Positions 1 through 34,823 of a stretch of DNA of 34,823 nucleotides are shown in pieces. Position numbers and translations under genes: made by a program. Origin of the DNA: Alicyclobacillus tolerans (lineage in GTDB: Bacteria > Bacillota > Bacilli > Alicyclobacillales > Alicyclobacillaceae). The stretch spans positions 1-34,823 of the forward strand of contig NZ_JXBW01000026.1 of the NCBI RefSeq assembly GCF_001447355.1. Reading direction: 5' to 3'. Under the pieces are notes generated by a model. It was not told where the DNA came from and made no database searches. It saw only the letters and a list, made by a program, of their open reading frames with translations. Numbering within the stretch: position 1 is the first letter of the stretch; each line of letters starts with the position of its first letter.

Positions 1-11
1 CATAGCAGAAG

Positions 12-218
12 CAAAGGTACATAGCAGGCGACAACCTGAGGCGAAGTTTATTCTGAGAAGCACACTGGCAGGCGAAAGTCAAAGCCGCGTGAGTGCCAGG
101 ACAAACGAATTCAGAACAAAGGTTGCACGCAACACAACTGCAGCGAAGTTTGGTCCGAGCGAACACATCTGCAGGCCGAAGGCCGAAGCCGTGTGAGCGA
201 GGAGCAAACGAAGCATGA
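12..218 (+). repeat. Imperfect ~103-bp tandem repeat in the 23S-5S rRNA spacer
   Basis: Two related units lie directly before the 5S gene. The first runs from about 12 to 116 and the second from about 117 to 218. Both contain CAAAGG near the start, GCGAAGTTT (41-49 and 143-151), then GCAGGC/GCAGGCCGAA, a GCCGYGTGAG block and CAAACGAA near the end. No 23S 3' end and no tRNA is visible, so the 23S gene must lie upstream of the window. The repeats may be spacer duplications or rRNA-processing stems. I aligned the copies by eye and the exact boundaries are uncertain. Confidence 0.55.
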
Positions 219-220
219 AA

Positions 221-339
221 GTCTGGTGACCATAGCGGAGGGGAAACACCCGAACCCATCCCGAACACGGACGTGAAGACCTCCAGCGCCGACAACACTT
301 GTCTCGAGAGGGACTGGGAAGGTAGGTCGTTGCCAGGCA
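221..339 (+). rRNA. rrf: 5S ribosomal RNA
   Basis: The ~118-nt segment has the hallmarks of bacterial 5S rRNA. It starts GTCTGGTGACCATAGCGGAG, contains the conserved ACCCGAACCCATCCCGAACACG core (split here only by my reading), and ends in GTAGGTCGTTGCCAGGC, which can pair with the 5' end to form helix I. It is the last gene of an rRNA operon read rightwards, since an intrinsic terminator follows within 10 nt. The precise ends are estimated from the helix I pairing and may be off by one or two bases. Confidence 0.93.
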
Positions 340-347
340 AGGGAGAA

Positions 348-380
348 CAGAGTCAGGCGGAGATGCCTGGCTCTGTTTTG
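348..380 (+). terminator. Rho-independent terminator of the rRNA operon
   Basis: The arms CAGAGTCAGGC (348-358) and GCCTGGCTCTG (365-375) form an 11-bp stem with one G-U pair and a 6-nt loop, followed by TTTTG. It lies just behind 5S rRNA. Confidence 0.85.
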
Positions 381-591
381 CTATATGCACAATTCCCCGC
401 CCACATCCCCGAAAACAGAAGCTCAGCCCAGCCGAGTGCATCTAAAGGCCAGGCTGCGGCCTGACACGATAGGTACGAGAAGAGACCCAAACTGGTTTCT
501 CGCGTCTAACTATAGTCACACTGGATCTTAGCGCAAGTCAGGGTAAACGGTTACAGTGTTCTTGGTAAGTTCGTGATGGGGAGATGAGGCC

Positions 592-1725
592 ATGTCCATC
601 GAATCGTACAAACCAGGTTTAGAGAACGTGATCGCATGTGAAACGTCCATATCGTATCTGGATGTCGAGCATGAGGAAATCGTTATACGAGGATACGACT
701 TGATCGATCTCGCTAGGCAATTGTCTTATGTCGACGTGATTGGTTTGCTACTGTATGGACGACTGCCTTCGCCTGACGAACGGGTGACGATTGAACAGAT
801 GTTGTCCGAGCAGGCTCATCTGCCTGAAGGTATTTATGCCATTTTAAGCAGTTTGCCCGCTTCGACACACCCGATGGACGCCTTGCGCACCGGTGTATCC
901 GCACTCTCAGGGTTTGATCCAGAACTCGCAGATGCTTCTGTGGAGGCCAATCGGCGACGGGCGTTCCGTCTACTTGCGCTCGTACCGCAAATCGTAGCGA
1001 ACAGCTATCACATCGCGCGCGGGGAAGGCGTTGTGCAGCCGCGCTCAGATTTATCGTTTGTCGCAAATAGCTTATATATGATCACGAAGCGCGAGCCGAG
1101 CGCCGCGGAGGAACGCTATTATAATCAAGTGCTGATGGTTTACTGTGAACACGAACTGCCAAACTCTACGTTCGCCGCGCGCGTCATTGCCTCGACGCAA
1201 TCGGACATGTATGGGGCGTTGACTGGTGCCGTGGCGTCACTGAAGGGACCCCTACACGGAGGCGCGAACGAGGCCGTAATGAACATGCTCCTTGAGGCGC
1301 AGACGGTGGAAGGGTTTGAACGGCTCGTTCGGACGAAGCTTGCGAACAGGGAAAAGATTATGGGATTTGGGCACCGAGTGTACATGCGCAAGAGCGATCC
1401 GCGTGCACTTTTAATGAAAGAGGCACTTAGGGAAATGTCTGAGGCCTCGGGCGATGATCGTTTGTATCGCATGTGTCTTGCAGGTGAAGAAATTGTGCGC
1501 GAGGAGAAAGGGCTGTTTCCCAATCTCGACTACTATGCCGCACCTGTCATGCATCTGCTTGGCATTCCAGTTGAACTGTTTACACCTGTGTTTTTTGCGG
1601 CGCGCGTCGTCGGACTGGCTGCGCATGTGACGGAGCAGTTGGAGCACAATCGTTTATTTAGGCCTCGCGTTTTGTACACTGGCCCACGCGGGTATAGAGT
1701 TTCACAAATAATCGCGGACAACTAA
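592..1725 (+). CDS. prpC: 2-methylcitrate synthase / citrate synthase family protein
   Basis: The product condenses propionyl-CoA (or acetyl-CoA) with oxaloacetate, the first step of the methylcitrate cycle in the cytoplasm. At 377 residues it has the usual length of the short Gram-positive PrpC/MmgD enzymes. The citrate-synthase catalytic residues are visible: His222 in PLHGGANEAV, His261 in GFGHRVY and Asp313 in NLDYY. The ATG start follows a GGGGAGATGAGG ribosome site. Substrate choice cannot be read from the sequence, but the next two genes are prpD and prpB, which makes the methylcitrate role much more likely than a housekeeping citrate synthase. The gene is the first of a three-gene operon matching mmgD-mmgE-yqiQ of Bacillus subtilis. 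I could not settle on a promoter between 381 and 591. Confidence 0.9.
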   Translation: MSIESYKPGLENVIACETSISYLDVEHEEIVIRGYDLIDLARQLSYVDVIGLLLYGRLPSPDERVTIEQMLSEQAHLPEGIYAILSSLPASTHPMDALRTGVSALSGFDPELADASVEANRRRAFRLLALVPQIVANSYHIARGEGVVQPRSDLSFVANSLYMITKREPSAAEERYYNQVLMVYCEHELPNSTFAARVIASTQSDMYGALTGAVASLKGPLHGGANEAVMNMLLEAQTVEGFERLVRTKLANREKIMGFGHRVYMRKSDPRALLMKEALREMSEASGDDRLYRMCLAGEEIVREEKGLFPNLDYYAAPVMHLLGIPVELFTPVFFAARVVGLAAHVTEQLEHNRLFRPRVLYTGPRGYRVSQIIADN

Positions 1726-1791
1726 CGATACGAGACTCGATGACTGGATTGCTGGCTATAGGTTTTCATCACACGGAGGGTGTTAGTAAGT

Positions 1792-3243
1792 ATGGCTACA
1801 GAGGATGCAGTACATGACAATCATCGTGGCACCATAGACGACGTTCTCGTCAACATTACGGACTATGTCCTGGGATTAGGGCAAGCAAGTGAAGAGGCCG
1901 TGGAAACGGCACGCTACGTTCTTATGGACACGCTCGGTGTGGGTATGCTGGCTTTGCGGTTCCCGGAATGTGCGAAACACATTGGTCCGTATGTGCCAAA
2001 CTTTAGCGTATCGTTAGGAGCCCGCGTACCGGGCACGAAATACGAGCTGGATCCGGTGCAGGCGGCATTTAATATTGGCGTGATGATTCGCTGGCTAGAT
2101 TACAACGATACATGGCTGGCGGCAGAGTGGGGACATCCCTCTGACAATTTAGGTGCCATTTTGGCTGGGGCCGATTACATGAGCCGGCAAAATCGATTGC
2201 ACGGAAAACCACCAGTGACCATCAGGCAGTTGCTCGAGCGCATGGTACAAGCACATGAGATCCAAGGTGTGTTGGCTCTGGATAACAGTTTGAATCGTCG
2301 CGGGATCGATCACGTCCTATTTGTCAAAGTTGCTTCTACAGCGGTCGCCACAGCGATGCTTGGTGGCAACAAGGAGCAGGTGTTGAATGCTGTCTCAAAC
2401 GCCTGGATTGACAATGGACCTCTTCGGACGTATCGCCATGCGCCCAATACCGGATCGCGCAAGTCATGGGCCGCAGGTGATGCGACTAGCCGTGCAGTGT
2501 GGCTCGCCTTCATGGCTCTCCGTGACGAAATGGGTTATCCAAACGCGCTTACGGCACCAAAGTGGGGATTTCAGGACGTTGTCATGGGTGGCAAGGAGAT
2601 CGTGCTGGCGCGGCCGCTCGCTTCGTATGTCATGGAGAATGTATTGTTTAAAATCTCGTTTCCAGCTGAATTTCACGCGCAAACAGCCGTCGAATGTGCA
2701 ATTCAGTTGCATGAACAGGTTGCGGGTCGCATTGACGAGATCGAGCGAATCGTCATCACGACGCACGAGTCGGCGATTCGCATCATTGATAAGAAGGGAC
2801 CATTGTACAATCCGGCAGATCGCGATCACTGTCTGCAGTATATGACGGCAATCGGTCTTTTGTATGGGTATCTTACGGCAGATCACTACGAGGACGAGAC
2901 GGCAAAAGATCCGCGCATCGATTGGCTACGCGAACGTATGGAAGTCATCGAGGATGTTCAATACAGTCGTGATTACCTCGATCCTGACAAACGTTCTATC
3001 GCAAACGCCGTACAGGTGTTTTTCCACGACGGATCACATACCGAGAAGGTCGTCTGCGAGTATCCGATTGGCCATCGTCGGCGTCGTGCGGAGGGACTGC
3101 CGAAGATTGTGGAGAAATTCCGAGCAAATTTGGCGACCCGGTTTCCACAAAAACGCGTTGATCGCATTCTCGGTCAATGTCTCGATACGCAATCCCTTTA
3201 CGAAATGGGCGTCGATGAGTTTGTTCAACTGTTTGTTATTTGA
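1792..3243 (+). CDS. prpD: 2-methylcitrate dehydratase (MmgE/PrpD family)
   Basis: The enzyme dehydrates 2-methylcitrate to 2-methylaconitate, the second step of the methylcitrate cycle. The 483-residue product matches the PrpD family in length. It has the family's early conserved stretch around [15 protein letters not shown] and the later [19 protein letters not shown] region, where PrpD proteins carry their active-site residues. The reading frame also offers an upstream GTG at 1780, but that codon overlaps the GGAGGG ribosome site (1775-1780). The ATG at 1792 is therefore the better start, with an 11-nt spacing that is slightly long. The gene starts 66 nt after prpC and ends 27 nt before prpB, so one transcript is likely. 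Confidence 0.9.
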
Positions 3244-3270
3244 CGTTCGTGTTTTGAGGAGGAATAGCTT

Positions 3271-4188
3271 GTGGCCTGGTTGGTTGAACAACAGCCCAGT
3301 CAGGAAGAACTGGCACAACAGTTTTTAAAGCGCATTTCAGAAGCTGACATACTTAAAATTCCAGGTGCACACGATGGGCTGGCTGCGCGCATTGCCAAGC
3401 AGGTCGGCTTTGAAGCCTTGTATCTGTCAGGAGCGGCGTATACAGCAAGCCGGGGCCTACCCGATCTCGGCATCGTGTATTCCAATGAGGTGGCGGAACG
3501 TGCAGCGGATCTTGTCCGTGCTTCTGGGTTGCCGGTGTTGGTCGACATTGACACAGGGTATGGCGGCGTTCTCAACGTGGCAAGAACCGCAAAGGAAATG
3601 GTGGAGGCGCGCGTGGCTGCCGTGCAGATAGAAGACCAAGTGATGCCGAAAAAATGCGGCCATCTGAATGGTAAGCAGGTCGTTGAGCCATCCGAGATGA
3701 TTGAGAAAATCCACATGCTGAAGACTGCCGCTCCGACGCTGGTCGTCGTTGCTCGTTCGGACGCGAAGAGTGTTGAGGGTATCGACGCGATGATTGAACG
3801 GGCAAATCGGTACGTTGAAGCAGGGGCCGACGCCATTTTCCCTGAGGCTTTGGCGAGTGAAGAGGAGTTTCAGTACGTTGCGGAGCGTGTACAGGCACCG
3901 CTTCTGGCCAACATGACAGAATTCGGGCGGACACCTTACTACTCAGCTGAGCAGTTTCAGGCTTGGGGATATCGCATGGTGATTTACCCTGTAACAAGTT
4001 TGCGTGTCGCAGCGCATGCCGTGGAGCTCGTATATCGGGAACTCGCCGAGCATGGTACGCAAAAGGCGTTTGAGTCAGCGATGTTGACGCGGCAGGCGCT
4101 GTATGAAGCCATACGTTATTATGATTATGAAGCCCTTGACACGCATATCGCACAGACGGTGCTCGAAGGCCACATGAAGAAGAAGTGA
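3271..4188 (+). CDS. prpB: Methylisocitrate lyase
   Basis: The lyase splits 2-methylisocitrate into pyruvate and succinate, closing the methylcitrate cycle. It belongs to the isocitrate lyase/PEP mutase superfamily, and 305 residues is the normal PrpB length. Visible signatures are DIDTGYGG for metal binding and the catalytic loop PKKCGHLNGK with Cys129. The GTG start is set by the GAGGAGG ribosome site at 3257-3263. No aconitase, PrpF isomerase or propionyl-CoA synthetase gene lies nearby, so the general aconitase probably supplies the missing hydration step, and propionyl-CoA must come from elsewhere in the cell. Confidence 0.93.
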   Translation: MAWLVEQQPSQEELAQQFLKRISEADILKIPGAHDGLAARIAKQVGFEALYLSGAAYTASRGLPDLGIVYSNEVAERAADLVRASGLPVLVDIDTGYGGVLNVARTAKEMVEARVAAVQIEDQVMPKKCGHLNGKQVVEPSEMIEKIHMLKTAAPTLVVVARSDAKSVEGIDAMIERANRYVEAGADAIFPEALASEEEFQYVAERVQAPLLANMTEFGRTPYYSAEQFQAWGYRMVIYPVTSLRVAAHAVELVYRELAEHGTQKAFESAMLTRQALYEAIRYYDYEALDTHIAQTVLEGHMKKK

Positions 4189-4191
4189 CAC

Positions 4192-5094
4192 CTACGTGAG
4201 AGCATCTTCATTGGCATTGATACCTCCACGCGCATGTGCGAGAAAGTGATCAATCAAGATTTGCTTAGGACCATGGGCGTTCGCGATGAGTGAGATGTTC
4301 CACGTGCATGCGGATTCGAGCGGCAGGTAGGTGACGCCGTCCGCACGCAGATGTGTGAACGATACGGGTATCAATGCGACGCCCATGTTTGCTGCGACAA
4401 ACGCGACAATGGTTAAAATCTCGGGCGCTTCGACCGCCACCCGTGGCACAAATCCAGCTTCCTTGCAACACAGTGTTACAATTTCGTAGTAACCGGATCC
4501 GCTGCGGTACGGCGTGAGAATGAACGGATGCGGCGCGAGATCGCCAAGGGATACCGCCGTCTTGTGAGCGAGCGGGTGTGAACCGGGGAGTGCCGCCACC
4601 AAGGGCTCCTCGGCGATACCTTTGCAAATCAGGTTGGGATTGGCCACCGCTCCGCGGACGAGGCCGACGTCGATTTTGCCATCATAGAGTGCCTGCATTT
4701 GTTCCGTACTTTTCATTTGTCGCAACTCGATGTGTACGTCGGGAAAGTGCAGGCGAAACGTTTGCAGGATGGCCGCCACCCGATAGGTCAGGGAGCCAAC
4801 AAAGCCAATCGATAAGCTTCCTTTTCGTCCTACGTGAAACTGCTCGGCCTCGCGTCGGGCCTGTTCCATGGCAGTGAGGATTTCCCGGGCTTTCTCCAAA
4901 TAGACTTGTCCGGCGGCCGTCAGTTCGACGTGATGTCGATCTCGCGCGAACAACGGAAACCCTAGCATGTCTTCCAACTCTCGGATTTGTCGGCTCAGTG
5001 GCGATTGTGAAATGTGTAAGCGCTCGGCCGCGCGGCTGAAGTTCAACTCTTCAGCGACAGCGACAAAATAGCGGAGATGTCTGAACTCAATCAT
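4192..5094 (-). CDS. LysR-type transcriptional regulator
   Basis: This is a DNA-binding regulator with an N-terminal winged helix-turn-helix (residues about 2-60, with FSRAAERLHISQSPLSRQI) and a C-terminal effector-binding domain of about 200 residues. The ATG at 5094 fits the GGAAGG ribosome site with 8-nt spacing. A GTG nine bases upstream sits too close to that site. The gene converges on prpB, only 3 nt apart, and diverges from ilvA, sharing an 87-nt control region with it. By the usual LysR arrangement ilvA is the first candidate target, and the prp operon is second. The effector is unknown. The protein resembles the second LysR protein in this window (12582-13457), including the start of the helix-turn-helix domain, but has clearly diverged. 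Confidence 0.88.
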   Translation of the reverse strand: MIEFRHLRYFVAVAEELNFSRAAERLHISQSPLSRQIRELEDMLGFPLFARDRHHVELTAAGQVYLEKAREILTAMEQARREAEQFHVGRKGSLSIGFVGSLTYRVAAILQTFRLHFPDVHIELRQMKSTEQMQALYDGKIDVGLVRGAVANPNLICKGIAEEPLVAALPGSHPLAHKTAVSLGDLAPHPFILTPYRSGSGYYEIVTLCCKEAGFVPRVAVEAPEILTIVAFVAANMGVALIPVSFTHLRADGVTYLPLESACTWNISLIANAHGPKQILIDHFLAHARGGINANEDALT

Positions 5095-5181
5095 GCCAAT
5101 CACCTTCCATCATCCTGACGGCGCTATTGTATCACGAGCGCTCTTGCCATGCGTTTGCGGGAGGTAAAGGAGGCGTTCTAC

Positions 5182-6405
5182 TTGTTAAACGTTGCTGCAC
5201 CAACGGCGGCAGATGTCGAAGCGGCCCGCGAGCGATTGCGCGATCGCGTCTTGTATACGCCGCTCGACTATTCCGAGACATTCTCGCAGTTGTCCGCCAA
5301 CGATGTTTACCTAAAGCTCGAGAACCTACAAAAGACGGGATCCTTTAAGCTGCGAGGAGCTTACAACAAGATTTCCACGTTGACCGCAGACGAACAGGCA
5401 CGTGGCGTGATCGCAGCTTCCGCCGGCAATCACGCGCAGGGTGTCGCGTATGCCGCGCGCGGCAAGGGTGTCCCCTGCACGATCGTCATGCCGGAAGGCG
5501 CGAGTCTTGCCAAGGTGATGGCGACGCAGCGCTATGGCGCGCGCGTCGTTTTGCACGGAAACGATTACGATGAGGCATACGCCCACGCTAAGCAACTGGC
5601 GGACAGTGAAGGTCTCACATATATTCACGCGTTTGACGATCCGTACATCATTGCGGGGCAGGGGACGATAGGGCTGGAGGTCCTGGAACAACTGCCGGAT
5701 GTCGGAGCGATTGTCATCCCGATGGGCGGCGGTGGCCTTGCTACCGGGATTGCGTTGGCGGTCAAATCGCAGCGTCCAGACATCAAGATTATTGGCGTCC
5801 AGGCACAAGCTGTACCATCGTTCGTCCATGCTCTCGGGCGAGGCCAAATCGACGCTGTCCAGGGTCAGCCGACGATTGCCGATGGCATCGCCGTCAAGCG
5901 TCCCGGCGCATTGACGTTTGTTCTCGCCAGGCGTTATGTTGACGACGTCGTCACGGTGGACGAGGATGAGATTGCGCGGGCGATGATTTATTTACTTGAG
6001 CGTTGCAAGCTTGTCGCCGAGGGTGCCGCTGCTGCAGGCATTGCGGCAACGATTTTCCGAAAGATCCCGAACAACCTAGGGAAAGTTGTCTGTGTTCTCT
6101 CAGGCGGCAACGTCGATGTCGTTGTGTTGTCGCGCATCATCGAGCACGGCTTGACAGAAGCCGGCCGTTACCTGCGCCTTGCGGTCACTATTCAGGACAG
6201 AGTGGGGGCCTTGCGGGATGTGCTGGATATCGTGGCTCGGCATCGCGCCAATGTATTGACCGTGCACCATCAACGTGTCGGATCGCACATTCATCTCGGG
6301 CAGACAGAAGTGGAAATCGATTTGGAAACGCGCGATCACGCCCATATTCAAATACTGTGTGACGCGTTGAAGCAGGCTGGCTACACGCCAACCCTTCGCG
6401 ACTAG
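5182..6405 (+). CDS. ilvA: Threonine ammonia-lyase (threonine dehydratase)
   Basis: This PLP enzyme deaminates threonine to 2-oxobutyrate and ammonia. Visible signatures are GSFKLRGA with the PLP lysine (Lys56 from the chosen start), SAGNHAQG, and the phosphate-binding GGGGLATG. The last ~80 residues (YLRLAVTIQDRVGALRDVL onward) look like one ACT-type regulatory domain, as in short IlvA/TdcB forms rather than the two-domain E. coli IlvA. I chose TTG at 5182 because AAAGGAGG (5166-5173) lies 8 nt upstream. The in-frame ATG at 5149 has no ribosome site and would place this one inside the gene. Product 2-oxobutyrate feeds isoleucine synthesis or becomes propionyl-CoA, which fits the adjacent prp operon. 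Biosynthetic and catabolic roles cannot be separated from the sequence. Confidence 0.9.
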   Translation: MLNVAAPTAADVEAARERLRDRVLYTPLDYSETFSQLSANDVYLKLENLQKTGSFKLRGAYNKISTLTADEQARGVIAASAGNHAQGVAYAARGKGVPCTIVMPEGASLAKVMATQRYGARVVLHGNDYDEAYAHAKQLADSEGLTYIHAFDDPYIIAGQGTIGLEVLEQLPDVGAIVIPMGGGGLATGIALAVKSQRPDIKIIGVQAQAVPSFVHALGRGQIDAVQGQPTIADGIAVKRPGALTFVLARRYVDDVVTVDEDEIARAMIYLLERCKLVAEGAAAAGIAATIFRKIPNNLGKVVCVLSGGNVDVVVLSRIIEHGLTEAGRYLRLAVTIQDRVGALRDVLDIVARHRANVLTVHHQRVGSHIHLGQTEVEIDLETRDHAHIQILCDALKQAGYTPTLRD

Positions 6406-6472
6406 CAGCCTTCATACCAAGAAACCCCGTTTTTGTGCGCGATATGTAGTCAGGGGTGGATCAAAGCATAGA

Positions 6473-6551
6473 AAAACTGGCCTTTACTTCGTGAATGGCG
6501 CGATGACCACAGTCTGATGTCGCGCACATCGCAAAGCAAAGGCCGTTTTAT
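6473..6551. terminator. Two-way terminator with a long branched loop between ilvA and the next gene
   Basis: Outer arms GGCCTTTACTTCG (6479-6491) and CGCAAAGCAAAGGCC (6530-6544) pair with a few G-U pairs. On the plus strand they are followed by GTTTTA, and on the minus strand by AGTTTTTC, so either transcript could end here. The intervening bases can form an inner hairpin, GATGT/ACATC (6516-6520 with 6526-6530). The outer loop is long for a classical terminator, so confidence is moderate. Confidence 0.5.
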
Positions 6552-6567
6552 GCAAAACACATTTCGG

Positions 6568-7098
6568 TTAAACCCAGTTGTCTCCGTTGTTATCATTGAA
6601 CGAGTCGTTTTGGAACGGGTCATCATTCGTTGGGAAGTCCACCTGGTTGTCCCAACTGTTTGGGCCCATGTCGCCATACGGCCCTTGGTCATACGGGCCA
6701 TTGTTCCAATCGGCGCCCCCGTACTGATCCATGCCAATTTCTCGCTGCAATTGATCGATCTCATCTTGCTGAATAATGTTCTGCTGCATCAGCTCGTTGA
6801 TCATCTGCTGATCTTCCATCTGGCGAAACATGTCGTATTGCATCATGTCGATCCGCCCTTGTTCCAATAGGTAACTGAGCAGCGCACCAGCCGCCATGCC
6901 GCCGAGAAACGATCCGGTTCGCCCAAAACCGGCCGTATACCCTGGGTTGCTGTACGGCGGGGTCACATCGTAATACTGGTTGTCGCGAAATCCGTTGTTT
7001 TGAAACGGCCCTCTACGATAGCCGTTCCCAGCTTGATTTCGCCTTGCCAACAACACGACAAGCAGAATGACGATCACGACAAGCAAAATCACGATCAA
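6568..7098 (-). CDS. Small membrane-anchored Asn/Gln/Asp-rich protein of unknown function
   Basis: I do not recognise this 176-residue protein. Residues 2-18 are almost entirely Ile, Val and Leu (a membrane segment), followed by RRNQ and a Gly/Asn/Tyr/Pro-rich stretch. A Gly/Ala-rich hydrophobic patch (GGMAAGALLSYLL) then leads into a Gln/Met/Glu-rich helix with likely coiled-coil character (residues about 85-125). The acidic tail is rich in Asn and Asp. The layout suggests a single-pass protein with the bulk on one side of the membrane. The start is TTG at 7098 behind a GAGGTG ribosome site with 7-nt spacing. The gene is transcribed away from clpE, and the gap between them holds the CtsR-type boxes, but whether this gene shares that control is unknown. 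Confidence 0.7.
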   Translation of the reverse strand: MIVILLVVIVILLVVLLARRNQAGNGYRRGPFQNNGFRDNQYYDVTPPYSNPGYTAGFGRTGSFLGGMAAGALLSYLLEQGRIDMMQYDMFRQMEDQQMINELMQQNIIQQDEIDQLQREIGMDQYGGADWNNGPYDQGPYGDMGPNSWDNQVDFPTNDDPFQNDSFNDNNGDNWV

Positions 7099-7176
7099 GA
7101 TGTTTCACCTCTCGCTTTGATGTACCCATCATACCGATATCATCCCTCGCCGGCCATACAAAACACAAAAAATGTG

Positions 7177-7204
7177 TTGCAACTTTGCGAGGTTGCGTTA
7201 TAAT
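7177..7204 (+). promoter_or_regulatory. SigA-type promoter of clpE
   Basis: The -35 hexamer TTGCAA (7177-7182) and a perfect -10 TATAAT (7199-7204) are separated by 16 bp. Transcription should start near 7211, inside the first CtsR-type box. Confidence 0.75.
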
Positions 7205-7206
7205 AA

Positions 7207-7223
7207 GGTCAAGGATAGTCAAA
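7207..7223 (+). promoter_or_regulatory. CtsR operator, first box
   Basis: GGTCAAG-GAT-AGTCAAA fits the heptad direct repeat RGTCAAA-N3-RGTCAAA bound by the heat-shock repressor CtsR, with one mismatch in the first heptad. It overlaps the predicted transcription start, where a bound repressor would block RNA polymerase. A further GTCAAAC follows directly. Confidence 0.75.
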
Positions 7224-7244
7224 GTCAAACAAACACCTCTTATT

Positions 7245-7261
7245 GGTCAAAGATAGTTAAG
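7245..7261 (+). promoter_or_regulatory. CtsR operator, second box
   Basis: GGTCAAA-GAT-AGTTAAG repeats the CtsR heptad pattern 38 bp downstream of the first box. The first heptad is perfect and the second has two differences. Multiple CtsR boxes before clpE are usual in Bacilli. Confidence 0.65.
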
Positions 7262-7323
7262 GTTAACTGAGGATGATTCAGCTATTGCGAATGAAATGTT
7301 GAGTACAAGGGAGGTCAATCGAC

Positions 7324-9496
7324 ATGAAATGCAACTTATGTCACGAACGTCCCGCAACGGCACACATTCGGACGCAGCGAAATCAGCAAGTGTTCGAACT
7401 GCACCTGTGCATCGAATGTATGGCGAAAGTTCAAGCAGGCTACAAACTGCCCAGTGCGTTGGGCGGCTTCGATTTTGGTTCGGCAATTCCCGGAATGAAC
7501 GACTTGTTTGCACAGTTTCGTGGTGTGCCGCGCGAGGCACAGATTCGCACACAAACGTCAGGCGGCGGTTTCCTTGACCAATTCGGTCGCAATCTAACAC
7601 AGCTTGCGGCCGACGGCCGGATCGATCCGCTGATCGGGCGCGACAAGGAAATCGCGCGTACCATCGAGATTCTTAATCGTCGCAACAAGAACAATCCGGT
7701 GCTCATCGGGGAGCCTGGTGTCGGTAAAACGGCCGTCGTCGAAGGCTTGGCGTTACACATTGTGCAAGGTCAAGTGCCGAGCAAGCTTCGCGACAAGCAG
7801 ATTTACGCTATCGATGTGGCATCCCTGGTCGCAGACACGGGCATTCGCGGCCAGTTTGAAGAGCGCATGCAGGGGCTCATTCGCGAATTGGAGTCTCGCG
7901 ACGACGTGATCGCGTTTATCGATGAAATCCATCTGCTCGTAGGGGCTGGGTCGGCACAAGGCTCTATGGATGCAGGTAACATCCTGAAGCCCGCACTTGC
8001 ACGCGGCGATTTGCAAGTCATCGGTGCCACGACCTTGAAGGAGTATCGGCAAATTGAAAAGGACGCAGCCCTGGAACGCCGATTCCAGCCAGTGACGGTC
8101 AATGAGCCGAGCGTTGACGAGGCAATCGCGATTTTGCAAGGGATCCGTTCGAAGTATGAGGAATTTCACCAAGTTCAATTCACGGATGAAGCGGTACGCG
8201 CGTGTGTGACGTTGTCTCAGCGTTATATCGCTGATCGGTTTCTTCCCGATAAGGCGATTGATTTGATGGACGAGGCGGGTTCCAAGGCGAACTTGGCTCA
8301 GGCCGATGGCCGCGCGGATGACATACAGGCACGACTTGCGGCATTGGCTCGTGAAAAAGCCGAAGCGGCCCGCGTCGAGGCGTATGAACGCGCAGCGGAA
8401 CTGCATCGGGAAGAGATGCAATTGCGCGAGCAGTTGGCAAGCATGGCGGCGCAGGGCAGTCAGTCCAAGCGGCCGACCGTGACGGAACGGGACATCGCCG
8501 CGATCGTCGAAGGGAAGACGGGCATTCCGGTGACGAAGGTAGAAACCGATGAACAAACCAAATTGCGTCACTTGGAAGAGGATTTGGCGCAATACGTCAT
8601 CGGACAGCCACAGGCGGGCAAGCATCAAGCAGGTGGCCAAGGCAGTGCGACGGAGCCGAGTGGGCTTGCGCAAGGGCGACCGGCCGATTGGTTCGTTCTT
8701 GTTCGTCGGACCGACTGGTGTTGGTAAGACAGAATTGGCGAAGCGTCTGGCCGAGCGCTTGTTCGGCTCCAAGGATGCGATGATTCGGCTCGATATGAGC
8801 GAATACATGGAAAAGCATGCGGTATCCAAGTTGATTGGTTCGCCTCCGGGATATGTCGGATATGAAGAAGCTGGCCAATTGACAGAGCAAGTGCGGAGAA
8901 AGCCGTACAGTCTGATCTTGCTCGACGAGATTGAAAAAGCGCATCCTGACGTACAACACATCTTCCTGCAAATCATGGAGGATGGGCGTTTGACGGACAG
9001 CCAGGGACGTACGGTCAGCTTTAAGGATACGATTCTCATTATGACGAGCAACGCGGGTGTCATGGAGCGCAAATCGACGGTTGGCTTTGCACTTGGGGAA
9101 GACAAGCACGATGTCTCGACGGAGTCGAATGCGGATCAGCTGACCGCGTATTTCAAGCCTGAGTTCCTGAATCGTTTTGACGCAATCGTGCAGTTCTCTC
9201 CGCTTGCCGAAGCCGATATCGCGCGGATTGTGGAGCTATTCCTCGGTGAGCGCAAGCAATGGCTGGCGGAGCAAGGCGTCGAATTGTCCTGGACGCCGGA
9301 GGCCGTAAAGGTGCTGGCTGCGCGTGGGTATCACCCAACACTGGGGGCGCGTCCATTGCGCCGAGCCATTCAGGAGTTGGTTGAAGACCCCATTGCCGAC
9401 TTGTTGATCGATCACGAACATATTCAAGCTGTGCGGATCGACGGTAACGATGGCGCATTGGTTGTCGAACCAGCCATGGCCGCGCAGACGGCGTAA
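7324..9496 (+). pseudogene. clpE: ATP-dependent Clp protease ATP-binding subunit ClpE, frameshifted
   Basis: This is a Hsp100/ClpE unfoldase that would feed proteins to ClpP under heat or thiol stress. In order come a zinc finger (Cys3, Cys6, Cys29, Cys32), AAA+ domain 1 with Walker A GEPGVGKT (129-136) and Walker B Asp200-Glu201, and a coiled middle region. AAA+ domain 2 follows, with Walker [21 protein letters not shown] and PEFLNRFD. The short N-terminus and zinc finger distinguish ClpE from ClpC. The frame breaks at about codon 432. CAAGCAT-CAAGCAG (8619-8632) is a near-perfect 7-nt tandem duplication, and removing one copy restores the length and frame of the VIGQ...VAKAVRR region. As read, frame 1 stops at 8727 and domain 2 continues in the next frame to 9496. 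Either a recent mutation or a sequencing error could explain it. Both halves are otherwise intact. Confidence 0.88.
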
Positions 9497-9522
9497 GCCG
9501 ACAGCGTCATCATGCGAGTGAG

Positions 9523-9558
9523 AAAGCGATGGCTTCCCAAAGGGGGCCATCGCTTTTT
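9523..9558 (+). terminator. Rho-independent terminator after clpE
   Basis: The arms AAAGCGATGGC (9523-9533) and GCCATCGCTTT (9546-9556) form a perfect 11-bp stem, and the run of T extends to 9558. Confidence 0.88.
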
Positions 9559-9692
9559 ATGGTTTTTCAGTGCAACTTCAGAGCTTGTATCTGAAATGGT
9601 TTCGTCAATCTTTTACGGCGCACTTTCTTCGGGTTTGCAATCTCTCTATCATGGAATTCAAAAGCGCCGTACAGGGAGGTATTGCGAACACT

Positions 9693-11060
9693 GTGCTGAA
9701 TACCATCGTTGCCGTCATTTCGTTGGCAAATTTCGTATTGTTAATTTGGATCGTGTTTGGACGGGGAGGTGGATTGTCAAACAAATCAAACAATAGACAA
9801 GAATCAGGGGTTCAATTCGAACGCCTGGAGCGTGGTCTGCGCGACGAAATCATGGCGAGTCGCGAAGAGGCGAATCGATCGGCGCGCGAGGCCAGAATGG
9901 AGTTGGCGGCTCAGGTACAGGGGCTTTCGCAGTCGCTGGCACGCACGCTTGCTGAAGGCGCAAACAGCACTGTGCAAGCGATCACGCTGCAACAACAGGC
10001 ATTGATCGATGCCATCGGTGAGATGTCGCGACAGCAAAAGGGCATGCTCGATTCGTTTAACAAGCAACTCGCCGATTTGGCTCAGCTTAATGCGAGTCAA
10101 TTGGAGCAAGTGCGCGAAGCTGTGGAGCGCCGCCTGCGCTATTTACAGGAGGAAAATAGCAATAAGCTTGAGCAAATGCGAATGACTGTCGACGAGAAGT
10201 TGCACCAGACACTCGAACGACGCCTCGGGGAATCGTTTCAACTGGTCAGTGAACGCTTGGAACAGGTTCATCAAGGATTAGGCGAAATGCAGTCGCTTGC
10301 GGCGGGGGTTGGCGATTTAAAGCGCGTGCTGACGAACGTAAAATTCCGTGGGACGATGGGGGAATTGCAGCTTGAGACCCTGCTCGAGCAAGTGCTAAGT
10401 CCCGAGCAATATGCACGCAATGTCGCCATCCGGCAAGATTCACAAGAACGGGTCGATTTTGCCGTCCGTTTGCCCGGGAAGGATGACGGTGACGCACCCG
10501 TATGGTTGCCGATCGACGCCAAGTTCCCCCTCGAAGATTACCAGCGTCTGCAGGAGGCTCAAGAAGCGGGCGACCTCGACCTGTTTACAGAGGCGGCAAA
10601 GGCACTCGAAAATCGCATCAAACTCGAAGCCAAATCGATCCGCGACAAGTACATACAGCCGCCGCTCACGACCGATTTTGCGCTTATGTTTCTACCGGTA
10701 GAGGGGTTATTTGCCGAGGTCTTGCGCCGCTCCGGCCTCTGGGAGACGTTACAGCGCGAGTATCGCGTCATCATCACGGGACCAACCACGATTACGGCTC
10801 TCCTCAACAGCCTGCAGCTTGGCTTTCGCACTTTGGCTATACAGAAGCGATCCAGTGAGGTGTGGAATCTGTTGGGGGCGGTTAAATCTGAGTTTGGGAA
10901 GTTCGGGGATGTGCTTGAACGGACGCAGAAAAAGTTGCAGGAGGCGAGCAACACCATCGACAAGGCCGCGGTTCGCTCGCGTGCTATCGAGCGGCAACTG
11001 CGTTCCGTCGAAGCGAGTCCTTTACCTTCGGAACCCAAATGGCTGGAAGGCGAAGGGTGA
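9693..11060 (+). CDS. rmuC: DNA recombination protein RmuC
   Basis: RmuC-family proteins are membrane-tethered, nuclease-like proteins that limit recombination between inverted repeats. The first ~20 residues from the chosen start form a membrane helix (AVISLANFVLLIWIVF). A long charged coiled coil follows, and then the conserved C-terminal domain with RGTMGELQLETLLEQVL, LPIDAKFPLEDYQRL, FALMFLPVEGLFAEVL and GPTTITALLNSLQLGFRTL. GTG at 9693 is preferred because AGGGAGG (9673-9679) lies upstream and the membrane helix then begins at once, as is usual in the family. The spacing of about 13 nt is long. In-frame starts at 9570 (GTG) and 9651 (ATG) lack a ribosome site. The gene stands alone between the clpE terminator and a hairpin at its stop codon. 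Confidence 0.88.
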   Translation: MLNTIVAVISLANFVLLIWIVFGRGGGLSNKSNNRQESGVQFERLERGLRDEIMASREEANRSAREARMELAAQVQGLSQSLARTLAEGANSTVQAITLQQQALIDAIGEMSRQQKGMLDSFNKQLADLAQLNASQLEQVREAVERRLRYLQEENSNKLEQMRMTVDEKLHQTLERRLGESFQLVSERLEQVHQGLGEMQSLAAGVGDLKRVLTNVKFRGTMGELQLETLLEQVLSPEQYARNVAIRQDSQERVDFAVRLPGKDDGDAPVWLPIDAKFPLEDYQRLQEAQEAGDLDLFTEAAKALENRIKLEAKSIRDKYIQPPLTTDFALMFLPVEGLFAEVLRRSGLWETLQREYRVIITGPTTITALLNSLQLGFRTLAIQKRSSEVWNLLGAVKSEFGKFGDVLERTQKKLQEASNTIDKAAVRSRAIERQLRSVEASPLPSEPKWLEGEG

Positions 11061-11085
11061 CGGCACAAGGCGGCCGTCACCTTCG
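11051..11085. other. Strong hairpin over the rmuC stop codon
   Basis: CGAA-GGGTGACGGC (11051-11064) pairs with GCCGTCACC-TTCG (11073-11085), with one bulged G. No T-run follows on either strand, so this is not a classical terminator. It may stabilise the ends of the converging rmuC and yjzC transcripts. Confidence 0.5.
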
Positions 11086-11097
11086 TGATCGCTTTGG

Positions 11098-11292
11098 TCA
11101 GTGTTTTTTATTCGTTTTGATACGCCGCCACTTCCGATCGTCGTTGGTTGTTTCGGGAAACCGTTCTCCCTTGTGCAAATACACTCGCCGTGGGTGATGT
11201 AGATCCTCGCTGTCCGGGTGTGCTCCAACTTCAATGTACACGCCGTTGTTTGGTGCTTCATAGCCAGGGGTAAACTCGGAACGTTCGCCCAT
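11098..11292 (-). CDS. yjzC: YjzC family protein
   Basis: This 64-residue protein matches the small YjzC family of Bacilli, whose function is unknown. Its recognisable features are FTPGYEAPNNGVYIEVGA near the start and the VYLHKGERFPETTNDDRKW block near the end. It has no membrane segment or signal peptide, and the C-terminus is very basic (KWRRIKTNKKH). The ATG start is supported by a GAGGTG ribosome site with about 7-nt spacing. The gene converges on rmuC and is transcribed alone. Confidence 0.85.
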   Translation of the reverse strand: MGERSEFTPGYEAPNNGVYIEVGAHPDSEDLHHPRRVYLHKGERFPETTNDDRKWRRIKTNKKH

Positions 11293-11358
11293 GTATCATC
11301 ACCTCACAGCTAGTGTCCACCGCTTTGGCGGTTCACATGACTGGTGATTCGAGGCATG

Positions 11359-12036
11359 TTACGTAAGCAACGGTACCAGACTGGGCGCGAGTGCCAGCGT
11401 AATGAAGGCTGCAATTACCATCGACAGACTTGAGCAAGTACCTTCCATTTGCCCCATTTCAAACGCACGCGCCGTGCCGATGCCATGGCATCCCATGCCG
11501 AAGATGGCACCTTTGGCGATTGCGGATCGAATGCGGACATAGCGGATGACGAGGGGTCCGATGACGACGCCGGAAATACCAGTAATAATGACGAATACGG
11601 CCGTAAGCGTTGGAATGCCGCCAATGGTTTGCGAGATGTCCATGGCAATCGGAGTCGTCACTGACCTAGGCGCAACACTGGTCTCAATCATGCCGCCTAG
11701 GCGCATGAGCCGCGCGAGGAGGATGGACGACACAATGGCGGCCGCAGCGCCGGAGACGAGGCTGACAAGGAACTCAAGCCAATGCGCTTTTAATATGTGC
11801 ACGTTTCGATACAATGGGATGGCAAGAGCCACCGTCGCCGGACTCAGCATGTCGGTCAGCCATTTGCCGCTTGCAAAGTAGGTATGGTATGAAACGTGCG
11901 CCAAGGATAGGAATGCAATCAGTACGGCTAAGCACGTCAGTACAGGATTCAAAAATACATAGTGAAAGCGCTGATACAATTTTTTGCAAATCCCGTAGCA
12001 AATCAAGGTCGATACGAGACCAAGCCACATTACCAT
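11359..12036 (-). CDS. cidB: LrgB/CidB family membrane protein
   Basis: LrgB/CidB proteins are polytopic membrane proteins that work with a CidA/LrgA partner. The pair was first described as holin-antiholin-like and is now also linked to pyruvate or overflow-metabolite movement. The 225-residue product has about six to seven hydrophobic segments. It carries the family core LSPATVALAIPLYRN, SVAPRSVTTPIAMDIS and GMGCHGIGTARAFEMG. Its ATG overlaps the stop codon of cidA (ATGGTAA), which indicates translational coupling. The gene order and the divergent LysR gene match ywbH-ywbG and ywbI of Bacillus subtilis, favouring CidB over LrgB naming. Confidence 0.9.
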   Translation of the reverse strand: MVMWLGLVSTLICYGICKKLYQRFHYVFLNPVLTCLAVLIAFLSLAHVSYHTYFASGKWLTDMLSPATVALAIPLYRNVHILKAHWLEFLVSLVSGAAAAIVSSILLARLMRLGGMIETSVAPRSVTTPIAMDISQTIGGIPTLTAVFVIITGISGVVIGPLVIRYVRIRSAIAKGAIFGMGCHGIGTARAFEMGQMEGTCSSLSMVIAAFITLALAPSLVPLLT

Positions 12037-12473
12037 GATGCCACCTCTTTTGCATCTTCATGTGCTGTGCGGCGAGTGCGGCGCCGCTGCCTTGCCTTCC
12101 AGATGTTATCGGCCATGGTGCCCGTGACGAGCATGACAATAGCTGTGCTACAAACAATCGTGACTAAAATTTGTAATCCCTCATGTAACATCAAGTGTCC
12201 GTATGTCATAATGCCGACGGACGAAGGGACGAAAAATAAAAGCATCTCGCGAATTAAAAGGTCGCCGCCACGAGCAATCCAGTCGAGTCTCAGTACCCGA
12301 AATTGCAGCAGCAAAAACAAGATGATGAGGCCAAAAATACTGCCGGGAATGGGCGTGTGCAGCAATTTCGAGATAAACCCACCAATATCGGCCAACCCGT
12401 ACAAAACTGCGATCTGCAGAATGAGAACCGCAATTGCCACGGTTTTTTTGCGTATCCATGTCAAGCGTTGCAT
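12030..12473 (-). CDS. cidA: CidA/LrgA family holin-like protein
   Basis: This small membrane protein of 147 residues has four hydrophobic segments and the family signature HTPIPGSIFGLIILFLLLQF (residues about 39-58). FVPSSVGIMTYGHLM follows about 30 residues later. The tail is strongly basic (ARQRRRTRR) and presumably cytoplasmic. Partnered with cidB, it is proposed to affect autolysis and metabolite flux at the membrane. The ATG at 12473 follows an AAAGGAAG ribosome site. The upstream gap to the divergent LysR gene (12474-12581) should hold both promoters. Confidence 0.88.
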   Translation of the reverse strand: MQRLTWIRKKTVAIAVLILQIAVLYGLADIGGFISKLLHTPIPGSIFGLIILFLLLQFRVLRLDWIARGGDLLIREMLLFFVPSSVGIMTYGHLMLHEGLQILVTIVCSTAIVMLVTGTMADNIWKARQRRRTRRTAHEDAKEVASW

Positions 12474-12500
12474 CGTTGCGCACTTCCTTTCCGTATTAAG

Positions 12501-12543
12501 CTTACGCCGGCCGGAATAGAAGGTCTAATATATAAATCGTAAG
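12501..12543. promoter_or_regulatory. Inverted repeat in the cidA-cidR control region
   Basis: CTTACG (12501-12506) and CGTAAG (12538-12543) form an inverted repeat, with an AT-rich TATATAAAT in the 31-bp gap between the arms and a CCGGCCGG palindrome beside the left arm. Its position between divergent LysR and target genes suits a regulator site, but six-base arms can arise by chance. Confidence 0.3.
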
Positions 12544-12581
12544 TGAATGAGTCGAAAAACGAATCATGAAATGGGGTGATG

Positions 12582-13457
12582 ATGACGGAACTTCGTCAAC
12601 TCGAATACTTCGTCGCCGTCGCTGAGGAGTTGCATTTTGGCCGCGCCGCGAAACGTCTTGGTCTGACACAGCCTCCCTTAAGTCAGCAAATCCGACAATT
12701 GGAAGGTGAGCTTGGGGTGCGTCTGTTGGATCGAACCAACCGCAAGGTGCGCTTGACCGACGCGGGAATGGCCTACTTACAGGAGGTGCGCCAGGTTTTG
12801 GCACGGTTGCAGGCGGCCACCGAGACGGCAAGACGAGCCGCGTCTGGCGCCGTTGGTAAACTTGTCGTTGGCTTTGTCGGGTCGGCTACGTATGATTGGT
12901 TGCCACCCGTCATTCGCCGTTATCAGGAACTCTGCCCAGGCGTCGAGCTCATCTTGCGTGAAATGCCGACACCGGCGCAAATGGAAGCTCTCCTCACGGG
13001 TGCGATCGACGTCGGTGTGCTGCGCACCCCGGCTGCTCATCCGGATTTGCATGTGTGTTCAATTCGGCGGGACGAGTGTGTGGTTGTGTTGCCGGTCGGC
13101 AGTGACTTAGCGGCCAAAAGCGGCGTCCACATGGAGGATTTACAGGGCGAGCCGTTGGTGCTTGTCGCGCGATCGATCTGGCCCGGGCTGTATGACAGTG
13201 TCGTCACGCTCTGTCGGGCGGCCGGCTTCGGTCCGACCATTCGTCTCGAAGTCACGGAGGTGCAAACTGCCGTTGGGCTGGTTGCGGCCGGCATGGGCGT
13301 GAGCATCTTGCCAAAGGCGACGCAAAACGTGCATGCGCGCGAAGTGCGATACGTACCCATCGAAGGGCCGGCACCAGTGGTGGAATTGGGCATTGCTTGG
13401 CGGCGAGACGACGATTCCAGCGTTGTCCAGCGGTTTTTGCAGATTGCTCAGGATTGA
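12582..13457 (+). CDS. cidR: LysR-type regulator CidR
   Basis: This LysR-family activator has an N-terminal helix-turn-helix (FGRAAKRLGLTQPPLSQQI) and a C-terminal effector domain. The 291-residue length is typical. It is divergent from cidA-cidB, as CidR/YwbI is in staphylococci and bacilli, where it responds to acetate or carbon overflow. The name therefore rests mainly on position. Three tandem candidate starts exist (GTG 12576, ATG 12579, ATG 12582). The GGGGTGAT site (12573-12580) gives workable spacing only for the last. The stop codon overlaps the -35 box of the next promoter. Confidence 0.85.
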   Translation: MTELRQLEYFVAVAEELHFGRAAKRLGLTQPPLSQQIRQLEGELGVRLLDRTNRKVRLTDAGMAYLQEVRQVLARLQAATETARRAASGAVGKLVVGFVGSATYDWLPPVIRRYQELCPGVELILREMPTPAQMEALLTGAIDVGVLRTPAAHPDLHVCSIRRDECVVVLPVGSDLAAKSGVHMEDLQGEPLVLVARSIWPGLYDSVVTLCRAAGFGPTIRLEVTEVQTAVGLVAAGMGVSILPKATQNVHAREVRYVPIEGPAPVVELGIAWRRDDDSSVVQRFLQIAQD

Positions 13458-13483
13458 CAAATGAAGAAACAAAGTGTTATGTT
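13454..13483 (+). promoter_or_regulatory. Promoter of the leader peptide and ABC exporter operon
   Basis: A perfect -35 TTGACA (13454-13459) is followed 18 bp later by TATGTT (13478-13483), preceded by TG at 13475-13476 as an extended -10. The predicted start is near 13490. The -35 box overlaps the cidR stop codon. Confidence 0.65.
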
Positions 13484-13519
13484 ATATTCTGACTTCACGC
13501 GAAAGGAGTGTGCATTCCC

Positions 13520-13603
13520 ATGATTCGTATGCTGACGATTGCACTGGTTCCCATGGTCATCCGCTCGGGAATGCGACCTCCGTCTCGTTGCGCGAAAGCA
13601 TGA
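13520..13603 (+). CDS. Leader peptide of the BmrCD-type exporter operon
   Basis: A 27-codon open frame begins with ATG at 13520 and ends with TGA at 13601-13603. AAAGGAG (13502-13508) lies 11 nt upstream. The peptide starts MIRMLTIALVPMVIRSG, continues MRPPSR and ends CAKA. It lies between a good promoter and two tandem terminators ahead of a BmrC/BmrD-like exporter. That matches bmrB of Bacillus subtilis, a leader peptide whose antibiotic-stalled translation lets transcription continue into bmrCD. I do not claim sequence similarity to BmrB. The role is inferred from position and from the RNA pairings that run through the frame. Confidence 0.65.
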   Translation: MIRMLTIALVPMVIRSGMRPPSRCAKA

Positions 13604-13619
13604 GCAAACGAGTACATAT

Positions 13620-13652
13620 CGCGGGTCGCGTTCCGACGCGGCTCGCGTTTTT
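13620..13652 (+). terminator. Terminator 1 of the exporter leader
   Basis: CGCGGGTCGCGT (13620-13631) and ACGCGGCTCGCG (13636-13647) form a 12-bp stem with two G-U pairs and a TCCG loop, followed by five T (13648-13652). It is very GC-rich and should be efficient. Confidence 0.85.
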
Positions 13653-13680
13653 CATTTGCATGGTTTGCAAATGAAATTAC

Positions 13681-13708
13681 GGCATGCCGCGTCAGGTATG
13701 CCTTTTTT
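13681..13708 (+). terminator. Terminator 2 of the exporter leader
   Basis: GGCATGCC (13681-13688) and GGTATGCC (13695-13702) form an 8-bp stem with one G-U pair and a 6-nt loop, followed by six T. It ends 17 nt before the bmrC start. A separate hairpin (CATTTGCA with TGCAAATG, 13653-13673) lies between the two terminators. Confidence 0.75.
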
Positions 13709-13725
13709 GTGTAGGAGGACGAAAC

Positions 13726-15513
13726 GTGTTCCAAGTATTGTGGAAATTGCGATGGTTTTTCTGGCAACAGCGAAAGCGCTATGCCATTGCCGTTGGCCTG
13801 CTCTTGTTCCTCAACTTCGTTGAGGTCGCTCCACCGGATATCGTGGGGCGCGCCATCGATTTGATGAATCAGCGGGGGATGACGGCGGGCACGTTGTGGG
13901 ATCTCGTCGGCGCCCTGGCGCTTGTCATTGTCATCAGCTATACGTGCGGCTTCACCTGGCAGTATCAGTTGTACGGGGGTGCGCGCGTGCTCGAGTTGTC
14001 GCTGCGCAAGCGGCTCATGCGACACTTTCTCCAAATGACGCCGCGATTCTTTGAACAGAATCGCACCGGAGACTTAATGGCGAGATCGACCAACGACCTA
14101 AATGCGGTTTCACAGACCGCCGGGTTCGGCATTTTGACGTTGATCGACTCGACCACCTATTCCGCGACCATTCTTGTGACGATGGGCTCCTTGGACGGAT
14201 GGAGGTTGACGTTGCTTTCACTCGTCCCCATGCCGTTTATCGCCTTGGCGATGACCAAGTATGGGAAGATGTTGCACGAGCGATTCACACTTGCGCAGGA
14301 CGCGTTTGGCGATATGAACGATCGCGTCTTGGAGACCATAGCCGGCATTCGTGTCGTGCGGGCCTACGCGCAGGAAAAGCACGAGGAGGAGCGCTTCGCG
14401 GCGACGATGGCCGATGTCTATCGCAAGAACATCGCCGTGGCGCGCATTGACGCGTTGTTCGATCCGACCATCAGCATGCTTGTTGGCATTACCTATTTGA
14501 TTGGCCTTGGCTACGGGACTTACCTCGTCTTTCAAAGCCAGCTGACGATTGGCCAACTGACGTCGTTTAACGTCTATCTGGGAATGTTGATTTGGCCGAT
14601 GCTTGCCTTCGGACAGTTGATTAACATCATGCAACGCGGCAACGCATCTCTGGATCGAGTCAACGAGACACTTGCGTACAAGCCGGATGTCGTCGATCCG
14701 CCGACAACCGTGGCCGTTGACCGCCCTGAGGAGATCCGCTTTGAACACCTGACCTTCCGCTATCCAACTTCGGATCGAGACAACCTGAGCGACATCGAAC
14801 TCGTTATTCGCCGCGGTGAAACCCTAGGCATTGTGGGGCGCACAGGGAGTGGCAAATCGACATTGCTACGCCAGTTGCTTCGCGAGTATCCACCATCGCA
14901 AACAGGTGCCTTGACCATCGGCGGCGTGCGGATCGAACAGATTGCCATGGATATCGTGCACGGTTGGTTGGGATATGTCCCGCAGAATCCCATGCTGTTC
15001 TCGCGCAGCGTCCGCGATAACGTGCGCTTTGGTCGGCACGATGCGACGGACGCCGAAGTCCTGGAAGCCTTGCGCCTCGCCGATTTTGTGAAAGATCTTG
15101 AAAGGCTGCCAAACGGCCTCGACACGTTGGTTGGAGAACGTGGGATTTCGCTCTCCGGCGGACAGAAACAGCGCATTGCTCTGGCGCGGGCCCTGCTCGT
15201 CGATCCTGAGATTCTCATTCTTGACGACGCCATGTCTGCTGTCGATGCCCGCACGGAGGCACATATCATCGAATCGATCCGCTCGGTTCGCCAAGGCAGG
15301 ACTACTCTTATCGCAAGCCACCGCATGTCGGCAGTCGCACATGCCGATTGGATTGTCGTGATGGATGATGGGCGGATCGCAGAAGAAGGCACGTTTGCCG
15401 ATTTGATGGCGCAGGGAGGCTGGTACGCGCAACAGTACGAGCGCCAGCAAGCGTACGGGGAAGAGGCACTGGATGACAGCGATGCCATTGCTTTGGCGGA
15501 GGAACGGGGGTGA
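13726..15513 (+). CDS. bmrC: Heterodimeric multidrug ABC exporter, BmrC-like subunit
   Basis: The 595-residue half-transporter has six membrane helices in the first ~310 residues and an ABC ATPase domain after them. Walker A is GRTGSGKST and the signature is LSGGQKQR. Walker B ends LILDD, with Asp501 where an active ATPase has Glu. This non-catalytic Walker B is typical of BmrC and other asymmetric exporters, which supports pairing with the next gene. The H-loop His is kept (IASHRMS). The GTG start is fixed by AGGAGG (13713-13718) with 7-nt spacing. The stop codon overlaps the GTG of the partner gene. Expression is probably controlled by the upstream attenuator. Confidence 0.88.
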   Translation: MFQVLWKLRWFFWQQRKRYAIAVGLLLFLNFVEVAPPDIVGRAIDLMNQRGMTAGTLWDLVGALALVIVISYTCGFTWQYQLYGGARVLELSLRKRLMRHFLQMTPRFFEQNRTGDLMARSTNDLNAVSQTAGFGILTLIDSTTYSATILVTMGSLDGWRLTLLSLVPMPFIALAMTKYGKMLHERFTLAQDAFGDMNDRVLETIAGIRVVRAYAQEKHEEERFAATMADVYRKNIAVARIDALFDPTISMLVGITYLIGLGYGTYLVFQSQLTIGQLTSFNVYLGMLIWPMLAFGQLINIMQRGNASLDRVNETLAYKPDVVDPPTTVAVDRPEEIRFEHLTFRYPTSDRDNLSDIELVIRRGETLGIVGRTGSGKSTLLRQLLREYPPSQTGALTIGGVRIEQIAMDIVHGWLGYVPQNPMLFSRSVRDNVRFGRHDATDAEVLEALRLADFVKDLERLPNGLDTLVGERGISLSGGQKQRIALARALLVDPEILILDDAMSAVDARTEAHIIESIRSVRQGRTTLIASHRMSAVAHADWIVVMDDGRIAEEGTFADLMAQGGWYAQQYERQQAYGEEALDDSDAIALAEERG

Positions 15514-17549
15514 TTGATCTGAACGCCGAAAAGCAGGTAAACAAGCGACTTGTGGAATATGCAGCACATGCGAAGGGAGCCATCGCGTTAGCCATTGTCA
15601 TGCTTGTACTCGCCGTGGCGGCGCAGTTGGCAGGGCCGTTTGTCGCAAAGGCCATTATCAATCGACACATCATGGGCATTCAGCAGGTCTGGTACGAGGT
15701 GACACCGCGAGCCGGCGGCGCGGTCGAGTGGGAAGGCAAGTGGTATGTGCGGGCCGACCGAATGCCGGCGCAGAGCAAGCGATTAAACCCACACACGCTG
15801 GTGGCCGTGGGCACGCGTACGTATTTTCTCGACGGCGTGGTATCGCATGTCGCGCGAGGCAATGAGGCAGGCCAGATTCGCGAACAAGAGGGCGGTCGCT
15901 CGCAGCTGATCACGGCCAGGCCGTTGACACGGCAGCAGCTGTTTTCGTTTTATCGTCCCGAAATCCCGGGCGTCATTCGGTTGGCTTTGGTCTACTTCGG
16001 ACTGCTCGCTGGCGCCGCAATCTTTTTGTACGGTCAGCAGTACTTGTTACAAGTATCGGCAAACCGGATTTTACAGCGGATGCGCAAGGACGTATTTCAC
16101 CAAATTCATCGTTTGCCGATCCGCTATTTTGACAACTTACCAGCCGGCAAGGTCGTCTCGCGCATTACGAACGACACAGAAGCCATTCGCGACTTTTACG
16201 TAAATGTGCTCGCCAACGTATTGTCAAGTATCGCGACGATGGTCGGTATCTACGTCGCTCTGTTCATTCTGAACGTCTGGCTCGGCCTGATGGCGAGTAT
16301 TTTAATCCCGATTTTGATCGTCTGGATTTGGTTATACCGACGGGCGACGGTCTCCGTCAATGTACGCATTCGAGCCCTTTTATCCGAGATCAACGCGATG
16401 TTGAATGAAACGATCCAGGGCGTCCCTATCATTCGCGCCTTTCATCGCGAACAACGGACACAAGCCGAGTTCGACGAGCTTAACCAAGCGTATTACGATG
16501 GGCAAACGCGGTTGCTTCGCGTAAATTCAGCGACGGGATTTAATCTGGCCGGCGTCTTTCGCAATTCGTTTTTCATCGCTGTTATCGCCATCTTCGGCTG
16601 GCGCTCGATGCATCTGGAGTCTCTTGTCTCGTTTGGCGTCCTATATGCTTTTGTTGATTATCTGAACCGGCTTTTTCAACCCGTCACACAGGTTGTAAAC
16701 CAATTGGCCAATCTGGAACAGGCGCGCGCTTCCGCCGTTCGCGTATTTGAATTGCTCGACGAGCCCGGGGTCGATCCGGTGTTTGGCTCCATCCCGCGCT
16801 TTTGCGGCGAGGTGGAGTTTGACCATGTGACCTTTTCGTATGACGGTGAACATAACGTGTTGAAGAACGTATCGTTTCGCGCTCAGCCAGGTCAGACGGT
16901 GGCGCTCGTCGGACACACGGGGTCTGGGAAGAGTTCCATCATCAATCTGCTGTTCAGGTTTTACGATCCGCAGGGCGGTCAGATTCGCATCGATGGCGTC
17001 GATATTCGCACCATTGCACCGCAGCAATTGCGCCAGCACTTGGGGATTGTGCTGCAAGACCCGTATCTGTTTACGGGAACAGTTGCATGGAATGTCAGCC
17101 TTGGCGATGAACGCGTCTCGCGGGCAAGGGTGGAGCAGGCGTTGCGCGATGTCGGTGCCGATAGGCTGCTCGCACACTTGCCCAACGGCTGGGATGAACC
17201 GGTGCTAGAAGGCGGCAGCACCTTGTCGGCAGGCGAGCGCCAATTGATTTCGTTCGCCCGCGCTTTGGCGTTTGATCCGGCCATCCTCGTGCTCGACGAG
17301 GCCACGGCGAGCATCGACAGCGAAACCGAGCGCCTCATCCAAGACGCGCTCTCCGTACTCAAGCGAGGACGAACGACATTCATCATCGCGCACCGACTGT
17401 CAACCATCCGCGACGCGGATTTGATCCTCGTGCTGGATGCCGGCGAGATCGTCGAACGCGGAACGCACGATGAACTCATACGCCTTGGTGGGAAGTACCG
17501 CCAGATGTATGAGTTGCAAACAAATATGGCGCCGGCTAGCGGCGCCTAA
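15510..17549 (+). CDS. bmrD: Heterodimeric multidrug ABC exporter, BmrD-like subunit
   Basis: This is the catalytic partner of the preceding subunit, 679 residues long. The extra length comes from an insert between the first two membrane helices (residues about 50-150, with YEVTPRAGGAVEWEGKWY and TRTYFLDG), which would lie outside the cell and is also a feature of BmrD/YheH. Walker A is GHTGSGKSS and Walker B ends LVLDEA with catalytic Glu597. Its signature is altered (LSAGERQ), so the working ATP site is formed with the intact signature of the partner. The start is GTG within a GTGA overlap, behind GGCGGAGGAACGG. The substrate cannot be predicted. Confidence 0.88.
   Translation: MIDLNAEKQVNKRLVEYAAHAKGAIALAIVMLVLAVAAQLAGPFVAKAIINRHIMGIQQVWYEVTPRAGGAVEWEGKWYVRADRMPAQSKRLNPHTLVAVGTRTYFLDGVVSHVARGNEAGQIREQEGGRSQLITARPLTRQQLFSFYRPEIPGVIRLALVYFGLLAGAAIFLYGQQYLLQVSANRILQRMRKDVFHQIHRLPIRYFDNLPAGKVVSRITNDTEAIRDFYVNVLANVLSSIATMVGIYVALFILNVWLGLMASILIPILIVWIWLYRRATVSVNVRIRALLSEINAMLNETIQGVPIIRAFHREQRTQAEFDELNQAYYDGQTRLLRVNSATGFNLAGVFRNSFFIAVIAIFGWRSMHLESLVSFGVLYAFVDYLNRLFQPVTQVVNQLANLEQARASAVRVFELLDEPGVDPVFGSIPRFCGEVEFDHVTFSYDGEHNVLKNVSFRAQPGQTVALVGHTGSGKSSIINLLFRFYDPQGGQIRIDGVDIRTIAPQQLRQHLGIVLQDPYLFTGTVAWNVSLGDERVSRARVEQALRDVGADRLLAHLPNGWDEPVLEGGSTLSAGERQLISFARALAFDPAILVLDEATASIDSETERLIQDALSVLKRGRTTFIIAHRLSTIRDADLILVLDAGEIVERGTHDELIRLGGKYRQMYELQTNMAPASGA
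17528..17546. other. GC-rich hairpin at the end of bmrD
   Basis: GGCGCCG (17528-17534) and CGGCGCC (17540-17546) form a 7-bp stem directly before the bmrD stop codon. The next gene converges 11 nt away. No T-run follows, so it is at best a weak transcript end. Confidence 0.4.
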
Positions 17550-17560
17550 TGCAATTGCGG

Positions 17561-18559
17561 TTATAGCTTGACGATCGCGCGCCCGCGCATGTCGCCACGT
17601 AGAATCCGTTCCAGCGTCTGCGGCAACTGATCCAGCGATATCTCCTGAACGATCTGTTCGAGCACCTTTTGTGGCTTCAGTTCCCGTGCGATGCGTTGCC
17701 ACAGCGGGGCGCGGATCGACATCGGGCAGAGCACGGAATCGATGCCGATGAAGGTGATGGCGCGCCGCAGAAACGGAAATACGGTGGCGGCAAATTCAGG
17801 GCCGCCGGTAAAGCCGCTCACCGTGACGCAGCCGCCGTATTTTAAGGTATTGAGGATATACGGCAGGGCTTTTCCCGCAACCGGGTCGACGGCGCCGGCG
17901 AAACGTTCCGGTAGGTTCGCAAATGAGTCGCCATCGCGCAGCACGAGTTCGTCCGGCGACACGATTTCCTTTGCGCCCAACTCTCGCAGAAACACGTGCT
18001 CGCTCTCTTTGCGCGTGGAAGCGATCACGCGATAACCCAGTTGGCTGAACATGGCCACGGCAGTGCTACCCACACCGCCGGTCGCTCCCGTGACGAGCAC
18101 CGGTCCGTTATCCGGACGTAATCCGTTTTCCTCCATTCGTTGCAAGGAAAGGGCAGCGGTAAAGCCAGCCGTACCTAGGATCATGGCTTCGCGCAACGTG
18201 AGTCCCTCCGGCAACGGCACGACCCACGCAGCTGGCACGCGTGCGATCTCGCTGTATCCACCAAAGTGCCCCGTACCGAGGTCGTAGCTGGTCACAATCA
18301 CCGGATCGCCAGAACGGAACCGGGTGTCCTGCGATTCGATGACCTCTCCTGCCAGATCAATGCCTGGCACCATAGGGTATTGGGTGACCAGACGGCTGTT
18401 GGGCAACGAGCAGATACCATCTTTATAATTTACACTCGAATACCGGACGCGAATCGTGACTTCACCCAAGGGCAAATCATCGAGTGTCAACGTGCGGATG
18501 CCGGATGTAAAGCCAGCATCCGTTTGGTTGACGAGAAATGCGCGAAACGATTCCACCAT
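17561..18559 (-). CDS. YhdH/YhfP (AcuI-type) NADPH-dependent oxidoreductase
   Basis: This is a medium-chain dehydrogenase/reductase of the zinc-free quinone-oxidoreductase group, 332 residues. The N-terminal GroES-like part has YSSVNYKDG and PGIDLAGEV, followed by the NADPH fold with ATGGVGSTA. GFTGGPEF and the late R-APLW region are typical of YhdH/AcuI proteins. Characterised AcuI enzymes reduce acrylyl-CoA to propionyl-CoA, and other relatives act on different enones, so the substrate here is open. A propionyl-CoA product would connect with the prp genes 13 kb away, but that link is speculation. The start is ATG at 18559 behind GGGGG. TTG 18562 and GTG 18556 are also possible. It may be transcribed with the oligopeptidase gene, which ends 12 nt upstream of it. 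Confidence 0.85.
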   Translation of the reverse strand: MVESFRAFLVNQTDAGFTSGIRTLTLDDLPLGEVTIRVRYSSVNYKDGICSLPNSRLVTQYPMVPGIDLAGEVIESQDTRFRSGDPVIVTSYDLGTGHFGGYSEIARVPAAWVVPLPEGLTLREAMILGTAGFTAALSLQRMEENGLRPDNGPVLVTGATGGVGSTAVAMFSQLGYRVIASTRKESEHVFLRELGAKEIVSPDELVLRDGDSFANLPERFAGAVDPVAGKALPYILNTLKYGGCVTVSGFTGGPEFAATVFPFLRRAITFIGIDSVLCPMSIRAPLWQRIARELKPQKVLEQIVQEISLDQLPQTLERILRGDMRGRAIVKL

Positions 18560-18571
18560 CAATCCCCCGTT

Positions 18572-20626
18572 TCAATGGACGTGCACGCCGATTTTATCCA
18601 ACAGGAAGGCATAAATTTCTGCTTGCTCGCGCATGTGCTCGAGTCGACCGGAAGATCCGAAGTGACCCGCACCCATGTGCGTCTTCATGACAAGGACGGT
18701 ATCGTCAGACTTCATGGTCCGCAGCCGGGCTACCCATTTAGCAGGTTCCCAATAGGCCACGCGAGGGTCGTTGATCCCGGTGGTGACGATGATATGCGGA
18801 TACGCTTTTGCCTCGACGTTGTCGTATGGGCTATAAGACTTCATATACGCGTAATACTCCGGGTCTTCCGGGTTGCCCCACTCGTCCCACTCGAGCGTCG
18901 TTAACGGAATCGTCGGATCGAGCATGGTCGTGACCACATCGACAAACGGCACACCGGCTGACAACGCCGCAAATCGATCACCGCCAAGATTAGCCACGGC
19001 ACCCATCAACAAGCCACCTGCACTGCGCCCATCGGCGGCGAGTTGAGTGCGCGTTGTATATCCGCGACGAATGAGGTCGTCGGCAGCGGCGATGAAGTCG
19101 GTAAATGTATTACGTTTATTGAGCATTTTTCCGTTTTCGTACCATTGGCGCCCCATTTCCGATCCGCCGCGGACGTGCGCGATTGCGTAGACCACGCCAA
19201 GATCGAGAATTGGCAGGAGTTGTGGCATAAATGCCGGATCGAGATTGTGCCCGTATGAACCATAGCCGTATAGCAACAGTGGTGCAGGGCCGTTTTGCAG
19301 AACGTCCTGTTTGTAGACGACCGACACGGGCACTTGCACGCCGTCTTCGGCTGTTGCCCAGATCCGCTCCTGGCGATACATCTGTGGATCGAACGGGCCG
19401 CTGACGGGAGCCGTTTGAAGGGCGGACAGTGAGCCTGTTTTTGGCTGAAGGGCATATGTGGTGCGCGGCGTTAAGAACGATTCGTACGCCAAAAGCACTT
19501 CGCTCGTGTCGTAACGGCGATTTTCGCTCACATGTACCGCGTACAGCGGGTCAGGCCAGGCAAGGCGCTGCAGGTTGCCATCGCAGTACGTCCAAATCTG
19601 GGTTAGGCCGTCTTGCCGCCCTTCGATGACCAGCGCGTCGCGAAATGGGTGCACCGCAAGCAAATATCGAGTGTCGTCGTACGCAAACAATTCGCGCATC
19701 TGTGCCGGATTGAGCGGCGCGATTGGGTGTTCAAACAGGCTGAAATTGAATCGGTTGCGATTGGTCAAGACGAGCAGGTGATCACGCCAGTGCTCCAAGC
19801 TGTATTCCACGTCGGTCTCGCGCGGGGCGAAAACGGTCCATGAAGCAAGCGGTTGATCCGCAGCGAGATATCGGACCTCGGTCGTTGTTTTTGTCGATGA
19901 GGTCAAGAAGAGATAACGTCCACTTTGCGATTTCGCCAAACTCAGAATGTACGTGACATCCGATTCTTCGTAGAGCAAGCTATCGTTTGCCGGATCGTCC
20001 CCGAGTTGGTGGCGCCACAGACGATAGGGTCGTTGGCTTTCGTCAACCGTCGTATAAAATAAGTAGGAACCTGTTGCGTCCCACTCGACACTGTCCCCAA
20101 TAAACACGTTTTCGATGCGATCCGATAGCAATCCTCCGGTCGTGAGATCCTTGACAAAGAGTGTATAGCGGTCGGTGCCGTCCCGATTTTCGAGATAAGC
20201 GAGCTTGGTTTCATCGGGGCTGATGCGTTTCTCTGTTACGCTCAAATATCCGTCGCCAGCGAGTTCGTTCAAATCGAGGATAATCTCTTCCTCGGCCGTG
20301 GCCAGTTGTGTCCTATCCGCGGCTCGTTTGCGGGCGTAGACCGGGTATTGCAAGGATTTTTCCATGCGGGTGTAGTAAAAGTAATGGTCACCTTGGACGG
20401 GCACTTTTTGCTCGCTTTCCGGGATACGAGCGACCATCTCCGCATACAGGTGATTCGTGATGTGGGAAAGCGCGTCCACGTGTTCACGATAGTATTCGTT
20501 TTCAGCTTCCAAATACGCCATGACGTCGGGATCGGACTTATCGCGCAACCAGTAGTAATCGTCCGGCCGCGTATCGCCATGAATGGTATGGGGATGGGGA
20601 ATCCGCTTTGCTTTCGGGGCTTCCAT
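18572..20626 (-). CDS. ptrB: Oligopeptidase B-like serine peptidase (S9A family)
   Basis: This is a cytoplasmic serine peptidase of the prolyl oligopeptidase family. The 684-residue product begins with the short N-terminal RIPHPHTIHGDTRPDDYYWL segment, continues with a beta-propeller (about residues 75-400), and ends in an alpha/beta-hydrolase domain. The catalytic triad is visible as Ser535 in GRSAGG, Asp620 in GINDPRVAYWEPAKW and His655 in MGAGHFG. The HVRGGSEMG motif forms the oxyanion region. The family cleaves short peptides, often after basic residues. No signal peptide is present. The ATG start follows AAGGAGG. The reductase gene (17561-18559) begins just beyond its stop, so the two may share a transcript. 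Confidence 0.92.
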   Translation of the reverse strand: MEAPKAKRIPHPHTIHGDTRPDDYYWLRDKSDPDVMAYLEAENEYYREHVDALSHITNHLYAEMVARIPESEQKVPVQGDHYFYYTRMEKSLQYPVYARKRAADRTQLATAEEEIILDLNELAGDGYLSVTEKRISPDETKLAYLENRDGTDRYTLFVKDLTTGGLLSDRIENVFIGDSVEWDATGSYLFYTTVDESQRPYRLWRHQLGDDPANDSLLYEESDVTYILSLAKSQSGRYLFLTSSTKTTTEVRYLAADQPLASWTVFAPRETDVEYSLEHWRDHLLVLTNRNRFNFSLFEHPIAPLNPAQMRELFAYDDTRYLLAVHPFRDALVIEGRQDGLTQIWTYCDGNLQRLAWPDPLYAVHVSENRRYDTSEVLLAYESFLTPRTTYALQPKTGSLSALQTAPVSGPFDPQMYRQERIWATAEDGVQVPVSVVYKQDVLQNGPAPLLLYGYGSYGHNLDPAFMPQLLPILDLGVVYAIAHVRGGSEMGRQWYENGKMLNKRNTFTDFIAAADDLIRRGYTTRTQLAADGRSAGGLLMGAVANLGGDRFAALSAGVPFVDVVTTMLDPTIPLTTLEWDEWGNPEDPEYYAYMKSYSPYDNVEAKAYPHIIVTTGINDPRVAYWEPAKWVARLRTMKSDDTVLVMKTHMGAGHFGSSGRLEHMREQAEIYAFLLDKIGVHVH

Positions 20627-20755
20627 GATGAGTGCCTCCTTGGGTTTTCAACAAAATATGTATCATTCTTTTGTATCATAGCATGCGGTATGGCCATTTT
20701 CCTTCAACGGGAGAAGTAAACGAACAGTCCTACATACGAAATGGGGTGAATCGCG

Positions 20756-22489
20756 TTGCGAAATCTATTTCCATATTTGCGTCCCTACAGGTTCGCCATT
20801 GTCTTTATCGTGACGTTTATCTTTATCCAGTGCCTTGGCAATCTATATCTTCCCACCTTGATGTCCGATATTGTCGACTATGGCGTGCTCAAGGGCAATC
20901 TTCACTACATCGTCACGACAGGTCTCTTGATGCTTGCGGTCTCCATCGCTTCCGTATGTTTTTCGATCGCGGCGAGCTTTTTATCCTCTCGCACCGCTTC
21001 GAGCTTTGGGAAAGTTCTGCGCCGCGAGGTTTTTGCCCATGCACAGACGTTTTCGCTACATGAATTTGACGAATTGGGCACGTCTTCGTTGATCACGCGG
21101 ACGACCAACGACATCACGCAAGTGCAACAGTTGGTCAACATGATGCTGCGGATGATGATTATGGCGCCGCTCAATTGCATTGGCGGCATTTTGATGGCGG
21201 TCTACACGGATGCCAAATTGTCGTTGATCCTCGTCGTCATGGTGCCTGTTTTGGCTGCCATTATCGCGCTTGTCTTCACGCGGGCCACCAAATTGTTTCG
21301 CACGATGCAAGCCAAAATTGACACGCTTAACCGCGTTTTGCGCGAGAATTTGACCGGAATCCGCGTCATTCGATCATTTAACCGCGTTGCCTATGAACAG
21401 GACCGATTCGATGTAGCCAACTTTGATTTGACGAACACGACCACGCGCGTACAAAAAATCATGGCCGTGATGTCGCCTGCTCTTATGCTGGTCATCAATC
21501 TCTCGGTGATTGCGGTCATTTGGTTCGGTGGCATGCGCGTGGAGCACGGCACGATGCAAATCGGATCGCTCATCGCCTTTATTCAGTACATCACTCAACT
21601 ACTCTTTGCCATCATGATGGTATCAATGATGTTTTTCATGATTCCGCGAGCGTCCGCTTCTGCCAACCGCATTTGGGCTGTGTTACAAACGAACCCGGAT
21701 ATTGTCGATCCTGTTGCTGAGGATGCCCAAGCATCGCGCACAGAGCACGGCCAAGTCGAATTTCGCGACGTCACGTTTCGCTATCCTGGTGCTGAAACGC
21801 CCGCTTTGTCTCATATTTCGTTTGTCGCCAGGCCCGGACAGGTGACGGCCATCATTGGCGGCACAGGGGCAGGCAAGTCGACTTTGGTCAACTTGATCCC
21901 GCGCTTTTACGACGTGAACGAGGGGGCCGTGCTGGTCGGCGGCGTCGACGTAAGGGCGCAAACGCAGTCGGCTTTGCGCGCAAAAATCGGGTACGTTCCG
22001 CAAAAAGCCGTGTTGTTCAGCGGCACCATTGCCGATAACATTCGTGCGGGGCGACAGGATGCAAGTGATGAGGAAGTCAGGCGAGCTGCGGAGGTAGCTC
22101 AGGCTATCGAGTTTATCGAGGAAATGCCGGATGGGTTTGCGTCGTACATCGAGCAAGGAGGTCGCAACGTATCCGGCGGCCAAAAGCAGCGTTTATCGAT
22201 CGCGCGAGCACTCGCCAAGCAGGCTCCGATTTACATTTTCGACGACAGTTTTTCGGCACTCGATTTTCGCACGGATGCCCGCCTGCGTGCGGCGTTGCGC
22301 GACGAGGTGCAGGAAGCCACCGTCATCATCGTGGCGCAACGGGTAAGCACGGTACGCGATGCGCACCAGATTGTGGTTCTCGACGAAGGACGCATTGCAG
22401 GGGTGGGCACGCACGACGAACTGATCAATTCGTGCCAAGTTTATCGCGAAATTGTTGCATCGCAAATGGCAGAGGGGGAGAGCGCATGA
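20756..22489 (+). CDS. Heterodimeric ABC exporter, non-catalytic subunit (TM287-like)
   Basis: The 577-residue half-transporter has six membrane helices (residues about 15-300) and a C-terminal ATPase. Walker A is GGTGAGKST and the signature is VSGGQKQR. Walker B ends YIFDD, with Asp497 replacing the catalytic Glu, as in the first subunits of heterodimeric exporters such as Thermotoga TM287/288 and related YfiB/YfiC-type pairs. The start is TTG at 20756 behind GGGGTGA. The stop codon overlaps the ATG of the partner gene (ATGA). The substrate is unknown. The 129-bp gap upstream serves both this gene and the divergent peptidase. Confidence 0.88.
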   Translation: MRNLFPYLRPYRFAIVFIVTFIFIQCLGNLYLPTLMSDIVDYGVLKGNLHYIVTTGLLMLAVSIASVCFSIAASFLSSRTASSFGKVLRREVFAHAQTFSLHEFDELGTSSLITRTTNDITQVQQLVNMMLRMMIMAPLNCIGGILMAVYTDAKLSLILVVMVPVLAAIIALVFTRATKLFRTMQAKIDTLNRVLRENLTGIRVIRSFNRVAYEQDRFDVANFDLTNTTTRVQKIMAVMSPALMLVINLSVIAVIWFGGMRVEHGTMQIGSLIAFIQYITQLLFAIMMVSMMFFMIPRASASANRIWAVLQTNPDIVDPVAEDAQASRTEHGQVEFRDVTFRYPGAETPALSHISFVARPGQVTAIIGGTGAGKSTLVNLIPRFYDVNEGAVLVGGVDVRAQTQSALRAKIGYVPQKAVLFSGTIADNIRAGRQDASDEEVRRAAEVAQAIEFIEEMPDGFASYIEQGGRNVSGGQKQRLSIARALAKQAPIYIFDDSFSALDFRTDARLRAALRDEVQEATVIIVAQRVSTVRDAHQIVVLDEGRIAGVGTHDELINSCQVYREIVASQMAEGESA

Positions 22490-24357
22490 GCGAGGCCGAA
22501 CGCAGAGACATGCGGACGATGCGCCCGCCGATGCCAATGGGCAGGGGCGGTATGCGCCCTGGTATGCCAGTGCAAAAGCCGAAGGACTTTCAAGGCACGT
22601 TGCGTCGGTTATCCCGGTATTTTAAGCCACATCTGTGGCGGCTTGCCGTTGTTCTTTTGATGACGATTCTTAGCACGCTGTTTAGCATCTTGAGCCCAGA
22701 TGTCATGAAAAATGCGACGGACGATCTCGTCGCTGGCATCCGCCATCGCCTGCATGGGCTCCCGGGCTCTGGGTTTCATCTATCTGGCATTATTCATGTC
22801 ATCTTGGAACTGGCCGTCTTATACGTCCTAAGTGCGGTGTTTAGCTACATCCAACAGTTTGTCATGGCCGGCGTTGCCCAGAAGACGGTCTACGCCTTGC
22901 GCAAGGAAGTCAACGCAAAGATGGCACGCCTTCCCTTATCCTTTTTCGACTCGCGGCCGACTGGCGAGATTATGAGCCGATTTGTCAACGATTTCGACAA
23001 CATCGGAAACACGCTGCAACAGACGCTCACCCAGTTAATTAGTTCGGTCGTGACGTTTGTCGGCGTGATTGTGATGATGTTCTCCATCAGTCCGTGGATG
23101 TCTGTCGTCGTATTTTTGACGTTGCCCCTGTCTTTCCATGTGACGCGTACCATTGCCAAGCGCTCGCAACGCTATTTTGTCGGGCAGCAACGCTCACTTG
23201 GGCAACTTAATGGTCACATCGAGGAGATGTACACAGGGCACCAAATCGTTAAGGCGTTTGGCCTTGAGGATAGGGCGATGAGTCAGTTCGTCGAGTATAA
23301 TGAAAAGCTGTTTGAGTCTGGCTGGAAGGCACAATTTATTTCCGGGATGATTTTCCCTTTGATGAATTTCATCGGGAATATCGGCTACGTTCTCGTCAGC
23401 GTGATCGGCGGTTTTCTCGTCACTCGCGGCGCCATTGGTATTGGGGATATCCAGGCGTTCATCATGTACGCGCGGCAATTCTCACAGCCCATCACTCAAC
23501 TCTCCAGCATCTCCAATATCATTCAATCGACAGTGGCCTCGGCCGAGCGCATTTTTGAATTGCTCGATGAAGAAGAGGAAACGCCGGAGCCGGCAGAGCC
23601 GGTGCTACTGTCTGCGCCGACGGGGGATGTGCAGTTCAAGGATGTGCGATTCGCCTATCAACCGGATAAGCCGCTCATGGAGCATCTGAACATTGACGTC
23701 AAAGCGGGACAGATGGTTGCGATTGTGGGTCCGACAGGCGCGGGTAAGACGACGCTGGTGAATCTACTCATGCGCTTTTACGATGTCGACGGTGGCTCCA
23801 TTCGCATTGATGGTGTCGATATCACGCGACTGCAAAGGGGCCACTTGCGCAGCATGTTTGGCATGGTGCTCCAAGATACGTGGTTATTTCACGGCACCAT
23901 TCGCGAGAATATCGCGTATGGTCGCGCTGGTGCGACGGAAGCCGAGGTGGTTGCTGCAGCAACGGCGGCGCGTGCGGATCATTTCATCCGGACGTTGCCT
24001 GATGGGTATGACACAGTGCTCAACGAAGAAGCCTCGAACATTTCGCAGGGGCAAAAACAGCTTTTAACGATTGCACGAGCCATTCTGGCTGATCCATCCA
24101 TTTTAATCCTCGACGAGGCGACGAGTAGCGTCGATACGCGCACCGAGATCCTCATTCAGGAAGCGATGTCGAAGTTGATGGAGGGGCGAACGAGTTTTGT
24201 CATTGCGCACCGACTGTCGACTATTCGCAACGCCGATCTCATTTTGGTGATGAATCACGGCAGCGTGATCGAGCAAGGGACGCATGAGGATTTGTTGGCA
24301 CGTCGCGGCTTTTATGCCGAACTGTACTATAGTCAATTCGCTGGAGCGCCAGCGTAA
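22486..24357 (+). CDS. Heterodimeric ABC exporter, catalytic subunit (TM288-like)
   Basis: This is the partner of the preceding gene, with 623 residues. A Met/Pro/Gly/Arg-rich N-terminal tail of about 40 residues precedes the six membrane helices, followed by the ATPase. Walker A is GPTGAGKTT and Walker B ends LILDEA with Glu544. The signature is ISQGQKQ, a departure from LSGGQ, so the degenerate ATP site pairs this signature with the Asp-type Walker B of the partner. The ATG at 22486 follows AGAGGGGGAG and overlaps the upstream TGA. A longer reading from 22432 would lack a ribosome site. No leader or attenuator like the one before the first exporter is visible here. Confidence 0.88.
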   Translation: MSEAERRDMRTMRPPMPMGRGGMRPGMPVQKPKDFQGTLRRLSRYFKPHLWRLAVVLLMTILSTLFSILSPDVMKNATDDLVAGIRHRLHGLPGSGFHLSGIIHVILELAVLYVLSAVFSYIQQFVMAGVAQKTVYALRKEVNAKMARLPLSFFDSRPTGEIMSRFVNDFDNIGNTLQQTLTQLISSVVTFVGVIVMMFSISPWMSVVVFLTLPLSFHVTRTIAKRSQRYFVGQQRSLGQLNGHIEEMYTGHQIVKAFGLEDRAMSQFVEYNEKLFESGWKAQFISGMIFPLMNFIGNIGYVLVSVIGGFLVTRGAIGIGDIQAFIMYARQFSQPITQLSSISNIIQSTVASAERIFELLDEEEETPEPAEPVLLSAPTGDVQFKDVRFAYQPDKPLMEHLNIDVKAGQMVAIVGPTGAGKTTLVNLLMRFYDVDGGSIRIDGVDITRLQRGHLRSMFGMVLQDTWLFHGTIRENIAYGRAGATEAEVVAAATAARADHFIRTLPDGYDTVLNEEASNISQGQKQLLTIARAILADPSILILDEATSSVDTRTEILIQEAMSKLMEGRTSFVIAHRLSTIRNADLILVMNHGSVIEQGTHEDLLARRGFYAELYYSQFAGAPA

Positions 24358-24459
24358 ACGAGAAAATTCGTCCAGAAGGTACCGCCGCACGAGGTGGATA
24401 GCGCCGACTCATCAAGGGGGACAATGATTCGACACCTTGAAGAGGGAGGCGCATCTTAG

Positions 24460-25314
24460 ATGAGGGCGAAGCTCGGTTGGGCAAGTGCCTGTGTCGCGGT
24501 TTCTCTGGCGGCCTTGACAGGGTGTGGCACACCGGCGAACACCGCAAACCAGGCTGCCAATACGGCCGCTGGTTGGGTTGCAGGCACGGGTAATGCAGTC
24601 GGGCGCGGGTTGGCGGACGTAGGCAACGCGGCCGGCCGCGGGGCAGCTGCGATTGGGAACTTTGCAGGCCGCGGAGCAGCTGATGTCGGCAACGCCATCG
24701 GCGGGGCACTGGATCCGCGCGTCGCGCCAAACGGACGCGCGACAACTCCGTATGCGGGCGATGTCGCCAGAGCACCGTATGGAACGATCCGACATCAGGT
24801 TCAAGTCAATGCCGCAGCGAAAACGGTGTATGTGCAACTGAACGCCGCCCTGCCGGCACAGACGAACGCTACACGGCCCAATTTGACTGCCAGCGACGGC
24901 CGCGCTGTGATGGCACCAACATCGCCGCGCGCCTTCACAGATGGTCGCGGGGTAACAGCACCAACATCGCCAAATGCCTTCACGGATGGGCGCGGTGTGA
25001 CGGCACCCGGCGCTTACACGGCGGGCTCCGCTCTTGCCAACGGTGGTTGGCTACAAGTGTCTATCCCAACCGGCTGGAATGTCGTCGTAACCGGTAACCA
25101 GGCCAACCATGTGCAGCTTCGATCCGCTGGCGACCTGAATCGTGTGGGGGCCAATCCACAGCCTGGACGAACCGCCACGCAGGTGCGTTATCATTTGTCG
25201 GCGCCGGGTCAATTCCACCTTGTGACGACGGATGCAAACGGCAGAGTTGCGCAAATTCTCGATACCGTGATTGTCTCGAAAACGACTCAACATCCAGTTT
25301 TCACGGTACGATAA
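24460..25314 (+). CDS. Repeat-rich lipoprotein of unknown function
   Basis: I do not recognise this 284-residue protein. Its N-terminus is a lipoprotein signal, with a basic start, a hydrophobic stretch and the lipobox LTGC (lipidated Cys22). Residues 44-84 hold 3.5 copies of an 11-residue repeat of the type GNAxGRGxADV. Residues 146-187 hold nearly three copies of a 15-residue repeat of the type DGRGVTAPTSPNAFT. Between and after them come beta-rich stretches, including a C-terminal ~100 residues with LQVSIPTGWNVVVTGN and FHLVTTDANG that look like a small extracellular beta-sandwich. The latter recalls cupredoxin-like domains, but no Cys, His or Met copper ligand set is evident. GAGGGAGG lies 10 nt before the ATG. 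It is downstream of the exporter genes but 102 nt away. Confidence 0.8.
   Translation: MRAKLGWASACVAVSLAALTGCGTPANTANQAANTAAGWVAGTGNAVGRGLADVGNAAGRGAAAIGNFAGRGAADVGNAIGGALDPRVAPNGRATTPYAGDVARAPYGTIRHQVQVNAAAKTVYVQLNAALPAQTNATRPNLTASDGRAVMAPTSPRAFTDGRGVTAPTSPNAFTDGRGVTAPGAYTAGSALANGGWLQVSIPTGWNVVVTGNQANHVQLRSAGDLNRVGANPQPGRTATQVRYHLSAPGQFHLVTTDANGRVAQILDTVIVSKTTQHPVFTVR
24589..24711 (+). repeat. 11-residue coding repeat in the lipoprotein
   Basis: The DNA encodes GNAVGRGLADV, GNAAGRGAAAI, GNFAGRGAADV and a partial GNAIGGAL. The small-residue GxxxG spacing suggests a tightly packed, membrane-near helix or a right-handed coiled coil. Confidence 0.75.
24895..25020 (+). repeat. 15-residue coding repeat in the lipoprotein
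   Basis: Units DGRAVMAPTSPRAFT, DGRGVTAPTSPNAFT and DGRGVTAPGAYT follow each other without gaps. The Pro/Thr/Ser content suggests an extended linker outside the cell. Confidence 0.75.
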
Positions 25315-25329
25315 CACAGCATTCATGAG

Positions 25330-26181
25330 TTAGAGCATTCGTGCGCACAGCATGCCAAAGTACGTCGGCCGCTCATATGACAGCAATTGCGGCCGGCGTG
25401 CTCTTGGCGGCACGGCCCCCGCAAGAACGAGTGCTTGCCAGATGCCATCCGGTTTAGCATTTTCGATGATTTCCTCCGAAAACTGCATAAGCCCTTCCAA
25501 ATCCCCGCGCGAAATACATGCCACAACCGAATCGTCCAGCGCAGACGCATCCGGGTGCCAACCGTAAGGTCCACTAGGATCGTGGGTGTGTGACCAATCG
25601 CAACTCGCGATGATGGCAATACGCCTTCCCATCGATGTTGCGACTTTGGCAATCTGTTCACCCAGCTGAATGTGTTCCTGGTATGTGCGCGATCGCGCCG
25701 AATTGACAACGACAATGGGTATATCAGGCATATAAGATAGCGGAATGAGCGAGCCCCAATCGAGCGGGAGTGTCGAGAATACGCCTTTTTGGGTCGCGAA
25801 GTTGATAACGGCCATCGGTAACGAAGCGCTATTACTGGCAGCGCCAATGGCTCTGGCAAAAGCTTGGTCGACCACGCGGCGCATGTGGACTCGTTCTCCT
25901 ACATCCGGACGCGTGTTGCCTACCATCTGGGCGACCGTTAGTTCCGATAACTCCCCTTCCATAAATGAACTTGCGGCAATCGTGAATTGATTGTCTGCGC
26001 GCAGGCCGTGCGGCGTGATGACAACGATGACATCGGCTTCCACGGCCCGCATTTGCTGTGCAAGTTTCTCCATACTGGCTCGTGTCTTGGCCATCAAATG
26101 GGGTTCATCACCGGCCAGTTCTTTGAGAATGGGCAACCCATGTGGCGTGATGCATGCAAATACGACGGACGATGATGCCAT
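25330..26181 (-). CDS. Class III (LigB-type) extradiol dioxygenase family protein
   Basis: The 283-residue product resembles the catalytic B subunit of class III extradiol ring-cleaving dioxygenases (the LigB/DODA/MEMO superfamily). His14 in ITPHG, His58 in the second ITPHG, and SCDWSHTHDPSGPYGWH are likely metal-site or active-site histidines. Many single-gene members of this group in Bacilli and archaea have no proven substrate, and some superfamily members (MEMO1) are not dioxygenases, so no reaction is claimed. The ATG at 26181 is set by GGAGGAGAT just upstream. An in-frame upstream extension to 26280 has no such site. The gene converges on the lipoprotein gene and diverges from the DUF2294 gene. 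Confidence 0.8.
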   Translation of the reverse strand: MASSSVVFACITPHGLPILKELAGDEPHLMAKTRASMEKLAQQMRAVEADVIVVITPHGLRADNQFTIAASSFMEGELSELTVAQMVGNTRPDVGERVHMRRVVDQAFARAIGAASNSASLPMAVINFATQKGVFSTLPLDWGSLIPLSYMPDIPIVVVNSARSRTYQEHIQLGEQIAKVATSMGRRIAIIASCDWSHTHDPSGPYGWHPDASALDDSVVACISRGDLEGLMQFSEEIIENAKPDGIWQALVLAGAVPPRARRPQLLSYERPTYFGMLCARML

Positions 26182-26252
26182 GATTGATCTCCTCCTGTCG
26201 CAACTGTACGCCAATTGCGTGCTATGGCCAAGGGAGTAGCAAATTGCTTCTA

Positions 26253-26281
26253 TTGGCTTATGGAAGATAAGCGAATACAAT
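26253..26281 (+). promoter_or_regulatory. Promoter of the DUF2294/MpsC-like gene
   Basis: TTGGCT (26253-26258) and TACAAT (26276-26281) are separated by exactly 17 bp. Transcription should start near 26288, 30 nt before the gene. Confidence 0.6.
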
Positions 26282-26317
26282 TACAAACGAAGGACGCGAG
26301 GATCAGGGGAGATGAAC

Positions 26318-26713
26318 ATGGCGAAAAGCCGCGAGCAAGCATTTAACGAGATCGTGCGGCGTGTGCGCAAAGAGTGTTTCGGCAAGGGGCCGGAGCGCAT
26401 TCATACCGTGTTTGTCGACAACATGGCCATCTCCATCTTGCAAGGAAACTTAACTCCGACAGAGAAATTTATCAGCCGTACGCCGGAAGGCGCGGAAATT
26501 GTCAGATCGGCTCGTACCAATATGATTCAGGCATTGTACGCGAAAAAGGTCCCGGAGGGCATGGAGGAACTGGCTGGCTCAAAGATGTTGTACCTGTTCT
26601 CTGACTTCAAGGTTGAAGAGGATATGGGCGTTTCCGTCTTTATTTTCGAAAAGCCAATTGGGCAAGGTGCTCTATCTTGTACAAATGCGACTGACGCCAC
26701 AGATGAAGCGTAA
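26318..26713 (+). CDS. DUF2294 / MpsC-like family protein
   Basis: This small soluble protein of 131 residues fits the DUF2294 family, also called MpsC after a component of a sodium-translocating system in Staphylococcus. Recognisable stretches are GKGPERIHTVFVDNMAI, LTPTEKFISRTPEG and VRSARTNMIQ. Its biochemical role is not established here, and no mpsA/mpsB (dabB/dabA) homologue is in the window. A gene of this family accompanies formate dehydrogenase in the Bacillus subtilis yrh cluster as I recall it, so a link with formate metabolism is likely from context. The second ATG (26318) is chosen because AGGGGAG lies 6 nt upstream. The first ATG, at 26312, abuts it. Confidence 0.75.
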   Translation: MAKSREQAFNEIVRRVRKECFGKGPERIHTVFVDNMAISILQGNLTPTEKFISRTPEGAEIVRSARTNMIQALYAKKVPEGMEELAGSKMLYLFSDFKVEEDMGVSVFIFEKPIGQGALSCTNATDATDEA

Positions 26714-26791
26714 GATATGATCATATCTATGGGGGCTAATCAATTTTTCCGTTGAATTCGCTTTCATAACTAAACTGTGCTATCATACGAC

Positions 26792-26925
26792 ATGTGGCGA
26801 GCGCATTCGTGTGAGTGAGCGCGCTACAAAAAATGCTCGACGCTTGTATGGTAGGCCTGTAGGCTCTGCAGGCAAACACATCGGCACAAGTTGACTGCTT
26901 TGGCGGACAATTTGTGCCTTTTTTG
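26792..26925 (+). ncRNA. Structured leader or small RNA ending in an intrinsic terminator, upstream of the formate channel
   Basis: The 330-nt gap 26714-27043 has no credible gene. An extended -10 (TGCTATCAT, 26778-26786) predicts a transcript starting near 26792, at the foot of hairpin 1. Hairpin 1 (26794-26827) has 13 pairs, a GTGT loop and two purine mismatches (A26800 with G26821, and G26803 with A26818) on either side of two G-C pairs. An A-run follows. Hairpin 2 pairs GCCTGTAG (26855-26862) with CTGCAGGC (26866-26873). The RNA ends at a terminator (26883-26924). No -35 box is obvious. It matches none of the riboswitch classes I can recall (ZTP, THF, molybdenum cofactor, fluoride, guanidine). 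It could be an attenuator for the formate genes or an independent small RNA. Confidence 0.5.
26883..26924 (+). terminator. Rho-independent terminator of the RNA upstream of the formate channel
   Basis: GGCACAAGTTG (26883-26893) and CAATTTGTGCC (26908-26918) form an 11-bp stem with one G-U pair and a 14-nt loop, followed by six T. It lies 119 nt before the formate channel start. The remaining 26925-27043 shows no clear promoter. Confidence 0.85.
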
Positions 26926-27043
26926 TGTTCTTTGGCTCTCATGGAATCCTGTCATGATTTTTCATTTTCCGGCTGAATTGAAGCATCCTATGCCTGTTCA
27001 TGCGCGATCGAGCAGCGAAAAAACCTAGAAAGGTGGAATTTGG

Positions 27044-27838
27044 ATGAGCAATTTCTTGACTCCGGCGGAAATCGCCCAAACCGCTGCCGCCATCGGCCAC
27101 GACAAGGCAAAACAGTCATGGTGGAAACTGTTGATTCTTGGTTTTTTGGCAGGGGCGTTTATCGCGCTTGGATTCCTGGTGGACATTCGCGTGACTGCGA
27201 GCTTGCCAGACAGTTTGGCGTCCATCAAGAGTCTATTGGGCGGCGCCGTCTTCCCGGTCGGCCTGATGTTGGTGGTGATTGCCGGAGCAGAGCTTTTGAC
27301 AGGCAACATGATGACGCTACCTCTCGCGCTGCACGCGAAGAAAATTGGTATCGGCGGCCTTGTGTACAACTGGTTTTGGGTGCTAATTGGCAATCTGATT
27401 GGCGCGTTGTTTGTCGCTGGTGTATTTGGGGTGGGTGTACATCTGCTCACCGAGGATCCGTTTAAGACGACTGTCATTGCGCTGGCGACCGCCAAGGCAA
27501 AACTGCCGTTTGGTTCGACCATCTTATCCGCCATCGGGTGTAACTGGCTGGTTTGTCTCGCCGTATGGATGGCGTATGGCGCAAAGGATATTGGAGGCAA
27601 GATTCTGGCCATCTGGTTTCCCATCATGACCTTTGTCGCGATCGGCTTTCAACACGTTGTTGCCAACATGTTTGTGCTACCGGCGGGTCTATGGGTTGGC
27701 GCACCAATTTCATGGGGCCAAATCATTGTCGAGTGGATTGGCGCGTTCATTGGCAATGCCATCGGTGGCTGGCTGTTCACCGCGACCGCATATTTTCTGG
27801 TCTACATGCGGAAAGCCGGGGACACCACGACGGGTTGA
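27044..27838 (+). CDS. focA: Formate/nitrite transporter family channel
   Basis: This is a FocA/NirC-family membrane channel for formate or related small anions, 264 residues with six hydrophobic segments. Family signatures include GAELLTGNMMTLPLAL in the second-third helix region, GNLIGALFVA, and NWLVCLAVWMAYGAKDIGGKILAIWFPIMTFVAIGFQHVVANMF (described here in parts: the CNWLVCLAVWM helix, the GKILAIWFPI helix and the FQHVVANMF motif). The FQHVVANMF histidine is the one that gates anion passage in the family. The ATG follows GAAAGGTGG. The formate dehydrogenase gene starts 117 nt downstream behind a hairpin, so the channel probably supplies formate to it or exports it. Similarity to YrhG/FdhC-type channels is likely. 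Confidence 0.92.
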   Translation: MSNFLTPAEIAQTAAAIGHDKAKQSWWKLLILGFLAGAFIALGFLVDIRVTASLPDSLASIKSLLGGAVFPVGLMLVVIAGAELLTGNMMTLPLALHAKKIGIGGLVYNWFWVLIGNLIGALFVAGVFGVGVHLLTEDPFKTTVIALATAKAKLPFGSTILSAIGCNWLVCLAVWMAYGAKDIGGKILAIWFPIMTFVAIGFQHVVANMFVLPAGLWVGAPISWGQIIVEWIGAFIGNAIGGWLFTATAYFLVYMRKAGDTTTG

Positions 27839-27866
27839 CAAGCCCATCGTATTCATGCGTCGAATG

Positions 27867-27898
27867 CCGCGCCAAGAACGACTTTGGCGCGGTTTCTT
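27867..27898 (+). terminator. Terminator-like hairpin between the formate channel and formate dehydrogenase genes
   Basis: CCGCGCCAA (27867-27875) and TTGGCGCGG (27884-27892) form a 9-bp stem, followed by TTTCTT. The interrupted T-run suggests partial termination, lowering expression of the downstream gene. Confidence 0.65.
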
Positions 27899-28570
27899 GT
27901 CACATTCTCCGAAGCCAACTACATCATTTGCGATAAAAGCAAGGAGGTCATAGCCGTGAAGGAAGGACTCATTCACGTCGTGATTGACGGGCAGGAGCAC
28001 TGGGTACCATCCGGGGCGTCCGTTTTAGACGCGATTCTCGACAGCGGCGTGGATCATCCGCACGTGTGTTACCATCCTGCACTTGGACCTATCGAAACGT
28101 GCGATACGTGCATCGCGCAGGTCGATGGTCAATTGGTGCGCGCTTGTGCTACGCAAGTTGCATCGGGCATGCAGATTCAAACAAAGTCTGTCGCTGCCCG
28201 CTACGCACGGAAAGAAGCGATGGATCGGATTTTGCAAAATCACGACCTGTATTGCACGGTGTGTGATAACAATAATAAGAACTGCACTCTGCACAACACC
28301 GTGATGAATATGGGCATTGAGCATCAAGCCTATCCTTTTACGCCAAAGCCCTATGAAGTCGACATGAGCAACCCATTTTATCGATACGATCCGAACCAAT
28401 GTATTTTATGTGGGCGCTGTGTCGAGGCTTGCCAGAACTTGCAGGTCAGCGAAGTGCTCTCCATCGACTGGTCACGTGAGCAGCCGCGTGTCATTTGGGA
28501 TCATGATGTGCCCATCAATGAATCGTCCTGTGTTTCGTGTGGCCACTGTGTAACCGTTTGTCCATGCAAT

Positions 28571-28602
<32 letters not shown>

Positions 28603-28657
28603 TGGATACCTGACCGGGATTGAAACAGGCACCTTGAGCCAAATGATTGATATCACG

Positions 28658-28802
28658 AAACAGGTCGAGCCTGGCTATTCATCGATTTTTGCGATCTCGG
28701 AAATCGAAGCGGAATTGCGGGAGGCGCGCATTCGTAAAACCAAGACGGTCTGTACCTACTGTGGCGTGGGCTGTTCGTTTGACGTATGGACGAAGGGCCG
28801 TG
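28658..28802 (+). repeat. 145-nt exact direct repeat, first copy
   Basis: This segment of the formate dehydrogenase gene, from the AAACAGGTCGAGCC block to GACGAAGGGCCGTG, recurs without a mismatch (by eye) at 28897-29041, an offset of 239 nt. It encodes the linker and the VCTYCGVGCSFDVWTKGR start of the molybdopterin domain. Confidence 0.9.
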
Positions 28803-28899
28803 TTCGTTTGACGTATGGACGAAAGACCGCGAAATCCTCAAGGTTGAGCCGCAGATGGAGGCGCCGACGAATCAGATTTCGACATGCATCAAAGGCAAA
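28801..28899 (+). repeat. Diverged copy of the molybdopterin-domain start
   Basis: This 99-nt block is homologous to 29011-29109 but differs at about 19 positions (roughly 81% identity), mostly silent or conservative. It encodes SFDVWTKDREILKVEPQMEA where the main copy has SFDVWTKGRDILKVEPRMEA. Such divergence beside an exact repeat implies a different origin, for example a second formate dehydrogenase gene. Confidence 0.8.
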
Positions 28900-29041
28900 C
28901 AGGTCGAGCCTGGCTATTCATCGATTTTTGCGATCTCGGAAATCGAAGCGGAATTGCGGGAGGCGCGCATTCGTAAAACCAAGACGGTCTGTACCTACTG
29001 TGGCGTGGGCTGTTCGTTTGACGTATGGACGAAGGGCCGTG
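28897..29041 (+). repeat. 145-nt exact direct repeat, second copy
   Basis: This is the second copy of the repeat at 28658-28802. From here the gene reads on in frame through the catalytic domain to 31140, so this copy belongs to the functional 3' part. Confidence 0.9.
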
Positions 29042-31160
29042 ACATCCTCAAAGTGGAGCCCCGGATGGAAGCGCCTGCAAACCAAATCTCGACGTGCGTG
29101 AAAGGCAAGTTTGGATGGGACTTTGTCAATAGCGAGGAGCGCATTGTCGAACCGTTGGTTCGTCGCGGCGACGCCTTTTACAGTGTGACCTGGGACGAGG
29201 CGCTGGATGTTATTGAAACGCGAATCAAGGCGATTCAAGCCCGCGATGGGTATGACGCGGTCGGATGGATTGCGTCATCCAAGTCGACCAACGAGGAAAA
29301 TTACTTGATGCAAAAGTTGGCTCGTTCCGTGATGTTTACCAACAACATCGACAACTGTTCGCGCTACTGTCAATCTCCGGCCACGGAAGCCCTGCGGCGG
29401 ACGATGGGACTTGGCGGCGACACCGGATCGATCCGCGATCTCGAGTTGGCCGATCTCGTCATCATTGTCGGCGCTAATCCGGCCGAGGCGCACCCGGTGC
29501 TCTCGACGCGCCTGCGCCGTGCGCAAAAGAAGCGAGGACAGAAGCTGATTGTCGCCGATGTCCGCCGCAATATTATGGCGGAACGTGCCGATCTGTTTTT
29601 ACAGCCGCGCCAGGGAACCGATCTCGTGTGGCTGTCCGCCGTGACGAAATACATGATTGACTGCGGCAAGCACGATCAACTTTTCCTGCGCGATCGCGTA
29701 AATGGCTTTGCGGAGTTCGTGCGCTCACTGGATGCGTTTACGCTTGCGTACGCAAGTGAAGTTTGCGGAGTGCGTGAGGCAGAACTAATTCGCATCGCCG
29801 AGATGATTATGGCGGCGGAGCGGGTGTCAATCTGCTGGGCGATGGGCGTCACACAACACGTCGGCGGTTCCGACACGAGTACTGCAATTTGCAACCTGCT
29901 CTTGGTGACGGGAAATGTCGCACGGCCTGGCACAGGTGCCTACCCGCTGCGGGGGCACAACAACGTACAAGGTGCGGGCGATATGGGCTGTGCACCTACA
30001 TTTTTCCCGGGGTATGAGCCAGTGGCCAATGAAGCGATTCGCCGGAAATATGAACAGGCGTGGAAAACGCCCTTACCGATCACGCCGGGTCTCAACAACC
30101 ACCAAATGGTAGATGCCATTCACGAAGGCAAGCTGAAGGCCCTGTACCTCGTGGGTGAAGACATGGCGGTGGTCGATTCCAACGCAAACTATGTGCAGCA
30201 GGCGTTCACAAAACTTGAGTTTTTTGTCGTACAGGACGTGTTTTTTAGTAAAACGGCTCAATTCGCGGATGTCATTTTGCCGGCGTGCCCGAGCTTAGAA
30301 AAGGAAGGCACGTTCACCAATACAGAACGCAGAATCCAACGCTTGTATCGGGTTCTGGAGCCACTCGGCCAGGCAAAGCCGGATTGGGAAATCATACAAC
30401 TGGTCGCCAATCGATTCGGCGCGAATTGGCAATACACATCGCCACAGGAGATCTTCGAGGAGGCTTGTGGTCTTACGGAGTTATTCAAGGGTGCGACCTA
30501 TGGCCGACTCGAAGGTTATCGTAGCTTACAGTGGCCAGTCGCGGCGGACGGTACAGATACGCCCCTCTTATATGTGGACGGTTTCGCCTTCGCGGACAAA
30601 AAAGCGCGCTTGTATCCGGTCGCCTGGACACCACCTATCACAGTTGCTGACGAATATGATCTTGAGCTGAACAATGGCCGCCTGTTGGAGCACTTCCATG
30701 AGGGAAATATGACGAGTCGCGTACCTGGCATCCACGCGAAGGTACCTGAAACATATGTCGAAATCTCACCTGCATTGGCGGCGGATCGCAAGATTGCCAA
30801 TGGCGCACTTGTCCGTCTCATTTCGCCCCACGGACGCGTGAAGGTGCGCGTGGTCGTAACAGACCGTGTATCCGGGAACAAAATCTATCTTCCACTGTTG
30901 TCGCGACGCGACGAAGAGGCCGTCAACCTGTTGACGTCAAGCGATCACGACACGGCGACGTTCACTCCGGCGTACAAGGAGATGCGGGTGCGCATGGAAG
31001 TCATCGAGGCGCACGGAGAATCGCCGATAAAGACAGGGAACTTCCGCTTGGGTAAGCCGAACCCACAGCCTGGCGTCAATGTGGAGCAAAAGTGGGGCCG
31101 GGCAGACTACGCACCACTTGTGACAGACCGCCGTTCATAACGGCAGAAAGGATGGGAGCG

Positions 31161-31682
31161 ATGGGCGAGCCTATTACATCCATTCAGCGGCCGCAGACCG
31201 CCGCCATGAATTCAAGCCAGTCCACGCACGAACGTGTCATGGCGCAACTGGCTTCCGATGAAGAAGGCGTCATCGCCGGCTTAAGACTGCTTGGCGCGCT
31301 TGAGGACAAAGGATTGCTTCCGCTACTCACCGCGATGGTGGAACGAGGTGACCAGGTTTTGGCCCGTGGGGTCGAGGCCTTGAACACGCCAAGTGGCATT
31401 TCCACTTTACAAATCGCAATCACTTTGTTGCAATGGGTAGGGAAACTCGATCCGGACAGCGTTTCCACGCTTTTGACCGCACTGACTGCGGGCGTCAAAC
31501 GGGCCGCTGGCAAGGACGACGGAACTGCTGTAAGTGTTATGGAGAGCGGTGCACGCCCGCTGGGGATATACGATTTGCTAGCCAAGTTCCAGGACCCAAG
31601 TGTGAATACAGCGATTGCATACCTGTTTGAATTCTTGGCGGGTATGGGCGAAGCGCTACGCGAAGCCCGATTGTCGAAATAA
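31161..31682 (+). CDS. yrhD: DUF1641 family protein (YrhD-like)
   Basis: This 173-residue protein belongs to the DUF1641 family, found next to formate dehydrogenase genes in bacilli (YrhD in Bacillus subtilis). It is mostly helical, with GLLPLLTAMVERGDQVL, LQIAITLLQWVGKLD and the C-terminal SVNTAIAYLFEFLAGMGEAL. Hydrophobic stretches are moderate, so membrane insertion is doubtful. The role is unknown, perhaps an accessory or small subunit of the dehydrogenase. The ATG at 31161 has AAAGGA 9 nt upstream. ATG 31152 lies too close to that site. It begins 20 nt after the dehydrogenase stop codon and is surely co-transcribed. Confidence 0.85.
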   Translation: MGEPITSIQRPQTAAMNSSQSTHERVMAQLASDEEGVIAGLRLLGALEDKGLLPLLTAMVERGDQVLARGVEALNTPSGISTLQIAITLLQWVGKLDPDSVSTLLTALTAGVKRAAGKDDGTAVSVMESGARPLGIYDLLAKFQDPSVNTAIAYLFEFLAGMGEALREARLSK

Positions 31683-31700
31683 GAATTTGTCGCGGGGACG

Positions 31701-32450
31701 GTGGATCGAACGGTGTGGACCAACATCGGTTGCGGCGAGCGGGTAGATCTCGATGAAGGGCTTCGGCTCTCGCGCCTGTTACCCGCCAGTGATGGTGGTG
31801 TGCCGCCGCTCGATCCGCTTTTGCTCGTCGACGACATTCAGATGAACGGGTATGGTTTTCCTTCGCATGTACACAGCGGTTTCGAAAAGCTCACGCTGAC
31901 CCTAGAAGGACGCGTTCGACATACGGATGAAACCGGGCGCGACGAAATACTGTCTGCGGGCGATGTACACTACCTGTTTGCAGGAACCGGCTTTGTTCAC
32001 GCGGAGTTACCCGTATCACAATGCCGAATTATCCAAATATGGTTTAATACACCTGCTTATACTCAGGGTGACAGAGGATTTGCAAAAACCTATCGACGAC
32101 AAGCGTGTGCGACGCACAAGAAGGATTGGGGGAGCCTCATGGAGGTAGCTGGTCCTTCGGCGCCCATTCAATTGGTCTGTGCAGCTTCAGTTTCCATTTG
32201 GGAGATGAAACCTCGTGCCATTGCCGAGCCTGGCTGTCAAGGCATGGGCCTAGCTTATTTGTTGCAGGGGGAAGTGTCGACACCGCAAGGGATGGCCAGC
32301 AGTGGACAGTGCCTCACTGTTGGCAGCACACATTCACGGTCTGGGAAGATCCAGGCTGGTGATGAAGGATGTGTCTTCCTGTGGGTGACGGGTCAGCCCC
32401 TAAAGGAGCCCGTTTCCATGTTGGGCGGGCATGTCATAAAAGTCATATGA
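31701..32450 (+). CDS. Pirin family protein
   Basis: This is a bicupin protein of the pirin family, 249 residues. The N-terminal cupin keeps the usual metal ligands, with two His in FPSHVHSGFEKLTL and a later His and Glu in GTGFVHAELP. LEGRVRHTDETG and LSAGDVHYLFAG are typical pirin stretches. Some pirins act as quercetin dioxygenases and others as redox-sensing cofactors, so no reaction is assigned. The start is GTG at 31701 behind GCGGGGAC, a modest ribosome site. It follows the DUF1641 gene by 18 nt, so it may be the last gene of the formate transcript. It converges on the flavoprotein gene at 32487. Confidence 0.85.
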   Translation: MDRTVWTNIGCGERVDLDEGLRLSRLLPASDGGVPPLDPLLLVDDIQMNGYGFPSHVHSGFEKLTLTLEGRVRHTDETGRDEILSAGDVHYLFAGTGFVHAELPVSQCRIIQIWFNTPAYTQGDRGFAKTYRRQACATHKKDWGSLMEVAGPSAPIQLVCAASVSIWEMKPRAIAEPGCQGMGLAYLLQGEVSTPQGMASSGQCLTVGSTHSRSGKIQAGDEGCVFLWVTGQPLKEPVSMLGGHVIKVI

Positions 32451-32486
32451 GTTCCAGTGTGCGCGAATTTCGTGGCAATACGCCGT

Positions 32487-33419
32487 TTATGTCGAAGGGT
32501 TCGGCCATTTCTCGGGAAATGTCGATCTAGGCAACAGGCTTTTGTGTATCCAGATGGCGGCCTGCGCACCTTCACCCATCGCAATGGAAACCTGCTCTGA
32601 GTGTGCCACGACGTCTCCTGCAGCCCATATGAAGGGAACCGAAGTCGCTTTTGTTCGCGCGTCAACCAATATGTGCCTGTTATGGTGTAACGATACACCC
32701 AGCTGGGCGGCCAATTCGCTGTGTACGGTGTTGTGTCCAAAGGCGACGAAGGCCCGTTCGACTTCCAGGATCGTTCCGTCTGTGAGTTCGACAGCACGGA
32801 GCTGCCCGCGACTCTCGCGAATCTGTTGTACATGTGCTTGTCGTCGCTCAACTCCGAGTTGTCGCAGGGATGCGGACAAGTCGTCGGGCAGGGGAGTCGA
32901 GTCGTGATCGATATAGATCAGCTTGGGTTGCCAATAGGTTAGGGCCAAGGCCATCTGCGCACCTGCCTTGCCCTGGCCGAGAACGACTGTCTTTTTACCG
33001 CGCACTTCGTATCCGTCGCAATCTGGGCAAACGTACACGGTTATCCCAAGGCATGCGGCGAGGCCTGTGATGTCTGGCAAGTTGTCCAGGACGCCTGTGG
33101 CAAGCAGTAGACGCTGTCCCAAAACGAGCTGTCCTGTGCGTGTGTGTACCTCGAACAAGTGCTCCTGATTCACGATGGTCTCGACCCAATCTTCCAGCCA
33201 TGTGACGCCATATCCTTCAGCCTGCTGTCGGCCGAGTTGTCGAAGTGTTTCGCCACTCACGCCTGCAGGCCAGCCAAGCACGTTGTGATAAGCCCGGCAG
33301 AGCGTGCTTCGGCCATAGCCGCCGTCGATCACGGCGACTTGCCGACAGTAACGGCCCAGTTGTATGGCCGCTTGTGTGCCAGCAATGCCGCCGCCTACAA
33401 TGATACAATCGTATGTCAC
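32487..33419 (-). CDS. Thioredoxin-reductase-like FAD/NAD(P) oxidoreductase
   Basis: This two-domain flavoprotein of 310 residues belongs to the thioredoxin reductase family. It has an FAD fold (GGGIAG, residues 9-14), a redox pair in CPDCDGYE (Cys131 and Cys134) where thioredoxin reductases carry CATC, an NAD(P) fold with LGQGKAGAQ, and the C-terminal FAD motif IWAAGDV. The CPDC form is found in several TrxB relatives whose partners are not thioredoxin, so the substrate is open. It could also be a ferredoxin- or bacilliredoxin-linked enzyme. GTG at 33419 follows GGAGGTG with 7-nt spacing. It lies 90 nt downstream of the type II NADH dehydrogenase gene and may be read from the same transcript. 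Confidence 0.85.
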   Translation of the reverse strand: MTYDCIIVGGGIAGTQAAIQLGRYCRQVAVIDGGYGRSTLCRAYHNVLGWPAGVSGETLRQLGRQQAEGYGVTWLEDWVETIVNQEHLFEVHTRTGQLVLGQRLLLATGVLDNLPDITGLAACLGITVYVCPDCDGYEVRGKKTVVLGQGKAGAQMALALTYWQPKLIYIDHDSTPLPDDLSASLRQLGVERRQAHVQQIRESRGQLRAVELTDGTILEVERAFVAFGHNTVHSELAAQLGVSLHHNRHILVDARTKATSVPFIWAAGDVVAHSEQVSIAMGEGAQAAIWIHKSLLPRSTFPEKWPNPST

Positions 33420-33509
33420 TGCGAGGCACCTCCATATGCGCCCACCCTCGGACGCAATAGGTTTGCGCGCATACTGTGCCCAAGCAAAGACCTCGTTAGA
33501 CCTGCTTCG

Positions 33510-34694
33510 TTAAATTTCAATCCATTGTTTGTGTTTCTTCAAGAGTGCGATGGGGCCACCCAGATGCATCAAATACTTCATCTTCGAGCCGTCTTTCAAC
33601 ACGAGTGCCGCGGTGCCTGTCGCGTGGTGATGGCCTACTTCAGCAACGCCGTAAGTCGGCCCAAGGGACGCGACCATGCCGTGATCGTGATACACGAATT
33701 CGTCCATCGTTCCGTTATGACAGAACCGTATGATGTTGTCTGCCACATGCTTGCCCATTTGTTCGGCCACTTGGCCGGTGGGAGGCAGGACCTCGCCATC
33801 CTGTGTCGTGAAGCGGGCGCTGTCACCAATGGCAAAGACGTCCGGATGCCCTTGGACCTGCAAGTAGCTGTCGACTTCGATACGATTGCGATCATCGACG
33901 GGAAGCCCGGATTGGCGTAATAGGGATGGGGCTTCGACGCCGCCTGTCCAAATGAAGGTATGCGCGTAAAGGCTCCTTCCGCTCGCCAAAAGAACTTCAT
34001 CGGCGTTCGCTCCGATAACGCGCTCATTCAGAACGAGTCGCACGCCTCGTTCCTGCAATTTTTGCATGGCAACTTGCCGCAGATCATGATGTACGTTCGG
34101 CAAAATTTCGTCATGCGCGTGAACGAGGGTCAGTTGAAAATCGTCGGCAGAGAGTTGGTGTTGACGTAGCAGTTTCGGCGCGAAGTCAGCAAGTTCACCC
34201 ATCAACTCGACGCCGGTTAGCCCGCCGCCAGCGACGACAATTTTGAGATCGTTCGGGTCGCCCGTGCGTCCGTAGCGCAGAAACGAGGCTTCAATGAGTT
34301 CGCGGATGGACTTCGCGGTCGCCAATGAGTCCAAGACAAAGGCGTGCTGAGTGAGTCCGGGAATGCCGAATGTGGCTGTTTGACTGCCTAACGCGATGAC
34401 GAGTTTGTCGTACTCGTAGTAGCCAGCTTCTGTCCAAACCATGTTTTTGTGTAGATCCAGTTCTCGTACGACGTCTTTGACAACGACGCTCGTATCGCGG
34501 TGTAGGACATCGCGCAGATCGATCGCGTACGTTTGCGCGTCGTGGCGACCGCCCGCTACTTCGTGCAGCAGTGTTTTGAAATAGTGATAACTATGTTTGT
34601 TGATGAGGGTGAACGGAATGTGATGTTTTTCTAAGTGGATGGCCGCGGCGAGACCGCCGTAGCCCGCTCCCAAAATGACGATTTTCGGCTGCAA
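33510..34694 (-). CDS. ndh: Type II NADH dehydrogenase (NDH-2)
   Basis: This single-subunit, non-proton-pumping flavoenzyme passes electrons from NADH to quinone at the membrane surface. The 394-residue product has the FAD motif GAGYGG (residues 9-14), ALGSQTATFGIPG, the NADH fold with VAGGGLTGVELMGEL, WTGGVEAPSL, and FAIGDSA with PPTGQVAEQMG, the quinone-site region. No transmembrane helix is present. Attachment in this family is usually by an amphipathic C-terminus, and this one ends in basic and aromatic residues. The start is TTG at 34694 behind GAGGAG with 8-nt spacing. Bacilli often have several NDH-2 paralogues. Confidence 0.9.
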   Translation of the reverse strand: MQPKIVILGAGYGGLAAAIHLEKHHIPFTLINKHSYHYFKTLLHEVAGGRHDAQTYAIDLRDVLHRDTSVVVKDVVRELDLHKNMVWTEAGYYEYDKLVIALGSQTATFGIPGLTQHAFVLDSLATAKSIRELIEASFLRYGRTGDPNDLKIVVAGGGLTGVELMGELADFAPKLLRQHQLSADDFQLTLVHAHDEILPNVHHDLRQVAMQKLQERGVRLVLNERVIGANADEVLLASGRSLYAHTFIWTGGVEAPSLLRQSGLPVDDRNRIEVDSYLQVQGHPDVFAIGDSARFTTQDGEVLPPTGQVAEQMGKHVADNIIRFCHNGTMDEFVYHDHGMVASLGPTYGVAEVGHHHATGTAALVLKDGSKMKYLMHLGGPIALLKKHKQWIEI

Positions 34695-34795
34695 GGCTCT
34701 CGCTCCTCTCTGCCCTCATCATATACGAAAGATGATTCCAAGCGGAGAGAGAAGTGGCGAAGCGGGATCGAAAGACGATGACGAATCATACAAAT

Positions 34796-34823
34796 GGGGG
34801 CTGTCCCAAAAGTGCCAAGCGCA
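34796..34823 (+). mobile_element. Possible left end of an insertion sequence, cut by the window edge
   Basis: The last 28 nt begin GGGGGCTGTCCCAAAAGTGC. A GGGGCTGTCCCAAAAG-type start resembles the terminal repeats of several Firmicute insertion sequences, for example IS1182-like elements as I remember them. No transposase or second end is inside the window, so this is a suggestion only. Confidence 0.4.

Follow-up and report, generated by a model that had tools for sequence, protein, structure and literature searches.

The RNA leader in front of a bmrCD-type multidrug exporter of Alicyclobacillus tolerans is very likely a ribosome-mediated transcription attenuator, and it is best read as a ladder of six segments in which neighbours pair: 1:2 (H1), 2:3 (the antiterminator H2), 3:4 (terminator 1, T1), 4:5 (H3) and 5:6 (terminator 2, T2). 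It lies in a contig stretch of 34,823 nucleotides (NZ_JXBW01000026.1), which was analysed as a whole and is called the window below. The odd pairings (1:2, 3:4, 5:6) are mutually compatible and contain the terminators; the even pairings (2:3, 4:5) are compatible with each other and read through. We lean, with modest confidence, towards the whole explanation, i.e. a six-segment ladder attenuator that includes a relay through H3.

The proposed mechanism is as follows. With no ribosome on the leader, or with the leader already finished, the pairs 1:2 (hiding the Shine-Dalgarno sequence), 3:4 (T1) and 5:6 (T2) would form; transcription would end at T1, and the transcripts that escape would end at T2. 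A translation inhibitor would slow a ribosome within about the first half of the leader and so keep 1:2 apart, whereupon 2:3 (H2) would form and break T1. The freed right arm of T1 would then pair as 4:5 (H3, beside H2) ahead of synthesis of the T2 right arm; T2 would thus be broken too and bmrCD read. The drug trigger is proposed by analogy with bmrB of B. subtilis, and we infer the stall site and the use of H3. The fold energies and ribosome effects reported below are predictions of folding models.

Helices of the leader and its neighbouring genes

The helices were established by reading them from the sequence (Table 1). An earlier note on this DNA had proposed five helices that exclude one another in turn, and each was confirmed with the lengths and mismatches given there; H1, H2 and T1 are mutually exclusive by this reading, segments 2 and 3 being common to them. 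In the predicted fold H1 is extended by pairing of the leader Shine-Dalgarno GGAG with CUCC (13578-13581), so that in the predicted off state H1 would hide the leader's own ribosome site. H2 and H3 directly adjoin at 13634|13635 and could stack on each other.

Table 1. Features of the bmrCD leader and exporter genes in the window
Feature	Position	Strand	Basis or remark
Promoter-like site TTGACA-18-TATGTT, TG before second hexamer	13454..13483	+	10/12 consensus matches; consensus match alone
Leader Shine-Dalgarno GGAG	13505..13508	+	sequence; pairs with 13578-13581 in predicted off state
Segment 1, H1 5' arm, pairs with 13567-13574	13512..13519	+	fold, helix reading
Leader peptide ORF, 27 codons + TGA, MIRMLTIALVPMVIRSGMRPPSRCAKA	13520..13603	+	ORF reading
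Segment 2, shared by extended H1 (3' arm) and antiterminator H2 (5' arm)	13567..13581	+	fold, helix reading, relatives
Segment 3, T1 left arm (13620-13631) and H2 3' arm (13624-13634)	13620..13634	+	
Terminator 1, stem-loop 13620-13647 and U tract	13620..13652	+	sequence, consensus scan; homologous hairpin in 36-leader alignment
Segment 4, H3 5' arm within T1 loop and right arm	13635..13642	+	
Hairpin between terminators, 13650-13660:13666-13676, 11 pairs, inside H3 loop	13650..13676	+	
Terminator 2, stem-loop 13681-13702 and U tract	13681..13708	+	sequence, consensus scan; homologous hairpin in 36-leader alignment
Segment 5, H3 3' arm, inside T2	13686..13693	+	
H1, 8 Watson-Crick pairs	13512-13519:13567-13574		helix read from sequence
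H2, 11 pairs including one U-G	13568-13578:13624-13634		helix read from sequence
T1 stem, 12 pairs (two G-U type), then UUUUU	13620-13631:13636-13647		
H3, 8 perfect pairs	13635-13642:13686-13693		helix read from sequence
T2 stem, 8 pairs (one G-U type), then UUUUUU	13681-13688:13695-13702		
bmrC-type ABC exporter subunit, GTG start, AGGAGG at 13714-13719	13726..15513	+	best solved-structure match YheI, E 2.4e-224
bmrD-type ABC exporter subunit, 4-base overlap with bmrC	15510..17549	+	best solved-structure match YheH, E 4.1e-227

Thermodynamic folding, which the earlier note had proposed as a check, gave -97.3 kcal/mol for the leader stretch (z -4.36), a value reached by none of 200 dinucleotide shuffles. 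T1 and T2 were recovered independently by a consensus terminator scan, which found 3 sites against 0.5 expected, the third overlapping T1; judging from their sequence, both U tracts presumably terminate transcription. The pairing of segments 2 and 3 scored z -4.9 in the window, and the H3 duplex (-21.1 kcal/mol) z -3.7 versus shuffles of its two segments. A scan with 4227 Rfam models at gathering score gave no match in the leader. The only match in the window at that score was 5S rRNA (222-338).

Sequence comparison identifies the two genes downstream as BmrC and BmrD orthologues, B. subtilis YheI and YheH being the best matches among solved structures, which bears out the multidrug exporter of the earlier note. 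The window BmrC is 98% identical to that of A. hesperidum and 94% to that of A. sacchari, and T2 ends 23 bases upstream of bmrC. The leader ORF has the same length in two close relatives (G009 and G011). Upstream, the promoter-like site overlaps the stop of a LysR-type regulator ORF (12576-13457, +); the top profile match of this ORF, AlsR, scores 347.6 bits, below the cut-off of 430. This ORF is divergent from a pair of membrane-protein ORFs (11359-12036 and 12030-12473, both -), which we take, by eye, to be small membrane proteins resembling LrgB/CidB and LrgA/CidA.

Recurrence of the leader among Bacillales

When the leader sequence was searched as DNA against the genus, 3 of 15 genomes matched, counting the one that holds the window; relatives were therefore gathered via the BmrC protein. 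The 400 bases upstream of 114 bmrC homologues were screened with one fixed terminator rule. At least one intrinsic terminator was found in 109 of these leaders, versus 13 of 114 shuffled ones (one dinucleotide shuffle each), and two tandem terminators preceded 62 of the 114 homologues, including at least five with doubtful hairpin homology (L011, L016, L064, L068, L073), versus none of the 114 shuffled leaders. T1 and T2 could be aligned in 36 leaders (35 of 39 listed, L013, L033, L061 and L067 being left out, plus L095), and in this alignment 18 of 20 pairs changed on both sides with pairing kept. A covariance model of T1 and T2 gave a single match in 13 out of 41 family genomes; by coordinates, all of these matches lie immediately before bmrC, and no second copy of the element was found in the 41 genomes (E ≤ 0.01, with stricter filters).

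The tandem arrangement varies within this set. The 20 genus Bacillus leaders that were fetched, out of 43 genomes with a match, comprised 10 with two terminators and 10 with one. Five Alicyclobacillus relatives (L086-L090, from G014, G008, G003, G002 and G010) have a T1 hairpin followed by CCAACUCA or similar instead of a U tract, while their T2 has kept its U tract. This rules out T1 as a terminator everywhere. The B. subtilis-type leader L108 has one U-tract terminator, resembling T2 of its relative L117; the idea of two U-tract terminators in the B. subtilis type as well was dropped, a second one not being seen in L108.

We then scored the pairings around the leader ORF. A script picked 77 tandem candidates; for the 1:2 and 2:3 scores 27 of these were set aside and 3 lost for want of an ORF, leaving 47. 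The pairing of the Shine-Dalgarno/start region with segment 2 (1:2) had a mean z of -2.4 and that of segment 2 with segment 3 (2:3) a mean z of -2.3 over these 47 leaders; the ORF that the 1:2 scoring picked for the window, L004, L012 and L013 was not the right one, and 1:2 in the window rests on direct helix reading and on L034. Separately, visual inspection removed 23 of the 77 candidates, whose hairpin pairs looked wrong or doubtful, and the remaining 54 leaders served for H2 covariation, H3 duplex energies and the expected pairs between segments 4 and 5. The segment-3 motif is missing in 21 of them. In the other 33, one H2 pair is G-C in 22, A-U in 10, G-U in 1 and A-C in none (Fisher P = 1.2e-7, with kinship ignored and with segment 2 picked as the best complement, a choice that favours pairing), and two H2 positions further out are broken in 3 and 8 of the 33. 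An ORF with a Shine-Dalgarno sequence was present in 47 of 50 tandem leaders under a lenient ORF rule. Their peptides have diverged, so that what recurs is the pairing and an ORF as such.

At the sequence level, 1:2, 2:3, T1 and T2 are thus established as recurrent among relatives, and the comparison gives good support to H1 and H2 recurring across Bacillales leaders, H2 with compensatory change. Together with the frequency of tandem terminators upstream of bmrC homologues, this agrees with the leader-peptide attenuation of bmrCD type that the earlier note had put forward.

Folding with a ribosome and the proposed relay through H3

Two equilibrium models were used for a ribosome on the leader. 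Model A folds the RNA downstream of the ribosome alone, and model B masks the bases covered by the ribosome and leaves the upstream RNA free to pair. With the main settings of model A (offset 14, 37 °C; 18 P-site codon positions tested), T1 at transcript end 13649 was predicted at 0.11 or less for codons 6-12, versus 0.98 from codon 14 on. T2 at 13704 was 0.09-0.21 at codons 5-8 and 11-12 and 1.0 from codon 15 on, where neither terminator was below 0.97, so that both terminators were relieved at P-site codons 6-8 and 11-12. At codons 9-10, H2 can extend into segment 4, and T2 was then 0.76. A change of the footprint by 3 bases either way moved the pattern by one codon. At 55 °C, which is nearer the growth temperature of these thermophiles, T2 did not exceed 0.41 at codons 1-13, and T1 stayed at or below 0.32 at codons 4-12.

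When H3 was forbidden in model A, T2 was 1.0 at all 18 codon positions. Since T2 stays complete with segments 4 and 5 unpaired, H3 would be the sole route to T2 relief in this model. With the transcript ending at 13694 or 13700, H3 was predicted at 0.99-1.0 for codons 1-14; for codons 15-29 it also reached 0.26-0.89 at end 13694, dropping to 0.01-0.69 at 13700.

Model B placed the effect elsewhere. T1 was relieved at codons 1-5 (0.28 or less; 0.03 or less at codons 1-3), and at end 13704 T2 remained at 0.87-1.0 for codons 1-3, with 0.42-0.45 for codons 4-5. With the transcript ending at 13725, T1 returned to 0.80-0.93 at codons 1-3 and T2 was 0.11 at codons 4-5. For the relief of both terminators this model points to codons 4-5. 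The suggestion of the earlier note, that a ribosome stalled at H1 and the start codon sets off the chain, holds in this masked model for T1 but not for T2. At codons 6-11 of model B, H1 re-forms across the ribosome, which we think unrealistic, the 47-base loop having to hold a ribosome. Without a ribosome, the full-length fold gave a clean off state at 13649 (T1 0.93) and at 13725 (T1 0.97, T2 1.0) and a mixed one at 13704 (T1 0.37, H3 0.60, T2 0.40). As the two models disagree on the relieving codons, folding does not fix the stall site: the ribosome position that the models require depends on which of them is used.

The evidence for H3 differs with the range of leaders considered. In a hand-made set of 11 leaders in or near the family, which leaves out the duplicates G009 and G004 and the near-copy G010 and leans towards H3 by also excluding family leaders with no clear T1 partner (among them G012 and G018, which showed no pairing of this kind), 72 of 88 H3 cells were paired versus a permutation mean of 65.9 (P = 0.005; register set by hand on the core, kinship ignored). 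Breaks occur in 1 of 55 cells of the inner five pairs and in 15 of 33 cells of the outer three. Among the inner pairs, one is A-U instead of G-C in three leaders, and a different one is U-A instead of C-G in a single leader. Over the 54 leaders, the cognate H3 duplex averaged -10.2 kcal/mol versus -8.8 (SD 0.3) for permuted partners, with 0 of 500 permutations as low, a difference of which base composition can explain part; versus shuffles of the same segments the mean z was -1.3, and control pairings of the same arms averaged -8.8 and -7.5 kcal/mol. At the stage where the T2 right arm is still to be transcribed, segments 4 and 5 shared 8.5 expected pairs versus 5.8 for shuffles. This pairing reached the 5% level in 13 of the 54 leaders, the window not being among them (7 of 60 shuffles reach its value).

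Across the 36 aligned Bacilli leaders, H3 covariation was weak, with a score of 0.235 versus 0.207 and 29 of 500 shuffles as high; 3 pairs changed on both sides versus 3.2 in shuffles, and 77% of cells were paired versus 19-53% in slid versions. The covariation check asked for by the earlier note thus came out in favour of H2, moderately so for H3 in and near the family, and weakly for H3 across Bacilli. A folding test of switchability was run on 58 leaders, of which 55 were scored after the loss of 3 with no ORF (the ORFs of L012 and L013 are doubtful). By the set criterion, T1 was switchable in 17 and T2 in 3, i.e. the window, its twin L004, and L041; T2 switching required H3 in the first two and was independent of it in L041. 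In L034, the next relative, T2 fell short of the criterion (0.98 to 0.41). The earlier claim that H3 breaks T2 therefore stands for the downstream-only fold of the window, where T2 is relieved only if H3 is allowed, but does not extend to most leaders. H3 as a general Bacillales feature was not upheld, given the weak covariation and the few leaders with a switchable T2. Judged from these comparisons, H3 appears well founded in the window's clade, plausible in the family and weak across Bacilli; that the relay operates in the window's own leader we consider evenly balanced between yes and no.

The most far-reaching reading, which we hold tentatively and a little short of even confidence, is that this Alicyclobacillus clade has a true domino attenuator, in which a single decision, set by the ribosome's position on the leader peptide, is handed on from T1 to T2 by the parity of the pairings, and that the tandem ladder would be ancestral in Bacillales bmrCD control. 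Later, the B. subtilis type would have been simplified to a single U-tract terminator, and some Alicyclobacillus would have lost the T1 U tract. We considered the possibility that the two terminators simply stand in series: a stalled ribosome would act on T1 by way of H2, T2 would be a fixed partial terminator against leak, and H3 would be a by-product of similar left arms. The left arms of T1 and T2 have, by eye, a common GCA-rich base, so that the T1 right arm fits both; the weak H3 covariation across Bacilli and the contrast between 17 leaders with a switchable T1 and 3 with a switchable T2 also speak for this arrangement. Yet the H3 of the window, tied with that of its twin L004, is the strongest of the 54 leaders, well above the window's control pairings (-10.6 and -12.0 kcal/mol), and in and near the family its inner core is conserved, with a few compensatory changes. 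If T2 were a fixed terminator, it would moreover be expected to put a ceiling on induced expression. On balance we judge terminators in series with no relay to be the less probable account, though one with a real chance of being right.

It is unlikely, in our estimate, that T1 serves mainly as an anti-antiterminator hairpin with an optional U tract, T2 being the decisive terminator on which segment 2 may act directly in some leaders. This would suit the five Alicyclobacillus relatives that have a U tract at T2 only, in four of which T2 falls even with H3 forbidden, and the likeness of the sole U-tract terminator of L108 to T2 of L117. However, T1 has its U tract in the window and its close relatives, as well as in the remaining leaders scored as tandem, and T2 of the window is not relieved with H3 forbidden. 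It would be very surprising if the leader ORF were incidental and the RNA a ligand- or protein-controlled attenuator, even though the trigger proposed for A. tolerans comes from analogy. An ORF with a Shine-Dalgarno sequence is found in nearly all tandem leaders by the lenient rule despite the divergence of the peptides, the Shine-Dalgarno/start region pairs with segment 2, no Rfam family matches the leader, and, according to PMC4191407, translation of the bmrB leader is needed for bmrCD induction in B. subtilis. Should the relay hold, an RNA leader would be able to multiply the off-ratio of two terminators without two sensors.

Known attenuators and a second small ORF

The closest known system is bmrCD of B. 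subtilis, where ribosome-mediated attenuation by bmrB is described with one terminator, an antiterminator and an anti-antiterminator (PMC4191407). The window has the sequence features of this type, i.e. BmrC and BmrD downstream, a short ORF with a Shine-Dalgarno sequence, and mutually exclusive H1, H2 and T1; it thus shares with bmrB the exporter family, the leader peptide and the three kinds of hairpin. Segments 1, 2 and T2 have, by eye, counterparts in the B. subtilis-type leader L108. Unlike the window, bmrB is described in the available part of PMC4191407 with a single terminator and with neither a second terminator nor an H3 relay, in line with the one U-tract terminator of L108. Our comparative set suggests a larger family in Bacillales, of which the bmrB switch of B. 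subtilis would be a reduced form.

According to PMC4335068 and PMC5418344, the ermK attenuator of Bacillus licheniformis has two adjacent Rho-independent terminators; it has in common with the window, as read from the sequence of the latter, a leader-peptide attenuator of a drug-resistance gene with two adjacent terminators. ermK controls an rRNA methylase, whereas the genes downstream in the window encode ABC exporter subunits, and for this reason we did not file the leader as an ermK attenuator; it may nonetheless work like one. In work by Kwak in 1991, the ermK leader was reportedly described with two mutually exclusive conformations, and both terminators belong to the uninduced one. If the arm of ermK's first terminator opens its second one, the coupling principle is already known. 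The ermA leader has been described as a chain of alternating hairpins.

A relay has been proposed for vmlR of B. subtilis, where formation of the antiterminator promotes further pairing that competes with a downstream hairpin (PMC9226507). The logic, from an antiterminator to a further hairpin, is the same as in the window; by contrast, the last hairpin of vmlR partly hides the vmlR Shine-Dalgarno sequence and is not a second terminator, and the uORF has three codons. The attenuator upstream of patA in Streptococcus pneumoniae, with a predicted terminator, antiterminator and anti-antiterminator, stands before an ABC exporter pair as the window leader does, but it has one terminator and no leader peptide in the available part of its description (PMC4319486). 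The earlier note had called a two-terminator relay unfamiliar. This was too strong, because ermK has two adjacent terminators (PMC4335068) and vmlR a relay (PMC9226507). Within the open-access literature searched, we found no published case of two terminators coupled by a relay helix. We therefore regard the novelty as moderate: bmrB-like attenuation, two terminators (ermK) and a relay to a further hairpin (vmlR) are each known, and their combination appears to be new.

A second small ORF, ending (E/D/N)(S/G)G-stop, was found between the terminators and bmrC in 57 of the 114 leaders, versus none of 114 shuffled ones (one shuffle each), with its stop 19-78 bases before bmrC in a scan limited to 80 bases. 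It has about 11-27 codons in examples such as L078 (B. sonorensis), L108, L027, L040 and L120; no such ORF is present in the window. The serine of its end is encoded by AGC, AGT or TCG and the last glycine by all four codons, so that the peptide end is what is conserved, which points to selection acting on the peptide of this ORF. In bmrC translation it may act as an arrest peptide or in reinitiation. The B. subtilis-type leader carries one too, ending KEKIEGG, of which the available part of PMC4191407 makes no mention.

L108 fits the published bmrB gene, with a 162-base GTG ORF that ends 119 bases before bmrC. It also has a 23-codon ATG ORF (MPRNLRVYQTVSYWRGKPFVLFS) with the Shine-Dalgarno sequence GGAGGG, from 297 to 225 bases before bmrC, which occupies the leader-ORF position of other Bacillales leaders. 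The 53-codon GTG ORF that fits annotated bmrB starts 16 bases after the start of this shorter ORF and has no clear Shine-Dalgarno sequence. The functional leader peptide of L108 may be the 23-codon one.
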